A stretch of 64,000 nucleotides of DNA from an uncultured Opitutia bacterium (GTDB taxonomy: Bacteria; Verrucomicrobiota; Verrucomicrobiia; Opitutales; Opitutaceae): NCBI GenBank assembly GCA_903855985.1, contig CAIOAO010000058.1:1-64000 (forward strand). The letters are read 5' to 3'. Positions 1 to 64,000 of the stretch are shown one piece after another. Below the pieces are notes generated by a model. The model ran no database searches, had not been told where the DNA came from, and saw only the letters and a list, made by a program, of their open reading frames with translations. The position numbers were made by a program, and so were the translations under genes. The stretch's first letter is position 1. Every line of letters begins with the position of its first letter.

Positions 1-435
1 CCGCAGGCCTCGGGTTACGTCTCGCTCGCTTTGGAACTCATGCCTTCGAAGCTCATGCTGCCTGGTGGCGGCATCATCCGCTCGACCCTCCTTCCTCACG
101 GCAACGAATCCACGCTCGGCCTCGTCTTCGAAGAGCCTTCGACCGGCATGAAGTTCGCTTATTACACGGACTGCCGCGCGATGACCGAGAAGTCCCTCGA
201 ACTGGGCGTTCATGCCGATCTCGCGATCCTCGACGGCCTGCGTCCGAATCCGCACCCGACGCATATGACGATCGATGAGGCCTGCCAGGCGGCCCACGAC
301 CTGCGTGCCAAGCGGGCGCTGATCACGCACATGACGTACCAGATCAATTACGAGACTTATACGGCGCAGCTCCATAAGACGCACCCGAAGGTCGGCCTTT
401 GTTACGACGGACTGCGGATCAAGCTTGGTGAATAA
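1..435 (+). CDS. MBL-fold metallohydrolase, C-terminal part (5' end outside window)
   Basis: The frame is open from the first base, so this is the C-terminal part (about 144 residues) of a longer gene. The TTG at 31 in the ORF track is probably not the true start. The visible part has features of metallo-beta-lactamase-fold phosphodiesterases of the PhnP/RNase Z-like group: an FAYYTDC strand, an acidic LAILDGLRPNPHPTH segment and the late ALITHMTY metal-binding His. The likely role is a cytosolic metal-dependent phosphoesterase, but the N-terminal HxHxDH motif lies outside the window, so the substrate cannot be called. It ends just before a hairpin shared with the convergent DUF1080 gene. Confidence 0.75.
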   Translation, partial: PQASGYVSLALELMPSKLMLPGGGIIRSTLLPHGNESTLGLVFEEPSTGMKFAYYTDCRAMTEKSLELGVHADLAILDGLRPNPHPTHMTIDEACQAAHDLRAKRALITHMTYQINYETYTAQLHKTHPKVGLCYDGLRIKLGE

Positions 436-446
436 GCTGGTATGAA

Positions 447-471
447 AAAGGGCGCCCAGTGGGCGCCCTTT
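447..471. terminator. Bidirectional hairpin terminator
   Basis: AAAGGGCGCCC and GGGCGCCCTTT form a perfect 11-bp stem with a 3-base loop. A T-rich tail follows on the plus strand and A-runs precede it, so it can also serve the minus strand. It lies between two convergent genes, the MBL-fold hydrolase and the DUF1080 protein, and probably ends both transcripts. Confidence 0.8.
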
Positions 472-493
472 GTTCTTGGATTCCGAGCGAGGT

Positions 494-1144
494 TCAGAGT
501 TCGGTGACGGTGAGGTTCTTGAACCAGCAGGGGTCGCCGTGTTCGGTGAGCATCAGCTTGCCGTGGCCGGGGGCGAAATCCTTCTTCGTCTTGAACTTGC
601 TCTTGGCGACGTCGGCCTTCCATTCGTCGGTCTTGGTGTCGACGGAGGAGCAGAGCTTGCCGTTGAGGTAGTGCTCGATCTTGCCGTCCTTGATCAGGAC
701 GCGGCTGTGGTTCCACTCGCCGATCGGCTTGAGGATCTTGTCCTTGGCGGAGTCTACGAGGTCGTAGATCGAGCCGGTGTTGTGGCTGCCGCCGCGCTTG
801 CCGTCGGAGTTCTTGAAGTCGTCGATCATCTGGTACTCGATGCCGAGCCAGTCGCCCTTGCCCTTGGCGTCCTTGATGTTGGTGACCCAGTACTTGATGC
901 CGTTGTTGCCGGCGGCGGCCAGTTTCCAATCCCACTCCATCTCGAAGCTGGAGTATTCCTTCTTCGAGATGAGGAAGCCCGTGCCCTTCTGCGGGGTCAG
1001 GTGGATGACGCCGCCTTCTTCGGTGGTCCAGCCGGCGGGCGGCGGGTTGCCGTTCGCGTCGGTGAAGTCGTTGAGCGTGAGGGTGACCTTTTCGCCGGCG
1101 AAGAGGGCGCCGGTGGCGAGCAGGGCGAGGAGGAGGGATTTCAT
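494..1144 (-). CDS. Secreted DUF1080 (3-keto-disaccharide hydrolase-type) protein
   Basis: A 216-residue protein with a short signal peptide (MKSLLLALLATGALFAG) and one DUF1080 concanavalin-like domain. Typical blocks are visible: FEMEWDWKLAAAGNNGIKYW, the LGIEYQMIDD strand, GSIYDL and a late WNHSRVLIKDGKIEHYLNG segment. In Verrucomicrobia and Planctomycetes this family acts outside the cytoplasm on sugars or polysaccharides, and some members cleave 3-keto-glycosides. The substrate here is unknown. It is a single-domain version followed upstream by an esterase gene on the same strand. The ATG at 1144 follows a C-rich leader without a clear Shine-Dalgarno sequence. Confidence 0.85.
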   Translation of the reverse strand: MKSLLLALLATGALFAGEKVTLTLNDFTDANGNPPPAGWTTEEGGVIHLTPQKGTGFLISKKEYSSFEMEWDWKLAAAGNNGIKYWVTNIKDAKGKGDWLGIEYQMIDDFKNSDGKRGGSHNTGSIYDLVDSAKDKILKPIGEWNHSRVLIKDGKIEHYLNGKLCSSVDTKTDEWKADVAKSKFKTKKDFAPGHGKLMLTEHGDPCWFKNLTVTEL

Positions 1145-1200
1145 GAGGGGATGCGTGTTATGGGAGGTTTATGGCCTGATTTGAAGTCCTTAATCAAGGG

Positions 1201-2058
1201 TCAGGGCAGGACCTTGATTTCCTTGAGCCAAAGCAGCGATTCGGCCTGCCACTTGTCCCAGGAGGGGCCTTTGTAGCCGTTGAGGCCGTGGCCGCCGTTG
1301 GGCAGTTCGACCAGACGGGTCGGGAGTCCCGCTTTCTTCTCGGCCTCGAAGAACATGCGGCTGTTCTCGATCGGCACGACCTTGTCGTCGATCGCGTGCG
1401 CGAGGAAGGCGGGCGGGGTCGCGGCCGTGACGTGCTTCTGGCTCGAGAAGTAATCCGGCAGGCCGGCGGCGGGCGTCTCACCCATGAGGTTCTTCTTCGA
1501 GCCGCGATGCACGCCTTCTTCCATGCTGATGACGGGGTAGATTAGGATCGAGAAGTCCGGACGGCTGCTCTGGCCGGTGACGGCGTTAGGCGCGCGCGTC
1601 TCGATGGTCTCGAAGTGTACGGTGGCGGTCGAGGCGAGGTGGCCCCCGGCGGAGAAGCCGATGATGCCGACCTTCTTCGGGTCGAGCGCCCACTCCGCGG
1701 CATGGGCGCGGACGGTGCGGATGGCCTGCTGCGCGTCGAGCAGCGGGACGTAGGGGCGGCCGGCCGGCAGGCGATACTCGAGGACGATCCCGGCGATGCC
1801 GTGTTCGTTGAGCCACTCGGCGATGCCATGGCCTTCGCCCTTGGTCACCAGTCCGCCGTAGCCGCCGCCGGGGCAGATGACGACCGCGGCGCCGTTCGGT
1901 TGCTTGGCCAGATGCACGGTGAGCCTGGCTTTGGAGGAATCGGAGAACTTGCCGTCGCCTTCCGGCGCATCGCCGTTCCAAAGCGGGAGGGGGATAGGGG
2001 CGGTCCAGGCGTTCAGCCGGACAAAGCCGAGGAGCAGGAGGCAAGCGAGGAGGCGCAT
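1201..2058 (-). CDS. Secreted alpha/beta hydrolase, acetyl-esterase type (BD-FAE like)
   Basis: A 285-residue protein with an N-terminal signal peptide (MRLLACLLLLGFVRLNAW). The oxyanion-hole region VVICPGGGYGGL and the nucleophile elbow GFSAGGH (GxSxG with Ser) are clear. The catalytic Asp is probably in AIDDKVVP and the His in NGGHGLNG near the C-terminus. This is the pattern of carbohydrate acetyl esterases and BD-FAE-type esterases, which remove acetyl or feruloyl groups from plant polysaccharides. It lies 57 bases upstream of the DUF1080 gene on the same strand, consistent with a small exported carbohydrate-processing unit. The exact ester substrate is not determinable. Confidence 0.85.
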   Translation of the reverse strand: MRLLACLLLLGFVRLNAWTAPIPLPLWNGDAPEGDGKFSDSSKARLTVHLAKQPNGAAVVICPGGGYGGLVTKGEGHGIAEWLNEHGIAGIVLEYRLPAGRPYVPLLDAQQAIRTVRAHAAEWALDPKKVGIIGFSAGGHLASTATVHFETIETRAPNAVTGQSSRPDFSILIYPVISMEEGVHRGSKKNLMGETPAAGLPDYFSSQKHVTAATPPAFLAHAIDDKVVPIENSRMFFEAEKKAGLPTRLVELPNGGHGLNGYKGPSWDKWQAESLLWLKEIKVLP

Positions 2059-2130
2059 GGGATGAAAAGGGGCAGGGGTAGGGGCAGGTTTAAAGGCAGG
2101 CGGCGGGGGAGGGAAGGCGGATTGGATGGG

Positions 2131-2157
2131 CCGTCCTTAATTCGCTCTTAAGGACGG
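2131..2157. promoter_or_regulatory. Perfect 10-bp inverted repeat, candidate operator
   Basis: CCGTCCTTAA and TTAAGGACGG are perfect inverted arms with a 7-base loop. The repeat sits between the divergent esterase and multicopper oxidase genes and covers the place where a -35 element for the oxidase would fall, 7 bases before a good -10. No T-tract follows, so an operator is more likely than a terminator. Confidence 0.5.
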
Positions 2158-2175
2158 CTCTGGTATACTTTTCCT
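2141..2175 (+). promoter_or_regulatory. Candidate promoter of the multicopper oxidase, possibly leaderless
   Basis: TATACT at 2164-2169 is a strong -10 candidate. A weak -35 (TTCGCT, 2141-2146) lies 17 bases upstream inside the inverted repeat. Only six bases separate the -10 from the ATG at 2176, so transcription would start at or next to the start codon, giving a leaderless or nearly leaderless mRNA. Confidence 0.45.
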
Positions 2176-4359
2176 ATGTCCCGGTTCCGGTCCCTGCTCC
2201 TGGTTTTCCTGTCCCTCGCTGTCGTCGGCCTGCTCGCCCAGTCGTCGCCGAAGGCAGATGCCCCTGATGATCGTCCGCCGCGCCCTGACGGAGAACGGCC
2301 GCCGCGGCCAGAGGATGGTCCGCCTCCCGGCGATCGTCCGGAGGGGAAAGGCAAGAAGGGGAAGGGCAAGGGGCCGGGCGGTCCCGGTGGCGGGGGTGGT
2401 AAGGCGCGCCCCGCCAACAATCGTCCGTTGCAAGAACTGTGGATTCCTCCGGTGCTCGAAGGCAGGACTTTCAATCTCACGCTCGGCACGAGTTCCCGTA
2501 AGTTCCTCGAGGGCACGACGAACACCTACGGTTACAACAAACTCAGTTTCTGGGGGCCGACGCTCATCCTGAACCAAGGCGAGGTGGTCACGATGAACGT
2601 GAAGAACGAGCTCCAGGAGGCGACGACGGTGCACTGGCATGGGCTGCATCTGCCGGCCGCGACCGACGGCGGGCCGCATCAGATCGTCGCGTCCGGCAAG
2701 ACCTGGTCGCCTTCGTTCGTCGTGAAGAACAATGCCGGGACCTATTGGTATCACCCGCACATGCATGAGTTCACCCAGAAGCAGCTGGCGCTCGGCGCGG
2801 GCGGCCTGATCATCATCCGCGATCCGGACGAAGCGAAGTTGGCGTTGCCGCGTACCTACGGCGTCGACGACCTGCCTCTGGTGCTCACGAGCCGACGTTT
2901 CAAGGAGAGCCAGATCACCTACGACGGCGACAACGACAAGTACGGCGACTATCAGCTCACCAACGGCACGCTCGACGCCCAGACGAAGCTGCCTCGTCAG
3001 CTCGTGCGCCTGCGCATCCTCAACGCCGAGATCGAGCGAGGCTACGTCCTGGGGTTCAGCGACAACCGCGTGTTCTACCAGATCGCCACCGACGGCGGTC
3101 TCGTCGATAAGCCCGTCCCGCTCAAGCGCCTCACCCTCATGGTCGGGGAGCGCACCGAGATCCTCGTCGACCTCGGCGCGGACAAGGTCGGCGGCACGGT
3201 CGACCTGATGGCCTATAACTCCAATCAGGCGTTCGGCTTCCCCGGCGGCGAGCCGGGCACCGGCGGCGCCAACGGCAGCTTCCTGAACAACTACGATTAC
3301 CGCCTGCTGCGTATCAATGTCTCCGCTCCCACCGCCAAGGCGGTCACCAAGGTGCCCGAGGTCCTGGTCCGCAACGCCTTCGTGAGCGAGAAGGAAGCCT
3401 CGGCCAAGCGGACCATCAGCGTCACCGACGGCCGCCCGCACTTCGCCTTCGACGGCAAGCCGTTCGACATGCATACGACGAACATGGTCGTGAAGCTCGG
3501 CGCCACCGAGGTCTGGACGGTACGGAACAACAACATCTTCGGGCATTCCTTCCACCTGCATGACGTGCAGTTCCGGATCCTTGCCCGGACCGACCGGGAC
3601 GTCGCGGAATATGAGAAGGGCTGGAAGGATACGTTCTATCTGCCCAGGGGCGCCTCGGTGACGTTCGTCGCCAAGTTCGACGACTACGCCAGCGACACCG
3701 ATCCGTTCATGTTCCATTGCCACATGTCCAACCACGAGGACGGCGGCATGATGGGTCAGTTCATCGTCTCGAAGGATCCCGCCGCGGTGAAGAAGGACGC
3801 CAAGGGCATGATCAACTTCCGCGCCCAGACCAAGCATCCGCTCCCGGCGGCCGAGGTCGCCGCCACCGCCGCCCAGGCGGCGAAGCCCGCCGCCGACTTC
3901 GCCAAGGCCGACCTCGCCGGCCGTAAGCTCGTCCTGGCCGACCTCGCGAAGGCGAAGCCGGTCGTGCTCTTCTTCATCGAGAAGGAGTGCCCGTGCTCGC
4001 GGGATGCCGCACCTTACCTGTCGCAGCTGCAGGCCGCCTATGGCGACGCCTGTTCGGTGGTCGGCGTGATCAATGCCGACGAGGCCGGGGCCAAGGAGTG
4101 GGCCGCCGCCGCGAAGCCTGGCTTCCCAGTCGTCGCGGATCCTGACTTCGCCGTCATCGATGCCTATGGCGCCAAGCGTAGCGTCTATGTCACCGTCGTC
4201 GCGCCCGGCGGCAAGATCGCCAAGGCCTATCCTGGCTATAACGCCGACTCTCTGACGGAGATCTCCGCGACCGTCGCCAGGCTCGGCGGCGTGACCGCCA
4301 AGCCGCTTGTCTGGAAGGACGCCCCCGGCGAACTGCTGGCCGGCTGTCCGCTGAAGTGA
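2176..4359 (+). CDS. Secreted multicopper oxidase fused to a C-terminal redoxin domain
   Basis: A 727-residue protein with an N-terminal signal peptide and a proline/glycine/lysine-rich linker (residues about 25-75). The cupredoxin core shows all four copper motifs: HWHG, YHPHMH, HSFHLH and HCHMSNHEDGGM. The last carries the type-1 Cys and an axial Met. Residues from about 570 form a thioredoxin-like redoxin domain with ECPCSRD as its cysteine motif (FFIEKECPCSRDAAPYL). It is expected to act outside the cytoplasm, oxidising a metal ion or phenolic with O2. The redoxin could pass electrons or metal to or from the copper sites, which is inference. It stands alone on the plus strand, with an operator-like palindrome upstream. 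Most family members lack the redoxin part. Confidence 0.9.
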   Translation: MSRFRSLLLVFLSLAVVGLLAQSSPKADAPDDRPPRPDGERPPRPEDGPPPGDRPEGKGKKGKGKGPGGPGGGGGKARPANNRPLQELWIPPVLEGRTFNLTLGTSSRKFLEGTTNTYGYNKLSFWGPTLILNQGEVVTMNVKNELQEATTVHWHGLHLPAATDGGPHQIVASGKTWSPSFVVKNNAGTYWYHPHMHEFTQKQLALGAGGLIIIRDPDEAKLALPRTYGVDDLPLVLTSRRFKESQITYDGDNDKYGDYQLTNGTLDAQTKLPRQLVRLRILNAEIERGYVLGFSDNRVFYQIATDGGLVDKPVPLKRLTLMVGERTEILVDLGADKVGGTVDLMAYNSNQAFGFPGGEPGTGGANGSFLNNYDYRLLRINVSAPTAKAVTKVPEVLVRNAFVSEKEASAKRTISVTDGRPHFAFDGKPFDMHTTNMVVKLGATEVWTVRNNNIFGHSFHLHDVQFRILARTDRDVAEYEKGWKDTFYLPRGASVTFVAKFDDYASDTDPFMFHCHMSNHEDGGMMGQFIVSKDPAAVKKDAKGMINFRAQTKHPLPAAEVAATAAQAAKPAADFAKADLAGRKLVLADLAKAKPVVLFFIEKECPCSRDAAPYLSQLQAAYGDACSVVGVINADEAGAKEWAAAAKPGFPVVADPDFAVIDAYGAKRSVYVTVVAPGGKIAKAYPGYNADSLTEISATVARLGGVTAKPLVWKDAPGELLAGCPLK

Positions 4360-4494
4360 GCGTGCGGCAAGGACCCCCTCCGCGGGGAACTGCTGGCATG
4401 GTGAACCGCTGCGAAGCCAAGAGGTAGGGCCGGCCATCCTGGGCCGGCCGCGGCCGAGCAGGGATTCTCGGCCCTGCCTCGATGCCTGCGGGCA

Positions 4495-4523
4495 CAAAAA
4501 AGCCCCGGAGGGCCGGGGGCTTT
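4495..4523 (-). terminator. Hairpin terminator between multicopper oxidase and ThuA-like gene
   Basis: AAAGCCCC (4499-4506) pairs with GGGGCTTT (4516-4523). On the minus strand the stem is followed by a run of T (the A-run at 4496-4501), so it mainly terminates the ThuA-like gene. The rest of 4360-4494 contains further short GC-rich inverted repeats (two copies of GGGCCGGCC, and GCCGAG/CTCGGC) and no gene. Confidence 0.7.
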
Positions 4524-4545
4524 GATCTGAAGGCTTGGCGTCGGC

Positions 4546-5412
4546 TTACTTGCCGAAGCCGGCGGAGGGCTTGCCGTCGGCTTCGAGCTTGCCGACGGAC
4601 CAGAGCAGGCCGCGGGTGACGAGGTCGAGGTAACGGGCGTCTTCGACGGTGGCGTTGTTATGGCCGATCGTGGTGCTGAAGATGCGGGTCTTCTTCGGGC
4701 CGAACTCGTTGGTCCAGGCGACGATGGTGGTGACTTCCTTGGCCGGGGTGACCTTGCCGGCCTTGTCCTTCTTCTCGGGGATCTTCTGGGTGCCGGTGGC
4801 GAGGCCATGGCCGGTGAGGACCTGGACGTTGTTGTAGAGTTCTTCCTTCATCGTCGTCCAATCCGCGAAACCCTTCACGATCGGGTTTTCCTTGTCGGTG
4901 AAGGAGATGGCGATGGGTTCCTGCGGGCCGTGGCCGGTGGACTGGAGGCCGAGCATCTCGTACCAGCTGGCGTTGTCGGCGCCGACCTTGACGGGCTCGC
5001 CGTACTTGCCCCAGCGGTAGCTATGCATGGCGCAGTGGAGGTTCACGGCCGGGAGACCGTTGCGGTGGGCGTTGACGATGTTGGCGACGTAGGCCTGATC
5101 GGTGACGTCGGCGGCGCACTCGTCGTGGACGACCACGTCGAAGTTCTTGGCCCAGTCGGGGTTCTTGTAGATCTCGAAGATCGGCTGGGTGGCCTTGCCC
5201 TTGAAGTCCTTGTCCTTGATGTCGACATAGGCGATCTCGACGGTCGCGTTGAGGCGGGCTTCGATGCCCTTCTTCAGGATGTCTTTCTGGGCGCCGTAGT
5301 CGTGGCAGCAGCCGCCGGCGACGACGAGGACGCGGAGGGGCTTCTGCTCGGCGACGAGCGAGGAGGTCAGGCCGGCGAAGAGGGCCAGCGCGAGGAGGGA
5401 GCGGAGTTTCAT
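4546..5412 (-). CDS. Secreted ThuA-like domain protein
   Basis: A 288-residue protein read from the internal ATG at 5412 (MKLRSLLALALFAGLTSSLVA, a clear signal peptide). The ORF-track start at 5454 adds 14 proline-rich residues before the signal and is less likely. The ThuA-like class I glutamine amidotransferase fold is shown by LRVLVVAGGCCHDY, the FDVVVHDECAADV segment, NLHCAMHSYR and GLQSTGHGPQEP. ThuA domains are common in verrucomicrobial and planctomycetal sugar-catabolism loci, and in rhizobia ThuA acts in trehalose use. The precise reaction here is unknown. It is followed upstream by two small cytochrome genes on the same strand, so an exported redox or sugar-oxidation context is plausible. 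Confidence 0.85.
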   Translation of the reverse strand: MKLRSLLALALFAGLTSSLVAEQKPLRVLVVAGGCCHDYGAQKDILKKGIEARLNATVEIAYVDIKDKDFKGKATQPIFEIYKNPDWAKNFDVVVHDECAADVTDQAYVANIVNAHRNGLPAVNLHCAMHSYRWGKYGEPVKVGADNASWYEMLGLQSTGHGPQEPIAISFTDKENPIVKGFADWTTMKEELYNNVQVLTGHGLATGTQKIPEKKDKAGKVTPAKEVTTIVAWTNEFGPKKTRIFSTTIGHNNATVEDARYLDLVTRGLLWSVGKLEADGKPSAGFGK

Positions 5413-5461
5413 TGGGGTGTCTGGGATAAAGGGCGGGGGCAGGGGGTTGGGCAAATCAAAC

Positions 5462-5941
5462 TTACTTCTTGGCCTTAGGGGCGTCTTTGGCGGCTTCCTT
5501 CGCGGCGGTCGCGGCGGCCTTGGTGTCCGCCATGGCTGACTTGGCGAGTTCGTCCGGGATGGGCTGGCCTTCGACGAAGGCGTAGAGGGCTTCTTTCTGC
5601 TTCTCGGTCAGGGGCTTCTCCGCCTTGGGCGGCATGACGTCGCCGGCGGTACGGTCGAGGAAGACGCGCGAGAGCAGCATGCTGCTGTCAGGCTTGCCGA
5701 TGGCGAACGTCGGATTCTTGCCGCCCTTGAGCGTAGCCTCGAGGGTGTCGAGGCGCAGCTTGCCCTTCTCCTTCTTCGGGCCGTGGCACGACACGCAATG
5801 CGCGTCGAAGATCGGCTGGATGACCTTGGCGTAGTCCGCCTTCTGCGCGGCGGTCAGCGGCTTCGCCGGCTCGGCCTTCTTCGGGGTGAAGGGCGTGGCG
5901 GCCACGAGCGTGGCGGCGGAGAAGAGCAGGGCGGCGCGCAT
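5462..5941 (-). CDS. Small secreted c-type cytochrome (PSCyt1-like)
   Basis: A 159-residue protein with a signal peptide and one haem-binding CVSCHG motif at about residue 49. It is followed by the LRLDTLEATLKGGKN stretch and a GDVMPPKAEKPLT segment carrying the likely axial Met, as in planctomycete-type cytochrome c domains. The C-terminus is Ala/Lys-rich. It is probably a periplasmic electron carrier. It sits 4 bases after the stop of the DUF2231-cytochrome gene on the same strand, so the two are almost certainly co-transcribed. The two cytochrome domains are clearly related in sequence. Confidence 0.85.
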   Translation of the reverse strand: MRAALLFSAATLVAATPFTPKKAEPAKPLTAAQKADYAKVIQPIFDAHCVSCHGPKKEKGKLRLDTLEATLKGGKNPTFAIGKPDSSMLLSRVFLDRTAGDVMPPKAEKPLTEKQKEALYAFVEGQPIPDELAKSAMADTKAAATAAKEAAKDAPKAKK

Positions 5942-5945
5942 CGGG

Positions 5946-6878
5946 TTATTTCTTGGCGGCTTTGGTGGCCTCGAGCGCGGCCTTGGCGATGTCGTCGGGG
6001 ATCGGCTTGCCCTCGATCCAGAGTCCGATGGCCTGCGTCTGTTCCTTGGTCAGCGGTTTCTCTTCCTTGGGCGGCATGAAGTCGTCGTCCTTCGGGTCGA
6101 GCGTGATGCGGGCGAACATGCCGCTCTTCTTGAGGTCGCCGGCGGTGAAGGCGGGTCCGTCCGATCCGCCTTTCTTGAGGGCCTCGAGCGAATCCATGCG
6201 GAGCTTGCCCTTCACCTTCTTGGCGCCGTGGCACGAGACGCAGTGCGCCTCGAGGATCGGGCGGACGACCTGCGTGTAGTCGTCCCGCTTCTGGCTGATG
6301 GTGACCGTGCGGTCGGCGGGGTCCTGCTTCGGCGCGGCGACCTTGTTGGGCTTGAACGGGAAGCCTTCCTCGTGGACGAGTTCGCCGCCGATGTGGGCCG
6401 CGAAGCCCATCACGCCGATCGCCACGGCCTGCGCGGCGAGGCGGACGCGGAACTCCTTGGAGAGGGCGAGGCTTGCCAGTCCGGCGAAAGCCGAGGCGGC
6501 GATGCCGCCCCAGAGGTGCAGCTGGACGGCGTCGCCCGCGAAGCCGTTGTAGTGGGCATGCAGGATGCCGCAGAAGACGGCGGTCCAGGTGCCGGCGGCC
6601 GAGAAGACGGACAGGCGTCGGACGGTCGCGGTCGCGTGCTCGTGGCGTTCGAAGAATTCGAAGAGCGGCACGACCAGGAGCACGGCCGCCGGGATGTGCA
6701 GGGCGAGGATGTGGAAGTTGCCGAGGATCGAGAGGACGGCCGGGCCGCGCATCTCGCCGTCGGCCGGCAGCGCGAGCGCGAGCGCGACCAGGAAGAGGTT
6801 GGCGCCGACGACGAGGCCGAGGGCCTGGCGGAAGGTCAGCGCGTGCAGGCGTTCTTCGATGCGGTGGAGAGGCGTCAT
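5946..6878 (-). CDS. DUF2231 membrane protein with C-terminal c-type cytochrome domain
   Basis: A 310-residue protein read from the internal ATG at 6878 (MTPLHRIEERL). The ORF-track start at 6935 lies in a C-rich leader. The N-terminal half has about four hydrophobic helices with conserved His (NFHILALHIPAAVLL, CGILHAHYNGFAG, LHLWGGIAAS), a DUF2231-like membrane domain. The C-terminal part carries CVSCHGAKKVKGKLRMDSLE and a DDDFMPPKEEKPLT axial-Met segment. It would anchor a haem domain at the outer face of the membrane. The small cytochrome gene follows after 4 bases. The donor and acceptor are unknown. Confidence 0.85.
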   Translation of the reverse strand: MTPLHRIEERLHALTFRQALGLVVGANLFLVALALALPADGEMRGPAVLSILGNFHILALHIPAAVLLVVPLFEFFERHEHATATVRRLSVFSAAGTWTAVFCGILHAHYNGFAGDAVQLHLWGGIAASAFAGLASLALSKEFRVRLAAQAVAIGVMGFAAHIGGELVHEEGFPFKPNKVAAPKQDPADRTVTISQKRDDYTQVVRPILEAHCVSCHGAKKVKGKLRMDSLEALKKGGSDGPAFTAGDLKKSGMFARITLDPKDDDFMPPKEEKPLTKEQTQAIGLWIEGKPIPDDIAKAALEATKAAKK

Positions 6879-6971
6879 GGGGTGGGAAAGGGGTCTGGCG
6901 TTTATGAGGTCGGGTCGGGGTGGGGTCAAACGCAAGTGACCTCGTCACGTCCGCCTGTCATTAGACACAAA

Positions 6972-6999
6972 AAAAGCCCGCGGGTTGCCGCGGGCTTTT
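6972..6999 (-). terminator. Rho-independent terminator of the 7.0-kb cytochrome gene
   Basis: AAAAGCCCGCGG and CCGCGGGCTTTT form a perfect 12-bp stem with a 4-base loop. On the minus strand it is followed by seven or more T. It lies 19 bases after the stop of the cytochrome gene at 7018. Confidence 0.9.
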
Positions 7000-7017
7000 G
7001 TCAGGAAGCCGTGAGGC

Positions 7018-7395
7018 TTACTTGGCTTCGATGAAGGACTTGAGCTTGGCGAGCTGCTCCTTGGTGAGAGCGACGCGGTCCTTCTTCTTCTTCGGGGGCA
7101 TGGCGAGGTCGTCGTCAGGGTTGCTGATGCCGAGTTCGCAGCTCTTGTAGAGGGAGCTCTTGGAGATGTCGCCCCAGGTGATGCCGGCGCCGGCTTCCTT
7201 GCCGCCCTTGACGATGGTCTCGAGGGAGGTGGCGTCGAAGCCGCCCTTGGGCTTCTTGGTCTTGTCCTTGCCGTGGCAACCGACGCAGCTCTTTTCGAGG
7301 ATCGGGGCGATGTCGGCCTTGAAGGCGGCTTCATGGTCGACGGCGGCGAAGGCCGAGGAGGCGGACAGGAGGGTGAGGAGGGCGAGGGTGCGCAT
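7018..7395 (-). CDS. Small secreted c-type cytochrome
   Basis: A 125-residue protein with a signal peptide (MRTLALLTLLSASSAFAA) and one CVGCHGKDK haem motif. Next come GGFDATSLETIVKGGKEAG and a DDLAMPPKKKKD segment supplying the axial Met. It is related to the two cytochrome domains downstream but has its own terminator, so it is a separate transcript. It is likely a soluble periplasmic electron carrier. The lysine-rich end could favour docking to an acidic partner, which is inference. Confidence 0.85.
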   Translation of the reverse strand: MRTLALLTLLSASSAFAAVDHEAAFKADIAPILEKSCVGCHGKDKTKKPKGGFDATSLETIVKGGKEAGAGITWGDISKSSLYKSCELGISNPDDDLAMPPKKKKDRVALTKEQLAKLKSFIEAK

Positions 7396-7459
7396 GGGTG
7401 TGTGTTAAGGTAACACCAGAGAAAGCCGAAAGTTGCCCTCTTGGGGAGCAAAAAATGAC

Positions 7460-8776
7460 CTACTCCCGGATCGCCCAGGCCCGGCAGGTCTCCTGCATGC
7501 GGGTCGGGACATAGGCTTCGACCCTGGTTCCTTCGGGAAGGGCCTTGGAATTGAGGATAGTGGCCCCGGCGTGCAGCTTGGAGAGCATGGCGTACTGGTC
7601 GTGGGGGATGAGTAGGGTCATATGCTCATCCCGGCTGGCGGCGCATTCCTCGAGGCGCTGGAGCAGGGCGGGGATGCCCTCGCCGGTCTTGGTGCTGACC
7701 AGCTTGGCGTCGGGGTAGGCGGCCAGGGCCTGGGCGCGTTCCACCTCGTCGCAGAGGTCGGCCTTGTTGAGCACGGTGATCACAGGACGGTCGCCGGCGC
7801 CGATCTCGGTCAGGACCTGCAAGGTCGTCTCGGCATGCTTGTCGCGCTCCGGCGAGCCGAGGTCGATGACATGGACGAGGAAGTCGGCCTGCACGGCCTC
7901 TTCGAGCGTGGCCTTGAACGCCTCGACGAGGCGGTGCGGGAGTCGGCGGACGAAGCCGACGGTGTCGGTCAGCAGCAGCGCGCGACCGGAGGGAAGGGCC
8001 AGGCGGCGCGTGGTCGGGTCGAGCGTGGCAAAGAGCTTGTTCGCGGCGAGGACTTCGGAACCGGTGAGCTTGTTGAGGAGCGACGACTTGCCGGCGTTGG
8101 TGTAGCCGACGATCGAGAAGGTCGGGAGAGGGATGCGTTTGCGCTGCTTGCGTTGGGTGGCGCGCTGGGCGACGACCTCCGCGAGGTCGCGGCGGACTTT
8201 CGCGATCTTGTCGCGGATCTTGCGCTGGTCCATCTCCAGCTGCGTCTCGCCGGCGTCGCGTTGTTGCGTGCCGCCGCCGCGCTGGCGGTCGAGGTGGGAC
8301 CAGAGGCGCTTGAGGCGCGGCAGCATCTGCTGCAGCGCGGCGAGCTCGACCTGCAGCACGGCTTCGCGGGTCTTCGCGCGGGTGATGAAGATGTCCAGGA
8401 TGATCTCCTGGCGGTCGATCGCGCGGAGCTTGGCGTCCTTCTCCCAGTTGCGCTGCTGCGCGGGCGTGAGCTCGTCGTCGAAGATGATCAGGCCGCATTC
8501 CTTGTCGCGGGCCAGCTGGGCGATCTCCTCCAGCTTGCCGGAACCGACGAGCGTGCGCGGGTTCTCCTCGCGCAGCTTGGCGATGATCTCGCCACGGATC
8601 TCGACGCCGACGTTGCTGACGAGCTCGTGGAGCTCATCCAGCAGCATCTGGGCTTCTTCGGGGGTGTCCTCCGGGCGTTGCAGGCCGACCAGGATCGCGC
8701 GGTTCGAGCGGGCGATGACCTCAGGGTCGAAAGGGTCGAGCGGCTTGTCTTGCTGGTCTTCGGTTTCGTCGGACAC
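7460..8776 (-). CDS. hflX: GTPase HflX (copy 1)
   Basis: A 438-residue protein with the HflX layout: N-terminal domain (NPRTLVGSGKLEEIA), coiled-coil linker with the glycine-rich DRQRGGGTQQRDAGETQLE loop, and a G domain from about residue 210. The G motifs are GYTNAGKSSL (P-loop), LDPTTRR, DTVGFVRRLPH and NKAD. HflX binds the large ribosomal subunit and can split stalled or stress-hibernating 70S ribosomes in a GTP-dependent way. It lies directly downstream of a strong terminator. A second, clearly diverged hflX is at 53278-54567. Two copies so close together are unusual. Confidence 0.93.
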   Translation of the reverse strand: MSDETEDQQDKPLDPFDPEVIARSNRAILVGLQRPEDTPEEAQMLLDELHELVSNVGVEIRGEIIAKLREENPRTLVGSGKLEEIAQLARDKECGLIIFDDELTPAQQRNWEKDAKLRAIDRQEIILDIFITRAKTREAVLQVELAALQQMLPRLKRLWSHLDRQRGGGTQQRDAGETQLEMDQRKIRDKIAKVRRDLAEVVAQRATQRKQRKRIPLPTFSIVGYTNAGKSSLLNKLTGSEVLAANKLFATLDPTTRRLALPSGRALLLTDTVGFVRRLPHRLVEAFKATLEEAVQADFLVHVIDLGSPERDKHAETTLQVLTEIGAGDRPVITVLNKADLCDEVERAQALAAYPDAKLVSTKTGEGIPALLQRLEECAASRDEHMTLLIPHDQYAMLSKLHAGATILNSKALPEGTRVEAYVPTRMQETCRAWAIRE

Positions 8777-8789
8777 GTGGCGGAAATAA

Positions 8790-8821
8790 AAAGGGGAAGG
8801 GCACTCTGGCCCTTCCCCTTT
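8790..8821 (-). terminator. Rho-independent terminator upstream of hflX
   Basis: AAAGGGGAAGGGC and GCCCTTCCCCTTT are perfect 13-bp arms with a 6-base loop. On the minus strand the stem is followed by T-rich sequence. It ends the transcript of the large sorbosone-dehydrogenase-like gene at 8848, separating it from hflX. Confidence 0.85.
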
Positions 8822-8847
8822 CCTGAGGCAAAGCGATTTACGGCGAC

Positions 8848-11535
8848 TTATTGGCCGAATTCCACCCAGTCGACGTTCATCAACCCGCCACCCTTCTTGG
8901 GGTTGGTCAGGACGAGGTACACGTCGTGGCGGCCGGGCGTGGGCATGAGCTTGGCCTTGTTCTCCATGAACTTGCCCCAGTCGCCCGTGTAGGCGATGTC
9001 GACGGTCGCGACGAGGGGGCCGGTCGGGGAGTCCAGGCGGACCTCGATCTGGCTGCCCTTGGCGCCGCCGCCCGCGGAAGCGCTGATCTTGACGTTCTTG
9101 GTGTCGGCGAGGTTCAGGCCGGCGAACATGATCGTGGTGCCGTGGTTCGTGGAGCCGACGGCCTTGGAGGTCTTCTTGGCATTGGTGACCTCGCCTGATT
9201 CGGCTTCTAGGCGACGATGGCGCAGCGAGACGGAGGCCTTGCCCGAGAGCGGGCCGGCCGCGCCGGCACCGAGGTCGGTGTAGACGGCTTCGATGACCAA
9301 CGAGCCCGGCTTATTATCCTTCGGGGCGGTCAGCTGGCCTTCGAGGCCGCGCGCGAGGGTCGGTCCTCCCTTGCCCTTCTCGAGGCCGAGGATCCAGCGG
9401 AGCATGATGGCGACTTCGTCTTCCGTGTGCTGCGGGTGGGCGAGCATCGGGACCTGGCCCCAGACGCCGCTGCCGCCGAGGCGGACCTTCTTGTTGAGCA
9501 GTTCATCCGCGCCGGCCTGCTTGCGGTACTTGTCGGCGATGGCCAGGAAGGCCGGACCGACGAGCTGGGTCTCGATGGCGTGACAGTTGAAGCAGTCGCT
9601 CTGGCGCATCGAGGCCAGGCCGGGGTCGACCGCGGCCGCGCGGCCGTCGGCGGGCAGGAAGGCGGAGGTCACGAGCGTGCGCGCGCCGAACTCGGCGGGC
9701 TTGGCATCGGAGGAGCCGTCTTCGGCGTCCTGCACGGCCACCTTATAAGTCAGGGGCTTGCCGGGCGTGAAGAAGTCGCCGTCCTGCGGGGCGAGGAAAC
9801 GGACGACGGGCACGGTGTTGCCGACGACGACAGGAGTCGAGCGCGTGACGACGCCCCCTTGGCCGTCGTTGACGGTGAGCTCGATGTTGTAGTTGCCGGG
9901 CGTCTCGAGCGTCACGGCCAGTTCTTCGCCTTCGCCGAGCTTCTTGTCGCCGGGCTGGAGTTTCCAGGCGTAGCTGAGTTTGCCGCCATCGAGGTCGCGC
10001 GAGCCTTTCGCGGAGAGCGTGGTCTTGAGCGGAGCGGGGCCGGCCGGCGTGGAGACGGCGAGCTTGGCGATCGGCTGGAGGTTGCCGCGGACGTAGGAGA
10101 TCTTCAGCAGCGCGGAGTCAGGGTTGGCGCCCCAGGTCTCGCCGTAGTCGAGCAGGTAGAGGCAGCCGTCGGGGCCGAAGGTCGCGTCGACCGGGCGGCG
10201 GATGATCGTCGCGCCGTTGTCGATGAGGGCCTTCTGCTTCTTGCGCTGCTCGTCGGTGTTCGCGGTCACGAACGTCGTCGGCGCGAAGGACTCGAGGCCT
10301 TGGAGGTCGGAGTTCGCGTCGAGACGGGCCCACTTGATGAACGGGCGCTGCCAATCCCAGAACAGCAGGGAGCGGTCGAAGTGCTTCGGGAAGCCGTTGG
10401 TCTTCTCGAACGATTCCTGCCAGTAGAAGACCGGGCCGGCGCACGCGGTGCGGCCGCCTTCGCCGAGTTCCGGCCACTCTTCGGAGACCGCGTAAGGCCA
10501 GTAGATCATGGCCGGGACGGCAGGGGGGAGGTCGACGAGGCCGGTGTTGTTGCGGCTCTTGTTCACCGGATGGGCCGGGTCGAACATCTTGCCCGCGACC
10601 TTGGTCTCGTAGTCGTACTCGGCGTAGGGGAAATTCTTGCCCACGAAGAAGGGGTAGCCGAAGTTGCCGGCCTTCTTCGCCTGGTTGATCTCATCGTAGC
10701 CGCGCGAGCCGCGTGGGCCGTCGTTGCGGGCGTCGGGACCGACTTCGCCCCAGTAGACGTAGCCCGTCTTCGGGTCGATGTTCATGCGCCACGGATTGCG
10801 ACAGCCCATGACGAAGATCTCCGGACGCGTCTTGGGCGTGCCGGGCTTGAAGAGGTTACCCTCGGGGATGCTGTACGTCGCGTCGGGGTTCAGGCGGATG
10901 CGGCTGATCTTGCCGACGAGGTTGTTGCTGTTGCCCGAAGTGCGTTCGCCATCCCAAGGCTCCTTGCCCGGGCGCTGGTCGAGCGGCGCGTAGCCCTGGC
11001 TGTCGCCGAAGGGGCTGGTGTTGTCGCCCGCCGTGAAATACAGGCAGCCGTCGGGGCCGAACTTGATCGAGGCGCCGTGGTGGCAGCACTGCAGGCGCTG
11101 TTCTTCGTACTTCAGGATGACCTTCTCGCTGCCGGCTACGATCTTGTCGTCCTTCACGTCGAAGCGTGACAGGTACTGGCCTTCGAAGCCGACGGGCGAG
11201 TAGAGGAAGTAGATCCAGTGGTTCTCGGCGAACTTCGGGTCGAGGGCGAAGGCGAGGAATCCGTTCTCCAGCGTCTTGAAGACCTCGATCTCGGTGACGA
11301 GCGTGACGTGCTTGGTCTTCGGGTCGTAGATCTTCAGCGCGCCGAGGTACTCGTTGAACCAGATGCGGCCGTCGGGGCCGAACTCGAGGTGCATCGGCTG
11401 CGGCAGTCCGGTGAGCAAGGTCTCGGTCTGGAAGCGGATATCCTCGGGCGCGGCGTCGGCGGCACGGGCGGCCGGCGCGGAAGCCAGCAGGGCGGCGCCG
11501 AGGAGGGAAAGAAGGCGGACGGGGGTGGAAGCCAT
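8848..11535 (-). CDS. Secreted sorbosone/glucose dehydrogenase-like protein with PKD, cytochrome c and CBM6-like domains
   Basis: An 895-residue multidomain protein with a signal peptide ending near ARAADA. Residues about 30-480 form a beta-propeller of the glucose/sorbosone dehydrogenase (PQQ-dependent) type, with repeated FGPDGRIW and FGPDGCLYF blades and GCRNPWRMNIDP. A PKD-like domain follows (about 490-580, LSAKGSRDLDGGKLSYAWKL). Next is a cytochrome c domain with CFNCHA and QVPMLAHPQHTEDE as the axial-Met region. The C-terminal 110 residues look like a CBM6-type carbohydrate-binding jelly roll. It probably oxidises a sugar or aldehyde and passes electrons to its own haem. It is preceded by a C-rich leader and ends at a strong terminator. 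Confidence 0.88.
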   Translation of the reverse strand: MASTPVRLLSLLGAALLASAPAARAADAAPEDIRFQTETLLTGLPQPMHLEFGPDGRIWFNEYLGALKIYDPKTKHVTLVTEIEVFKTLENGFLAFALDPKFAENHWIYFLYSPVGFEGQYLSRFDVKDDKIVAGSEKVILKYEEQRLQCCHHGASIKFGPDGCLYFTAGDNTSPFGDSQGYAPLDQRPGKEPWDGERTSGNSNNLVGKISRIRLNPDATYSIPEGNLFKPGTPKTRPEIFVMGCRNPWRMNIDPKTGYVYWGEVGPDARNDGPRGSRGYDEINQAKKAGNFGYPFFVGKNFPYAEYDYETKVAGKMFDPAHPVNKSRNNTGLVDLPPAVPAMIYWPYAVSEEWPELGEGGRTACAGPVFYWQESFEKTNGFPKHFDRSLLFWDWQRPFIKWARLDANSDLQGLESFAPTTFVTANTDEQRKKQKALIDNGATIIRRPVDATFGPDGCLYLLDYGETWGANPDSALLKISYVRGNLQPIAKLAVSTPAGPAPLKTTLSAKGSRDLDGGKLSYAWKLQPGDKKLGEGEELAVTLETPGNYNIELTVNDGQGGVVTRSTPVVVGNTVPVVRFLAPQDGDFFTPGKPLTYKVAVQDAEDGSSDAKPAEFGARTLVTSAFLPADGRAAAVDPGLASMRQSDCFNCHAIETQLVGPAFLAIADKYRKQAGADELLNKKVRLGGSGVWGQVPMLAHPQHTEDEVAIMLRWILGLEKGKGGPTLARGLEGQLTAPKDNKPGSLVIEAVYTDLGAGAAGPLSGKASVSLRHRRLEAESGEVTNAKKTSKAVGSTNHGTTIMFAGLNLADTKNVKISASAGGGAKGSQIEVRLDSPTGPLVATVDIAYTGDWGKFMENKAKLMPTPGRHDVYLVLTNPKKGGGLMNVDWVEFGQ

Positions 11536-11645
11536 GGGGAGGTGACCTTGAGGAGTGGGTGGGGTTCCCGCAGGGTTGGGGAAAAATCTCCAAGGGCAAG
11601 CGGGGAGCGGATAAGGGGTAGGGGTAGGTAGGTGTGGAAAACAAA

Positions 11646-11667
11646 ACGTCCGCCATGTGGCGGACGT
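11646..11667 (-). terminator. Terminator of the suf operon
   Basis: ACGTCCGCC and GGCGGACGT form a perfect 9-bp stem with a 4-base loop. On the minus strand it is followed by TTTTGTTTT. It lies just after the stop of sufT at 11690. Confidence 0.85.
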
Positions 11668-11689
11668 CGTAAGGAGGCTTGGTCGGCGG

Positions 11690-12316
11690 TCAGATCAGCC
11701 CGAGCTGCATCTTGCCATCCTCTGAGATCATGGTCTGGGTCCACGGCGGGTCCCAGACGATGTCGACGCGGGCCTGGTTGATGCCAGGGACGCCGAGCAC
11801 GCGATTGCGGGCGTCTTCGGCGATGACAGGGCCCATGCCGCAACCGGGAGCGGTGAGCGTCATGGCGACGACCACACTGTGGCGGTCGGGCGAATTGTCC
11901 AGGGGTTCGACCTTGAGCGAGTACACCAGGCCGAGGTCGACGATGTTCACGGGGATTTCCGGATCGAAGACCTTCTTGAGGCTTTCCCAGACGGCTTCGT
12001 CGGAGGGCTTGCCGGTGTGTCCCGGGTGTTCGGCGGTGCCGACCGAGCCGTAGGCGTCGGTCTTGCCTTCGTTCTCGCTGGAGTCGGAGGGGATCTGTTC
12101 TCCGAGGGCGTCGGCATCCGAGCCCTTGATGCGGAACATGCCGGTGTCGCAGACGACGGTGAAGTTGCCGCCGAGGCGATGGGTGATGGTGACCTTGGTG
12201 CCCGCGGGGAGCACGGCGGGTTCGCCGGCGGGGATCACGGTGGCCTGCACGTCGCGCGCGAGGACGCGGTCGTGGGGGCTGGGCGTGTGGCGCTGGCCGG
12301 TGGTGTCGTCGCTCAT
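11690..12316 (-). CDS. sufT: Putative Fe-S assembly protein SufT (long form)
   Basis: A 208-residue protein starting at ATG 12316, two bases after the sufD stop. The N-terminal half carries the [19 protein letters not shown] segment found in long SufT proteins. The C-terminal part is a MIP18/DUF59 domain: [36 protein letters not shown] with the conserved Cys, and VDIVWDPPW. SufT proteins act as auxiliary Fe-S cluster maturation or transfer factors. Its place as last gene of the suf operon supports the call. A Ser/Glu/Gly-rich linker joins the two halves. Confidence 0.88.
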
Positions 12317-12318
12317 GA

Positions 12319-13644
12319 TCAGGCTTGGTGGAATTTGAGGCGCAGCATCTCGCGCACCGCGGCGGCGGCTTCTTCGTGGCCGACCTTGGCGAGGACTTCC
12401 TCGAGGAAGCCCTGCGCGAGCAGTTCCTGGGCGACGGCGAGCGGGATGCCGCGGGCGCGCAGGTAGAAGAGCTCGGCGGGGTCGATCTGGCCGGTCGTCG
12501 CGCCGTGCGAACACTTCACGTCGTTGGCTTCGATCTCGAGGCCGGGCAGGGAATCCGCTTCGGCGTCCGGCGAGAGCAGGAGGTTGCGGTTCGTCTGGTA
12601 GGCGTCGGTGCGCTGGGCGTCCGGGGCGACCTTGATGAGGCCCGAGAAGATCGTGCGCGCCTTGCCGAGCAGGGCGTTCTTGAAGAGCAGGTCGGACTTC
12701 GCGTGGCCGGCGGCGTGGACCTGCAGCGTGCGCTGGTCGAACTCCTGTTCGCCCGAGGCGACCGAGATGCCGTAGAGGCTGACGTCGGCCCCCGGGCCGT
12801 CGATGCGGACGGTGTTCTCGAGGCGCGCGCGGCGGGAGCCGACGGCCGCGTTGACGGAACTGATGACCGCGTCGCGTCCGCCGCAGGTGTTGTCGATCTG
12901 GAAGGACTGCGTGGCGGAGCCCCAGGCCTGCACGGCGAGGCGGCGCACCTGCGAGCCCGTGCCGGCGTGGATGTCGACGGCCGAGATCGCGAGGGCGCGC
13001 TGGTCGGCCTTGGCGGAGAGGTGGAAGTCGTGGATGTCGGCCGTGGCGCGCTCGCCGGCGATGATCAGCGCGTGCGGGAAGACCGCGACGCCGTCGGTGA
13101 GCGTCCAGGTGACCGAGACGAACGGCTGCTTCACTTCGACTCCCTTGGGGACGTGAAGGACGTAGCCGGCGCGGAGCCAGGCGCGGTGCAGGGCGGCGAA
13201 CTTGTCGCCGCCGAGGAGGACCGGGTGCTTCAGGAGGTGTTCCTGGAGCAGGGCAGGGCGGGCGCGGACGGCGTCCTCGAGGGATTCGAAGACCACGCCC
13301 TGGGCGACGAGCTCGGCGGAGAGCGTCGGCTTCAGCACGCAGTGGCCGTCGACGTGGACGATGAGGCCGGCGGCGTCGGAGATCAGGCGCGAACGCGCGA
13401 TGAGGTCGGCGGCCTGCGCGGGCGTCGGGGCCGGCGCAGGGGCGTAGCCGTCGAGCGAGAGCGTGCGGGCGTCGGAGAAGCGCCACTTCTCGTTGTCGCG
13501 CGTGGGCATCGGCAGCGACTGGAAGGCGTGCCAGCCCTGCTGGCGGAGGACGGCGAACCAGTCCTGCGCGCGGAAGGCGGCGGTCTCGGCGGACTGCAGG
13601 GCGACGTCGAGGACGCCGGCGGGGACGGAGGCGACGGCGCTCAT
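12319..13644 (-). CDS. sufD: Fe-S cluster assembly scaffold subunit SufD
   Basis: A 441-residue protein starting at ATG 13644. The start overlaps the sufB stop as ATGA, a sign of translational coupling. The C-terminal beta-helix shows the SufBD pattern: [36 protein letters not shown] and a conserved [25 protein letters not shown]. The ORF-track start at 13917 runs back into sufB and is wrong. SufD pairs with SufB in the SufBC2D scaffold that builds clusters under iron limitation or oxidative stress. Confidence 0.92.
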
Positions 13645-15095
13645 CCGACGGACCCTTCCATCTGCAGTTCGATGAGGCGCTTCAGCTCGACGGAGTATTC
13701 CATCGGGAATTCCTTCACCAGGTCGTTGACGAAGCCGTTCACGGCGAGGGACATCGCTTCGCCTTCGGACAGGCCGCGCTGCATCATGTAGAAGATCTGC
13801 TCGGCCGAGACCTTGGAGACGCTCGCCTCGTGCTGGACCGAGTTCTTGCGGCCGCGCACCGAGATCGCCGGGTAGGTGTCGGTGCGGCTGTGCTCGTTGA
13901 TGAGCAAGGCGTCGCACTCGGTGTTGTTGCGGCAGTTCGCGAGGGTCTTCGGGATGTGGACCAGGCCGCGGTAGGTCGAGCGGCCTTCGCCGACGGAGAT
14001 CGACTTCGCGATGATGTTCGAGGTCGTGTCATCGGCCGCGTGGATCATCTTGGCGCCGGTGTCCTGGTGCTGGCCGTCGTTGGCCAGGGCGATGGAGAGG
14101 ACCTCTCCGCGGGCGCGCTTGCCGCGCAGGACCACGCCGGGGTACTTCATCGTGAGACGGGAGCCGATGTTGCAGTCGATCCAGCGGACTTCGGCGTCTT
14201 CCTCGGCCACGCCGCGCTTCGTCACGAGGTTGAAGACGTTGGCGGACCAGTTCTGGACGGTGATGTACTGGATCTTCGCGCCCTTGAGCGCGACGAGCTC
14301 GACCACGGCGCTGTGCAGCGTCGAGGTGCTGAACTTCGGGGCGGTGCAGCCCTCCATGTAGGTCACCTCGGCGCCCTCGTCGGCGATGATGAGGGTGCGC
14401 TCGAACTGGCCGAAGTTCTCGGCGTTGATGCGGAAGTAGGCCTGCAGCGGCTGGGCGACCTTCACGCCCTTCGGCACGTAGATGAAGGAGCCGCCGGAGA
14501 ACACGGCGCTGTTGAGGGCGGAGAACTTGTTGTCGCCGGTCGGGATGACCTTGCCGAAGAACTTGCGGAAGAGCTCGGGGTGCTCGCGGAGGCCCTCGGT
14601 GGAGTTGACGAAGATGACGCCCTGCTTGGAGACGATGTCCTTGATGTTGGAGTAGGCGGCCTCGGAGTCGAACTGGGCCTCGACGCCGGCGAGGAACTTG
14701 CGCTCGTGCTCGGGGACGCCGAGGCGCTCGAAGGTCTTCTTGATGTCGTCCGGCACCTCTTCCCACGTGCGCTTGGGCTTCTGGCCGCTGGAGAGGTAGT
14801 AACGGATCTTGTCGAAATTGATGTTCTCGAGGTCCTTCGTCGCCCAGTGCGTGGGCATGGGCTTGGCGAGGAACTGCTTCAGGGCGTTCAGGCGGAACTC
14901 GAGGATCCACGGCGCCTCCTTCTTGACCGAGCTGATGTAGCGGACGGTCTTTTCCGACAGGCCGGTGCCGGCGTCGAACTCGTAGTCCATCTTGTAGCTG
15001 AAATTGCCGGCGGTCTGGTCAATGCCGGAAACGGGATTGTCGACGGTGTCGGCAATCGGCGCGGGGAGGGACTCGGTAGCGGTGACGTCGGACAT
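13641..15095 (-). CDS. sufB: Fe-S cluster assembly scaffold subunit SufB
   Basis: A 484-residue protein read from ATG 15095 ([10 protein letters not shown]). Hallmarks include [11 protein letters not shown] near the N-terminus, [33 protein letters not shown] with the Cys aligning with the catalytic Cys of E. coli SufB, and [10 protein letters not shown] with the conserved Glu. It is the core scaffold subunit that receives persulfide sulfur and binds the nascent cluster with SufC and SufD. It follows sufC after 20 bases. The persulfide donor enzyme SufS is not in this operon or elsewhere in the window. Confidence 0.95.
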
Positions 15096-15115
15096 GGGTC
15101 GGGAGGGTTCGGGGT

Positions 15116-15871
15116 TCAGGCCGGGACGAGTTCGTTTTTGACCCAGTCGTAGCCCTTGGCCTCGAGCTCGAGGGCGAGGGATTTGTCGCCGCTCTTCACG
15201 ATGCGGCCGTCCCACATGACGTGCACGTGGTCGGGGACGATGTAGCCCAGCAGGCGTTGGTAATGGGTGATCATGAGCACGCCGAGGTTGGTGGAGCGGA
15301 GGGCGTTGACGCCGTCGGCGACGATGCGGAGGGCGTCGATGTCGAGGCCGGAGTCGGTCTCGTCCATCAGCGCGAACTTCGGCTCGAGCATGGCCATCTG
15401 GAGGATCTCGCAGCGTTTCTTTTCGCCGCCGGAGAAGCCGTCGTTGATCGCGCGGGAGGTGAACTTCCGGTCGATCTGGAGCAGGTCCATCTTGGAGTAG
15501 AGGCGCTTGTAGTAGCCGGTGGCGTCGAGCTCCTCGCCCTCGCCGAGGCGGGCCTGGATGGCGGCGCGGAGGAAGTTGGCGATCGAGACGCCGGGGATTT
15601 CGCTCGGGTATTGGAACGCGAGGAAGAGGCCGGCGCGGGCGCGCTCGTCGGGCTGCATCGGCAGGACGGACTTGCCGTCGAGGAGCACGTCACCCGAGGT
15701 GATGGTGTAGCTGGGGTGGCCGGCGACGGCTTTGGCGAGCGTGGACTTGCCGGTGCCGTTCGGGCCCATGATCGCGTGCACCTCGCCGCTGCGGACGGTG
15801 AGCGTGAGGCCCTTGACGATGGGTTTTTCTCCGATGGAGACGTGGAGGTCTTTGATTTCGAGCTGGGACAT
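15116..15871 (-). CDS. sufC: Fe-S assembly ATPase SufC
   Basis: A 251-residue ABC-type ATPase starting at ATG 15871 ([13 protein letters not shown]). Motifs are Walker [10 protein letters not shown], the Q-loop [14 protein letters not shown] (typical of SufC), signature [15 protein letters not shown], Walker [15 protein letters not shown] and the switch His in MITHYQR. It powers the SufBCD scaffold. The ORF track extends it back into the fur-like gene, but the ATG at 15871 matches the family length. It follows the regulator stop after 22 bases. Confidence 0.95.
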
Positions 15872-15893
15872 GACGGGGAAGGGTTGGAAGGGG

Positions 15894-16367
15894 TCAGGCG
15901 GCGGGCTGGGCCTTGCCGCGCCGCTCGGCGGACTCGAGGCGAGGTGAGCTTGCCGAACCGCGGAAGGTGATTTGGACGGACTTGGCGTCGTAGCCGGCCG
16001 GGAGGACCGAGCTGATTTTTTCAAGCAGCTCGGCGGGGAGCTGGATGTCGTGGATCGAGCCGCTTTGCTCGTCGTGAAAATGCGCGTGCGGATGGAGATT
16101 CGGGCAGTAGCGGGTGGGGGCGCGCTCGAAATTGACCGCGCGGACCAAGTCGCACTGCACGAGCGTTTCGAGGCAGTTGTAGACCGTCGCGAGGGAGATC
16201 GAGGGCATGTCGGCGCGGACGCGGGCATACACCTCGTCGGCGGTCGGATGATCCCGTTTCCGGAGGATCACATCGTAGATGACCTCGCGCTGGGGCGTGG
16301 AGCGCAGCCCGCTGTCAGCGAGGCGTTGGGCGAGGGCGTCGGGGGCGGCCATGGTCAGGGTGGACAT
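15894..16367 (-). CDS. Fur-family transcriptional regulator (first gene of suf operon)
   Basis: A 157-residue protein with a Fur winged helix ([47 protein letters not shown]) and a His-rich sensory region [11 protein letters not shown]. The usual CxxC pair after the HDH motif is missing: the sequence runs [13 protein letters not shown]. The structural zinc site is therefore lost or different, as in some divergent Fur/PerR subgroups. Being first in the suf operon, it probably represses the operon and itself in response to iron or peroxide. An alternative start is the Met at 16349. The C-terminus is Ala/Arg/Glu-rich. Confidence 0.88.
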
Positions 16368-16383
16368 CTGGGAAGTGGCAACA

Positions 16384-16460
16384 AATTGGAATGGTTCTAA
16401 GTAGCAAGTGGGAATGAGAACTATTCTAAACTATACTGTATCATAATACCCTGCAGTTAG
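16384..16460 (-). promoter_or_regulatory. AT-rich promoter region of the suf operon with repeated operator-like sites
   Basis: This is a rare AT-rich stretch in a GC-rich window. On the minus strand it has two similar sites, TTAGAATAGTTC (16418-16429) and TTAGAACCATTC (16389-16400), about 29 bases apart. The first is palindromic (AGAA..TTCT). TATAGT (16430-16435) and TATGAT (16440-16445) are possible -10 boxes. The sites are likely targets of the adjacent Fur-family regulator, but they do not match the E. coli Fur box closely. Confidence 0.45.
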
Positions 16461-16464
16461 TTAA

Positions 16465-17008
16465 TTACCCCTGCCAAAACCAATGCCAGGGCTCGTAGCC
16501 GATACCATGGCGGTTTTTTCGCGGGTAGGAGAGGCGGAAGCCGAATTGGGCCGCCCGTTTTTCCAGCCAGCGAAACGCCGGGGTTTGGGCGAAATCGACG
16601 TCCAGCCCGACATGATTCACGTCACCCAGATCGAGTGCGCGGCCCGTGTGGTGTTCGCTGCAGCCGGGTGCGGCCACCAGCCGCAGGATGGCCGGGAGCG
16701 CCTGGCCCTCGGCCAGTTTGCGGCGGATGATTGCGGTTTGCCGGGCGACACTCCGGAAGCCGGACAGGGGGAGCAGCTGCACGCCCTCCCGGGCGGCGGC
16801 GGCGTGCATCTTTTTTCCACGCGGCGGCGGCCCGCGGGCTCAGCCGGATGGGCTGGCCGTCGTCGGCGGCCCGCGCCGCGACCACCAGCCGGCGGGCCTC
16901 CCGCTGAATGGGCAGGCGCCGCCGGGCCGCATACCCGGCCGGGATGCCGAGCGCGCGGTGGAGCGAGCGAATCCGGGTCAGATAGTCGGCGGCCATGACG
17001 GGCAGCAT
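16465..17008 (-). pseudogene. VanY/M15-type D-Ala-D-Ala carboxypeptidase, single frameshift
   Basis: The C-terminal half (LPLSGFRSVARQTAIIRRKL, SEHHTGRALDLG, GYEPWHWFW) holds the complete M15 zinc and catalytic residues. It is in a different frame from the N-terminal part (MAADYLTRIRSLHRALGIP...RAAAAWKK). The frames meet at a run of six A (minus strand, near 16810-16820). Removing one A gives a continuous AAAAWKKMHAAAAREG reading typical of the family. It is either a recent frameshift or a homopolymer sequencing error. A start at 17008 or 16996 is likely. If intact, it would be a peptidoglycan-trimming peptidase of about 180 residues. Confidence 0.75.
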
Positions 17009-17150
17009 GAGCAACGGCCGGGACCGGTCGAGGACATCGCGGCAGGCCCGCAGATTTTTCCGCACCGTCCTAGACAAACCCCGGCTGATCCCTACGATTT
17101 TTCCGCTGTGGTCACTTCGACCCCTGATCTTCAACCCCCAAAAAAATAAC

Positions 17151-17594
17151 ATGAGTACCTTCATTCCCCTCATCAGCTCCGGCACCGCCGGCCCGCTCGG
17201 CGTGCTGCACCTGCCCCGTTTCTGGCAAAAGGCCTCGCTCGAGGCCCGCGGCAAGCTCGACTCCCGCTATCCCGGCTGCGGCGGTGGCTACGACATGATG
17301 ACCCTCAATGCGCTTGGCCTGAACAAGGATGCGACGCTGAAGTTCATCAAGGACAGCCGCCCGACCTACCCGCAGCTCGAGGCCTGGGTCAAGAAGCAGC
17401 CCGGCGTGAAACTCGACCAGGCCACGATCGCGAAACACAACGCGAGCGTCCTCGGCTACAACCACGACGACGCCACCCGTCAGGGCATCCTCAAGAACAA
17501 CGGTCTGCCGGATGACGCGACGGCCGTGAAGGACGCGGTGCACCTCAACGACCTCGACAGCTGGCAGGAATTCCACGCCGACGTGCTGAAGTAA
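17151..17594 (+). CDS. DUF5069-like protein
   Basis: A 147-residue protein starting at ATG 17151 after a CAACCCCCAAAAAAATAAC leader. The ORF-track start at 16995 belongs to shadow sequence. It has the layout I associate with DUF5069, a small cytosolic family common in Verrucomicrobia: an early GVLHLPRFWQKASLEARGKL helix, GGGYDMMTLNALGL, and an acidic C-terminus (LNDLDSWQEFHADVL). No catalytic residues are evident and no function is known. It is divergent from the VanY-like gene and ends at a hairpin terminator. Confidence 0.75.
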   Translation: MSTFIPLISSGTAGPLGVLHLPRFWQKASLEARGKLDSRYPGCGGGYDMMTLNALGLNKDATLKFIKDSRPTYPQLEAWVKKQPGVKLDQATIAKHNASVLGYNHDDATRQGILKNNGLPDDATAVKDAVHLNDLDSWQEFHADVLK

Positions 17595-17617
17595 TCCCGG
17601 CCCGGTCCGGTTCCCGC

Positions 17618-19642
17618 TCAACGCCGCACCACGAAAGTGGGCGGCGTTTTTTTGTGGCCGGGGGCCGGCCCGCTGATGACCTCGTGGACGAGTTGCAGGA
17701 GCGTCTGGGTCGAATAGGGCTTGGTGAGAAAATGCCGGACCCCGGCACCGGTGGCCTTCGCCATATACTCGGTCATCCCGAGACCGCTGGCGGCGATGAT
17801 CCGGATGCCCGGGTGGATCCGCACCATGACCTGGATGGCCATGGCGCCATCCATGACCGGCATCATCATGTCGGTGAGCACCAGGACGATTTCGTCCGAC
17901 CGGGCGGCGAAGAGCGCCACCGCCTCGGTCCCATCCTGCGCGGTGATCACGTGGTAGCCGAAGGTCTCGAGAAGATCCGCGGTGATCTCGCGGATCGACT
18001 GCTCGTCGTCGACCACGAGCACGAGTTCACCCTGGCCGCGGGGCAGTTCGGTGCCAGGCGGCAGCGGTGCGCCGGTCGGAAGCTGGGCCGGCTCGGCCGG
18101 CAGGTGGACGCTGAAGGTGGTGCCGTGGCCGATTTCGCTTTCGACGGACACAAACCCGCCGTGGCTCTTGACGATGGCATGCACGGTCGAGAGGCCCAGC
18201 CCCGTGCCCTGGCCGAGTTCCTTGGTGGTGAAAAACGGCTCGAAGATCCGTTCGCGCAGTTCCGGGGGAATGCCGCGGCCGGAGTCGGTCACCTGCAGCA
18301 GCACATGGGGCCCGGCCCCGGCCATCGGGCCGGCGCCGGCGGGCGGGGCGTCGTGAAGGAGGTTGCAGGCGGCGAGGGTGAGGGTGCCGCCCTGGGGCAT
18401 GGCATCGCGCGCGTTGACGGCGAGATTCAGCAGCACCTGGTGCAACTGGGTGGGATCCCCCGTGACCGGCCAGAGATCATCGGCGATGCTCGTGACGATC
18501 CGGATGTTGCGGGGGAAGGTTTCGCCGATCATGGCCTCGAGCTCGTCAATCAGGACCCGGACCCGGAGGGCGACCCGCTGGCCGTCGACGCCCCGGGCGT
18601 AGGAGAGGACCTGGCGCATCAGGTCGGCGCCGCGCCGGCAGCTCAGGTGGATGGTTTCGAGGAGCCGGGTGCGGCCGGCGTCATTGGCGGAGTCGAGCTT
18701 GAGCAGCTCGATGGACATCAGGATGGGCGCGAGCACGTTGTTCATGTCATGGGCGATGCCGCCGGCGAGCGTGCCGATGCTCTCCATGCGCTGCGCGCGC
18801 AGGAATTGCGTCTCCAGTTTCCTCTGCTCCGTGAGGTCGCGTATGCCGCCCACCACACGGGTGCCCCGGCCCGCGGCATCCCGGACAATGAAACCGCGGT
18901 CCTGCACGGCGGCGTAGCTGCCGTCCTTGCGGCGGAAACGGTAGTCCGCGCTCCAGGTTTCCGGACCGAGGGCGATCGCGGCATGGATGCCCTCGACCAC
19001 CCGCGTGACGTCATCCGGATGGATGCGGCCCGTCCACGATACGATCCCGGGTTCGATCTCGCTATCAACGTAACCGAACGTGGACCGGAAGCCCTCGTTC
19101 CACCAGAGGACGCTGGTCTCCAGGTCCCAGTCCCACACCGCATCGCTCACGGCGCGGGCCACGAACTTGAACCGTTCCTCGCTGAGGCGCAGCGCCCGCT
19201 CGGCGGCCTTATGGGCGGAGATGTCCCGAATGTTGCACTGGATTACCCGGGTGCCGTCCTCCTCGTAGACATTGCTGACGAACTCCACGTCAATCCGCCG
19301 CCCGTCGGCCGCTTCCAGCGGCAGATGGTCATAGCGGACATACTCATTCCGCTGCAATTCCCCGAATTTCTCGCGGTTGGCGACGTGGTTTTGGAAGCTG
19401 CCCAGCTCCCAAATCCTTTTCCCGAGGACCTCCTCCATGGGGAGGCCCAGCAGCTTGGTGAGAAAGGGATTCACCTCCTCCACCACGCCGGTCGTGGCGT
19501 TGAGGATCAGGATGCCGTCCTTGGCCGTTTCAAACAGCCGGCGATACCTGATCTCGGAAGCCAGGAGCCGCTCATCCGGTGCCCGGCGCGTCAGTACCGT
19601 CGGGGGTCCGTTGTCTTGGGAGGGAGTGAGGAGGGCAGGCAT
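17618..19642 (-). CDS. Hybrid sensor histidine kinase (PAS-PAS-HisKA-HATPase-REC)
   Basis: A 674-residue cytosolic protein with no membrane segment. Two PAS domains (about residues 25-145 and 150-270, with YRFRRKDGSYAAVQDRGFI) precede the H-box GGIAHDMNNVLAPI. Kinase motifs are the N-box LLNLAVNARDAMPQGG, G1 DSGRGIPPELRERIFEPFF and G2 GTGLGLSTVHAIV. A C-terminal receiver starts at LVLVVDDEQS with the phosphoacceptor Asp in LVLTDMMMPVMDG and Lys in FLTKPYS. It likely senses an internal cue through PAS and phosphorylates its own receiver, so an Hpt protein or another response regulator elsewhere must take part. No partner lies adjacent. The single-receiver protein at 55.8 kb is a possible relative. 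Confidence 0.93.
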   Translation of the reverse strand: MPALLTPSQDNGPPTVLTRRAPDERLLASEIRYRRLFETAKDGILILNATTGVVEEVNPFLTKLLGLPMEEVLGKRIWELGSFQNHVANREKFGELQRNEYVRYDHLPLEAADGRRIDVEFVSNVYEEDGTRVIQCNIRDISAHKAAERALRLSEERFKFVARAVSDAVWDWDLETSVLWWNEGFRSTFGYVDSEIEPGIVSWTGRIHPDDVTRVVEGIHAAIALGPETWSADYRFRRKDGSYAAVQDRGFIVRDAAGRGTRVVGGIRDLTEQRKLETQFLRAQRMESIGTLAGGIAHDMNNVLAPILMSIELLKLDSANDAGRTRLLETIHLSCRRGADLMRQVLSYARGVDGQRVALRVRVLIDELEAMIGETFPRNIRIVTSIADDLWPVTGDPTQLHQVLLNLAVNARDAMPQGGTLTLAACNLLHDAPPAGAGPMAGAGPHVLLQVTDSGRGIPPELRERIFEPFFTTKELGQGTGLGLSTVHAIVKSHGGFVSVESEIGHGTTFSVHLPAEPAQLPTGAPLPPGTELPRGQGELVLVVDDEQSIREITADLLETFGYHVITAQDGTEAVALFAARSDEIVLVLTDMMMPVMDGAMAIQVMVRIHPGIRIIAASGLGMTEYMAKATGAGVRHFLTKPYSTQTLLQLVHEVISGPAPGHKKTPPTFVVRR
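17620..17653 (+). terminator. Terminator of the DUF5069 gene
   Basis: AACGCCGC and GCGGCGTT form the outer stem, with an inner CCAC-GAAA-GTGG helix, followed by seven T. It overlaps the last codons of the convergent histidine kinase gene. Confidence 0.85.
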
Positions 19643-19732
19643 CAGGCGCGCCCAAGCTGGGCGGCGATGACTCTACCCGGCGCGGCGGCCTCCCGAAAGG
19701 TAGGTGAACACCCCATCGGGGTGAACCGTCCC

Positions 19733-20680
19733 TCAGCCGCTGTGGTGCTCGGCGAGCCAGCGCTCGGCCTCGATCGCGGCGGCGCAGCCCATGCCCGCGG
19801 CCGTGATGGCCTGGCGGTAGACGTGATCCGAGCAGTCGCCCGCCACGTAGATGCCGGGGATGTTGGTCTGCACCTGTGAGCCCGGCTGCGGCTTGAAATA
19901 GCCGCCCTCGTCCACTGCCAGCGGCGGCGCGAACGGACCCGTGTTCGGGATGTGGCCGATGGCCACGAAAATGCCCTTCACGGGCAGCACGGACTCGGCG
20001 TTGGTCTTGAGGTTCTTCACCTTCAGCCCACTGACCGCGCCTTCCTTCACGCCGAGCACCTCGACGGGCACGCTGTCCCAGACGGGGACGATCTTTTCGT
20101 GCGTCGTGGCGCGGTCGGCCATGATCTTCGAAGCGCGCAGGGAGTCGCGGCGGTGAACCAGGTACACCTTGCTGGCGAAGCGGGTGAGGAACAAAGCCTC
20201 CTCGGCCGCGCTGTCGCCGCCGCCGATCACGGCGACTTCCATCTTGCGGTAAAAGGCGCCGTCGCAGGTCGCGCACGTCGTCACGCCCTTGCCGCCGTAA
20301 AGTTCCTTTTCCCCGGGGATGCCGGTCATGCGCGGCGAGGCGCCGGTGGCGATGATGACGGTCCGGGCCAGGATCGTGCGGTCCGCGACGACCAGCTTGC
20401 GCGGCATCGTGGTGAAGTCCACGGACGTCACGAGGGCCTGCTCGAAGCGCGTGCCGAAGCGCGTGGCCTGCTCGCGCATGTTCTGCGTGAGCTGGTAGCC
20501 GTCCACGCCATGGGGAAAGCCGGGGAAGTTCTCCACTTCGCTGGTCGTCGTGAGCTGCCCGCCCGGCAGCGAACCCTCGAGCACGAGGGGATTCAGGCTG
20601 GACCGGGCGGTGTAAATGGCCGCGGTGAGACCCGCGCAGCCGGTGCCAATGATGACGACGTTTTCAACGGTGGTGGACAT
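19733..20680 (-). CDS. trxB: Thioredoxin reductase
   Basis: A 315-residue flavoprotein starting at ATG 20680 ([12 protein letters not shown]). The ORF-track start adds 18 residues from the leader. The FAD motif is [17 protein letters not shown], where the usual GPAG is GCAG. The redox-active CATCDG disulfide, the NADPH-binding [13 protein letters not shown] and the C-terminal [27 protein letters not shown] are all present. It reduces thioredoxin with NADPH in the cytoplasm. It lies 90 bases downstream of the histidine kinase start on the same strand. Confidence 0.95.
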
Positions 20681-20828
20681 GGGAGAGGTGGTGTTTGAAT
20701 ACGCTGGGTTGAACCGCGCCAAGTGCAAATCCAACGGGCGGGGATTCTCACTTTTCGTTTACATGCGCCCGCCTCGACCCCGGATTCATGCCGGGTTGGA
20801 TTGAAGCTGAAATATCCGGCGGCCGCGG

Positions 20829-22058
20829 TTGTACTTCCCCTGGGGTAAATTCCCCGGCTCCGGCTCCAATTCTCCCATTGCTTTGCACACTGCGCCAACT
20901 CATCCGCTCCTTCCCTTGAAAAACCCTCCTGCTGATCCCCGGGCGCTCCAGTCGCGCCTCTTCACCATCGACACCCACATCGACACGCCGACGGCGAGCC
21001 TCACGCGCGCCGGCTGGGACTTCGGGGCGAAGCACGACTACGCCACCGACCGTTCGCAGTGCGACCTGCCGCGGATGGAATCGGGTGGGATCGACGCCAT
21101 GGTGTTCGCGGTCTACAGCACGCAGGCCGCGCGGACCCCGGCCGGGTTTGCGGCGATTCACGGGCAGACGCTCGAGGTTTTCGCCCGGACGCACCAGGTG
21201 CTGCAGCAAAACGCGGATCGGTGCGGCCTGGCCCTCACTGCGGAAGACGGGTTGCGCCTGAAGGCCGAGGGCCGGCGCGCGATTTATCTCAGCATCGAGA
21301 ACAGCTACTCGCTGGGTCGTGAACTCGGGCGTGTCCGGAAATTTTACGATCTCGGCGTGCGCATGCTCGGGCTCACCCACATGCTGAACAACGACCTCGC
21401 GGACTCGTCCACCGATCCGCGCGGAACCGAGTGGGGCGGGCTGAGCCCCTTCGGCCGCGAGGTAGTCGCGGAATGCAACCGGCTGGACATCCTCCTCGAC
21501 GCCTCGCATGCGTCGGACCAGGCGCTCGTGGACCTGATCGGCTGCTCCAAGACGCCCGTGATCCTGTCCCACTCCGGCTGCCGGGCGGTGTGCGATCACC
21601 CGCGCAACATCGGCGATGACCTGCTGCGCGCGCTGGCGGCGTCGGGCGGCGTCATCCAGTTGAACGCCCTGCCGGTCGCGGTGGTGACCTCGCCGGAGGA
21701 CGGCCGCACGGCCGCGCTGTCGGCGATGCTGCTGTCGCTTGCGGACGCGGTGCTCACGCCGGAGGTGCTGGCGGCGGTGGGCCAGGAATGGCACCGGATT
21801 GAGACAACTTACGCGAACCCGACCGCCACGCTCGATGATTACATCAAGCACCTTGAGCACGCCGTCAAAGTGGCCGGCATCGACCATGTCGGCATCGGCT
21901 GCGACCTCGATGGGGGCGGCGGGGTGACGGGCCTGAATGACGTCGGCGAATATCCCAACCTCACAGCGGCGCTGCTCGCGCGCGGGTGGGCCGAGGGCGA
22001 CCTGGCGAAACTCTGGGGCGGCAACACGCTCCGCCTCTACCGCGCGGCGCAGGCTTAA
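20829..22058 (+). CDS. Membrane dipeptidase family (M19) metallopeptidase
   Basis: A protein of up to 409 residues with M19 (renal dipeptidase) motifs: the metal-binding DTHIDTP near the N-terminus, SIENSYSLG with the bridging Glu, LSHSGCRAVCDHPRNI with the His ligands, and HVGIGCDLDGGGG. It hydrolyses dipeptides with broad specificity, possibly including D-amino-acid dipeptides. No ATG precedes the conserved part: TTG at 20829, 20883 or 20916 are the options, and the last gives a family-like N-terminus (LKNPPADPRALQSRLFTIDTH). The start is therefore uncertain. Its stop overlaps the stop of the convergent esterase. Confidence 0.88.
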   Translation: MYFPWGKFPGSGSNSPIALHTAPTHPLLPLKNPPADPRALQSRLFTIDTHIDTPTASLTRAGWDFGAKHDYATDRSQCDLPRMESGGIDAMVFAVYSTQAARTPAGFAAIHGQTLEVFARTHQVLQQNADRCGLALTAEDGLRLKAEGRRAIYLSIENSYSLGRELGRVRKFYDLGVRMLGLTHMLNNDLADSSTDPRGTEWGGLSPFGREVVAECNRLDILLDASHASDQALVDLIGCSKTPVILSHSGCRAVCDHPRNIGDDLLRALAASGGVIQLNALPVAVVTSPEDGRTAALSAMLLSLADAVLTPEVLAAVGQEWHRIETTYANPTATLDDYIKHLEHAVKVAGIDHVGIGCDLDGGGGVTGLNDVGEYPNLTAALLARGWAEGDLAKLWGGNTLRLYRAAQA

Positions 22059-23044
22059 TTCTTCGCCGCGGTGCTTTCGGTGACGTACGCCGGCACTTTC
22101 TCCTGCTCCAGCCGGCCGGGCTTGAGCGTGCGGATGAAGAACGTGTCCACCAGGGCGTTGATGTCCGGGGCCACGAAGGCCGGTCCCGTGTGCCCGGCGT
22201 CATTGACCAGGTGCAGGTGCACGGGGATGGCCTGCTTTTTGAGCGCCTCGTAGAGCTGCCGGCTTTGCGCGGGCGGGATCACGGTGTCGTTGACGCCCTG
22301 CACGAGGAGGAAGGGCGGCGCGACCCCATCCAGATAGGTGAGCGGGTTGGATTTGCGGGCCTGGATCTTTTGGATGTGCGGGTCACCGCCGAGCAGCTTC
22401 ACGATTTCCTCCGCCTGGGGCGTCCGGGCCTGGCTGGAATACTCGTGCAACTGGACGAGATCGGTGGGGCCGAAAAAATCACACACCCCCTGCACGCCGC
22501 TGGCCTGGCCGAGGTGCTCCCCGACGTCGAACAGCTGGGTGGAACGCGTCACGCCCATCATGACCGCCAGAAATCCGCCCGCGGAGACACCCATCACGCC
22601 GACGTGCTCGGGATCGATCCGGTAGCGCGGGGCGTTGTCGCGCAGCCAGCGCACGGCGGCCTTGCAGTCCTCGAGTTGCGCCGGAAACAACTCCTCGTCG
22701 CTGAGCCGGTAGCCGACGCAGGCGACGGCGTAACCCTGGGCCACCATCCGGAAGGCGAACCGCCGGCCGTCGGCCTTGCTGCCTTTTTTCCACCCGCCGC
22801 CGTGGAGGTAGACAATCAGCGGGAGCGGATCGGCGGGCACGGGGGAGGGCAGGTAAATGTCCAGTTTCTGGCGCGGGCTGCCGCCCTGGAGGTAGGCGAG
22901 ATCGGGATAGATCCGGACGTTGGCGGGTTTCGGCGCGTTGATCACCGTGTCGGCGGCGACGTCCTGCGCGCGCGTCGACGAAGTCAGCAGGCCTGCCGCG
23001 AGGGCGAGCAGGGCGAAACGGCGGGAAAGGGAGGCGGAGTTCAC
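22055..23044 (-). CDS. Secreted alpha/beta hydrolase (esterase/lipase, BD-FAE type)
   Basis: A 329-residue protein with a signal peptide (LALLAAGLLTSSTRA). It shows the HGGGW oxyanion motif of the hormone-sensitive-lipase/carboxylesterase group, the nucleophile elbow GVSAGGF, an Asp in VQGVNDTVIP and a late His in NDAGHTGPAF. It starts with GTG at 23044, overlapping the helicase TGA as GTGA, so its translation is probably coupled to the helicase. It likely acts on acetylated or feruloylated carbohydrate outside the cytoplasm. Coupling of an exported esterase to a DNA helicase has no obvious functional meaning. Confidence 0.85.
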   Translation of the reverse strand: MNSASLSRRFALLALAAGLLTSSTRAQDVAADTVINAPKPANVRIYPDLAYLQGGSPRQKLDIYLPSPVPADPLPLIVYLHGGGWKKGSKADGRRFAFRMVAQGYAVACVGYRLSDEELFPAQLEDCKAAVRWLRDNAPRYRIDPEHVGVMGVSAGGFLAVMMGVTRSTQLFDVGEHLGQASGVQGVCDFFGPTDLVQLHEYSSQARTPQAEEIVKLLGGDPHIQKIQARKSNPLTYLDGVAPPFLLVQGVNDTVIPPAQSRQLYEALKKQAIPVHLHLVNDAGHTGPAFVAPDINALVDTFFIRTLKPGRLEQEKVPAYVTESTAAKN

Positions 23045-25050
23045 CAGGCGTAGCTGCGCTTGATTTTCAGCGGTTCGTAGAGGTCGGTCGGAAGCTCGAG
23101 GATGAAACGGCTGGGTGTGAGCATCATCCCGCCGGGGCCGGCGCGCGAGGCGATTTTGGGAAAGCTCAGGTAGAGTTCGTTGCGGGCGCGCGTGACGGCG
23201 ACGTAGAACAGCCGGCGTTCCTCCTCGACGTCGCCGGCCTCGATCGAGCGGCGGCCGGGAAACTGGCCGTCGGCGAGGCCGATCAGGAAGACGACGTCGT
23301 ACTCGAGGCCCTTGGCCTGGTGCACGGTGGTGAGCTTGATCGCCTCGGCGTCGGGATCCACCTGGCGGTCGCTGGTCTCGGAGTTGAGCAGCATGATCTG
23401 CGCAAGGAAGTCCTGCATCTCCTCGAACCGGCCGGCAAAGCCGACCAGCGCCTTCAGTTCATCCAGCCGGTCCACGTAGTCGGCGTAGGCGCCCTTCAGG
23501 TAGTCGCCGTACCAGCCGTCCACCGCGGTCTCGACCGCCTCGCTGGGCTTGCCGGTGCGCATCACCTCGGAGACCTGCTTCAGCGAGTCGCAGAAATTCT
23601 GCCAGTCCTCGCGCGCATCCTTCGCGACCTTGCTCTTCACATCGTCGCTCGGGAGCACGTCGAGAAAGTCCTTCTGGAGCAGCCGCGCATGGTCGGCGGC
23701 GGCGGCGTAGATCTTCTGCGCGCCCTTCTCGCCGATCTTCGGCAGGAGCACGGCGACGCGGGACCAGGCGGTGACGTCGGAGGGGTTGTACACGAACCGG
23801 AGCAGCGCGACGGCGTCGCGGATGTGCTGGCGCTCGAAGAACTTCACGCCGCTGGTGATGTGGTAGGGGATGCCGGCGCGGGAGAGCGCGACCTGGATCT
23901 CGAGGGCGAGGAAGTGCGAGCGGTAGAGGATGGCGATCTCGTTCATGGCCACGCCCTCGTCCTCCACGAGTGCGCGGATGCGCTTGAGGATGAACTCGGC
24001 CTGCTCGCGGTCGTCCATGCACTGCACGAGAAACGGCTTCTGGGCGTGGCCGCGGGCGGCGCGGAGCTCCTTGTCGAAGTGGCGGCCCTTGGGCTGGGCG
24101 AGCAGGACGCCGTTGGCGAGGGCGAGGATCTCGGGCGTCGAGCGGTAGTTGGTCTCGATGCGGTGGATGACGGTGCCCGGGTGGCGGTTCGGGAACGTCA
24201 TGATGTTCTCGAAGTCTGCGCCGCGCCACGAGTAGATGCACTGCGCGTCGTCACCCACGGCCATGACGCAGTGGTGCGCGGCGAGCCGGTCCACGATCTG
24301 GGCTTGGATGGTGTTGGTGTCCTGGTATTCGTCCACCAGCACGTGGCGGAAGCGGTGGGCGAAATACGCGGCCACCTCGGGGGCGTCGGTCAGGAGCTTG
24401 AGCCAGAGCTCGAGCAGGTCGTCGTAGTCCACGACGTTCTGCGTGCGCTTCTTCTTGGTATAGGCGGCGTCGAAAGCCGGGAGGCGGTGGCTGATGTCGG
24501 CGTACTGCGGGAAGTTTCGCGTGACCGTCTCGGCGAGCGGGAGCTGGGTGTTGCGCGCGAGGGAGAGGACGTTGAACAGCGGGCCGGGGCGGGGGTTGGT
24601 CTTGTCCTTGAAGAACAGCTTGTCCTCGGCCTCGACGGCCTGCTTGAGGAGGGACTCGGACTCGTCGGCGTCGAGGATGGTGAAATTCTTCGGCAGCCCG
24701 ACCGCCTCGCCGTAGATCCGGAGCGCGCGGTGGCCGAGCGAGTGGAACGTGCCGCCCCAGAACCGGGCCGGCTCGATGCCGGTGAGGTCCTGCACGCGGT
24801 GCAGCATTTCCTTGGCGGCCTTGTTGGTGAAGGTGAGGAGGAGGATCTCGCCGGGCTTCACGCCCTGGGAGAGCAGGTAGGCGACGCGGTAGGTGAGGGT
24901 GCGGGTCTTGCCGGAGCCGGCGCCGGCGAGGACGAGCAGCGGTCCGGGGGCGGCGGTGACGGCGTTGAACTGCTCGTCGTTGAGCTGCGCGCGGAAATCA
25001 ATCGGCGGGATGCCGTCGGGCGGGCGCGGGGCGTCGAGGGAAATCTCCAT
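23041..25050 (-). CDS. UvrD/PcrA/Rep-type ATP-dependent DNA helicase
   Basis: A 669-residue superfamily 1A helicase from ATG 25050 (MEISLDAPRP). The ORF-track start at 25062 is four codons earlier. Motifs: I AGAGSGKTRTLTYR, Ia LTFTNKAAKEM, II VDEYQDTN, III VGDDAQCIYSWRGA, IV RIETNYRSTPEIL, V TVHQAKGLEYDVVFLIGL and VI VAVTRARNELYLS. It unwinds DNA 3'-5' in repair, replication restart or removal of protein from DNA. The C-terminus is short and lacks the long PcrA tail, so assignment among UvrD, PcrA and Rep is open. Confidence 0.93.
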   Translation of the reverse strand: MEISLDAPRPPDGIPPIDFRAQLNDEQFNAVTAAPGPLLVLAGAGSGKTRTLTYRVAYLLSQGVKPGEILLLTFTNKAAKEMLHRVQDLTGIEPARFWGGTFHSLGHRALRIYGEAVGLPKNFTILDADESESLLKQAVEAEDKLFFKDKTNPRPGPLFNVLSLARNTQLPLAETVTRNFPQYADISHRLPAFDAAYTKKKRTQNVVDYDDLLELWLKLLTDAPEVAAYFAHRFRHVLVDEYQDTNTIQAQIVDRLAAHHCVMAVGDDAQCIYSWRGADFENIMTFPNRHPGTVIHRIETNYRSTPEILALANGVLLAQPKGRHFDKELRAARGHAQKPFLVQCMDDREQAEFILKRIRALVEDEGVAMNEIAILYRSHFLALEIQVALSRAGIPYHITSGVKFFERQHIRDAVALLRFVYNPSDVTAWSRVAVLLPKIGEKGAQKIYAAAADHARLLQKDFLDVLPSDDVKSKVAKDAREDWQNFCDSLKQVSEVMRTGKPSEAVETAVDGWYGDYLKGAYADYVDRLDELKALVGFAGRFEEMQDFLAQIMLLNSETSDRQVDPDAEAIKLTTVHQAKGLEYDVVFLIGLADGQFPGRRSIEAGDVEEERRLFYVAVTRARNELYLSFPKIASRAGPGGMMLTPSRFILELPTDLYEPLKIKRSYAW

Positions 25051-25096
25051 GAATCGCCCCAAGCTCGTGCAAAGCGGCGAAGGCGCAAAGCGAAAA

Positions 25097-25543
25097 TCAG
25101 GCCGGCCGCCAGATCATCCGGTAGTGCGTGGGGATCTCCTCGGCGGGGATTTCCCTGAAGCCCACCCGCCGGTAGAGCTGGCGGGCCGGGTTGACCTTCA
25201 TGACCTGCAGGCGGACCGGCAGGTTGCGGGCCTGGGCGTCCGCCAGCAACCGGCGCAGGATGCCGGTGCCAAGCCCGCGGTTCTGGAATTCCGGCGCCAC
25301 CATCAGATTGAAGAGCTGGATCACGTCGGCGTCGTACCGGACGGCCGTGAAGGCGGCATCCCGGCCGCCGACGGCGAAGATCCGGATTTCCTCGGGGATG
25401 AACACGGCGTCGAAGCGGGCCCGCTGGGTGTCCTCGTCCCACGCGCCATACGTCTGCTCAATGTAGGCCCGGAGACACCGGGTCTTGGTCACCCAGAGCC
25501 ACTCGCCGTCAGCCGCCCCGGCCTGGCGCACCGTGAAGTCCAT
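25097..25543 (-). CDS. GNAT-family N-acetyltransferase
   Basis: A 148-residue protein starting at ATG 25543, overlapping the proB TGA by one base (TGATG). The GNAT core is seen in IQLFNLMVAPEFQNRGLGTGILRRLL, with the acetyl-CoA pyrophosphate loop NRGLGTG, and in the C-terminal LYRRVGFREIP. The substrate is unknown. Its position as last gene after pyrH-frr-proB suggests co-translation with proB rather than a shared pathway. Confidence 0.85.
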   Translation of the reverse strand: MDFTVRQAGAADGEWLWVTKTRCLRAYIEQTYGAWDEDTQRARFDAVFIPEEIRIFAVGGRDAAFTAVRYDADVIQLFNLMVAPEFQNRGLGTGILRRLLADAQARNLPVRLQVMKVNPARQLYRRVGFREIPAEEIPTHYRMIWRPA

Positions 25544-26673
25544 CAAAGCAGCACGAGGTCGTTGCGGTGGATGACCTCGAGGCGCTTGCGGGCGGGGTAG
25601 AGCGCCGCGACGGCGGGTCCCTGCTGGCCGGCGAGCGCGGGAATCTCGTCGCTGCCGAAGGCGGTCCGTCCGCGCGCGAAGACGATGCCGTCGGGGCCGG
25701 CGAGATTGACGATGTCCCCGGCGGCGAACTCGCCCCGGGAGCCGGTCACGCCGACGGCGAGCAGGCTGCGGCCCTGTTCGCGCAGGACGGGCACGGCGCG
25801 ATCGTTGAGGGAAATGGTCCCGGCGGGGCGCTGGAAGTAGGCGAGCCAGCGTTTGCGCGCGACGAGCGGGAGGCCGCTCGGGACGAAGAACGTGCCCGGG
25901 CCGCGGCCGCAGAGCAGCTTGGCCAGGATCTCGGGTTCGGCGCCGCTGGCGATGAAGACGCCGCAGCCGGACTTGGTGGCGAGCTTGGCGGCGGCGATCT
26001 TGCTCACCATGCCGCCGGTGGCGGTTTCGCTCGTGGTGCCGCCGGCCATCGCCTCGATCTCGGGCGTGATGCGCTCGACGACGGGCACGATTTCCTTCGT
26101 GCCCTTCAGGTCGATGAGGCCGGGGGCGGTCGAAAGGATGATGAGGTGCTCCGCGCCGGTGAGGCTCGCGACCATCGCGGAGAGCATGTCGTTGTCGCCA
26201 AACTTGATCTCGGCGGCGCTGACGGTGTCGTTCTCGTTGATGACCGGGATCGTGCCGTAGCTGATGAGCTGGCGGAGCGTCTCCTGCACCCCGAGGTAGC
26301 GGGAGCGCAGGCGGAGGTCGTCGTGGGTGAGCAGCACCTGCGCGACGGTCAGGCCGTGCGGCGCGAAGCCCGCCTGCCACGTCTGCATGAGCAGGGACTG
26401 GCCGATGGCGGCGCAGGCCTGCTTCTTGGCGATTTCCTTCGGCTTTTTCTCCAGCCGGAGCCGGCCCATGCCGAGGCCGACGGCGCCGGACGAGACCACG
26501 ATGACCTCGGTGCCGCGGGCGCGCAGGGCGGCGATGCCGGCGCAGACGGCGGCGATGCGCGCGGTGTTGAGCTCACCGATGCCGGACGTGAGGACGCCGG
26601 TGCCGAGTTTGACGACGAGCCGCCGGGGGCGGCTGGTCGTCAAACGGGTCGTGGGCGAGGGGTGATGGGTCAT
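25543..26673 (-). CDS. proB: Glutamate 5-kinase
   Basis: A 376-residue protein with an amino-acid kinase domain (LVVKLGTGVLTS, VIVVSSGAVGLGMG, VINENDTVS, FGDNDMLSAMVA, GGMVSKIAAAKLATKSGC) and a C-terminal PUA domain, the usual ProB layout. It makes gamma-glutamyl phosphate, the first step of proline synthesis. The proposed ATG at 26673 lies inside a 7-base-period repeat, so the first residues (MTHHPSPTTRL) are repeat-encoded. A start closer to RRLVVKLG cannot be excluded. proA is not in the window. Confidence 0.93.
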   Translation of the reverse strand: MTHHPSPTTRLTTSRPRRLVVKLGTGVLTSGIGELNTARIAAVCAGIAALRARGTEVIVVSSGAVGLGMGRLRLEKKPKEIAKKQACAAIGQSLLMQTWQAGFAPHGLTVAQVLLTHDDLRLRSRYLGVQETLRQLISYGTIPVINENDTVSAAEIKFGDNDMLSAMVASLTGAEHLIILSTAPGLIDLKGTKEIVPVVERITPEIEAMAGGTTSETATGGMVSKIAAAKLATKSGCGVFIASGAEPEILAKLLCGRGPGTFFVPSGLPLVARKRWLAYFQRPAGTISLNDRAVPVLREQGRSLLAVGVTGSRGEFAAGDIVNLAGPDGIVFARGRTAFGSDEIPALAGQQGPAVAALYPARKRLEVIHRNDLVLL

Positions 26674-26745
26674 GGGTATGATGGCCTGGGGAAGGCGGAT
26701 GGTCAGCAGCCTATAACCTATAACCCATAACCAATGACCGGCGTG
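26650..26745. repeat. Heptad-period intergenic repeat, imperfect inverted pair
   Basis: On one side GGGTGAT-GGGTCAT-GGGTATG and on the other CCTATAA-CCTATAA-CCCATAA-CCAATGACC repeat every 7 bases. They are roughly complementary to each other, with about 30 bases between. The element covers the proB leader and its proposed start codon, and the frr-proB gap. Confidence 0.6.
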
Positions 26746-26756
26746 CGCAGCACGCC

Positions 26757-27302
26757 TCAGACGGTAAGCAGATCCTTCTCCTTGTGCGCGAGGTGGTCGC
26801 CGATGTCCTTGATGGACTTGTCGGTGGCGGCCTGGATGTCCTTCTCGAGGCGCTTGGCCTCGTCCTCGGGCAGCTTCGCCTTCTTCACCGTTTCCAGGGC
26901 GTCGCGGCGGACGTTGCGGACGTGCACGCGGCCGTCCTCGGCGAGCTTGTGGCAGGTCTTGACGAACTCGAGCCGGCGCTCGCGGCTCATGTCGGGAAGG
27001 GGGATGCGGATGAGCTTGCCGTCCACGATGGGATTGAAGCCGAGGTTGGCCTCCTGGATCGCCTTGCCGATGGCCTTGGCCAGGCCGGCGTCCCACGGCT
27101 GGATCTGGATCATGCGCGCATCGGGCGTGCTGATGGCGGCGCAGGATTTCAGTGCCACCATGGAGCCGTAGGCCTCGACCATCACGCCCTCAACGAGGGC
27201 GGGGGTGGCCTTGCCGGTGTGGATCGCGCTGAACTCGTGCAGCGTGTAATCCACGGCTTTTTTCATCTTGGCCTGCGAGTCGGTGAGAATGGGGTGGGAC
27301 AT
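26757..27302 (-). CDS. frr: Ribosome recycling factor
   Basis: A 181-residue protein with the RRF pattern: an N-terminal helix (MKKAVDYTLHEFSAIHTGKATPALVEGVMVEAYGS), IQPWDAGLAKAIGKAIQEANLGFNP and a C-terminal helix (EDEAKRLEKDIQAATDKSIKDIG). It splits post-termination ribosomes with EF-G. It follows pyrH after 67 bases, the common pyrH-frr order. Its leader is a run of 7-base repeats directly touching the ATG. Confidence 0.95.
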   Translation of the reverse strand: MSHPILTDSQAKMKKAVDYTLHEFSAIHTGKATPALVEGVMVEAYGSMVALKSCAAISTPDARMIQIQPWDAGLAKAIGKAIQEANLGFNPIVDGKLIRIPLPDMSRERRLEFVKTCHKLAEDGRVHVRNVRRDALETVKKAKLPEDEAKRLEKDIQAATDKSIKDIGDHLAHKEKDLLTV

Positions 27303-27345
27303 GGGAGGGGGGAGTTGAACGTTGAAAGGTGAAAGTTGAAAGCGG
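27303..27345 (-). promoter_or_regulatory. Pyrimidine-rich heptad leader of frr
   Basis: Read on the minus strand the leader is CGCTTTC-AACTTTC-ACCTTTC-AACGTTC-AACTCCC-CCCTCCC followed directly by ATG, six units with a 7-base period. There is no Shine-Dalgarno sequence in it. It may act as an unstructured, S1-type ribosome landing site, which is inference. Confidence 0.5.
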
Positions 27346-27369
27346 GAAGACGACGGGGCGGGCCGCCGC

Positions 27370-28110
27370 TCAGTTCTTCACCAGCGTGCCGACTTTTTCG
27401 CCCATGACGGCGCGCTTGATGGCGTGCTCGTCGGCGAGGTCGAACACGAGGATCGGCACGTTGTTGTCGAGGCAGAGGGAAAACGCCGTCGAGTCCATGA
27501 CGTTGAGCCGCTGCTTGAGCGCGTCGATGAAGGTGAGCTCGTCGTACTTGACGGCGTCGGGGTGCTTCTTCGGGTCCTTGTTGTAGATGCCGTCCACCTT
27601 CGTGGCCTTCATGATGATGTCGGCATGCATCTCGGACGCGCGGAGGGCGGCGGTGGTGTCGGTCGAGAAATACGGGTTGCCCGTGCCGGCGACGAAGATG
27701 ACGACGCGCTGCTTCTCGAGGTGGCGCATGGCGCGGCGGAGGATGAACGGCTCGGCGATCTGGTTCATCGGGATGGCGCTCTGCACGCGGGTGCGGACGT
27801 CCATTTTCTCGAGGCAGTCCATCAGGGCCAGGCCGTTGATGACGGTGGCGAGCATGCCCATGTAATCGCCGGTAGTGCGGTCCACGCCGCGCTTTTCGCC
27901 GTTCAGGCCCCGGAAGATGTTGCCGCCGCCGATGACGACGCAGACCTCGACGCCGAGTTCATGGATCTCCTTCACCTGGAAACCGATCTTCTCGAGGGTG
28001 GCGGCATCGATGGGATCGCCGGACGTGCCCCCGCGCAGGACCTCGCCGCTAAGCTTCAGGATGATGCGCTTGTATTTGACCCGGGGATCAACCGTCGAGG
28101 GGGCGTGCAT
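27370..28110 (-). CDS. pyrH: UMP kinase
   Basis: A 246-residue amino-acid-kinase-fold protein from ATG 28110. Motifs are [58 protein letters not shown] and [15 protein letters not shown], all typical of bacterial PyrH. It phosphorylates UMP to UDP. The ORF-track start at 28422 extends into non-coding sequence before the gene. It forms the head of the pyrH-frr-proB-GNAT group on the minus strand. Confidence 0.95.
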
Positions 28111-28252
28111 GCCAAACAGGAAACGGGACGGCAAAATCCACGTCAATTCCGGAGATGCCCGGGGCGGGCGAAAGAAGGGCGGACGGGTACTTTTCGGTGC
28201 CCGCATGTATGTTCTGGGAGGGCGAAAGCGGGCCCGGGTCGCGCCCGGCGAC

Positions 28253-28732
28253 CTACAAGTCCTTCCCCAAACACACGCTGGTCTCCGGGGAAACCAGGTA
28301 TTCGCCATACAGCGGAATCGGTTGAAACCCCGCGCCGCGGTAGAGCGCCAGGGCCGCCAGCTGCCGGATGCCGGTTTCAAGCACCAGGCGCTTCGCCCCC
28401 AGCATCCGCGCCTCCGCCTCAAGCGCTGCTACCAGTTGCTTCGACAAACCCTTCCCGCGCGCCGCCGGCGCCACATACATCCGCTTGAGTTCGCCCGTCG
28501 CCGCATCAATAAGCCGCACTGCGCCGCAGCCGACGGGCGTGCCGTTGAGTGAGGCGACGAGGAAAACGCCGCTCGAGCCCGCGACTTGCGCCGGCTTCAG
28601 GCCGAAGTGATTGGCCCCCGGCTCCGGATACATCGCGCTGAGCTCGGCATTCAGCGCGGCGATGAGTACTTGGCTGCTCTCAGCGGCCAGCTCGGCGCGG
28701 GCAATCGTGAAGGTTGCCGGTTCAGCGGTCAT
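28253..28732 (-). CDS. GNAT-family N-acetyltransferase
   Basis: A 159-residue protein starting at ATG 28732 ([15 protein letters not shown]). It has the GNAT core [38 protein letters not shown] with the RGKGLS acetyl-CoA loop, then [22 protein letters not shown]. This resembles the PA4866/YjcF-like putative acyltransferases of unknown substrate. It sits 143 bases upstream of pyrH and 38 bases downstream of the GH29-like gene. Confidence 0.85.
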
Positions 28733-28770
28733 GGGCGACGGGTGGGGGACAACGGCTGCTCCGCATGGGG

Positions 28771-29772
28771 TCAGTAGCCTTGGGCTTTCGCCGCCCGGAT
28801 CGCATGCCCCAGCGCCTCGATCTGCGGGCGGAAGGCCTCGTCCATCAGTCCGTTCTCTTGGATCGGGGCGTCCCACGAGATCACGCCGCCCTTGCGGTTG
28901 AAATATTTCGTGTAGGCGATGACGAGCTCGTCGTCGAAACGCTTCGGGTGCTTGCCCCACCATTCGCCCATGATGGTCAGCACGTGCAGCTGCGCGCCGT
29001 CGAGGTAGCGGGAGAAATTCTGCAGTCGCGAGTAGTCCGGCAGGCAGCCGGGGGCCACGGGGAGGTCGCGCTCGATTTCGCCCGGGGTGAAGTCGTCACA
29101 CTCGGTGACCGAGTAGAGTGGCAGGCGCAGGCCGTTGTTGAACGACACGAGGGAGTCGGGGTTGCCGGCCTTGAGCGCCGACGCGAAGCTGCGGTAGTTG
29201 GGCGCATCGGGATGCGAGTAGGCTTCCTTGTTGTAGGGGCCGTCGATCCACCAGCCGTGCACGTTCTTGCCCCAGCGCAGCGACCACTCGCGGCTGACGG
29301 CTTCCCAATTCCTCTGGATCGTCGAGAGCCGCTCGTCCACGGGCTCCTCCAGCCGGGCCTTGGCCACGGCGTCGGCGGCGGGCGCGCCGCCGGGGAGGTA
29401 CACCATCAGCCGGATGCCGAAGGGCTTGAACGCTGCGGCGAGGTCGGCGATCAGGTCGCGCTTCGAGCACTTGCTCGGTTTGATCCCCACGATCGCGTCG
29501 TAGGTGCGGTTGGGGCTGAGGTAGAACCCGGAATTCTGCCCGAGGGTGATGCAGAAATAGGGTACGCGGGCATAGGCCAGTTGTTTGGCCAGACCGTTGA
29601 CGTCGAACGCGTCGATGCGGCGGTTCCAGTCGTCCGCCGTCAGCGTGATCGGCTTCAGGTTGCTGGCTGAATCGGCGAGGTAGTGGACGAACATCCCCCA
29701 GCGGGCGTCATGGAACCAATCGGTATTGGCGCGTTTCCAGGGCGTCGGGGCCGGCGTGGTGCTCACGGTCAC
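28771..29772 (-). CDS. GH29-like alpha-L-fucosidase-type glycosidase
   Basis: A protein of about 333 residues, shorter than classic GH29 enzymes. N-terminal WFHDARWGMFVHY matches the GH29 fold start. HGWWIDGPY carries an Asp at the position of the catalytic nucleophile. A conserved TECDDF segment and GGVISWDAPIQ follow. There is no signal peptide if the GTG at 29772 (or 29766) is used. The ORF-track start at 29844 lies inside an inverted repeat and is unlikely. It may cut alpha-L-fucosides or act on another sugar. It lies next to the AraC regulator that faces the microcompartment operon, which fits a 6-deoxyhexose theme. Confidence 0.75.
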   Translation of the reverse strand: MTVSTTPAPTPWKRANTDWFHDARWGMFVHYLADSASNLKPITLTADDWNRRIDAFDVNGLAKQLAYARVPYFCITLGQNSGFYLSPNRTYDAIVGIKPSKCSKRDLIADLAAAFKPFGIRLMVYLPGGAPAADAVAKARLEEPVDERLSTIQRNWEAVSREWSLRWGKNVHGWWIDGPYNKEAYSHPDAPNYRSFASALKAGNPDSLVSFNNGLRLPLYSVTECDDFTPGEIERDLPVAPGCLPDYSRLQNFSRYLDGAQLHVLTIMGEWWGKHPKRFDDELVIAYTKYFNRKGGVISWDAPIQENGLMDEAFRPQIEALGHAIRAAKAQGY

Positions 29773-29816
29773 GTGCTTACCGGCGGGCGTGGGACGTTGT
29801 CCATGTCGGAATGCAG

Positions 29817-29876
29817 AAGGGGAAGCCAGGAATCCAGGAAGCAAACCTTCCGTTCCTGGTTTCCTGGCCTCCCCTT
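29817..29876. repeat. Inverted repeat, CCAGGAA-type intergenic element
   Basis: Two 24-base arms (29817-29840 and 29853-29876) match as inverted repeats with two mismatches around a 12-base loop. Each arm repeats CCAGGAA twice, as in GCCAGGAATCCAGGAA. It separates the AraC gene from the GH29-like gene and could act as an attenuating hairpin, but no T-tract follows on the minus strand. Confidence 0.65.
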
Positions 29877-29883
29877 AAAAAAC

Positions 29884-30834
29884 TCACGTGATCAGCGCCG
29901 TATCGCCCTTGCGCCAGCTCGTCGGGGTCACGCCGGTCTTCTGCTTGAAGATCTGGGAGAAATAATACGGGTCCTGGAAACCCGTCTGCAGCGCCACCTG
30001 CTCCACGGGGAGATCCGAGTTCTTCAGCAGCAGCTTGGCCCGGCTGAGCCGGACCTGCAGCCGGTATTGGTGCAGGGACTGGCCCGTCTCCGACTTGAAC
30101 GCGCGCCGCAGCCAGTGGTAGCCCGCGCCGATCTTTTTCGAGAGCAACTCCAGATCCAGTTCCTGCTCGAGGTGCTGGCCGAGCATCAGCTTCGCCTCGT
30201 GCACAAGGTGCTCCGTGCGCGTCTCGGCCGGCGGGGCGGCCACGGCGCCCGTGGACAACTCCGCCAGGATCTGCCCCGCGAGCGATCCCAGCACGCGGGA
30301 CGTGCCCGTCGAATGGTGACGCAGACAGCCCACCGCCTCGGTGAACAGCCGCAGCAGCGCGCTGCTGTCGGACGGGGCAAACACGGGGTGGCCCGGCGTG
30401 AAGATGTGCTTTTTCAGCAACCGCTCGACGGATTCGCCCTTCAAGCCGATCCAGTATTCGAACCAGCCGGACTGCTTCTGCGGCGCGTAGCGGTGCCACT
30501 CACCGGGAAACAGCAAAAACGCGCTGCCCGCTGATATTTTCTGCCGGCGCCCGCCTTCCTTCCCCGATTCCAGCACGCCGCCGCCGCGGGTGATGAAGTG
30601 GATCTGCAGCTCGTCCAGCTTGCGGCCGTCCTCCCAGCGGAACGTGTACTGCTTGGGATGGCCCTCGGGCGGGTAGGGCGCGCCGGGCGCGATGTCCACG
30701 TAGCCCGCCGACGTGGCATAGATGCCCCAGTCGCGATCTTTCGAGTCGACCAGCAGGTAGCGGTGGAAACTTTGGGGGGCGTCGCTCAAGGGGTGGGCGC
30801 TCAAAAAACCTAGGTAAACGCTCAGACTGTCCAT
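29884..30834 (-). CDS. AraC-family transcriptional regulator
   Basis: A 316-residue protein with an N-terminal cupin-like sensor domain (LDELQIHFITRGGGVLES, AGSAFLLFPGEWHRYAP) and a C-terminal double helix-turn-helix. The latter is visible in LDLELLSKKIGAGYHWLRRAFKSETGQSLHQY and VALQTGFQDPYYFSQIFKQKTGVTPTSWR. It is divergent from the aldolase-dehydrogenase-microcompartment run, with only 77 bases between, so it is the probable sugar-responsive activator of that run. The GH29-like gene downstream on the same strand may be under the same control. Confidence 0.92.
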   Translation of the reverse strand: MDSLSVYLGFLSAHPLSDAPQSFHRYLLVDSKDRDWGIYATSAGYVDIAPGAPYPPEGHPKQYTFRWEDGRKLDELQIHFITRGGGVLESGKEGGRRQKISAGSAFLLFPGEWHRYAPQKQSGWFEYWIGLKGESVERLLKKHIFTPGHPVFAPSDSSALLRLFTEAVGCLRHHSTGTSRVLGSLAGQILAELSTGAVAAPPAETRTEHLVHEAKLMLGQHLEQELDLELLSKKIGAGYHWLRRAFKSETGQSLHQYRLQVRLSRAKLLLKNSDLPVEQVALQTGFQDPYYFSQIFKQKTGVTPTSWRKGDTALIT

Positions 30835-30840
30835 GTCCCC

Positions 30841-30874
30841 GGGGGTGGCAATCCGCTAGTGTCGACGCACCCCC
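30841..30874. promoter_or_regulatory. Inverted repeat in the AraC/aldolase divergent gap
   Basis: GGGGGTG (30841-30847) and CACCCCC (30868-30874) are perfect inverted arms separated by 20 bases, in the middle of a 77-base divergent intergenic region. It is a candidate binding site for the AraC regulator, although AraC sites are usually direct repeats. The gap is too short for well-separated promoters. Confidence 0.35.
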
Positions 30875-30911
30875 AACCCCGGCGTTTCCCTCCGCGCCGT
30901 CCCCTGCTTGC

Positions 30912-32582
30912 ATGAAAGTCCCCGCCTTGCAGCGCCTCCGCGCGAAAATGAAGTCCGGCACGCCCGTCTACGGGCTCTGGATCACGCTGGAATCGCCGAG
31001 CATCTGCGAGATGGCGGTCGGGCTGGGACTCGACTGGGTGACGATTGACGCCGAGCACGGCCACCTCGACTGGAAGGAAATCGTCGAGCACATCCGCGCC
31101 GCGGTCCGCAGCGACACCGTGGTGTTCGTCCGCCTGGCGGAAAACTCCCCCGCGCTGATCAAGCGCGCCCTCGATGTCGGCGCCGACGGCGTGATCATCC
31201 CGTGGATCGAGACCGCCCTGCAGCTCGAGGCCGCCATCGCCGCGGCGACGTATCCGCCGCGCGGCATCCGCGGCATCGGCGCCGAGCGCGCGACGTGCTG
31301 GGGCCAGTGCTTCATCGAGCACACGGGCGAGGCCGACCAGAACGTCATGGTCATCCCCATCATCGAGACGGTGCGCGCGGTGAAGAACATCGCCGAGCTC
31401 GCCGCCGTGAAGGGCGCGGAACTCTATTTCTTCGGCCCCGCCGACCTGTCCTCCACCGCCGGCTTCCCCGGCCAGTGGGAGGGGCCGGGCGTCGGCGACA
31501 TGATCGTCTCGGCCAAGGACGCGCTCCGCGCCGCCGGCAAGCACTGCGGCGTCGTCGCCACCGACAACGCCAACCTCGCCAAGCGCAAGGACCAGGGTTT
31601 TGCCGCCATCGCGCTCGGGCTCGATGCCGGCCTGTTGATCCGCAGCCTGCACGCGACGCTTGGCGCCGCCGGGCGCGACCGCCAGATGCGCGCCTCCTTC
31701 ACCCTCGAGAACAACGCCGCGGCCCTTGCCGCCGAAAAACCGGTGAGCTGTGCGCCGCCGGAGATGAAGCCGGACCGCAACGAGGTCATGAACAAGCCGG
31801 GCAGCGGCCCGCAGTTCGCCATCACCCCCGGCGTGAAGTTCGACTGCCTCGTGGGCGCGCACAACACGGCGCGCAACCTGACCACCGGCTACGTGACCTT
31901 CGCCCCCGGTGCTGTCCTGCCGTGTCACCGCCACACGTTCGGCGAATCCATCACGCTCCTCCGCGGCCGCGCCGTCATCGACGTGGAGGGCCGCTGCTAC
32001 GAGGTCGGGCCGCTCGACAATGTCACCGTGCCGCGCGGCCTCGCGCACAAGGTCACCAATCTCTCCCGCACCAACCCCGCGGTGTTCCATATCGCCCTGG
32101 CCTCGGCCAAGCCGGACCGGGAGCTGGTGGACACGTTTTTCCCGCGGCGCACCATGCCGGAGGTCACGGCGACGCGTCCCGGCGGCGAACGCGTGACGTA
32201 CCAGAAGAAGGTTGAGCGCTACGCCCCCGGCAATGGCGCGGCCTTCGTGGACTTCTGCAACGCCGAGCTCGTGCCCGGCATCGAGATGAGCGGCGGCTAC
32301 GGCCTGTTCCAGCAGGGTGGGCGGCTGCCGGCGCACCTGCACGATTTCGACGAGTCCATCAGCATCGTCGAGGGCTCCGCGACCTGCCTCGTCGAGGGCC
32401 GCCGCTACACGCTGGGCAACCTCGAGACCGCGCTGCAGCCCCGCGGCCGGGTGCATTATTTCATCAACGAAACGCCCGCGCCGATGGGCATGATCTGGTT
32501 CTACGCCGGCCCGATGCCCGAGCGCATCGTGGTGGACGAGACCTGCGCCACCGTGCCCAACGTCGCGATGGCGAGCGCCTGA
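30912..32582 (+). CDS. HpcH/HpaI-family aldolase fused to two cupin domains
   Basis: A 556-residue fusion. Residues 1-265 form an HpcH/HpaI TIM barrel: LWITLESPSICEMAVGLGLDW, VTIDAEHGHLDW, GADGVIIPWIETA, IPIIETVRAVKNI and YFFGPADLSSTAGFPG (metal and substrate loops). A linker then leads to two cupins, with CHRHTFGESI at about 340 and AHLHDFDESI at about 480 as metal sites. HpaI-family enzymes split 2-keto-3-deoxy acids, and RhmA/YfaU gives pyruvate plus lactaldehyde. The bicupin could be an isomerase or a binding module. Stand-alone HpaI proteins are about 260 residues, so the fusion is unusual. It heads the operon 14 bases before the next gene. Confidence 0.85.
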   Translation: MKVPALQRLRAKMKSGTPVYGLWITLESPSICEMAVGLGLDWVTIDAEHGHLDWKEIVEHIRAAVRSDTVVFVRLAENSPALIKRALDVGADGVIIPWIETALQLEAAIAAATYPPRGIRGIGAERATCWGQCFIEHTGEADQNVMVIPIIETVRAVKNIAELAAVKGAELYFFGPADLSSTAGFPGQWEGPGVGDMIVSAKDALRAAGKHCGVVATDNANLAKRKDQGFAAIALGLDAGLLIRSLHATLGAAGRDRQMRASFTLENNAAALAAEKPVSCAPPEMKPDRNEVMNKPGSGPQFAITPGVKFDCLVGAHNTARNLTTGYVTFAPGAVLPCHRHTFGESITLLRGRAVIDVEGRCYEVGPLDNVTVPRGLAHKVTNLSRTNPAVFHIALASAKPDRELVDTFFPRRTMPEVTATRPGGERVTYQKKVERYAPGNGAAFVDFCNAELVPGIEMSGGYGLFQQGGRLPAHLHDFDESISIVEGSATCLVEGRRYTLGNLETALQPRGRVHYFINETPAPMGMIWFYAGPMPERIVVDETCATVPNVAMASA

Positions 32583-32595
32583 TTTCCCCCGAGCC

Positions 32596-33636
32596 ATGCC
32601 CGCCCCCTTCAACCTCAAGCTCACCGCCGACTTCTTCGACGCCGCCGGAAAACCGAAGTATCAGGACATCGGCCTGTCCGTGCTTTCGGCGGCGCCCCAC
32701 ATCCGGCAGTCCCCGTTTGCCGTGCACAGCCCGGAGATCTCGCCCGAGCAGCTCGCGGGGGCGAACGGCGTGATCGTGCTGACGCCCAAGGTGACGGCGA
32801 AATCCGTTTCCTCGGCGAAGGACCTGCTCGCCATCGGCCGTTTCGGCGTGGGCTACGATTCCGTGGACGTGCCCGCGTGCACGGCGGCGGACGTCGCGGT
32901 GTTCATCACCAGCGGCGCCGTGGACCGCCCGGTCGCCGAGGCGGCGGTCGGCTGGATGATCGCCCTCACGCATCACATGCGCACCAAGGACCGTCTCGTG
33001 CGCACCGGGGAGTGGGAGGTGCGTTCGCGTTTCATGGGCAGCGAATTGCGCGACCGCACGCTCGGCGTCATCGGTCTCGGCGGCATTGCCCGCCACCTGA
33101 TCAAACTCCTCGAGAACTGGGGCATGAAGCCGCCGCTGGCGTTTGACCCGTTCATTGACGACGCCGGTGCCGCCAAGGCGGGCGCGCGCAAGGTGAGCCT
33201 GGACGAGCTGCTGCGGGAGTCGGATTTTGTCTCCATTCACTGCCCGCTCACCGAGCAGACCCGCGGCCTGATCGGCCCGGCGCAACTCGCGCTGATGAAA
33301 CCCGGCGCCTACCTGCTCAACACCGCGCGCGGCGGACTGGTGGACGAGGACGCACTCTACGCCGCGCTCAAATCCAACCGCATCGCGGGTGCGGCGCTGG
33401 ATTGCTTTGCGCAGGAGCCGGTCACTTCGCCCTCACGGTTCGCGGACCTGGACAACGTCCTGCTCGCGCCGCACTGCATCGCGTGGACGCATGAGCTGTT
33501 CCGCGACATCGGCCGCACCGCCTGCCAGGGGATGATCGACCTGTCGCTCGGCCAGAAACCGCGCGGCTTGGTCAATCCCGACGTGCTGGCCAAGCCGTCG
33601 TTCCAGGAGAAATGGCAGCGTCTCTGCCCCCGCTGA
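32596..33636 (+). CDS. D-2-hydroxyacid dehydrogenase family protein
   Basis: A 346-residue NAD(P)-dependent dehydrogenase. The nucleotide motif is LGVIGLGGIARHLIKLL. The catalytic triad is visible as the Arg of LNTARGGLVDEDAL, the Glu of DCFAQEPV and the His of LLAPHCIAWTHE. An N-terminal ARFGVGYDSVD-like block (IGRFGVGYDSVDV) is present. It would reduce a 2-keto acid, or the reverse, in the cytoplasm. In this operon, candidates are a 2-keto-3-deoxy sugar acid or the pyruvate/lactate pair, which is inference. It is tightly spaced with its neighbours. Confidence 0.9.
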   Translation: MPAPFNLKLTADFFDAAGKPKYQDIGLSVLSAAPHIRQSPFAVHSPEISPEQLAGANGVIVLTPKVTAKSVSSAKDLLAIGRFGVGYDSVDVPACTAADVAVFITSGAVDRPVAEAAVGWMIALTHHMRTKDRLVRTGEWEVRSRFMGSELRDRTLGVIGLGGIARHLIKLLENWGMKPPLAFDPFIDDAGAAKAGARKVSLDELLRESDFVSIHCPLTEQTRGLIGPAQLALMKPGAYLLNTARGGLVDEDALYAALKSNRIAGAALDCFAQEPVTSPSRFADLDNVLLAPHCIAWTHELFRDIGRTACQGMIDLSLGQKPRGLVNPDVLAKPSFQEKWQRLCPR

Positions 33637-33644
33637 ATTTCGTC

Positions 33645-34490
33645 ATGACCACCAAAAAGAAAACCAAGCCATCGGGATCCGGCCGGCTGGCCGGCCGCGT
33701 CGCCTGGATCAGCGGCGCCACCTCCGGCATCGGCGAGGCCGCGGCGGAATTGTTTGCCCGCGAGGGCGCGAAGGTGGCGATCGTCGGCCGCCGGCGCGAA
33801 CTCGGCCAGGCCATTGCCCGCCGCATCAACCGCACGGCGCCCGGCGCCGCGATTGCCCTGGCCTGCGACGTGAGCCGGGAGCGCGACGTGAAGGCCTCCA
33901 TCGCCGCGACGGTGAAGCGCTTCGGCCGGCTTGATATCCTCGTCAACAACGCCGGCATGGTGGAGATCGGCGACCTGCACACCTACACCGAGGCCCAGTG
34001 GGACCGCGTGATGGGCGTGAACGTCAAATCCATGTTCTTCGCCTTCAAGCACGCCTTCCCGCACCTGCGGAAGGCGAAGCGCGGCTATGTCGTCAACGTC
34101 GGCTCGATCAGCAGCTTTGTCGGCCAGGCCCGCACCCCCGTCTACACGACGACGAAGCACGCCATCCTCGGCCTCACCCGCTCCATTGCGCTCGACTACG
34201 CGGCGCACGGCGTGCGCTGCAACTGCGTGTGCCCGGGCATCACGGAAACGCCCATGCTGTGGGAGCACCTCAACGTCCGCCCCGATCCCAAGGCGGCGCT
34301 GGCCGAGCGCCTGCAGCGCGTGCCGATGGGCGTCTCGCTTTCGCCGCTCGATGTGGCGAAATCCATCCGGTATTTCAGCTGCGAGGATTCCGCCGGCATC
34401 ACGGGCACGTCGCTCACGATTGACTGCGGCTACCTCACGGCGGCCGAGTGGCAGTGCACCGGCCCGACCCTGTTCCAGGAGAACGTCTAA
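33645..34490 (+). CDS. SDR-family oxidoreductase
   Basis: A 281-residue classical short-chain dehydrogenase from ATG 33645. The ORF-track start at 33612 overlaps the previous gene by 25 bases. Motifs: ISGATSGIGEAAAEL (cofactor), VNNAGMVEIGDL (NNAG), VGSISSFVGQARTPVYTTTKHA (catalytic Ser, and Tyr-xxx-Lys) and CVCPGITETPM. It oxidises or reduces a sugar, sugar acid or alcohol. In a deoxyhexose setting an L-fucose or L-rhamnose dehydrogenase role would fit, as inference. Seven bases separate it from the next gene. Confidence 0.92.
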   Translation: MTTKKKTKPSGSGRLAGRVAWISGATSGIGEAAAELFAREGAKVAIVGRRRELGQAIARRINRTAPGAAIALACDVSRERDVKASIAATVKRFGRLDILVNNAGMVEIGDLHTYTEAQWDRVMGVNVKSMFFAFKHAFPHLRKAKRGYVVNVGSISSFVGQARTPVYTTTKHAILGLTRSIALDYAAHGVRCNCVCPGITETPMLWEHLNVRPDPKAALAERLQRVPMGVSLSPLDVAKSIRYFSCEDSAGITGTSLTIDCGYLTAAEWQCTGPTLFQENV

Positions 34491-34496
34491 ACCCCC

Positions 34497-35342
34497 ATGA
34501 AAGCAAAATTCGCCTGCGCCGACTTCACCTTTCCGCTGCTGAGCCATCCGCACGCGCTGGACCTGATCGCCAACCTCGGTTTCCAGGGCGTGGACATCGG
34601 CCTGTTCGAGCAGCGTTCGCACCTGTGGCCGTCGAAGGAGTTCAAGAACGTCAAGGCCAGCGCGCGGAAGCTGAAGCGCGCCCTGGGTGACCGCGGCCTC
34701 GTCGCCGCCGACGTGTTCCTGCAGATGATGCCGGACTTCACGCCGTTCGCGATCAACCAGCCCAGCGCCGCCCGCCGCCGGAAGGCGCGGGACTGGTTCC
34801 TGCGCACGCTGGAGTACGCCGACGCCGTGGGGTGCGAGCATGTGACGACGCTGCCGGGCGTGGTGTTTGCGGAGGAGGGGAGGGACGCCTCGCTGGCGCG
34901 CTCCGCCGACGAACTCGGCTGGCGCGTCGAGGAAAGCTGCGCGGCCGGCCTGATCTTCGGCACGGAGGCGCACGTCGGCTCCATCGTCACGACGCCCGAG
35001 GAAACCGCGGACCTGGTCCGGCGCGTGCCCGGCCTGACGCTGACGCTCGACTACACCCATTTCACGCGCGCCGGCATCTCCGACCGCAGCATCGAGCCCC
35101 TCGTGCCGCATGCCAGCCACTTCCACATGCGCGGCGCCTGCCGCGGCCGGCTGCAGTGCAACCTGAAGCAGAACACCATTGATTACCCCCGCATGCTCGC
35201 GGCGATGGCCAAGGCCGGCTACAAGCGCTGGATCGGCGTCGAGTACATCTGGATCGACTGGGAGCACTGCAACGAGAGCGACACCATTTCCGAAACCATC
35301 CAGCTCCGGGACCTGATCCGCCAGGCGGCGGCGAAGCTCTGA
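34497..35342 (+). CDS. Sugar phosphate isomerase/epimerase-type TIM barrel
   Basis: A 281-residue AP-endonuclease-2/xylose-isomerase-like TIM barrel: HALDLIANLGFQGVDIGLFE, ADAVGCEHVTTLPG, TLTLDYTHFTRAGI with a metal-ligand Asp and His, SHFHMRGACRG, and GYKRWIGVEYIWIDWEHCNESD. Metal-dependent isomerases or epimerases of this fold act on keto-sugars and sugar acids. It ends 9 bases before the tandem BMC gene, so it is part of the same transcript as the shell genes. Confidence 0.85.
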   Translation: MKAKFACADFTFPLLSHPHALDLIANLGFQGVDIGLFEQRSHLWPSKEFKNVKASARKLKRALGDRGLVAADVFLQMMPDFTPFAINQPSAARRRKARDWFLRTLEYADAVGCEHVTTLPGVVFAEEGRDASLARSADELGWRVEESCAAGLIFGTEAHVGSIVTTPEETADLVRRVPGLTLTLDYTHFTRAGISDRSIEPLVPHASHFHMRGACRGRLQCNLKQNTIDYPRMLAAMAKAGYKRWIGVEYIWIDWEHCNESDTISETIQLRDLIRQAAAKL

Positions 35343-35351
35343 CCATGCCCG

Positions 35352-35993
35352 ATGTCCGCCCCGACGCTCCGCCCCCCCGCACTCGCGCTCCTCGAGGTTT
35401 ACTCCCTCGGGGCCGCGCTGGTGGTGCTCGACCGGATCGAGAAGGCCGCGCTCGTGCGCGTGCTGCAGGCGGAGCTGAACGATTACTACGGCCTGTTTCT
35501 CAAGCTCTCGGGCGATTCCGCCTCGGTGCGGATCGCGATCGAGACGGCGCGGGCCATCACCACGGAAATGAAGGTCGCGCTCACCGCCAAGGCGCTCGAC
35601 GCCCCGGATGCGGCGGCCTGGTCCGTGATCGAGAGTCCGCCGGAGTACCAGCCGCTGCTGGAGCAGGAAGTCGTTTTCATCCCCCAACCCACGAAAGTTG
35701 CCATGAGTGATAAATCCAAAGTTCCCGAGGCCATCGGCCTGCTCGAAACGCAGGGCTTCACCGCCGTCACCGCCGCCACCGACGCCGCCTGCAAGGCCGC
35801 CGGCGTGCGCGTCATCGCCAAGGAAAAGCTCGGCGGTGGCTACGTCACCGTGATCTTCGAGGGCGATGTCGCCGCCGTCACCGCCGCCGTCGCCGCCGGC
35901 CGCGCCGCCGCCGAGGCCGTCGGCAAGCTCATTTCCGCCCATGTCATCCCGCGCCCCAGCGAGGGCGTCGGCCAGATCCTCACCCGCCTCTGA
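35352..35993 (+). CDS. Tandem-domain BMC shell protein (degenerate first domain)
   Basis: A 213-residue protein. Residues about 115-213 are a canonical BMC domain (EAIGLLETQGFTAVTAATDAACKAA, GGGYVTVIFEGDVAAVTAAV, LISAHVIPRP). Residues 10-95 look like a strongly diverged BMC domain (LALLEVYSLGAALVVLDRIEKAALVRV, SGDSASVRIAIETARAI) that has lost the pore glycine loop and the HVIPRP end. Two-domain BMC-T proteins form pseudohexameric trimers in the shell. An in-frame ATG at 35703 could also give a 96-residue single-domain BMC-H from the same gene. An overlapping ORF from 35345 is out of frame. Confidence 0.8.
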   Translation: MSAPTLRPPALALLEVYSLGAALVVLDRIEKAALVRVLQAELNDYYGLFLKLSGDSASVRIAIETARAITTEMKVALTAKALDAPDAAAWSVIESPPEYQPLLEQEVVFIPQPTKVAMSDKSKVPEAIGLLETQGFTAVTAATDAACKAAGVRVIAKEKLGGGYVTVIFEGDVAAVTAAVAAGRAAAEAVGKLISAHVIPRPSEGVGQILTRL

Positions 35994-36032
35994 GTCCCTT
36001 TACCCAGCATCAATCAACCCATCATCATCATC

Positions 36033-36302
36033 ATGAACGAATCCATCGGAATGGTAGAAACCCGCGGCTACGTCGGCAGCATCGAGGCGACCGACGCCAT
36101 GGTTAAGGCCGCCAACGTCACCCTCAGCCGCCAGATCCAGATCGGCGGCGGCTTTGTCACCGTCGTCGTCAAGGGCGACGTCGGCAGCGTCAAGGCCGCG
36201 GTTGACGCCGGCGCCGACGCCGCCAACCGCGTCGGCGAGCTCGTCTGCTCCCACGTCATCGCCCGCCCGCACCCCGATCTCCTCAAGCAGGTCGGCCTGT
36301 AA
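36033..36302 (+). CDS. BMC-H shell hexamer protein 1
   Basis: An 89-residue single BMC domain: [63 protein letters not shown]. The pore loop reads IGGGF. It forms flat hexagonal facets of the bacterial microcompartment, with the central pore for small metabolites. The ATG follows a CAT-repeat leader (CATCATCATC) with no Shine-Dalgarno sequence. Confidence 0.93.
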
Positions 36303-36343
36303 TCCCATCACCCATCGCCCTTCACAACTTACCCAATACTCCA
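36303..36343 (+). promoter_or_regulatory. Heptad leader between BMC-H genes 1 and 2
   Basis: TCCCATC-ACCCATC-GCCCTTC-ACAACTT-ACCCAAT-ACTCCA precedes the ATG of BMC-H 2, with a 7-base period and no Shine-Dalgarno sequence. A similar unit series (AACTTAA-AACGTAA-CCCCTAA-CCCATTT-CTCCC) precedes BMC-H 3 at 36630-36664. These leaders could tune the relative output of the shell proteins. Confidence 0.45.
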
Positions 36344-36631
36344 ATGTCCCACGAAGCACTCGGCATGATTGAAACGAAGGGCCTCTGCGCCCTTCTCGAA
36401 GCGACCGACGCCGCCCTCAAGGCCGCCAGCGTCACGATGACCGGCTGGGAGCCGATCGGCGCGGGCTACGTCACCGCGTTCTTCCGCGGCGATGTCGCCG
36501 CCGTGAAGGCTGCGATCGACGCCGGCGCCGAAGCCGCCGCCAAGGTCGGCGAAGTCATCAGCGTCCAGGTCATCCCGCGCCCGCACGAGGAACTCATCGG
36601 CCTCGGCAAATGGATCGGGAGTCCCGCCTGA
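36344..36631 (+). CDS. BMC-H shell hexamer protein 2
   Basis: A 95-residue BMC domain: [32 protein letters not shown], then [21 protein letters not shown] and [13 protein letters not shown]. The pore loop is IGAGY, different from the IGGGF of BMC-H 1, and a short C-terminal tail ([10 protein letters not shown]) extends past the usual end. The ends of BMC-H proteins can set which side faces the lumen or bind cargo. Confidence 0.93.
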
Positions 36632-36664
36632 AACTTAAAACGTAACCCCTAACCCATTTCTCCC

Positions 36665-36952
36665 ATGTCAAAAGCCATCGGTCTGCTCGAAACCCGGGGC
36701 CTCGCGGCCCTCGTCGCCGGCACGGACGCCATGCTGAAGTCAGCCAACGTCACCCTCGCCGGTCCCATGAAACAGGTCGGCCATGGCCTCGTCTCCGCCG
36801 TCGTGGTGGGTGACGTCGCCGCGGTCAAGGCCGCCACCGACGCCGGCGCCCAGGCGGCCCGCGCCGTCGGCGAGGTCGTCAGCGTGCAGGTGATCCCGCG
36901 CCCCCACGACGAGGTCGCGTCCATCCTGCCGAAACCCGGCAAGGCCAAATAA
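36665..36952 (+). CDS. BMC-H shell hexamer protein 3
   Basis: A 95-residue BMC domain: [66 protein letters not shown]. The pore loop is VGHGL, placing a His at the pore rim. None of the other hexamers has this, so its pore may select differently. It is separated from BMC-P 1 by only 4 bases. Confidence 0.93.
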
Positions 36953-36956
36953 TCCC

Positions 36957-37271
36957 ATGCTCCTCGCACGCGTCATCGGCACCGTCGTCTCGACCCAGAA
37001 GGACGACGCCCTGCAGGGGCGGAAGCTCCTGCTGCTCCGTCCGCTCCTGGTGGACGAGGCCGGTCAGTTTCGTCCGGGTCCGTCCACCATCGTCGCCGTC
37101 GACTCGCTCGGCGCCGGCCAGGGTGAGACGGTCCTGTTCTGCCAGGGCAGTTCCGCCCGCCAGGCCGCCGGCATGGCCGCGGTGCCCGTTGACGCCGTCG
37201 TCACCGGCATCGTGGACAACGTGGATGTGAACCACCGCACGATCTATCCCGAGTCCAAGGCGGCGAAATAA
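36957..37271 (+). CDS. BMC-P (EutN/CcmL-type) pentamer protein 1
   Basis: A 104-residue OB-fold pentamer protein: MLLARVIGTVVSTQKDDALQGRKLLLL, IVAVDSLGAGQGETVLFCQGSSARQAAG, VPVDAVVTGIVDNVDV. It is the most canonical of the three pentamer proteins. Pentamers close the vertices of the icosahedral shell. Seven bases separate it from BMC-P 2. Confidence 0.93.
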   Translation: MLLARVIGTVVSTQKDDALQGRKLLLLRPLLVDEAGQFRPGPSTIVAVDSLGAGQGETVLFCQGSSARQAAGMAAVPVDAVVTGIVDNVDVNHRTIYPESKAAK

Positions 37272-37277
37272 CCTCCC

Positions 37278-37544
37278 ATGATCCTCGCCCGCGTTGATGG
37301 AGTGATGGTCTCGACGGTCTGCCACCCGAGTTTGCGGGGCTGCCGGACCGTCATCTGCCAGCCGCTCAACGAGCACGGTGCCGCCGAGGGCACACCGGTG
37401 CTCGCCCTCGATGCGCACGGCGCCGGCCAGCACCAGCGCGTGCTGGTCTCCACCGACGGTGCGGCCGCCCGGGCCCAGGTCGGCGATCCGAAATCGCCCC
37501 TCCGCAACACCATCATCGCGATCCTCGACGCCGCCTCCTCCTAA
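37278..37544 (+). CDS. BMC-P (EutN/CcmL-type) pentamer protein 2
   Basis: An 88-residue EutN/CcmL-like protein: MILARVDGVMVSTVCHPSLRGCRTVICQPL, VLALDAHGAGQHQRVLVSTDGAAARAQVG and NTIIAILDAASS. It is more diverged than BMC-P 1 and has three Cys (CHPSLRGC, VIC). Its stop is one base before the ATG of BMC-P 3. Confidence 0.9.
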   Translation: MILARVDGVMVSTVCHPSLRGCRTVICQPLNEHGAAEGTPVLALDAHGAGQHQRVLVSTDGAAARAQVGDPKSPLRNTIIAILDAASS

Positions 37545-37545
37545 C

Positions 37546-37818
37546 ATGCGCCTCGGCCACGTCATCGGAAAAGTCACCCTCAGCCGGCAGGATCCGTCCT
37601 ACTTTGGCGGTCGCTTCCTGCTGGTGCGCCCGTGGGCCGCCCAGAACCAAACCGCGGGCCCGACGCTCGTGGTCTACGACAACCTCGGCGCCGGGCTCGG
37701 CCACCTGATCGGTTTCACCGAGGGCGCCGAGGCCTCCAAGCCGTTCGCCGAGGCCACGCCGGTGGACGCGTTCAACGCCGCCATCGCCGACGAGATTTTC
37801 CACCAGCCACCCCAATAA
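37546..37818 (+). CDS. BMC-P (EutN/CcmL-type) pentamer protein 3
   Basis: A 90-residue EutN/CcmL-like protein from ATG 37546; the ORF-track entry starting at 37378 runs into the previous gene. The sequence MRLGHVIGKVTLSRQDPSYFGGRFLLVRPW, LVVYDNLGAGLGHLIGFTEGAEASKPF, VDAFNAAIADEIF matches the family. Three pentamer genes in one locus is a feature of planctomycete/verrucomicrobial microcompartments. Four bases separate it from the aldolase gene. Confidence 0.9.
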   Translation: MRLGHVIGKVTLSRQDPSYFGGRFLLVRPWAAQNQTAGPTLVVYDNLGAGLGHLIGFTEGAEASKPFAEATPVDAFNAAIADEIFHQPPQ

Positions 37819-37822
37819 TTTT

Positions 37823-38782
37823 ATGCGCAAGGTCATCACTGCTGCCGATGTCGAACGCCTGCTCCGCGCGGGTGAGAGCTTCGACACCATTCCGGCCGAC
37901 GCCATCGTCACGCCGTCCGCCCGCGATCTCATGCGCAGCCGCAAGCTGCCCGCCCGTTCCACGCCGACGACTGCGGCCGCACCCCACGCCTGCGACTGCA
38001 GCCAGTCGGTGGACCTGAAGAACCCGGCGGCGATCCAGAAGTTTTTCACGTCCCCCGCGGTCGAGGCGATCAAGGTCCAGATGTGCGACATCGGCCGGCG
38101 GATGTGGGAGAAGGACTACGTGGACGGCAACGGTGGCAACATCACGGTGCGCGTCGCGGAGAACCTCGTGCTCTGCACGCCGACGCTGATCTCGAAGGGC
38201 TTCATGAAGCCCTGTGACATGTGCCTGATCGACCTGGACGGCAACCAGGTGGCCGGCACGAAGAAGCGCACGAGCGAGGCGCTGACCCATCTCGGCATCA
38301 TGAAACGCCAGCCGAAGGCCCGGGCGTGCGTCCACGCGCACCCGGTGCACGCGACGGCGTTCGCGGTGGCCTCGGTCATTCCGCCCTCCTGTCTCATTCC
38401 CGAGGCCGAGGTGTTCCTGGGCGAGATTGGCATGGCGGAGTACCAGACCCCCGGCACGCCGGCCAACGGCAAGGCGGTGGGCGAGGTGGGGGTGAACCAC
38501 CAGGTGGTCCTCATGCAGAACCACGGCGTGATCACGTGGGGCGACAACGTCGAGGACGCGCACTGGAAGATGGAGAACATTGACGCTTACTGCCGCACCG
38601 TCTGGATCGCCTCGCAGCTCGGCAGCCCGCTGCACTCGTTTGGCGCGGACAAGCTGAAGGAGCTGATCGCGATCCGCCAAAAGCTCGGCATGTCCGACCA
38701 GCGGCTCGGCACCAAGGATTGCCAGCTCTGCGACCCGGGTGATTTCCGCGCCGCGCCGGTGAACCAGCCGCCGAAGACGTAA
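37823..38782 (+). CDS. Class II aldolase/adducin-family aldolase with N-terminal extension (BMC cargo candidate)
   Basis: A 319-residue protein. Residues about 75-270 are a class II aldolase domain: GNGGNITVRVAENLVLCTP, GTKKRTSEALTHLGIMK, the metal ligands in HAHPVHATAF and the third His in LMQNHGVITWGDNVEDAH. Related enzymes split L-fuculose- or L-rhamnulose-1-phosphate into DHAP and L-lactaldehyde. Residues 1-45 (ITAADVERLLRAGESFDTIP...IVTPSARDLMRSRKL) form an amphipathic segment like those seen on BMC-associated enzymes and may direct encapsulation. A linker with HACDC follows. The C-terminus adds KDCQLCDPGDF, a possible metal or disulfide site. Confidence 0.88.
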   Translation: MRKVITAADVERLLRAGESFDTIPADAIVTPSARDLMRSRKLPARSTPTTAAAPHACDCSQSVDLKNPAAIQKFFTSPAVEAIKVQMCDIGRRMWEKDYVDGNGGNITVRVAENLVLCTPTLISKGFMKPCDMCLIDLDGNQVAGTKKRTSEALTHLGIMKRQPKARACVHAHPVHATAFAVASVIPPSCLIPEAEVFLGEIGMAEYQTPGTPANGKAVGEVGVNHQVVLMQNHGVITWGDNVEDAHWKMENIDAYCRTVWIASQLGSPLHSFGADKLKELIAIRQKLGMSDQRLGTKDCQLCDPGDFRAAPVNQPPKT

Positions 38783-38819
38783 CGATCGGGCGGTCCTGCC
38801 CGGGCTCGAATTACTCCCC

Positions 38820-39956
38820 ATGAAATCCCCGATCAAACTGCAGGCCGGCCAGCCCGGTTGGAGTTTCAAAAGCAACCGCGTGCAGGGTTTCCTCACCCGC
38901 ACGGGCGGTCATCTGGCGCCGGTGGTGTTCAAGCTGGGCCGCAAGTCGGTGCAGCCGTTTTCCATCACACCCTGGGCGAAGGAATCGCTGCCCGCCGCAA
39001 CCCCGACGATGCTGCGGGTGGCCCGCGGGGATTTTTTCTGCGCGCCCTTCGGCGGCAATGCCGCACCGTACCGCGGGGAGCAGCACCCGGCGCACGGTGA
39101 GTCCGCCAACCGGGACTGGACCTTTGAGTCGCTGGTGCGCGCCGGCGGCACCACGACCCTGCACACCTCGCTGAAGACCCGCGTGAGGCGCGGGCGCGTG
39201 GACAAGCGGCTGATCCTGCGCGACGGCCACGCCGCGGTGTATTCCGAGCACGTGCTGTCCGGCATGACGGGACCGATGTCGATCGGGACGCACCCGATGC
39301 TGCTGTTCCCGGACCGGCCCGGTTCCGGCACGCTCACGATGAGTGCGTTCAAAAAGGGCTTTGTGGTGCCGGGCGCCTGGGAAACACCGGCGGCCAAGGG
39401 CTACTCGCTGCTCAAGCTCGGCGCGCCGTTCTCGTCCCTCGAGCGCGTGCCGGCGGCCGCGGGTGGCACGGTTGACCTCACGCGTTATCCGGCCCGCCGC
39501 GGGTTTGAGGAGCTGGTGGAGGTGATCAGCGACGCGCGCCTGCCGTTTGCGTGGAACGCGGTGACGTTCCCGGGCGAGGGCCGGGTGTTTTTCACGGTGA
39601 AGAATCCGCGCGTCCTGCGCGAGACGGTGCTGTGGTTCTCAAATGGCGGCCGGCATTATCCGCCGTGGAACGGGCGGCACCTCAATGTCGTCGGCGTCGA
39701 GGACGTGACCGCCTATTTCCACCTCGGCCTCGCGGAGTCCGCGAAGCCCAACCTACTCACCCGCGCCGGCGCGCCGACCGCGGTGCAGCTCCGGCCCGAC
39801 CGGCCGCTGCGCGTGGCGCACATCATGGCGATGGCGGCGATCCCGCGCGGCTTCGATGCGGTGAAGAGCATGGTCCCGGCCAAGGGCGGGGTGACGCTGA
39901 TCGCGCGCAGCGGCCGCAAGGTCTTCGCGCCGCTGGACCTGGATTTTGTGCAGTAA
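38820..39956 (+). CDS. Uncharacterised protein, galactose-mutarotase-like fold suspected
   Basis: A 378-residue protein without signal peptide. Beta-rich blocks such as FLTRTGGHLAPVVF, SIGTHPMLLFPDRPGSG, FEELVEVISDARLPFAW and VVGVEDVTAYFHLGLAES resemble aldose-1-epimerase/mutarotase-like sugar-binding proteins, but I cannot name a family. It begins 38 bases after the aldolase and is probably the last gene of the microcompartment transcript, where a sugar mutarotase would be sensible. Confidence in the gene is high, in the function low. Confidence 0.6.
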   Translation: MKSPIKLQAGQPGWSFKSNRVQGFLTRTGGHLAPVVFKLGRKSVQPFSITPWAKESLPAATPTMLRVARGDFFCAPFGGNAAPYRGEQHPAHGESANRDWTFESLVRAGGTTTLHTSLKTRVRRGRVDKRLILRDGHAAVYSEHVLSGMTGPMSIGTHPMLLFPDRPGSGTLTMSAFKKGFVVPGAWETPAAKGYSLLKLGAPFSSLERVPAAAGGTVDLTRYPARRGFEELVEVISDARLPFAWNAVTFPGEGRVFFTVKNPRVLRETVLWFSNGGRHYPPWNGRHLNVVGVEDVTAYFHLGLAESAKPNLLTRAGAPTAVQLRPDRPLRVAHIMAMAAIPRGFDAVKSMVPAKGGVTLIARSGRKVFAPLDLDFVQ

Positions 39957-39980
39957 CGCCGGCGTCGCCGGTGCCACCGG

Positions 39981-40745
39981 TTACTTGGCCGTCGGTGGCA
40001 CCACTTCCAGTGTGCCGACGTTGACGCGGCCCTCGGGCATGGGCCGGTAGAAATCGAGCTCTGGCTTCTTGATCGACTTGTCGAAATACGGCGCCCCGGC
40101 CTCGAGCATCTGGGCGGCAATGGCGTTCAGGTCGCGGTGATCGGGATCATCGGCGACGATGACGGTTTTCCAGAGCATTTTGGCCTTGGCCTTCGGGTCC
40201 GGGTTGTACTCCCAGGCGGTGACCCGGATGAAGAGTTTCTCAAAGCTGGCCTTCTGCAGGTTCGCCTCATAGCCGGGTGTTTTCTCGTCCATGATCTGCT
40301 GGGCAAACGCCCCGGTGATGCTGACCTGCGGCGTCCCGTCCATGGTGGGCGTCTCGCCCTGGTCGCGGATGTAGGGATTCTTCATGTCACCGCGGCCGTA
40401 GCTGACGGTGAGGAGGATGTCGGGCTTGGTGCCCTTGGCGTAGGGGTGAAACCCATTGAGCTCCAGCTGGTGGAACAGCTGGCGCAGCATCGCCTGCTGG
40501 TCCACCGGCTTCACGAGCTTCTGGTCCGACTTGATGAGATCGATGGCAAAGAGGGCGAAGCTCTTGCTGTGGCCGCCCTCGTCGGGCGCGCTGGTCCGGT
40601 GGGACCACTGGAGGGACTTGTCCACGACGGTGGACCGCACCCCGATGGCCACTTCCTGCGCGCGGGCGGCGGGAGCCTGCAGGGCCAGAATCGCCGCCGC
40701 GAGGAACGGGGCGGACGAGACCAGGCGGGAGAGAAGGATTTTCAT
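39981..40745 (-). CDS. Secreted protein of a DUF4136-like type (paralogue A)
   Basis: A 254-residue protein from ATG 40745 with a signal peptide (FLAAAILALQAPAARA). The body has the blocks VAIGVRSTVVDKSLQWS, KLVKPVDQQAMLRQLFHQLELNGFHPYAKGTKPDILLTVSYGRGD and FEKLFIRVTAWEY, DDPDHRDLNAIAAQMLEAGAPYFDK. The central part recalls DUF4136-type envelope proteins (an RxLxxxGF...PDILLxVxYG pattern), but the overlap is only suggestive. It is a close relative of the next gene upstream, so this is a tandem duplication. No function is known. Confidence 0.7.
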   Translation of the reverse strand: MKILLSRLVSSAPFLAAAILALQAPAARAQEVAIGVRSTVVDKSLQWSHRTSAPDEGGHSKSFALFAIDLIKSDQKLVKPVDQQAMLRQLFHQLELNGFHPYAKGTKPDILLTVSYGRGDMKNPYIRDQGETPTMDGTPQVSITGAFAQQIMDEKTPGYEANLQKASFEKLFIRVTAWEYNPDPKAKAKMLWKTVIVADDPDHRDLNAIAAQMLEAGAPYFDKSIKKPELDFYRPMPEGRVNVGTLEVVPPTAK

Positions 40746-40812
40746 GGAGGAAAGTCGGTCCGGGTTGCCGGAGTGAGGCAATGGGCGGGCGAGGGAAGGA
40801 CGGCCGCGCCGC

Positions 40813-41619
40813 TCAGGGTTTTTTGGCCGGCACCACCTCGGGTGCGCCGACGTTCACGTGGCCCTCGGGCAGCGCCTCGTAGACGTCCACCTCCGGTTCC
40901 GTGATGTCGCGGTCGAAATACGCCACGCCGGCCTTGAGCATTTTTTCCATGACGCCGTTCAGGTCGCGGTGGTCGGGATCATCCACGACCATGGTCGTGT
41001 TCCAAAGCTGCCGGGCCCGTTCCTTGGGTTTGGACGGGTAGGCCCACGCGGCGACGCGGATGTAGAGTTTCTCGAAGCCGGCCTTCTGCAACTTGGCTTC
41101 GTAACCGTTGCCCTTCTCCTTGAAAAGCTGGGTGGGGATGCCGGTGATGGCGATGGAGGGGGCGCCCAGCGTCTGGCCGCCGCTGGAGGTGACCGAGGAG
41201 GAGAGCGCGTTGGTCTCCGTGCGGCCGCCGTCAACCTGGTACGGATTGCTGAGGAAACCGCGGCCGTAATAAACCGTGAGCACAATCTCGGGGTCCGCGC
41301 CGGGCGCCACCAGTGTGTAGCCGTGGGTGTTGAGCTCGGTGCTGAGCAACTGGAGAATGGCGGACTCGTCCACCGGCTTCACCAGCTTGTCCTGCGACTT
41401 GACCTGTTTCACGAGCACGATGCCGTAGATTTTGCCGTGGGGCTTGGCGGCCTGCAGCGAGGACTTCACCCGGCCGAACGGCTTGTCCACCACCGTGGAG
41501 CGCACCCCGACATCGAGCTGTTCCTGGGCGCGCGCGGCGGGACCGGTGAGCCCGAAGCCCCCGGCCGCCAGGCAAACGAGGACGAGGCAATATCCCGGGG
41601 TGGAGCGCAGTGGTTTCAT
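40813..41619 (-). CDS. Secreted protein of a DUF4136-like type (paralogue B)
   Basis: A 268-residue protein from ATG 41619 with a signal peptide ending GPAARA. It shares the order of blocks with paralogue A: LDVGVRSTVVDKPF, KLVKPVDESAILQLLSTELNTHGYTLV, PEIVLTVYYGRGFLSNPY, FEKLYIRVAAWAY, DDPDHRDLNGVMEKMLKAGVAYFD. The central Ser/Thr/Gly-rich insertion (NALSSSVTSSGG) is specific to this copy. Its start overlaps the stop of the small membrane protein as ATGA, so translation is coupled. Confidence 0.7.
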   Translation of the reverse strand: MKPLRSTPGYCLVLVCLAAGGFGLTGPAARAQEQLDVGVRSTVVDKPFGRVKSSLQAAKPHGKIYGIVLVKQVKSQDKLVKPVDESAILQLLSTELNTHGYTLVAPGADPEIVLTVYYGRGFLSNPYQVDGGRTETNALSSSVTSSGGQTLGAPSIAITGIPTQLFKEKGNGYEAKLQKAGFEKLYIRVAAWAYPSKPKERARQLWNTTMVVDDPDHRDLNGVMEKMLKAGVAYFDRDITEPEVDVYEALPEGHVNVGAPEVVPAKKP

Positions 41620-41897
41620 GGATGAGCGATGAGGCGCAGGGCGATGATCCAGGCGAGCGCGACCACGCCCATGACGGCCCACACGATGGATTCCCGCTTG
41701 GTCTTCCACGCGACAAACGTGTTCACCGTCGCCCCAATCAGCAATCCGCAGGCGACCGCGAGGGCGGTGTCGACCCCGCGGAACCGGCTGACGCAGGCCG
41801 CGACGCCCACAAAGCACAGGAGCCCACAGAGCGGAAGCCGGGCGCCGTGCGGAATGATGGGCCGCCTGGCACCGGGCTGGGCTTCCGTGCGAGTCAT
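41616..41897 (-). CDS. Small membrane protein with about three helices
   Basis: A 93-residue protein with a basic N-terminus (MTRTEAQPGARRP) and three hydrophobic stretches (LPLCGLLCFVGVAACV, ALAVACGLLIGATVNTFVAW, SIVWAVMGVVALAWIIALRLI). No family is recognised. It lies between the PadR regulator and the duplicated secreted proteins, so all four form one operon. Confidence 0.65.
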   Translation of the reverse strand: MTRTEAQPGARRPIIPHGARLPLCGLLCFVGVAACVSRFRGVDTALAVACGLLIGATVNTFVAWKTKRESIVWAVMGVVALAWIIALRLIAHP

Positions 41898-41916
41898 GGG
41901 CGGAAGGGAGGGGAAC

Positions 41917-42249
41917 TCAGGCCTTCGCCAGCACGAGGTTGATGGCGGTGGTGAGACGCGTCCAATGATCCGTCTCGGCGGACAGCTGTTTGCGGCCGGC
42001 GGCGGTCAGCTTGTAGAAGCGCGCCTTGCGGTTGTTCTCCGACACGCCCCATTCGGCGGCGATCCAGCCCTGCGCCTCGAGTCGGTAGAGGGCGGGGTAG
42101 AGGGAGCCCTGTTCGACCCGCATCACCTCGTCGGACATCTGCTGGATCCGGTTGGCGATCCCCAGGCCGTGCATGGGCTCGTGCTGGAGGGACTTCAAAA
42201 TCAGCATGTCGAGCGTGCCGTAAACAAAGTCGGTTTTTTCTTTGGCCAT
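41917..42249 (-). CDS. PadR-family transcriptional regulator
   Basis: A 110-residue winged-helix protein: FVYGTLDMLILKSLQHEPMHGLGIANRIQQ, VEQGSLYPALYRLEAQGWIAAEW, ARFYKLTAAGRKQL. This is the short PadR type of about 110 residues that usually controls the operon it heads. Here that operon encodes a small membrane protein and two related secreted proteins. PadR repressors often respond to envelope or xenobiotic stress, and the signal here is unknown. Confidence 0.93.
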   Translation of the reverse strand: MAKEKTDFVYGTLDMLILKSLQHEPMHGLGIANRIQQMSDEVMRVEQGSLYPALYRLEAQGWIAAEWGVSENNRKARFYKLTAAGRKQLSAETDHWTRLTTAINLVLAKA

Positions 42250-42347
42250 GGTGCGAATCTTCCGCCGTGGCGGGAGTTGCGTGCAGCCAATTCGTTTCCC
42301 CTAGACTGTCAAATGAAGAAGCGGCCGGCGGGAGATGGCCGGTGGTT

Positions 42348-43253
42348 TCACCCTTTGCGCAGGGCAATCACATCCTGCCGTTGGTCCCAGGCCGTCTCAT
42401 GATAGCCGAGGAGTTGCCAGCCGGGTTGCTGCACGAAATTCTTCAACACATACGACGGCAGCGCCAGGCTGATGCCGTAGCCGGGCGAGTCGGCATAGTC
42501 CACGTAGCCGAAACCGGTCCGCCGGTACTCCGCGAGGAGCGCGGCGATCGGCGCGTCCTCGAGGCCGTAGCGGTGTTTGCCGGCGACGAGATCCGCTTCA
42601 CAGCTCCGGCCGTGCGTGGTGCACACCACGATGCCACCCGGGGCGAGCAGGCGGTGGAACAACTGCAGGAACGCCGTCCATTGTCCGCGGGGCAGATGCG
42701 TCAGCAGCGATCCGCACCAGATCAGGTCGTAGGGTTCTCCGAGCGGAATCTGCGCGACGTCCACCGATGACACCACCGGGACGGCCCCGAAGGTGCGCGC
42801 GCAAAACTCCACGCCCGGTCGGTTGAGGTCGCACGCGGTGAGCTGCGCGGCGGGAAACGCGCGGCGGAGAAACCGCAGTACCCGGCCGTGGCCGCACGGC
42901 AGGTCGAGGATCCGGTGGAGGGTGGAGGCCTGCCGCCGCGCGGTGAAGAGGGCGGCCTCGATGCAGTGCAGCGCCGATGCGCCCACGTCGAAATAATGCT
43001 CCTCGTCGCCGCGGAACATTTCGTCGTCCGGCGCGATTTCCCGCCGGACGCCGACGAGGGGGTCGGGCTGGGGGACCCACGCCCGGCCTTCCTTGAGGCC
43101 ATGCAGGGTGAAATGCTGCCAGCCCGAGCCGACCACGCCGGCACGGATCGCCGCGGCGACGTCCGGGTGGAGCTGCACGTAGGCCTGCTCGTCGAACTCG
43201 TTCCGCGACGGCAGCGTCTGGGCTACGATCGGGCGCTGGGCGGATGCATCCAT
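42348..43253 (-). CDS. Class I SAM-dependent methyltransferase with N-terminal extension
   Basis: A 301-residue protein. The SAM motif I is LDLPCGHGRVLRFL, followed by LTACDLNRPGVEFC (acidic residue for the ribose) and YDLIWCGSLLTHLPRGQW. The N-terminal 60 residues (NEFDEQAYVQLHPDVAAAIRAGVVGSGWQHFTLHGLKEGR) resemble the module found before many sugar- or glycan-modifying methyltransferases and glycosyltransferases. The substrate is not clear. It has no obvious partner genes. Confidence 0.88.
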   Translation of the reverse strand: MDASAQRPIVAQTLPSRNEFDEQAYVQLHPDVAAAIRAGVVGSGWQHFTLHGLKEGRAWVPQPDPLVGVRREIAPDDEMFRGDEEHYFDVGASALHCIEAALFTARRQASTLHRILDLPCGHGRVLRFLRRAFPAAQLTACDLNRPGVEFCARTFGAVPVVSSVDVAQIPLGEPYDLIWCGSLLTHLPRGQWTAFLQLFHRLLAPGGIVVCTTHGRSCEADLVAGKHRYGLEDAPIAALLAEYRRTGFGYVDYADSPGYGISLALPSYVLKNFVQQPGWQLLGYHETAWDQRQDVIALRKG

Positions 43254-43646
43254 GGGTCGCGGGGAGTGACGGGAATTGGCCGCATCAGGGGGCGGATTTC
43301 AGCCGCGGTCAACGCCGGGCCCGGGTCGCCCGCCGGCCTCCGCGAATTCACCACGGCCTCCAACGCGATGAACCTGCAGAAGCTCGTCGGACGGTGAGCA
43401 CGGCGGCGAACCCTGGATTTTAACCACGAAAGACCCGAAACACACGCAGGCGTCGGATCAGGAATCGCTCAGGCATGAAACGGGCTTGGAATTCCGGCCC
43501 ACGACAGTTCGGTTACGAACCGGAGAATAACTCCCTGCCTCATTGCCTTTCCCTAATCCCTCAGTCCCTTCTCTTTACCTCCCGCCCTTTCTCCGCCCTT
43601 ACCTCTTAATTCCTAAATCCTAACTCCTAAATCCCAACTCCCTCCC
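43254..43646. other. Intergenic region with possible gene remnant and heptad leader
   Basis: About 390 bases without a complete gene. At 43310-43397 one plus-strand frame reads PAGLREFTTASNAMNLQKL and then stops. It looks protein-like and may be a decayed gene end. Near 43425 lies AACCACGAAAGACCCGAAA, a word seen again near 58030. From about 43540 to 43646 the sequence is C/T-rich with a 7-base period (AATTCCT-AAATCCT-AACTCCT-AAATCCC-AACTCCC) and runs straight into the alcohol dehydrogenase ATG. Confidence 0.5.
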
Positions 43647-44693
43647 ATGCCCTACACCTGCAAAGCCTACTCCGCCACCAGCGCGACCTCGCCCCTTTCG
43701 TCCGCCACCATTTCGCGCCGCGAGCCCGGTCCGACTGACGTCCAGATCGACATCCTCTACTGCGGCGTCTGCCACTCCGACCTCCATTTCGCGCGCAACG
43801 AGTGGCATTTCACCCAGTACCCCGCGGTGCCGGGTCATGAGATCGTCGGCAAGGTCAAGTCGGTCGGCAGCGCCGTGAAGAAGTTCAAGGTCGGCGACAC
43901 CGTCGGCGTGGGCTGCTTCGTGGATTCCTGCCGCACCTGCCCGGAGTGCCTGAAGGGCCTCGAGCAATACTGCCCCACGATGACGATGACTTACGGCAGC
44001 ATGGACGCGCATCTCAACGCCCCGACGCTCGGCGGTTACTCCGCGGGCATCGTGGTGACGGAAGAATTCGTGCTGCGCATGCCGGCCAATCTGAACCTCG
44101 CGGCCGCCGCCCCGCTGCTCTGTGCGGGCATTACGACGTACTCGCCCATGCGTCACTGGAAGGTCGGTCCCGGCCAGAAGGTCGGCATCGTCGGCCTGGG
44201 CGGACTCGGCCACATGGGTGTGAAGTTCGCCCGCGCGTTCGGCGCGCACGTCGTGCTCTTCACGACCTCGCCCGGCAAGACCGCTGACGCCCTCCGGCTC
44301 GGCGCGCACGAGGTGGTGATCTCGAAGGACGCCGCCGCGATGGCGAAGCACGCCAACAGCTTCGACTTCATCCTGGATACCGTGGCCGCGACGCACGACC
44401 TCAACGCCTACTTCGAGCTGCTGAAGCGCGACGGCAACCTGACGCTGGTCGGTGCGCCCGGCGAACCGCTGCCCGTCGCGGCGTTCCCGCTGATTTTCCG
44501 CCGCCGCTCCCTGTCCGGCTCCCTCGTCGGCGGCCTGCCCGAGACGCAGGAGATGCTGGATTTCTGCGGGAAGCACGGGATCACGAGCGACATCGAGCTG
44601 ATCAAGATGGACCAGATCAACGAAGCCTACGAACGCATGCTGAAGAGCGACGTGAAGTACCGCTTCGTGATTGATATGGGTTCGCTCCGCTGA
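43647..44693 (+). CDS. Zinc-dependent NAD(P) alcohol dehydrogenase (YahK/CAD type)
   Basis: A 348-residue medium-chain dehydrogenase. The catalytic zinc site is CGVCHSDLHFARNEW and PAVPGHEIVG. The structural zinc site is CRTCPECLKGLEQYC. The cofactor motif GLGGLGHMGVKFAR is followed by LFTTSPGKT, where Ser/Thr after the second strand suggests NADPH. It is typical of the cinnamyl-alcohol/YahK aldehyde reductase group, which reduces a wide range of aldehydes. It stands alone with a heptad-repeat leader. A role in disposing of aldehydes from the microcompartment pathway 5 kb upstream is possible but unproven. Confidence 0.93.
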   Translation: MPYTCKAYSATSATSPLSSATISRREPGPTDVQIDILYCGVCHSDLHFARNEWHFTQYPAVPGHEIVGKVKSVGSAVKKFKVGDTVGVGCFVDSCRTCPECLKGLEQYCPTMTMTYGSMDAHLNAPTLGGYSAGIVVTEEFVLRMPANLNLAAAAPLLCAGITTYSPMRHWKVGPGQKVGIVGLGGLGHMGVKFARAFGAHVVLFTTSPGKTADALRLGAHEVVISKDAAAMAKHANSFDFILDTVAATHDLNAYFELLKRDGNLTLVGAPGEPLPVAAFPLIFRRRSLSGSLVGGLPETQEMLDFCGKHGITSDIELIKMDQINEAYERMLKSDVKYRFVIDMGSLR

Positions 44694-44729
44694 AACGTAG
44701 CGAGCGGGCGAGGGGATTGGATGACGCAG

Positions 44730-44750
44730 GGCGGGGTCTCTGACCCCGCC
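44730..44750 (+). terminator. Hairpin terminator after the alcohol dehydrogenase
   Basis: GGCGGGGTC and GACCCCGCC form a perfect 9-bp stem with a 3-base loop, followed by TTTC. It lies 36 bases after the stop codon. Confidence 0.65.
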
Positions 44751-44794
44751 TTTCAGGGTGGAACGCGGCGAGGGAGCCGCATCCCCTTGCTACC

Positions 44795-44925
44795 AGCGCG
44801 TTAGGGGCAACGCGCTCATCCTCCAGCCATCGCTCATCACCCATCACCTCCCGGGCTGGAGCCCGGGGATCTACGTACGACCCGTAGGTATTTCCCCGGC
44901 GTGACCCGGGGCAACCGAAACGGCA
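44795..44925. repeat. Cluster of short perfect hairpins
   Basis: AGCGCGTT/AACGCGCT (44795-44816) and CCCGGGCT/AGCCCGGG (44850-44867) are perfect stems. CTACG/CGTAG and CCCCGG/CCGGGG pairs follow within the next 60 bases. A short heptad run (CTCATCA-CCCATCA) lies between them. No gene is present in 44751-44948. The function is unknown. Confidence 0.5.
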
Positions 44926-44948
44926 ATTTGGGGTCAGTTACCCCGCCG

Positions 44949-45314
44949 ATGAAGACGCATTCCAAAGTCCAGCTGCTCGTGGTGATCAGCGTGATCGTGG
45001 CGAAGTGCGTCAGCCTGCAGCAGCAGTTCAGTGCGGACGGGGCGGTTGCGGTGATCCTTTTCGGGGGCGTCGCGCTCCTCGCCTCGGCAGCACTGCTGCG
45101 CCGTTCCACCGGCCTGGCTTTCGTCGTGGCGATGGGCGCGACTTTCTCCGCCTTTGGCCTGGTCCGGGAGTTTATCTTCGCGGAGAGCCATTCGCTCGTC
45201 ACCGGCCTGCTCTTTGCCCGCGAAGAGGCGATGTACCTCGTTCTCGCCTACTGCCTGTTCAACCTCTGGGCGGAGTGGCGGGTCACGGCGGAGCGAGAGA
45301 GTGTGAAGGCGTAA
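44949..45314 (+). CDS. Small membrane protein, unknown
   Basis: A 121-residue protein from ATG 44949 (MKTHSKVQLLVVISVIVAK), with the ORF-track start 16 codons earlier. Hydrophobic segments VQLLVVISVIVAKCV, AVAVILFGGVALLASAALL, GLAFVVAMGATFSAFGLV and EAMYLVLAYCLFNLW suggest three or four membrane helices. No family is recognised. It could be spurious, but the helix pattern and the flanking heptad repeat favour a real gene. Confidence 0.5.
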   Translation: MKTHSKVQLLVVISVIVAKCVSLQQQFSADGAVAVILFGGVALLASAALLRRSTGLAFVVAMGATFSAFGLVREFIFAESHSLVTGLLFAREEAMYLVLAYCLFNLWAEWRVTAERESVKA

Positions 45315-45321
45315 GCTGACA

Positions 45322-45427
45322 GGTGATGGGTTATGGGTCTTGGGTGATAGGCGATAGGAATTGGGTTCTGGCAGGGAAATACCCTGCCTCCGGCACAACC
45401 CATTACCCATGACCAATCACCCCTGAC
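45322..45427. repeat. Heptad-repeat inverted pair between convergent genes
   Basis: GGTGATG-GGTTATG-GGTCTTG-GGTGATA-GGCGATA-GGAATTG on the left and AACCCAT-TACCCAT-GACCAAT-CACCCCT on the right are each 7-base tandem series. They are complementary to each other with mismatches, separated by about 20 bases. The element fills the gap between two convergent genes and could act as a bidirectional terminator. Confidence 0.65.
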
Positions 45428-45440
45428 CTTGTGCTCGGAC

Positions 45441-45980
45441 TCACTTCTTCGCGCCTGACTCCGCCAGCGCCTTCAAATTGGCGAGGCCGCGGTCGAAATC
45501 GCCGCCGATCATTTTGTCCATGCTCACGAACATGCACATGACCTTGGCCATGTAGTTTTTGTCGCCGTACATCGCCCACGTGACGGTGGTGCCGGCGCCC
45601 GCGGGCTTGAGGAGGAATTCGGCTGTGGCGGTGTCCTCCATCGGCTTGAGGAACTCCAGCTTCACCCGGACGAGTTCGTTCGGCGTGCTGGCGACGATGG
45701 TCTGGCGGCCCTCGCCGATCTTGCTGTTGCCCACCCACGCGTTGCTGGCGCCGACGCCGCTGGCCGGGCCGTCGTAGGTAATCTTCGCGGCGGGATCGAG
45801 CTGCAGCCACGGCGACCAGGCCTGGGTCTGGCGGAGATCGTTGAGTTGCGGGAACACCGCGGTGGCGGGAGCGGCGATGGTGACGGAGCGCTCGACGCGG
45901 TAGGTGTCGGACTGAAACGCGCCCGCGATGAGAATCACGGCGACGACGGCCACAAGGACCAGGAGGATTTTCTTGATCAT
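45441..45980 (-). CDS. Membrane-anchored SRPBCC-family protein
   Basis: A 179-residue protein with one N-terminal membrane helix (MIKKILLVLVAVVAVILIAGAF) followed by an SRPBCC/polyketide-cyclase-like lipid-binding fold: YRVERSVTIAAPATAVFPQLNDLRQTQAWSPW, ITYDGPASGVGASNAW, TTVTWAMYGDKNY, GGDFDRGLANLKAL. Members bind hydrophobic ligands or act in lipid-related stress. The ligand is unknown. Confidence 0.85.
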   Translation of the reverse strand: MIKKILLVLVAVVAVILIAGAFQSDTYRVERSVTIAAPATAVFPQLNDLRQTQAWSPWLQLDPAAKITYDGPASGVGASNAWVGNSKIGEGRQTIVASTPNELVRVKLEFLKPMEDTATAEFLLKPAGAGTTVTWAMYGDKNYMAKVMCMFVSMDKMIGGDFDRGLANLKALAESGAKK

Positions 45981-46074
45981 GGGAGGAAGGGGTTGGGGGT
46001 GGGACCTGGGCAGCCTCAGGCCAAGCCCCCGGGGGCGTCAATTCCCCGCTGATCAGGCAATCCATCCGGTGCAG

Positions 46075-46174
46075 TTTTATCGCAAAAGCGCGGAGAGGCG
46101 AAACCGCGGAAACGGAATCAGAGCTCGGCAGGGCTGCTCCTCAATTCTACTCGTCCGCGCTTTTACGATAAATT
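46075..46174. repeat. Inverted-repeat element, TTATCG...GCGCGGA type
   Basis: Arms of about 20 bases, starting TTTTATCGCAAAAGCGCGGA and ending TCCGCGCTTTTACGATAAA, pair with two mismatches across a 59-base interior. It resembles the elements near 52-54 kb but the interior differs. It lies in the divergent gap between the SRPBCC and GreA-like genes, where it might contain promoters. Confidence 0.6.
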
Positions 46175-46234
46175 CCGGGTCCGTCCTTGTCCGTCCTCCT
46201 CCTTCCGGATTCGCTTCCGGTGCTCCCGTCCCGC

Positions 46235-46849
46235 ATGCCCCTGCACCGAAAGAAGATTTTTCGCATCCCGGCTCCGCCGCCTGGCACGATCTACGTGCGG
46301 CCGGGGTACAACCGGGTGCTGGCGGAGGAGTTCGAGGCGCTGAAGCGCAAGCGCGTGGACCTGGTGAAGGACAAGGTGGAGGCGCACAGCCAGGGCGACC
46401 TGCGCGAGAACTTCGGGTTCAAGGCGGCGAAGGACGCCATCCGCGCGGTGGACCGCAAGATGACGTCGCTCGACCGGTTCGTCGCCCGCAACACCTTCAT
46501 CGAGGTCGATCCCACGCTGTGGCTGACCAAGCCGACGGACACGCTGCAACTGGGTCACGTGGTCACACTGGAGAAGCAGGACCTGGCGACGAAGCGGAAG
46601 CACACGTTCACCTTTCTCATCACGACGCACGGCGAGACCGCCAGCGACCCGGAGACGGGGATCGAGTGCCTCCCGCACAACTCCCCGCTCGCCGCCGCCG
46701 TGCTGGGGCTGTCGGTGAACGCTCCCGCCACCGTCACGCTCCCCGCTGGTGCCGCCCTCCTGACCATCCGCGCCCTCCGCAACCCGACCCAGCCCGAGCT
46801 CGACCGCCTGCTCACCGCCATCCGCCCGCCCGAGATCGAGGACGATTAA
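46235..46849 (+). CDS. GreA/GreB-family transcription elongation factor-like protein
   Basis: A 204-residue protein from ATG 46235. The ORF-track start adds 16 residues. The N-terminal coiled coil matches GreA: YNRVLAEEFEALKRKRVDLVKDKVEAHSQGDLRENFGFKAAKDAIRAVDRKMTSLDRF, where GDLREN is the hallmark at the coiled-coil tip. A C-terminal FKBP-like region follows (LGHVVTLEKQD, AAAVLGLSVNAPATVTLPAG). It would rescue backtracked RNA polymerase or compete for its secondary channel. The acidic tip residues differ from E. coli GreA (HSQGDLREN), so cleavage activity is uncertain. Confidence 0.8.
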   Translation: MPLHRKKIFRIPAPPPGTIYVRPGYNRVLAEEFEALKRKRVDLVKDKVEAHSQGDLRENFGFKAAKDAIRAVDRKMTSLDRFVARNTFIEVDPTLWLTKPTDTLQLGHVVTLEKQDLATKRKHTFTFLITTHGETASDPETGIECLPHNSPLAAAVLGLSVNAPATVTLPAGAALLTIRALRNPTQPELDRLLTAIRPPEIEDD

Positions 46850-46900
46850 ACGATTCTGTCCGTCCGGCGGGGCACGGCCCTCTGGGCCGTGAGTCCGGTC

Positions 46901-47004
46901 GGATTTGCCCGCGAATCACGCGAACGAACGCGAAATTTCCGAACTCGCCCGGTTGGTTTGTTGTCCGGTTTTTCGCGCTCTTTCGCGTGTTTCGCGGGCA
47001 ATCC
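46901..47004. repeat. Inverted-repeat element, CGCGAAT/CACGCGAA type
   Basis: The left arm has the words CCCGCGAATCACGCGAACGA and GCGAAA. The right arm is its inverted copy with four or five changes (TTTCGCGTGTTTCGCGGGC). Arms are about 34 bases and the interior about 35 bases. It lies between the convergent GreA-like and DUF885 genes. The same words form the perfect element at 58071-58164. Confidence 0.65.
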
Positions 47005-47020
47005 CACGGGGCGCAGCGCC

Positions 47021-48829
47021 TCACTCCTTCTTCAGCTGCGCCGGGATGAACTTCTCGCGGACAGCCTTGGCGAGCAGTTCGGGCGGGAGCAGGCCTTCGC
47101 TGATGACGAAATCGTTGAAGGTCTGGCGGTCGAATTTCTTGCCGAGCGCGAGCTCCGTGGCGGTGCGCGTTTCCATCAGGCGGGTGTAGCCGTAGAAATA
47201 CGCGCAGGCCTGGCCGGGGGAGCGGAAGGTGTAGCGGTCGAGCTCCTGATTGGCCATGCCCTCGGACAGGCACACGTCCTGGGTGAGGATCTCGAAACCG
47301 CGCTCACGCGTGATCAGCCCGAGGTTGAGCATGGGATCGAGCATCGCGCGCGCGGAGCGCATGAGCCGGTGCTGCAGCGCGATCAGCTGGCCGTCGAGCG
47401 GCTCGAAGGGTTTCGTCTCGGCCTCGGCGTAGAGCGCCCAGCCCTCGACGTTGACGCTGTTGAACGCGAAGAGGCTGCGCGCGAGCGACACCCCGCGCTC
47501 GACCATCGCGGCGAACTGCAGGTCGTGGCCGGGACGGCCCTCGTGCGCGGTGAGCGTCCAGGCGCCGGCCTTGTACGTGAAGTCGTCGAACGACGCGGCC
47601 TTGCCGCCGGCGCCGGGGTTGCTCGTGGTCAGGACGAACACGCCCTGTTCACCCTTCGTGCCGATGAGCGGCGGCGGCTGGAAATGCGGCGCGGGTTGCG
47701 CGGCGTTTTCGGCGTCGGAGGCGATGCGCATCTGCATCGGGCGGTCGGGGAGCGTCACGATCTTTTCGCGGCGGATGATCTCTTCAATTTTGCCGATGAT
47801 CTCGTGGTAATACGGCTCGACCTCGGCCTTGGTGAGCTGGGACTTCTTTAATTCCCGGATGACGGCGCGGTAATCGGGATCGGTGAAGCCGTGTTCCTTC
47901 GCGACCAGCGGCGCGAGCGCCTTCATCTCGTTGCGGTACTCGGCGAACGCGAGCTGGGCCTTTTTGATCAGGTCCTGCGGCGAGATATCGAGGCCGATGT
48001 TCTTGAGGTTGTCGGCGTAAAGTTCGGCGGGCAGGCGGGCGTCGGTGCGCGCGTGGGGCAGGACCGTGCTGCGCAGCCACGCCGCGTAATCCGTGAGCTG
48101 GGCGTCGAGCGCCGCGAGGGCGGCCGGCGCGCCGTCGAGTTTATCAATGCCGTATTTGGCGTAGAGCTTGTGGATGCCGGCGGCGTACTGCGAGATCGCG
48201 GCGAGGTGGTTTTCGACCTCGCCCTTGAACGGCGGGAGCAGCGCGGGATTGCCGACGCGCTCGTTGTAACGGTCCTTGGCGAGCTCGGTGATCGGCTTGG
48301 TGCCGGGCATGAGACCGGTGTAGCGCTTCAGCCGCACCAGCGCGGCGGGCCGGCGGGCGGCCTCGATCTGGTCGTCGAGCAGGCTGAACTCGCCGAAGAA
48401 AATCAGCTGCGGCACATTGCCGTAGGGGAGGGTGAGCTTTTCGTTGAGCGCGGCGCTGGTGAGACGGTCGTTGGCGGACTTGATCAGGATGGCGAGGTCC
48501 TGCTGCACGCGCGGGTCGGTCTCGATCATCGCCCGCTTGGCGAGCTCATCGCGCGCCGCGGTCGTCAGGGCGCGCGTGCGCTCGTCATTGCCGGCCGTGA
48601 GGTCGGCGATCTGGTCATCCAACCCCCGCACGCCGATGCGCCCCGCGAATTCCGGCGCCACCTTGGCCGTCGCATCGAGCAGCACCTGGGCGTGGCGGTT
48701 GCTCTGGGTGATCCAGTCCGCCTGGTCGGCGGCCGACGCGCTTGCGGCCGTGAAGACCGCCAAGCCGGCGACCAAGCCGCCGCGAACCAAGGAACCGAAG
48801 GGGAGGAACGTCAGACGTGTGGATTGCAT
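47021..48829 (-). CDS. Secreted DUF885-family protein
   Basis: A 602-residue protein with a signal peptide (GGLVAGLAVFTAASASAAD). The C-terminal DUF885 region shows a metalloprotease-like layout: KAGAWTLTAHEGRPGHDLQF (HExGH-type zinc site), NVEGWALYAEAETKPF (downstream Glu) and YTFRSPGQACAYFYGYTRLMETR. Family members are predicted zinc carboxypeptidase- or oligopeptidase-like enzymes of unknown substrate. It probably acts in the periplasm. It is a single gene, with a repeat element after its stop. Confidence 0.88.
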   Translation of the reverse strand: MQSTRLTFLPFGSLVRGGLVAGLAVFTAASASAADQADWITQSNRHAQVLLDATAKVAPEFAGRIGVRGLDDQIADLTAGNDERTRALTTAARDELAKRAMIETDPRVQQDLAILIKSANDRLTSAALNEKLTLPYGNVPQLIFFGEFSLLDDQIEAARRPAALVRLKRYTGLMPGTKPITELAKDRYNERVGNPALLPPFKGEVENHLAAISQYAAGIHKLYAKYGIDKLDGAPAALAALDAQLTDYAAWLRSTVLPHARTDARLPAELYADNLKNIGLDISPQDLIKKAQLAFAEYRNEMKALAPLVAKEHGFTDPDYRAVIRELKKSQLTKAEVEPYYHEIIGKIEEIIRREKIVTLPDRPMQMRIASDAENAAQPAPHFQPPPLIGTKGEQGVFVLTTSNPGAGGKAASFDDFTYKAGAWTLTAHEGRPGHDLQFAAMVERGVSLARSLFAFNSVNVEGWALYAEAETKPFEPLDGQLIALQHRLMRSARAMLDPMLNLGLITRERGFEILTQDVCLSEGMANQELDRYTFRSPGQACAYFYGYTRLMETRTATELALGKKFDRQTFNDFVISEGLLPPELLAKAVREKFIPAQLKKE

Positions 48830-48901
48830 CCCCCGAGTCAGCCGCCGCCCACCCCGAAACTCAAGGGTTTCGCGCCGAGCGGAGCCGGGCGAAGGATGAA
48901 C

Positions 48902-49084
48902 GGTCCGAAAGCCGGTTCGGACCCCAATTCGGACCCAGTTTTACCTGCCCTGGGTCATGGTACGAATTGGGGATGCTTCATTTACTGCACCGTCCGTGTC
49001 TGATCCTTAAGCACAAGTCGCTTAAGGTCCTTCAAACTGACATCATAATGAAAGTGCATGTCGGGTTTAGAGGTGCAGTAGATG
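48902..49084. other. Unexplained structured intergenic region (candidate ncRNA or element relic)
   Basis: The 450-base gap 48830-49279 has no convincing gene but several nested perfect inverted repeats: GGTCCGAA/TTCGGACC (48902-48923); CCCCAATTCG (48922-48931) with CGAATTGGGG (48963-48972), enclosing GACCCAG/CTGGGTC; CCTTAAGC/GCTTAAGG (49005-49027); and TACTGCACC (48983-48991) with GGTGCAGTA (49072-49080), enclosing the previous hairpin. A minus-strand frame across it ends PDMHFHYDVSLKDLKRLVL, which looks protein-like. Either a structured RNA or a decayed mobile or coding relic is possible. I see nothing clear in 49085-49279. Confidence 0.5.
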
Positions 49085-49279
49085 CTGGCAAGGCCGTGGG
49101 TGGGTGGGCACTTGCTGGCGGAACGTAGGGCATTGCGGGCCCAAAACGGGGCCTGAGAAGGCCAAGCCGACGGGGCTCGAAGGTGGGCAGGTTGCCCTTT
49201 TTCCCGGTGCCCGAGGTTACCCAGGGAGCCGGTAAAGGGGGCAGCCTGTTCCTTGTTACCTGGGGCTGGCTTCACGCCA

Positions 49280-49876
49280 TTACGGGAACAGCCGCTGCGA
49301 CTGCCAGCCGGCGGACGTGCGGGTGAAGATGACGCGCTCGTGGAGGCGGAAGGGTTTTTCGTGCCAGAACTCGATGCTCTCGGGCGCGAGGCGGAAGCCG
49401 GACCAGTGCGGCGGGCGGGGCACCGGGCCCACGCCATAGCGCAGCGCCTCCACCGCGCAGTTTTTCTCGAGGGCAAATCGATCCGCCATCGGGCGCGACT
49501 GGTGCGAGGCCCACGCGCCGAGCTGGCTGAGCCGCGCGCGCGAGGCGAAATAGGCGTCGGCCTCCGCCGCGCTCACCGGCGTGACCGGCCCCGCGACGCG
49601 CACCTGCCGCTTGATCTGGTTCCAGTAGAAACACAGCGCCGCCCGCGGCCGGACCGCGAGCTCGTGCGCCTTGGGGCTCTCGAGGTTGGTGTAGAACACG
49701 AAGCCGCGTTCATCGGCCCCCTTGAGCAGCAGCATCCGCACGCTGGGTGCGCCGGACGCGTCCGCCGTGGCCACCGCCATGGCCGTGGGTTCGGGCACAC
49801 CGCCCCGTTCCGCCTCGGCGAACCAGGCGTGAAATTGCGCGATCGGATCCTCCCCGGTGTTTGAAGCGGTGGTCAT
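49280..49876 (-). CDS. pdxH: Pyridoxamine 5'-phosphate oxidase
   Basis: A 198-residue FMN-dependent oxidase from ATG 49876. The ORF-track start adds 20 leader residues. Motifs are [60 protein letters not shown] and the C-terminal [11 protein letters not shown] and WQSQRLFP. It makes pyridoxal 5'-phosphate from the pyridoxamine or pyridoxine phosphates with O2. The length and both ends match the family. Confidence 0.95.
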
Positions 49877-49946
49877 GCCCGCAGTATGGCCGAAATCGCC
49901 CGGCGAGGGAAGCGTGTTACGCGAGGCCGGAGCCAAGCCGAAGGGG

Positions 49947-50339
49947 TCAGGGGGTGGTTTTGCCGTCGAAGTGCTCGTGGTCGGCCTCCGCGGCGGCGCG
50001 GGTGGGGTGGACGACGCCGTCCCGGTGGTTCGGGGGCGAATAAACCGTGTAGAGCTTCAACCCGCCGCTGCCGGTGTTGATGATGTTGTGCTTGGTCCCG
50101 GCCGGTACGACCACCGCGAAGCCCGCGCGGATCGGCGTCCGCACGCCATCGAGCACCGCCTCCCCCGAGCCCTCCTCGACGCGGAAGAACTGGTCCAGCT
50201 GATGGACCTCCGCCCCGATATCCTCCTTGGGCTTCAGCGCCATGAGCACGAGCTGGCAATGTTCGGCCGTGTACAGCACGCGGCGAAAATCGTCGTTTTT
50301 GACGGCGAGGCTTTCGAGATCCTGGACATAGCCTTTCAT
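49947..50339 (-). CDS. Cupin-domain protein
   Basis: A 130-residue single cupin: [36 protein letters not shown] (the first cupin motif with His and Glu ligands), then [18 protein letters not shown] (second motif with His). The [16 protein letters not shown] tail is typical of a small cupin group often encoded as a single gene. It probably binds a metal and a small acid or sugar. The function is unknown. Confidence 0.85.
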
Positions 50340-50651
50340 GGTGAATCCTTTTTCGTTCAGTTGGGTTTAGCTTCCGAAGTGGCCGGACCGCGGGCGAGAG
50401 AAGCCGGCTGCGCCGCGATCCGCCCGGATGGTTTCACGGAGAGTGCGCCGCCGGGTGCGGTTTCGCTATGGGGTGTAGTCCCACTGGAAGGCGCGGGTGA
50501 GGGTCACTCGCGATAGGGACCTGCCTTCGCGGTTCCGACGGCGCGGCAACTAACACGTTCCACCCTCGGAGTTAGTGGCGGAGGCCCCGAAAGGAGGAGT
50601 TTCCGCCCTTGACCGTCCGGGGGGTGGGAGCACTGTTTGGCGCTCCATCAC
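50340..50651. other. Intergenic region upstream of tRNA-Gln
   Basis: 312 bases with no supported gene. It contains a spaced inverted repeat ACTAAC/GTTAGT (around 50550-50575) and a GGCGGAGGCCCCG patch. TTGACC near 50610 is a -35-like sequence for the tRNA, but I see no convincing -10. Confidence 0.4.
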
Positions 50652-50725
50652 TGCCTGATGGTGTAATGGTAGCACAGGCGACTTTGACTCGCCTAGTCAT
50701 GGTTCGAATCCATGTCGGGCAGCCA
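50652..50725 (+). tRNA. tRNA-Gln (anticodon TTG)
   Basis: A 74-base cloverleaf including the encoded CCA. The acceptor stem TGCCTGA pairs with TCGGGCA with one G-T pair. The D-arm contains GTAATGGTAGCA. The anticodon stem GGCGA/TCGCC holds the loop CTTTGAC, giving anticodon TTG. The T-arm is CATGG-TTCGAAT-CCATG. The discriminator base is G, as usual for Gln. Confidence 0.93.
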
Positions 50726-50782
50726 TTCGACGCGCTTACGCTTGCTCATGGCGAGCCTAGGGGGGCGCTCTTGCGGCGAATG

Positions 50783-50801
50783 CCCTGAGCTTGTCGAAGG
50801 G
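50783..50801. repeat. CCCTGAGCTTGTCGAAGGG motif
   Basis: This 19-base word, with CCCT...AGGG ends, is one I recognise as recurring widely between genes in unrelated bacteria. It lies 58 bases after the tRNA and 100 bases before a GIY-YIG nuclease gene. A single copy is seen in this window. Confidence 0.55.
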
Positions 50802-50901
50802 TTTTGATTGTTGGCAAATGGCTCAAAATTGGAGGTTTGCGGATTTATTGCGGTTCGCTCGGTGAGGCTCGCTTGGGGTCTTGTCTACTTTGGAGGGTAG
50901 C

Positions 50902-51225
50902 ATGAGCGAATTCGCGCGGGCCGAGTTTCCCAGGCCGGTCGATGGGCTGTCGTGGGTCTATATTCTCCAGTCGCTTGATGGGGGCTTTTACATCGGAAGT
51001 GCCCGTGATGTGTCTCGACGAACGCACCAGCATCAAGCCGGGCGAGGCGCCAAATTTACCCAGGACCATGGAGTCTCCAAACTGGTCTATGTTGAAGGGC
51101 CCTTTGACTTGAAAGTCGCCATTCAGAGGGAGTTTCAACTCAAGCGTTGGTCTCGCGCTAAGAAGGAAGCACTCGTTCGCGGTGACAGCCCGCAGCTACG
51201 CCAACTTAGTCGGTCGCGAGATTGA
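50902..51225 (+). CDS. GIY-YIG nuclease-superfamily protein
   Basis: A 107-residue protein from ATG 50902, preceded at ideal distance by GGAGGG, one of the few clear Shine-Dalgarno sequences here. The domain shows WVYILQSLDGGFYIGSARDVSRRTHQH (the GIY-YIG strands appear as VYI...FYIG, with the catalytic Arg) and QREFQLKRWSRAKKEAL (the Glu and Lys/Arg helix). It belongs to the small YhbQ/UPF0213-like group, with DNA endonuclease activity likely. Its position right after a tRNA and a dispersed motif hints at mobility. Confidence 0.88.
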   Translation: MSEFARAEFPRPVDGLSWVYILQSLDGGFYIGSARDVSRRTHQHQAGRGAKFTQDHGVSKLVYVEGPFDLKVAIQREFQLKRWSRAKKEALVRGDSPQLRQLSRSRD

Positions 51226-51285
51226 AATTCCCTCCCGAGAGTAGGCTCTTGCCGCCGCCGCTCGCTGGCCGTTTGCTCGGAAGTA

Positions 51286-52122
51286 ATGCCGGACCCCGCT
51301 GAACTTCCGTTGCTTGAGGTCGAGAACCTTTCGACCGGGTTTTTTACGGAGGACGGGGTGGTGCCGGCGGTGGATGGGGTGTCGTTTTCGCTCATGCGGG
51401 GGCGGACCCTGGCGCTGGTCGGCGAGAGCGGGTCGGGGAAGAGCGTCACGGCGTACTCGATCCTGCGGCTCATCCAGCCGCCGGGGCGGATCACGGGCGG
51501 GAAGATCCTGTTTCGCTCGGCGCGGGCGGGGGAGATTGATCTCGCGGCGCTGGGCGAGAAGTCGGAGGCGCTGTACAAGGTTCGGGGCGGGTTGATCAGC
51601 ATGATTTTCCAGGAGCCGATGACGGCGCTCTCGCCGGTCCACTCCGTCGGCAGCCAGATCGCGGAGGCCATTCTGCTGCACCGGAAGGTGGACAAGAAAG
51701 AGGCGCGGCGGCTGACGGTCGAGATGCTCGGGCAGGTGGGCATCGCGCAGGCGGAGATGTGCTTTGACCAATACCCGCACGAGCTGTCCGGCGGGATGCG
51801 TCAGCGCGTGGTGATTGCCATGGCGCTCGTCTGCCGGCCGGAGCTGCTGATCGCGGACGAATCCACGACGGCGCTCGATGTGACGATCCAGGCGCAAATC
51901 CTCGGGCTGATCAAAACGCTGCAGCGCGGGCTGGGCTGCTCGGTGCTGCTGATCACGCACGACTTCGGCGTCGTGGCGCAGGTGGCGGATGACGTCGCCG
52001 TGATGCACCACGGCAAGATCGTGGAGCATGGGACGGTGCGGGCCGTGCTCAAAAACCCGCAGCACGCGTATACGCGGGCGCTGCTCGAGGCGCTGCCATC
52101 GCGTCGCGTCCGCGTCGCTTGA
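51286..52122 (+). CDS. Oligopeptide-type ABC transporter ATPase (OppD/DppD-like)
   Basis: A 278-residue ATPase: Walker [17 protein letters not shown]-loop [12 protein letters not shown], signature [19 protein letters not shown], Walker [17 protein letters not shown] and switch His [12 protein letters not shown]. The sequence is typical of the D subunit of peptide, nickel or microcin-type importers or exporters. The C-terminal oligopeptide extension is shortened. No permease or binding protein lies nearby, so its membrane partners must be elsewhere. Confidence 0.9.
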
Positions 52123-52131
52123 GAGCCATGA

Positions 52132-52230
52132 ATCCGGATTCGATCTTTTATCGCGGAGACGCGGAGGGGCGGAAACACCGGGAAGGGGCCTCGGTTTCCC
52201 AATCTCCGCTCCTCCGCGTCTCCGCGATCT
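52132..52230. repeat. Inverted-repeat element ATCGCGGAGACGCGGAGG type, copy 1
   Basis: Perfect 18-base inverted arms ATCGCGGAGACGCGGAGG (52150-52167) and CCTCCGCGTCTCCGCGAT (52211-52228) enclose a 43-base interior containing GGAAACACCGGGAA and CGGTTTCCC. The whole stretch is almost the same as 54653-54748. It sits between the two ABC ATPase genes. Confidence 0.75.
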
Positions 52231-52258
52231 GCATTGGGATTGGACCCGCCCATCGCCC

Positions 52259-53143
52259 ATGACCCATAACCCATCACCCGCGCTCAGCCCGCTCCTCTCC
52301 GTCCGCGGGCTGAGCAAGCACTTCCCGGTGATGAGCCGGGGGTTCCGGCCGAAGGTCACGGGCGTGACCAAGGCGGTGGATGACGTGAGCTTCGATCTCG
52401 CGCCGGGTGAGACGCTGGGGCTCGTCGGCGAGAGCGGCTCGGGCAAGACGACGACGGCACGCTGCATCCTGCGCGCGATCGAGCCGACGGCGGGCCAGGT
52501 GCTGTTCCGGCTGCCGGACGGGCGCACGGTGGACCTGGCAAGCCTGTCGGACCGCGCGCTCAAGCCGCTGCGGCAGCACGCGCAGATGGTGTTTCAGGAT
52601 CCGTTTTCCTCGCTCAACCCGCGCATGACCGTGGGCGACATCGTCGGCGAACCGCTGGTGATCCACCGGCTCGCGCGTGGCCCTGAGCTGGCCGAACGCG
52701 TGGCGGAGACGCTGCGGCGGGTGGGGTTGAAGCCGGAGCACCGGGTGCGTTACCCGCATGCGTTCAGCGGCGGGCAGCGTCAGCGCATCGGCATCGCCCG
52801 GGCGCTGATCATGCGGCCGTCGCTCATCGTCTGCGACGAGGCGACATCGGCGCTCGACGTGACGATCCAGGCGCAGGTGCTGGATTTGCTGAAGGAACTG
52901 CAGGCGGAGTTCCGGCTGACGTACCTGTTTGTGGCGCACAACCTCGATGTGGTGCGCAACTTCTGCGACCGCGTGGCGGTGATGCGCCGCGGGAAGATCG
53001 TCGAGCTGGCGCCGACGGCGCGGATTTTCGCGGCACCGGAGCATCCGTACACCAAGCTGTTGCTGTCGGCGATCCCGTCGTCCGATCCGGATGTGCCGAT
53101 GAACTTCGGCGTGGCGGAGGAGCTGGCGAAGCTGGACCGCTGA
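52259..53143 (+). CDS. Oligopeptide-type ABC transporter ATPase (OppF/DppF-like)
   Basis: A 294-residue ATPase with [17 protein letters not shown] at the start, Walker [17 protein letters not shown]-loop [16 protein letters not shown], signature [15 protein letters not shown], Walker [16 protein letters not shown] and a His switch in [10 protein letters not shown]. It pairs with the OppD-like gene upstream. The proposed ATG at 52259 lies in a 7-base repeat, so its first residues (MTHNPSPA) come from the repeat. The conserved domain only begins at about residue 12. Confidence 0.9.
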
Positions 53144-53190
53144 GGACGTTAACCGCGAATGGACGCGAATTAACGCGAAGGCTAAGGCGC

Positions 53191-53270
53191 TTTTATCGCG
53201 GAGGCGCGGAGATGGGGAGTCCGATCTCTGTTTCCCGGTATTTCCGCTCCTCCGCGCCTCCGCGATAAAA
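53191..53270. repeat. Inverted-repeat element TTTTATCGCGGAGGCGCGGAG type
   Basis: Perfect 21-base arms (53191-53211 and 53250-53270) enclose a 38-base interior. It lies between the convergent OppF-like and second hflX genes, and just after a one-sided run with CGCGAATGGACGCGAATTAA at 53153-53172. It is the shortest and cleanest member of the family and could work as a bidirectional terminator, although no T-tract is attached. Confidence 0.75.
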
Positions 53271-53277
53271 CCAGACC

Positions 53278-54567
53278 TCACTTCTTCGTTTTGACGATGA
53301 AGGGCTTGAAGTAACCGGCTTGGGTGTCGGGGAATTGGCCTTTGATGCGGACGCCTTTTTCTTCGTGCTCCTGCTCGCGGATGTGGCCGAGCTGGTGGAA
53401 GCGGGCGATGACGTCGTAGCGGTCGTGGGGGATGAGCAGTTCCTGCTCGTTGGTCGTATCGGCGATCAGTTCGATGCAGCGCTCCTCGAGGTCGTCGAGG
53501 CCGGCCTTGGTGTGGGCGCTGACGAACAGCGCGTCGGGCACGAGCTGCTTCGCGCGGCGCTTCATGGCGGGCGTGGCGGCGTCCACCTTGTTGAAGACGG
53601 TGATGATGGTCTGGTCGGCGGCGCCGAGCTCCTCGAGGACGCTGAGCGTGGTGGCGTGGTGCTGCTCGAAGTTCGGGTTGGTGACGTCGAGGACGTGGAT
53701 CAGGAAGTCGGCGACGACGACCTCCTCGAGCGTGGCCTTGAACGCCTCGACGAGCCCGTGCGGCAGGCGGCGGATGAAGCCGACGGTGTCGGTGATGAGC
53801 AGCTTGTAATTGCCCTTGAGCTCGAGGGAGCGCGTGGTCGGGTCGAGCGTGGCGAAGAGCTTGTCCTCGGCGAGGACGTGGGCGCCGGTGAGGGCGTTGA
53901 GCAGGGAGGACTTGCCGGCGTTGGTGTAACCGACGATGGCGGTGGTCGGCACGGGCACGCGCAGCCGGCGGCGGCGCTGGACGCCGCGCTGTTTCACGAC
54001 CTCGGCGAGCTCGACCTTGAGGTGGGCGATGCGGTCGCGGACGAGACGGCGGTCCTGCTCGAGTTGGGTTTCGCCCTCGCCACCCATGGAGCCCTTGCCG
54101 CGCTGGCGGGAAAGGTGGGTCCACGCGCGGGTGAGGCGGGGGAGGGAGTACTCCATGCGAGCCAGGGCGACCTGGAGCACGGCCTCGCGCGTGTGGGCGC
54201 GGTCGGCGAAGACCTCGAGGATGACCTCCTCGCGGTCAATGACGGGCAGGCCGGAGAGTTCCTCCCAGTTGCGCTGCTGGGCGGGGGAAAGGTGTTCGTC
54301 GAAGACGATGACGTCGGCGCCGTCCTCTTTCGCCTGGTCGGCGAGCTCCTTGGCCTTGCCGCTGCCGAGGAGGAGGGCGGGGGTGGGCTGGCGGAGGTTG
54401 ACGAGGGTGGAGCGGACGACGGAGATGCGCAGGTTCTCGACCAGTTCCTTCAGTTCCAGGAGGAGCTCGTCGGCCTCACCGGCGGGCATGGAGTGCGTCT
54501 GCACGCCGATAAGGAAGGCGCGCTCGAGCTTGTTGGAGGTGGGCTTGTCGGTGAGGAAATCAGCCAT
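53278..54567 (-). CDS. hflX: GTPase HflX (copy 2)
   Basis: A 429-residue HflX-family GTPase: LLLGSGKAKELADQA and IDREEVILEVFADRAHTREA in the N-domain, a glycine-rich linker (QRGKGSMGGEGETQLE), P-loop GYTNAGKSSLLNAL, switch region LDPTTRS, DTVGFIRRLPHGLVEAF and NKVD. It has about the same length as copy 1 but many differences, so the copies are old paralogues or come from different lineages. The C-terminus (GYFKPFIVKTKK) differs from copy 1. Confidence 0.93.
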   Translation of the reverse strand: MADFLTDKPTSNKLERAFLIGVQTHSMPAGEADELLLELKELVENLRISVVRSTLVNLRQPTPALLLGSGKAKELADQAKEDGADVIVFDEHLSPAQQRNWEELSGLPVIDREEVILEVFADRAHTREAVLQVALARMEYSLPRLTRAWTHLSRQRGKGSMGGEGETQLEQDRRLVRDRIAHLKVELAEVVKQRGVQRRRRLRVPVPTTAIVGYTNAGKSSLLNALTGAHVLAEDKLFATLDPTTRSLELKGNYKLLITDTVGFIRRLPHGLVEAFKATLEEVVVADFLIHVLDVTNPNFEQHHATTLSVLEELGAADQTIITVFNKVDAATPAMKRRAKQLVPDALFVSAHTKAGLDDLEERCIELIADTTNEQELLIPHDRYDVIARFHQLGHIREQEHEEKGVRIKGQFPDTQAGYFKPFIVKTKK

Positions 54568-54628
54568 GGGAGATCAGACAGTGGCTGGAGCCGAAGGTGC
54601 GGTCAACAGGCCTCGGACGATTGGCCGC

Positions 54629-54790
54629 CAGGAGGCGCAAGCAGCGCAAAGACTCGGATTCGATCCTAATCGCGGAAGCGCGGAGGGGCGGAAACACCGG
54701 GAAAGGGCCTCGGTTTCCCAATCTCCGTTCCTCCGCGTCTCCGCGATCCTCTGGAAATCCTGCGCATTTTGCGCCTCTTGGCGGCTCAAT
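54629..54790. repeat. Nested inverted-repeat element, copy 2 of the GCGGAG family
   Basis: The inner arms ATCGCGGAAGCGCGGAGG (54669-54686) and CCTCCGCGTCTCCGCGAT (54730-54747) and their interior almost repeat the 52150-52228 element. An outer, unrelated inverted pair surrounds them: the words GCCGCCAGGAGGCGCAA (from 54634) and TTGCGCCTCTTGGCGG, about 27 bases each side. The element fills the gap between hflX copy 2 and the PhyH-type gene. Confidence 0.7.
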
Positions 54791-54794
54791 TGCC

Positions 54795-55607
54795 TCAGGT
54801 CGCGTGGTAGATGACCGGGGTCATCTTGCCGTTCAGGACGGCGCCGACCTCGACGTCGGGGGCGATGTAGGCGCGGTCGCCCTCGCGGGCCTTGGTGTTC
54901 GGCTCGATGAGGCGCATGTCCTCGTCCATGTAGATGATCGTCATGACGGCGCGCGGCGTCTTCGTTGTGTTCGGGCCGGCGCGGTGGAAGGTCCACCCGT
55001 AGTGGAAGCTCACCTCGCCGAGGTCGAACGGCGTGTCGTTGAGCGGATAATTCCGGTCCTTGAGTGAGCGGCCGATCAGGGCCTCGCTCTCATCGCTGAT
55101 GGCGAGCTCGCGGCCGGCTTCAAACTGGTGGCTGCCGATGGAGAACGCGAGCGGGCCCATCTCCTGGGTCACGGCCTGGAGCGGAATCCACGCGGTGACG
55201 CTCTGCGCGCTGCTCAGCGGCCAGTAGTACTGGTCGGCGTGCCACGGGGTGATACCGCCACCGGCCTCCTTGTAGAGGGCCTGGTCGTGGTACATGCGGA
55301 CGCCGCGGACGCCGAGCAGCTCGGCGGCCAGGCGGGCGAGACGCTGGCTCCAGCAGAATTCCTTCACGGTCTCGTTCTTGGTCCAGATGTTGCCGACCTG
55401 GAGGAACGCCTTGTTGTACGTGGTGCGCTGCTCGATCGGCAGGTGCATCGTGTTGAGGCGGAACACCTCGGGGGTGATGACCTTGGCGTAGTACTCGATG
55501 GCCTCGGGCGAGAGGACGTGCTTCAGCTTGATGAATCCCTCGCGGCGGAACTGCGCGATCTGGGCGGGCGTGAGCGGGTAAGGGGTATCAATGTCGGGTT
55601 TCGCCAT
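54795..55607 (-). CDS. Phytanoyl-CoA dioxygenase (PhyH)-family protein
   Basis: A 270-residue Fe(II)/2-oxoglutarate oxygenase from ATG 55607. The ORF-track start is 44 codons upstream. The iron site is WHADQYYWPL (HxD) plus a distal His in FHYGWTFHRAGPNTT, where the following Arg would bind 2-oxoglutarate. Other blocks are YHDQALYKEAGGG and AWIPLQAVTQEMGPLAFSIGSH. It hydroxylates a small molecule, but the substrate is unknown. PhyH proteins are numerous in Verrucomicrobia and Planctomycetes. Confidence 0.88.
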   Translation of the reverse strand: MAKPDIDTPYPLTPAQIAQFRREGFIKLKHVLSPEAIEYYAKVITPEVFRLNTMHLPIEQRTTYNKAFLQVGNIWTKNETVKEFCWSQRLARLAAELLGVRGVRMYHDQALYKEAGGGITPWHADQYYWPLSSAQSVTAWIPLQAVTQEMGPLAFSIGSHQFEAGRELAISDESEALIGRSLKDRNYPLNDTPFDLGEVSFHYGWTFHRAGPNTTKTPRAVMTIIYMDEDMRLIEPNTKAREGDRAYIAPDVEVGAVLNGKMTPVIYHAT

Positions 55608-55716
55608 GGCGACGAGTGCTGTGCCGGAACGCCCCGCCAGCAGCAAGCCCGCGGCGTGGCTTCCGCATGATATTTCAGGCCGGATGCCCCATGGCGGGAG
55701 GTTGGCATGCCGCAGG

Positions 55717-55771
55717 CTGTCAAAGTGGGGTAAAAACACTCATCCCGGAAAGCTTTACACGGTTTTGACAG
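55717..55771. promoter_or_regulatory. Inverted CTGTCAAA/TTTGACAG pair between divergent genes
   Basis: CTGTCAAA (55717-55724) and TTTGACAG (55764-55771) are perfect inverted copies 39 bases apart, in the gap between the PhyH-type gene and the receiver-domain gene. Each contains a TTGACA on one strand, so they may be a pair of outward -35 elements or an operator. Clear -10 boxes at 17-base spacing are not seen. Confidence 0.4.
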
Positions 55772-55820
55772 GTGTAGGCTTGAGCAGGCGGGGGGTGCCC
55801 GTAGCGTCGGGCTTCCAGCT

Positions 55821-56255
55821 ATGACCAAGCGCAAAATTTTAGTGATCGATGACGAGGAGGACATTTGTGAGATGACCAAGATCCTCCTCGAAAAGGCCGG
55901 TCACGACGTGACTTGCACAACCGACAGCCGCGTGGCGGCACGCCTGTTGAAGGAGCAGAAATTTGAGGCCGTGATCACGGACATGCTGATGCCCGACAAG
56001 GACGGCCTGGAGGTCATGGCGGATGTGCGCCGGCACCATCCCGAGATCCGCATCATCGCCGCGTCGGGTGGCGGGCGCGTGTCGAGCGAGAGCTATCTCC
56101 ACATCGCACGCAAAAGCGGGGCGCATGCGCTGCTGCCCAAGCCCTTCACGCTGCCGGAACTGTTGAGCTGCGTGGAGACGGCGTTTTCCACCCAGCCCGG
56201 CAGCACCACGACGGCCCCGATGCCCGGACCGTTGCCGGTGCCCAAGCCGGCTTGA
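55821..56255 (+). CDS. Stand-alone response-regulator receiver protein
   Basis: A 144-residue CheY-like receiver: ILVIDDEEDICEMTKILLEKAG (acidic pocket), AVITDMLMPDKDGLEVM (phosphoacceptor Asp), RIIAASGGGR (Ser/Thr switch) and ALLPKPFTLPELL (Lys). After residue about 120 comes only a Pro/Thr-rich tail, with no output domain. It is similar in style to the receiver of the hybrid kinase at 17.6 kb, which hints at a shared phosphorelay, but they are 36 kb apart. No kinase lies next to it. Confidence 0.9.
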   Translation: MTKRKILVIDDEEDICEMTKILLEKAGHDVTCTTDSRVAARLLKEQKFEAVITDMLMPDKDGLEVMADVRRHHPEIRIIAASGGGRVSSESYLHIARKSGAHALLPKPFTLPELLSCVETAFSTQPGSTTTAPMPGPLPVPKPA

Positions 56256-56287
56256 GGAGCGGTGCAGGCGGGATGCCTGCCTGCTAC

Positions 56288-57385
56288 TTACCGCGCGAAC
56301 AGCACGCAGACCGGCAACGGCACCTCGGCGGTGTGGCCGGTGGGCGTGAGCCGGCCGGTGACGGCGTCCAAGCGAAACACGCTGAGTGAGTTGGAATTCT
56401 GGTTGGCGCACACGAGCCAGGCGCCGTCCGGGGAGAGCGAGAAGTTCCGCGGGTTTTTCCCGCCGCAGGGCGTGATGGCGACGAGGCTGAGTTTGCCCGT
56501 GGCCGGATCCACCGCGAACACCGCGATACTGTCGTGGCCGCGGTTGGAGGCGTAGAGGAACCGGCCGTTCGGGTGCAGCCGGATTTCCGCGCCGGAGGAG
56601 GTGCCCTTGAAATCCGCCGGCAGGGTCGAAAGCGACTGCCGCAGCGTGAGTGCGCCCGTGACGGGATCGTAGTCAAAGGCGAGGACGGTGCTGCACATCT
56701 CGGTGATGGCGTAGGCATGGCGGCCGTCGGCGCCGAAGGTGAGATGCCGCGGGCCGGCGCCAGGGGTGGTGGCGACAAACGGCGGCTCGCCGGGGGTGAG
56801 CGTGGCCTGCGCGGGATCGAGCCGGTAGGTGAAAATGCGGTCGAGCCCGAGATCGCAGACGAGCGCAAAACGGTTGTCGGGGGATAGCGTGACCGAGTGC
56901 ACGTGCGGCGAAGTCTGGCGCGAGAGATCCACGCTGTGACCGGTGTGCTGAATGGCGTGGGGCGCTCCGAGGGTGCCGTCGGCCAGCAGCGGAATCGCGG
57001 CGACGACACCGGTGTGGTAATTCGCCACGAGGAGAGTGCGCGACGTGGCGTCCACCACGAGGTGGCACGGCGCCGCGCCGCCGGAAGGCTGGGGCGGCTG
57101 CAGCGGACGCAGCGTGCCGTGCGCGAGGTCGGTGCCGAAGGCCGCAGCCATCGCGTTGGACTCGCTCACGGCGTAGAGCGTTTTCTGGTCCGGGGTGAAA
57201 GCGAGGAACGACGGACTGGGCGTGGTGGCGGCGAGGACCGGCGTGGACAGGACCCCGGTGGCCTCATCGAGCCACACGGCGTAGATGCCCTTGCTGGTGG
57301 TCCGCGTGTAGGTGCCGATGAAGAGGAGTTGTCCGGCGGAGGCGGAAAGCGTCATGAGGAGAAAAAACAGCAGGCGCATGGACAA
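56288..57385 (-). CDS. Lactonase-family seven-bladed propeller protein (YbhE/Pgl-like)
   Basis: A 365-residue protein with a signal-like N-terminus (MSMRLLFFLLMTLSASAG) and propeller repeats: LLFIGTYTRTTSKGIYAVWLDEATG, SFLAFTPDQKTLYAVSES, VHSVTLSPDNRFALVCDLGLDRIFTYR, IRLHPNGRFLYASNRGHDSIAVF and NFSLSPDGAWLVCANQNSNSLSVF. The conserved YASNRGHDSIAVF block is typical of YbhE-type 6-phosphogluconolactonases and related lactonases. With a signal peptide, an extracytoplasmic sugar-lactone substrate is more likely than 6-phosphogluconolactone. Confidence 0.88.
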   Translation of the reverse strand: MSMRLLFFLLMTLSASAGQLLFIGTYTRTTSKGIYAVWLDEATGVLSTPVLAATTPSPSFLAFTPDQKTLYAVSESNAMAAAFGTDLAHGTLRPLQPPQPSGGAAPCHLVVDATSRTLLVANYHTGVVAAIPLLADGTLGAPHAIQHTGHSVDLSRQTSPHVHSVTLSPDNRFALVCDLGLDRIFTYRLDPAQATLTPGEPPFVATTPGAGPRHLTFGADGRHAYAITEMCSTVLAFDYDPVTGALTLRQSLSTLPADFKGTSSGAEIRLHPNGRFLYASNRGHDSIAVFAVDPATGKLSLVAITPCGGKNPRNFSLSPDGAWLVCANQNSNSLSVFRLDAVTGRLTPTGHTAEVPLPVCVLFAR

Positions 57386-57392
57386 CCGCCGG

Positions 57393-57974
57393 TCAGACCG
57401 ACGCGACGGCCTCCTTGTAATGGCGGCGGCACATCGGGACGTAGCGGTCGTTGCCGCCGATCTCGACCTGTGCGCCCTGGGTGACGGCGCGGCCGCCGTC
57501 GGCGATGCGCAGGTTCATGGTGGCCTTGCGCCCGCAGTGGCAGATGGTTTTCAGCTCGATGAGGTCGTCAGCGAGGGCGAGCAGCGCGGCGCTGCCGGGG
57601 AAGAGCTGCGCCTGGAAGTCCGTGCGCAGACCGTAGCAGAGCACGGGGATTTCCAGCCGGTCGGCGACCTCGGTGAGCTGCTCGACCTGGGCGCGGGTGA
57701 GGAACTGGGCCTCGTCCACCAGCACGCACGCGACGGCCTCGGTGGCGTGGGCGGCGCGGACGCGCTCGAGGACGTTTTCCGCGGAGCGCAGCGCGAGGCC
57801 GTCGGCCCCGAGCCCGATGCGCGACTCGATGCGGCCGGCGCCGGCGCGGGTGTCGATCGCGGGGATGAACATCAGCGTGCGCATGCCGCGCTCCTGATAG
57901 TTGTAACTCGACTGGAGGAGCACGGTGCTCTTCCCCGCATTCATCGCCGAATAGTAAAAGTAGAGCTTGGCCAT
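57393..57974 (-). CDS. tdk: Thymidine kinase
   Basis: A 193-residue type II thymidine kinase from ATG 57974. The ORF-track start runs back into a repeat. Motifs: P-loop [25 protein letters not shown] (Walker B), [16 protein letters not shown] (lasso region) and a zinc-binding end with CHCGRKA and CRRHY. It salvages thymidine to dTMP. It starts 7 bases upstream of the lactonase-like gene on the same strand. Confidence 0.95.
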
Positions 57975-58070
57975 GTGCGGCAGTTTCCGGAACCCGGGGA
58001 AAAAAGCCAGTCCACGGTGCGTGGGATCACCACGAAAGACACGAAAGTATACGGGGAACGTCGATCCGGG

Positions 58071-58164
58071 CCCGCGAATCACGCGAATTGGCGCGAATTG
58101 ATTCCGAACCCAAATCCTAAACCTTGGATCCGATCCATTCGCGCCAATTCGCGTGATTCGCGGG
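58071..58164. repeat. Perfect 28-base inverted repeat of the CGCGAAT family
   Basis: Arms 58071-58098 (CCCGCGAATCACGCGAATTG plus eight more bases) and 58137-58164 are exact inverted copies around a 38-base interior. Within each arm the word CGCGAAT recurs at about 10-base steps. It lies between the thymidine kinase start and the end of the upstream 319-residue gene. A CACGAAAGACACGAAAG run at 58031-58047 lies beside it. Confidence 0.8.
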
Positions 58165-58180
58165 CACACTCCGAAGCCAC

Positions 58181-59140
58181 TCAGCGCAGGTGGGCGACGG
58201 TGGCGCTCTCGAAGGTGGCCTGGCGGCGCTTGGCGTCGGCGGCCTCGCGGTGCTTGGACAGCTCGGCGATCACCTCGTCCACCTCGCGGGCCTTGACGTA
58301 ATGTTCCTGGGCGTGGATCCGCAGCTGGCGCCAGTATTTCGCGAGGATGGCGCGGCCGGCGTCGATGCAGGACTCGCGCACCTCGCCGCCCTCGCGGAGG
58401 AGGGCGATCATGCCGGTGGCGCAGAAGGTGCGGGACTCAATCTCGCAGGCGCCGAGTTCGGCGCCGGCCTGGGAGTCGCTGAGCTTGGCCACGTGGTCAA
58501 CCCAGGCGGCGTCGCGAAAGGCGGGGGCGGAGGGCAGCTTCAGGCCGTCGGCCTGGCTGTCGCAGAGAAGGATGAATTCCTGCTGCACGTCGAGCACGCT
58601 GCTGAGCCCGGCCTGCATGCCGAGGGCCGTGGCGCGGAGATTGGCAAGCGCGCGCGCGCGCGTCTGCTGGACGAGCGACGCTTTCATGCCGGAGACGGTG
58701 CCACCTTTGACAAGCACGTTCAGTGCATGGGCGTCACGGGCGAGGGCCACGGCCAGCTCATGCAGGGCCTGGATGGTGTGTTCCCAGTGGCCGACGACCT
58801 GGGTGGCCTCGTGGCAGATGCGGTAGTCCTGGCTGCCCAACGGCAGGTAATTCTGCAGCGCCTTATCGATGTCATCCTTCAGCCAGGCATCGATCTGGCT
58901 GATCTGGTCGAGGCGGCCCTGCAGGCCGGCCTCGTTGTCCATGGCGGCGCGGAGGGAGGTCCGGAATTCCTGGCGGACCTCGCTCGAGGCGAGCATGCCG
59001 AAGGGCGGACGGGTGGTGAGGATCTGTTCCTTGGCGGATTTGATCTTGTCCATTTCCTCGACCAGCGATTCCCGGCAGAGAATGGCATACGCCTCGTCCT
59101 GGAGGAGTGAGGCGATTTCGGCGGGAAGAGGGGCGTTCAT
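58181..59140 (-). CDS. Uncharacterised alpha-helical protein
   Basis: A 319-residue protein from ATG 59140 ([21 protein letters not shown]), with the ORF-track start 8 codons earlier. It has no signal peptide or membrane segment. The sequence is helix-rich, with charged heptad-like stretches ([24 protein letters not shown]-type region, [25 protein letters not shown]) that suggest coiled coils. No family or catalytic motif is recognised. It is not obviously linked to its neighbours. Confidence 0.7.
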
Positions 59141-59334
59141 GCGGGCGGAGGACGGTGTTCTCAATGGCGGGCGGGGATTCAGGCGTCAATCTATCGCGCA
59201 GCGGGCCCCGCAGGAGCCGGGCGGGGTGAGGTGGGCGGACACAGGGACGTGCCACCCCCACCGTGGAAATTTTCGTGGGAATACGCTTCCCGTCCGGCGG
59301 GGCCGCGGTTTTAACAGGGCCGGATTGTGCGCCG

Positions 59335-61691
59335 ATGAAAAAATTTCCCGCTGGGCGAACCTGGCTGTTGTGATGCTCTCCGTTTCCCTGCCGGCCGGCG
59401 CGGCGCCAGCCCCCGCTGATCCCATGAAACTAGCCCTGACCGCACCGATCACCACGTGGGACGAGGCCCTGCCCCTCGGCAACGGCCTGCTCGGCGGCCT
59501 CCTCTGGGGCGAGGGCGGGACGCTGCGCCTGTCGCTCGACCGCGGCGACCTGTGGGACGAGCGCCCCGCGCCCGGCAACCCGCTCAAGGGCTTCACCTAC
59601 GCGCAGCTCGAGAAGCTGGTGGCGGCGAAGGACAACGCCGGCATCAGCAAGATCGTGGACGGCGCGTATTTCTCGGACTATCCCACGAAGATTCCGGCGG
59701 GCCGGCTGGAGCTCGACCTGGCGCCGGGGCAGACGGTGACGGGCTTCGAGCTCGACCTGACGACGGCCACGGGCCGCGCGGAGCTGGGCAAGGCCGGGGC
59801 GGTCGAGGCGTTTTTCAGTGCGGATCACCCGGTGGCGCTGTTGCGCGTCCCGGGCGCCGCGCCGAAGGAGCTGCGGCTGCTGGCGCCGCTGGCGGTGAAG
59901 AAAATCGGCTTTCCCGATCCCGTGCGCGGCCGCGCGGGCGACGCCCAGTGGTTCACGCAGGCCACGGCCGAGGGCCATGTGACCTGCGTGTACGTCGCGA
60001 CGCGGCGCGAGGGCGAAACCACGCTCATTGCCACGACGGTGACCTTTTCCCCGCGCGACGGCGCGGACGTGCTCGCGGCGGCGCGTACGCAGGTGGACGC
60101 CGCCCTGCGCGCCGGATTTGCGGCCCGGCACGCGACCCACGCGGCGTGGTGGCGGGGTTTCTGGGCGAAGTCCTCCGTCACGGTGCCCGACGCGCAGGTG
60201 CAGCAGCACTACAACCTCGTGCAGTATTTTTATGGCGCGGCCTCGCGCACCGGGGCGCCGCCGATCCCGCTGCAGGGCGTGTGGACGGCCGATGCGGGCG
60301 AGCTGCCGCCGTGGAAGGGTGATTACCACCACGACCTCAACACGCAGATGACGTACATGGCCTACCAGGCCGCCGGACGCTTCGACGAAGGCCGGGTGTT
60401 TTTGGACTTCATGCACGACCGGCTGCCGGCGTTCCGGAAGTTTTCGACGGAATTCCTCGGCCAGCCCGGTGCCGCGGTGCCGGCGGTGATGACCCTCGCG
60501 GGCGAGCCGCTCGGCGGCTGGGCGATGTACAGCCTCGCGCCGGTGAACGGCGCGTGGGTGGGCCACCTGTATTACCTGCACTGGCGCTACACCCGCGATG
60601 CGGGCTATCTGCGCGCCGTGGCCTATCCCTGGTGCCGCGAGGTCGGCGAGGCACTGCGCGGGCTGCTGCGGCCCGACGCGAACGGCGTGCTCGTGTTGCC
60701 GCTCTCGTCCTCGCCCGAGGCGTTCAACAACGACAGCCGCGCGTGGCTCCAGCCCAACAGCAACTACGACCTGATGTGCCTGCGCATGCTGTTCCTCGGC
60801 AACGCCGAGATGGCGGCGGAGCTGGGCGACCCCGCGGCGGCGGCGGACTGGCGCGACACGGCGGGCCGGCTGGGTCCGTACCACGTCACCGGCAAAAACA
60901 TCCTCAAGCTCAACGCCGTGGAGGAGCTGACCTTCAGCCACCGGCATTTTGCGACGCTGATGGCGGTCTATCCCTTCAACCTGATGACGATCGAGGGGTC
61001 GGCGGCGGACCGGGCGATCATCCACGCGACGATACCCGACATTGACCGGCTCGGCGTGGTCGAGTGGTGCGGTTACAGCTACACGTGGATGGCGGCGCTG
61101 CGGGCGCGGATTGGCGAGCCCGAGGCGGCGCTCTGGCACCTGAAGGCCTACCTGCATGCGTTCATCCTGCGGAACGGGTTTCACGCGAACGGCGACCAGA
61201 CCAAGTCGGGCTTCTCGGCGTTCGACTACCGGCCGTTCACCCTCGAGGGCAACTTTCTCGCCGATGCGGCGGTGCACGAAATGCTGCTGCAGAGCTGGGA
61301 TGCCCGGCCCGGTGCGGGCGGGTGGGGGACGATCCGGATTTTCCCGGCGACGCCGTGGGCGTGGCATGAGGCGGCGTTCACCGACCTCGTCGCCGAGGGC
61401 GGGCACAAGGTCTCGGCCCGGCGCGAGAACAACGCGACGGTCTGGCTGCGGGTCGTGGCGGCGCGGGCCGGCGAGCTGCGCATCCGCGATAATTTCGGCG
61501 GCCGCGCGCCGGCCTGGTCCCGCGCCGGGGTGAAAAAGTCCGGGGAGGACTTTGTGTTCACCGTGCAGGCCGGGGAGGTTGTCGAGGCGACCCTCGCCAA
61601 ACCCGCCACCCGGCCAGCCCCGCCGGCCGATGCCTATCTCGACGATGTGCCGAAAGCGCCGAAGGGCATGGGCACGCGCATGACCTACTGA
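59335..61691 (+). CDS. Secreted GH95-like glycosidase (alpha-L-fucosidase 2 type), probable frameshift in signal peptide
   Basis: A protein of about 770-785 residues with a GH95-like layout: EALPLGNGLLGGLLWGEGGTLRLSLDRGDLWDERPA at the N-terminus and an (alpha/alpha)6 core with WKGDYHHDLNTQMTYMAY, where GH95 enzymes have their sugar-binding residues. GH95 enzymes remove alpha-1,2-L-fucose or L-galactose, so specificity here is uncertain. In the open frame the first ATG is 59373 (MLSVSLPAG). The ATG at 59335 is out of frame, but adding one A to its A6 run gives MKKISRWANLAVVMLSVSLPAG, a standard signal peptide. A 1-base frameshift or sequencing error is therefore likely. Confidence 0.82.
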
Positions 61692-61718
61692 CCCGGCATC
61701 CCATCCCCGCCTGAACGA

Positions 61719-62537
61719 ATGAAATTCCCCTCCCGACTCCTCTGCCTCGCGGCGGTGCTCCTGTCCTTTTCCCTACCCACCGCCCGGGCTGTCATTACCA
61801 CTCCCATGAATCCCAACCCTGCCGTCACCCCCTCCGACTGGTTCGGCTGCCTGCGCCTCGACTTTGTCGTCGCCGGCCGGCCGGCGCTGCTGATTGTCCC
61901 GGCCACGCCGGCGCCAGGCAAGCCGTGGATCTGGCGGACCGAATGGTTCGGGCATTTCCCGCAGGCGGACCTGGCGCTGGTCGCACGCGGGTGGCACGTG
62001 GGTTACATGAACGTGAAGGACATGTACGGCGACCCGGCGTCGATGAAGCTGATGGACGCCTATTACCAGCACGTCCGGGCCGAGTACGGGCTGGCGCCGC
62101 GCGTGGTGGTGGAAGGGTTCAGCCGCGGCGGGCTTTATGCGATGAACTATGCGGCGACCTGGCCCGAGCGCGTGGCGGCGCTGTACCTCGATGCGCCGGC
62201 GCTCGACCTGCTGAGCTGGCCCGGGCGGAAAAGCCGGCTCTGGCCCGAGTGCCTGGCGGGCTACGGCGTGACGGATGCGCAGTTCGATGCGGCGAAAGTG
62301 AACCCGATTGACCGGTATGAGACCGTGGCGAAGGCGGGCATCCCGATCTTCGGGGTGAGCGGCGATACGGACGAGTCGGTGCCGTACCCGGCGAACCTCG
62401 GCCTGCTCGTGACGCGCTACCGGGCCGCGGGCGGATTGATCGAAGTCGTGATCAAGCCGGGTGGAAAACACCACCCGCACAGCCTGGTGGACCCGACGCC
62501 GATTGTGGAGTTCTTGGTCGCGCACGCGAAGCGATAG
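61719..62537 (+). CDS. Secreted alpha/beta hydrolase
   Basis: A 272-residue protein with a signal peptide (LCLAAVLLSFSLPTARA). The nucleophile elbow is VVEGFSRGGLYAMNYA (GxSxG), with an Asp in GVSGDTDESVPY and a late His in GGKHHPHSLVDP. The fold resembles acetyl esterases or prolyl-oligopeptidase-like hydrolases. It lies 28 bases downstream of the GH95-like gene on the same strand, so the pair may deacetylate and then trim the same glycan. Confidence 0.85.
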   Translation: MKFPSRLLCLAAVLLSFSLPTARAVITTPMNPNPAVTPSDWFGCLRLDFVVAGRPALLIVPATPAPGKPWIWRTEWFGHFPQADLALVARGWHVGYMNVKDMYGDPASMKLMDAYYQHVRAEYGLAPRVVVEGFSRGGLYAMNYAATWPERVAALYLDAPALDLLSWPGRKSRLWPECLAGYGVTDAQFDAAKVNPIDRYETVAKAGIPIFGVSGDTDESVPYPANLGLLVTRYRAAGGLIEVVIKPGGKHHPHSLVDPTPIVEFLVAHAKR

Positions 62538-62538
62538 C

Positions 62539-62651
62539 TAGCTTTCAGCGATCAGCTTTCAACCAAGCCAACTTGGCGACGGACCGATGGCCGTTCCGGC
62601 AGGCACTTGCGCTTGAGCCGTCGGAGGGCTCGTAGCTGACCGCTGACAGCT
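62539..62651. repeat. Inverted-repeat element, AGCTTTCAGCGATCAGCT type
   Basis: AGCTTTCAGCGATCAGCT at the left and AGCTGACCGCTGACAGCT at the right are inverted copies with two changes, enclosing about 77 bases. The word TCAGC/GCTGA recurs within the arms. The element lies between the convergent hydrolase and korB genes. Confidence 0.6.
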
Positions 62652-62682
62652 GAACGCTTGCCTTACGCGCGAAGCCGCGCGC

Positions 62683-63627
62683 CTACCGCATCTTGGCGAA
62701 AGTCTTCTGCAGGAGGTCGAGGTCGCTCGCGTTCTTGGTCTTCTCGCGGGTGTTCGCGATCAGCTTCTGCTCGAGGGCGTTCTTCGTCGGGCGGGTCTTG
62801 TTCTCGTAGTACACGCCGAACTTGCCGGGCCAGGGCTCGAGCGCCAGCTGGAAGGCCGCGAGCTCGTCGGTCGGGTCGTGGCGCTTTTCGTCCTCGGGCG
62901 TGCCGTCGTGCTTCTTGAGCTCGATGGCCTGGAAGCTGCCGCCCTTGCGGGGGATGGAGGTGTCGAAGGCGCCGGGGAAGAACTCCACGCACTCGGAGAG
63001 GATCTCGACCACGGAGAAGCCGTCATGCAGCGCGGCGCGGTGCATCATCTCGACCATGTGGTTGACCTGGGTGGCATGGCTGCGGGCGACAAAGGTGGCG
63101 CCGCTGTTGATCAGCGTGCGCATCGGGTTGATCGGCTGGTCGAAGGCGCCCCACGGGTCGGTCTTGGACTTGAAGCCGAGCGGCGAGGTCGGGGAGGTCT
63201 GCTTCTTGGTCAGGCCGTAGACCGAGTTGTCCATGATGACGTAGGTCAGGCGCGGGTTCTTGCGCGCGGTGTGGACGAGGTGGTTGCCGCCGATGGAGAA
63301 ACCGTCGCCGTCGCCGCCGAAGACGAACACGTGCAGGTCGTCACGGCCGAGACTGATGCCGGCGGCGAAGGGCAGGGCGCGGCCGTGGATGTAGTGGCCG
63401 CCGTGGGAATTGACGAAGTACGGGAAGCGCGAGGAGCAGCCGATGCCGGCGAAGGTGACGATCTTCTCCTGCGGGTAGTTGAGCTTCTCGAGCACCTTGT
63501 AGAAGGAGGCGAGGACGGCGAAGTCACCGCAGCCGGGGCACCACGTGGGGTGGTCGGCGGTGAGGGCCTTCTTGGTGAGCGGCGCGCGCGGGGCGTCGGG
63601 GGCGGGGGCGAGGGTGGAGGCGGACAT
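62683..63627 (-). CDS. korB: 2-oxoacid:ferredoxin oxidoreductase, beta subunit
   Basis: A 314-residue TPP-binding subunit: PTWCPGCGDFAVLASF (Fe-S-ligand-like Cys near the start), GIGCSSRFPYFVNSHGGHYIHGRALPFAAGI, the TPP motif FGGDGDGFSIGGNHLVHTARKN, and MDNSVYGLTKKQTSPTSPLG. With KorA it oxidises 2-oxoglutarate or a related 2-oxoacid to the acyl-CoA, reducing ferredoxin. The C-terminus has a long charged tail. It follows korA after 54 bases with a heptad leader. Confidence 0.93.
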   Translation of the reverse strand: MSASTLAPAPDAPRAPLTKKALTADHPTWCPGCGDFAVLASFYKVLEKLNYPQEKIVTFAGIGCSSRFPYFVNSHGGHYIHGRALPFAAGISLGRDDLHVFVFGGDGDGFSIGGNHLVHTARKNPRLTYVIMDNSVYGLTKKQTSPTSPLGFKSKTDPWGAFDQPINPMRTLINSGATFVARSHATQVNHMVEMMHRAALHDGFSVVEILSECVEFFPGAFDTSIPRKGGSFQAIELKKHDGTPEDEKRHDPTDELAAFQLALEPWPGKFGVYYENKTRPTKNALEQKLIANTREKTKNASDLDLLQKTFAKMR

Positions 63628-63634
63628 GGGTCGG

Positions 63635-63672
63635 CGGAAGGTGTTAAGTGTTACGTTTTAGGTGTTACGCTC
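63635..63672 (-). promoter_or_regulatory. Heptad leader of korB
   Basis: On the minus strand the korA-korB gap reads GCGTAAC-ACCTAAA-ACGTAAC-ACTTAAC-ACCTTCC-GCCGACCC-ATG, a 7-base series touching the start codon. The TAAAACGTAAC word also occurs before BMC-H 3. Confidence 0.45.
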
Positions 63673-63681
63673 CGGGGTGGT

Positions 63682-64000
63682 TCAGCCGCGGGTGGGCGGG
63701 GCGAGCACGCTTTGGGCGCGGGCGCCGCTCTTGATGCTGGTGATGCCGAGGTTCTTGGCCACGAGCTCGACGATCTCGCTGACGCGGAAGGTCAGGCCGT
63801 CGGTCTTGGTGATGCTCTGGATCTCGGGGTTGCAGTAGCGGGCGCGGAGCAGCGTGGTGAGCTGGCCGTAGCCGTAGAGACCCTCGTCGTTGATCTCGAC
63901 GACGCGGATGTGCTTGTAGTGGGCCATGACCTGCTCGAGGTCCGAGCGCAGCGGGTGGATGTGGCGGATCTGGAGGTGGCCGACCTTGAGGCCGGATGCC
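63682..64000 (-). CDS. korA: 2-oxoacid:ferredoxin oxidoreductase, alpha subunit, C-terminal part
   Basis: The frame is open from the window end, so this is the 3' part of a longer gene (about 105 residues seen). The end of the KorA family is recognisable: LQIRHIHPLRSDLEQVMAHYKHIRVVEINDEGLYGYGQLTTLLRARY, then TKTDGLTFRVSEIVELV. The Met at 63927 in the ORF track is internal. It lies directly upstream of korB on the same strand, the usual korAB order. Confidence 0.88.
   Translation of the reverse strand, partial: ASGLKVGHLQIRHIHPLRSDLEQVMAHYKHIRVVEINDEGLYGYGQLTTLLRARYCNPEIQSITKTDGLTFRVSEIVELVAKNLGITSIKSGARAQSVLAPPTRG

Follow-up and report, generated by a model that had tools for sequence, protein, structure and literature searches.

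Initiation of translation without a Shine-Dalgarno (SD) sequence uses unstructured or S1-dependent leaders, for which we know of no report of a seven-base rhythm, and in translational coupling the structure between a stop codon and the next start can be opened by the terminating ribosome, the cases known to us being individual operons. The nearest described case to the elements analyzed here is that of the TAACTGA heptamers of marine Beggiatoaceae, direct repeats that are also present in Cyanobacteria and Bacteroidetes (MacGregor 2015, PMC4679880). According to the abstract and the relevant passages of that paper, these repeats lie a few nucleotides before the starts of genes without a common function, mostly without an SD sequence, and consist of one fixed word in perfect copies, related heptamers being rarely repeated. 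In the same passages, one inverted repeat is given among 170 sets, structure is not predicted, binding of S1, Csp or Csr is proposed, and neither they nor the abstract mention the Verrucomicrobiota (PMC4679880). Among extragenic palindromes, those of the REP or GTAG type are 20–40 bp long, near-identical and tagged, and many GTAG repeats have been reported from Opitutus terrae (PMC3733652).

The elements described herein share with the TAACTGA type the tandem seven-base units near starts (51 of 69 pyrimidine-rich arrays end at most 12 nt from the next start, against 17.3 expected) and the absence of an SD sequence. They differ in that the Opitutaceae have more than 10 words, in degenerate units, with TAACTGA not among the words listed; in the complementary partner that often follows the upstream stop (29 of the 55 arrays of co-directional spacers have one in the same spacer); and in a G-poor start arm, a bias to co-directional spacers and a turnover of words between congeners. 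Because place and period are common to both, and the exact word and the lack of a partner are not, we regard them as a variant, not a member, of that type. With non-SD or S1-type leaders they have in common the absence of an SD signal, the low G content and a weak predicted structure around the start. Like REP and GTAG palindromes they include extragenic hairpins between genes, but their sequence is variable, with an internal period and a long middle, and a GTAG tag or fixed ends were absent from the heptad arrays listed. The anatomy of translational coupling, from stop to start, also fits, although here it would belong to a recurrent periodic class that extends across a bacterial family.

The window, the whole stretch of 64,000 nucleotides analyzed, is part of an assembly (G000) of 2.94 Mb in 110 contigs with a GC content of about 66%, whose closest named relatives are uncultured freshwater Opitutae/Opitutaceae. 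No 16S rRNA gene was detected in G000, an assembly rated 100% complete. Genome-wide counts for G000 rest on a 690-kb sample, complemented by smaller samples of congeners and relatives, and genes were called with a dicodon model blind to the upstream sequence. A search of the whole window with Rfam at gathering thresholds matched the heptad elements to no curated family; the sole match was a tRNA.

A first-pass annotation had described leaders of degenerate heptads running into the start codons of five genes: frr, two genes for BMC shell proteins (BMC-H2 and BMC-H3), an alcohol dehydrogenase gene (adh) and korB. For each leader, matches at lag 7 were compared with those in 4000 dinucleotide shuffles of the same leader, and all five exceeded the shuffles (P from 0.0002 to 0.0017), with 26 matches against 11.9 expected for frr, 20 against 11.8 for BMC-H2, 17 against 7.9 for BMC-H3, 19 against 8.5 for korB, and 52 against 34.3 for the 107-nt adh leader (P = 0.0005). 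No signal over the shuffles was observed at lags 5, 6, 8, and 9 in these leaders. Tandem Repeats Finder (TRF) independently placed period-7 repeats at 26710–26732, 27313–27342, 36304–36325, 43607–43634, 52249–52279, and 63641–63667 of the window. The gene names agreed with Pfam, which returned RRF for frr, AA_kinase and PUA for proB, three BMC shell proteins, a zinc alcohol dehydrogenase, a TPP enzyme for korB, and ABC_tran with oligo_HPY for an oppF-like gene. As had been stated, none of the five leaders carries an SD sequence. The ending CCC-ATG was found at frr, BMC-H3, adh, and korB, but BMC-H2 ends in CCA; the impression is nonetheless true genome-wide, since C directly precedes the start in 64% of leaders, a C-richness that is independent of the heptads. 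The coordinates are collected in the table.

Heptad elements and associated genes in the window (strand: +, forward; -, reverse;., none assigned)
Feature	Position	Strand	Evidence
Single-armed heptad leader of the pyrH-frr spacer (CTTTCAACTTTCACCTTTCAACGTTCAAC); distance to frr ATG, 11 nt	27303..27369	-	TRF period 7, score 46; lag-7 P = 0.0002; complementary partner absent
frr, ribosome recycling factor	26757..27302	-	Pfam RRF 1.3e-55
Two-armed heptad hairpin of the frr-proB spacer (GGTCATTGGTTATGGGTTATAGGTTATAGG ... ACCCATGACCCATCACCC)	26644..26756	-	lag-7 P = 0.0002; predicted fold
proB-like glutamate 5-kinase, 3' of the frr-proB hairpin	25543..26643	-	Pfam AA_kinase 1.1e-37, PUA 7e-13
BMC-H2 leader, heptads CCCATCA CCCATCG CCCTTCA ...	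36303..36343	+	lag-7 P = 0.0017; orthologous leaders L135, L137
BMC-H3 leader, TAACNNN-type heptads	36632..36664	+	lag-7 P = 0.0002; G007 orthologue CCCATNN
adh leader array (CTTACCTCTTAATTCCTAAATCCTAACTCCTAAATCCCAACTCCC), single arm, divergent spacer	43598..43642	+	TRF score 56, period 14; lag-7 P = 0.0002 (last 46 nt)
Heptad array CCCATCG CCCATGA CCCATAA CCCATCA, start of oppF-like ABC ATPase gene	52249..52279	+	TRF period 7, 4.4 copies; Pfam ABC_tran, oligo_HPY
korB leader, heptads TAACACC TAAAACG TAACACT TAACACC	63635..63672	-	lag-7 P = 0.0002
Heptad hairpin in convergent spacer, away from any start	45315..45440	.	lag-7 P = 0.0002; long predicted stem

The five leaders carry the start-side array without a partner arm, and all the listed leaders except that of adh lie in co-directional spacers. 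The genes proB and oppF-like had been considered similar, and both do have heptads, but proB is preceded by a two-armed hairpin instead of a simple leader. This hairpin is partly conserved in one congener (G007) and present in a different version in another (G008). At the oppF-like gene (52249–52290), the called ATG falls inside a CCCATGA unit of the array. As one CCCATNA heptad is here the start, start codons may come from the array itself, which may also lengthen the N-terminus by a few residues. The second two-armed element of the window is located between the stops of two convergent genes. In congeners, the heptads of the BMC-H2 leader are clearer (G001 and G007) than in the window, and the korB leader is present in G-poor, degenerate versions. 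Separately, the window has a gene for a Fur-family regulator (15894–16464; Pfam FUR 1.3e-24) with a leader (TTTAGAATAGTTCTCATTCCCACTTGCTACTTAGAACCATTCCAAT) that, unlike most spacers, is kept almost intact in G007 and in part in G009, and that is probably an operator for autoregulation.

The rhythm is not confined to the window. Upstream of 424 starts with a spacer of at least 30 nt in the 690-kb sample, the excess over shuffles reached z = 5.5 at lag 7, 4.1 at lag 14, and 4.2 at lag 21, so the genome-wide excess on which the earlier proposal depended is there. In the same sample, strong noncoding arrays numbered 18 at period 7, 14 at period 14 (a multiple of 7) and 11 at period 9, with 0–4 at each of the periods 4, 5, 6, 8, 10, 11, and 13. 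SD-like motifs, in turn, were genome-wide at shuffle level (60/591 against 49 in shuffles), while the same test in E. coli, as positive control with annotated genes, detected 89/146 against 35.

The excess at lag 7 depended on the class of spacer, with z = 7.8 for co-directional and 0.7 for divergent spacers, and four congeners concurred on the co-directional excess (z = 4.3, 2.5, 2.7, and 2.1). At a threshold for which 2.0 hits are expected in shuffled spacers, five species together had arrays in 46 of 558 co-directional spacers, 2 of 183 divergent ones, and 6 of 143 convergent ones, and the corresponding counts for 80 Opitutae loci were 49/443, 2/122, and 3/78. Pooled, they amount to 95/1001, 4/305, and 9/221 (Fisher P = 1e-7, co-directional versus divergent). 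Co-directional spacers carry arrays in about 8%–11% of cases, divergent ones in about 1%, and convergent ones in 4%. The heptads as a general leader signal were therefore rejected, being present in about one-tenth of co-directional spacers and nearly absent from divergent ones. No arrays were detected in 46 spacers of E. coli, in the 25 co-directional spacers of a 100-kb sample of a complete Opitutaceae genome (G109), or in samples taken from two further families of this phylum. The arrays are only 20–45 nt long, and each kind tends to one end of the spacer, since 29 of 42 purine-rich arrays begin at most 20 nt from the preceding stop (11.3 expected) and most pyrimidine-rich ones adjoin the next start. 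About half of the arrays have a partner, and many leaders therefore constitute the 3' side of a hairpin that reaches from stop to start. Minimum-energy folds joined the spacer ends slightly more often in heptad (43/64) than in other spacers (215/400; P = 0.057). No fixed phase of the words relative to the ATG was found, and a precise ribosome register is thus not supported.

Hairpins with arms of period 8, 9, or 10 are present in the same spacers, chiefly convergent ones (e.g., ATCGCGGAGACGCGGAG, ACCACGAAATACACGAAAA, and CCCGCGAATCACGCGAATT). They are abundant in the window (52122–52258, 57974–58180, 54567–54794, 29772–29883, and 46849–47020; arms GCGGAGAC, CGCAGAGAC, CACGAAANA, CACGGANNA, and CGCGAATNNA) and also occur at many sampled loci (L022, L023, L029, and L060). 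Their arms often vary between species and remain complementary, and, unlike the heptads, these arrays showed no clear position bias at the spacer ends. No published description of such words was found in the openly accessible literature; the hairpins and the heptad elements may have a common origin. Other hairpins, with GTAG-tag ends (GTAGGGCGGG and GTAGCGCAGG; loci L023, L071, and L091), fit the REP elements reported for Opitutus terrae.

Words change between species and the rhythm stays. For the pyrH-frr spacer, sequences of 12 congeners and 80 Opitutae loci were compared, with 56 non-redundant spacers. Its unit words vary (CTTTCAA, CCTTAAA, CCTAACA, CTCGACT, AAATCCG, CTCTCAA, TCTGTCC, and others), and congeners have other heptad words than the window, several with a partner arm, though their frr proteins are 86%–96% identical to that of the window. 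The rhythm at lag 7 is nevertheless strong, both in the last 60 nt of the 56 spacers (z = 14.3) and in the first 60 nt of 20 longer ones (z = 11.6), and the two arms are complementary in cis, pairing being clearly weaker when stop-side and start-side arms are swapped between species (permutation P = 5e-5). Loci differ: Arrays were observed at frr in 22/70 spacers, at proB in 12/56, at pyrH in 1/26, and in two other groups in 0/18, so that frr and proB together stand at 34/126 against 1/44 (P = 2e-4). At BMC-H3, the word TAACNNN of the source genome is CCCATNN in G007, with proteins about 99% identical, and at BMC-H2 substitutions are the only differences between the leaders of three close species. 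A fixed word or single family was rejected, as words vary by locus and species. More widely, AACTYTC was found in tandem in 50 of 388 Verrucomicrobiota genomes, far over the composition expectation, which is the sole valid baseline because a reversed-pattern control is not independent (reading the AACTYTC array backwards gives the array itself, merely shifted). In five genomes (G038, G044, G092, G231, and G226) of another verrucomicrobial family (f10) of the same class, AACTCTC or AACTTTC is repeated almost perfectly in long arrays of up to about ten or more units.

Single-armed heptad leaders have a predicted unpaired fraction of 0.76, against 0.52 for other leaders, and a G content of 9.5% against 22%. 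The proposal that the leaders are unstructured, S1-type sites thus holds as far as they are G-poor and weakly structured, and low-G, open leaders fit S1-type landing in these predictions. Openness, however, does not explain the heptads, because low G accounts for most of it: Leaders without heptads and with a G fraction of at most 0.15 are already 0.69 unpaired by prediction. Moreover, those arrays that have a complementary partner, about half of all, would be base-paired unless opened.

From what the computations show, namely the rhythm and its position, the preference for co-directional spacers, the low G content, the complementary arms, and the change of words under a constant rhythm, we infer a function in translation start or coupling. 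The leaders would then be the start-side halves of elements that form an intercistronic class in the SD-less Opitutaceae, a reading to which we give a probability of about 0.45. The full element would comprise a purine- and G-rich array of heptad rhythm close behind the stop of the upstream gene, then a short middle, and then a complementary array that is rich in pyrimidines and A, poor in G, and ends about 0–12 nt before the next start; some spacers (here frr, BMC-H2, BMC-H3, and korB among them) have the second array only. Its most economical interpretation is that the G-poor array may offer the 30S subunit, or ribosomes fresh from termination on the upstream gene, an open landing strip. Where both arms are present, the stem would keep this strip shut until it was opened by a ribosome reaching the stop of the upstream gene and terminating there, and translation of both genes would be coupled in this way. 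The seven-base period was probably born of tandem duplication or slippage, and may have been kept since a series of short G-poor words remains open and is free to pair with another array of its kind. Against a role in start or coupling speak the variable phase to the ATG, the near-equal openness of heptad-free G-poor leaders, the weak enrichment in folds, and the uneven spread among genomes. Coupling is impossible for the heptad hairpins between convergent genes, and single-armed arrays could not couple by unfolding.

A rival explanation is neutral debris of tandem duplication, in which seven-base slippage products owe their position and composition to base-composition constraints near starts and stops. 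A period that is not a multiple of three would be purged from genes and pile up in noncoding DNA, and both the decay of the BMC-H2 array by substitution and the free phase of the words suit such an origin. Slippage, however, yields no distant complementary arrays matching in cis, and neither the near absence of arrays from divergent spacers nor a rhythm kept in the frr spacer across the Opitutaceae despite the change of word is what debris would leave, and we hold this explanation to be rather unlikely. That the hairpins belong to transcription, as intrinsic terminators, attenuators, or Rho-loading sites between genes, appears quite unlikely to us, even though long inverted repeats do occur right after stops, most often in convergent spacers (34/71, against 69/325 in co-directional and 14/134 in divergent ones), and the 3' arms are C-rich and G-poor, like rut sites. 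The convergent excess is common to all hairpins, many with arms of period 8–10, while heptads occur in convergent spacers at about half their co-directional frequency, hug the next start, and form arrays of a few tens of nucleotides. No T run follows the 3' arm (TTTT in 1 of 25 tails, T fraction 0.23), which speaks against intrinsic termination, and the intrinsic terminator was rejected for lack of a U-tract directly after the stem.

The first-pass annotation had also suggested a repeat family inserting at gene starts. What stands of this is a limited heptad lexicon that recurs across loci and species, with 4.8% highly similar array pairs against 0.6% in controls; the elements, however, span from stop to start in co-directional spacers and showed no identical copies or fixed ends. 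A REP- or MITE-like family brought into intercistronic spacers by a transposase, for instance of the Y1 family, could draw on the one Y1_Tnp gene present and on the reported abundance of GTAG-type REPs in Opitutus terrae (PMC3733652), but the copies are not near-identical, vary in length, and share no end or tag, the words are not significantly genome-specific (P = 0.08), and the GTAG-bearing hairpins here are a separate, non-heptad class, all of which makes such mobility improbable. The Y1 transposase gene is located at 37396–37725 of contig C100 of G000 (L274). Highly improbable, finally, is an array of sites for a small RNA-binding protein, for instance Hfq or a cold-shock protein, each monomer of which would cover about seven nucleotides. 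A constant period with a varying word would suit it, and S1, Csp, or Csr had been proposed for the TAACTGA repeats (MacGregor 2015), but there is no fixed word. Searches of the G000 assembly with Pfam gave no match for the cold-shock domain or Hfq, with positive controls detected, and an array for either protein was rejected on that ground.

In its boldest form, which we consider unlikely, the role in translation start or coupling would mean that a sequence-independent, period-based start signal replaces the SD sequence at many internal operon genes of the Opitutaceae, the heptad rhythm, whether in a lone G-poor array or in the openable arm of a hairpin between stop and start, being selected while the words turn over. 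For the choice of starts in SD-less bacteria, especially inside operons, the heptads are a concrete and testable candidate. At the frr and proB spacers, place and rhythm are kept across the family while the letters are rewritten, and searches by alignment would therefore miss the element. Even if its function were null, it would still be a clear case of position-locked repeat turnover.
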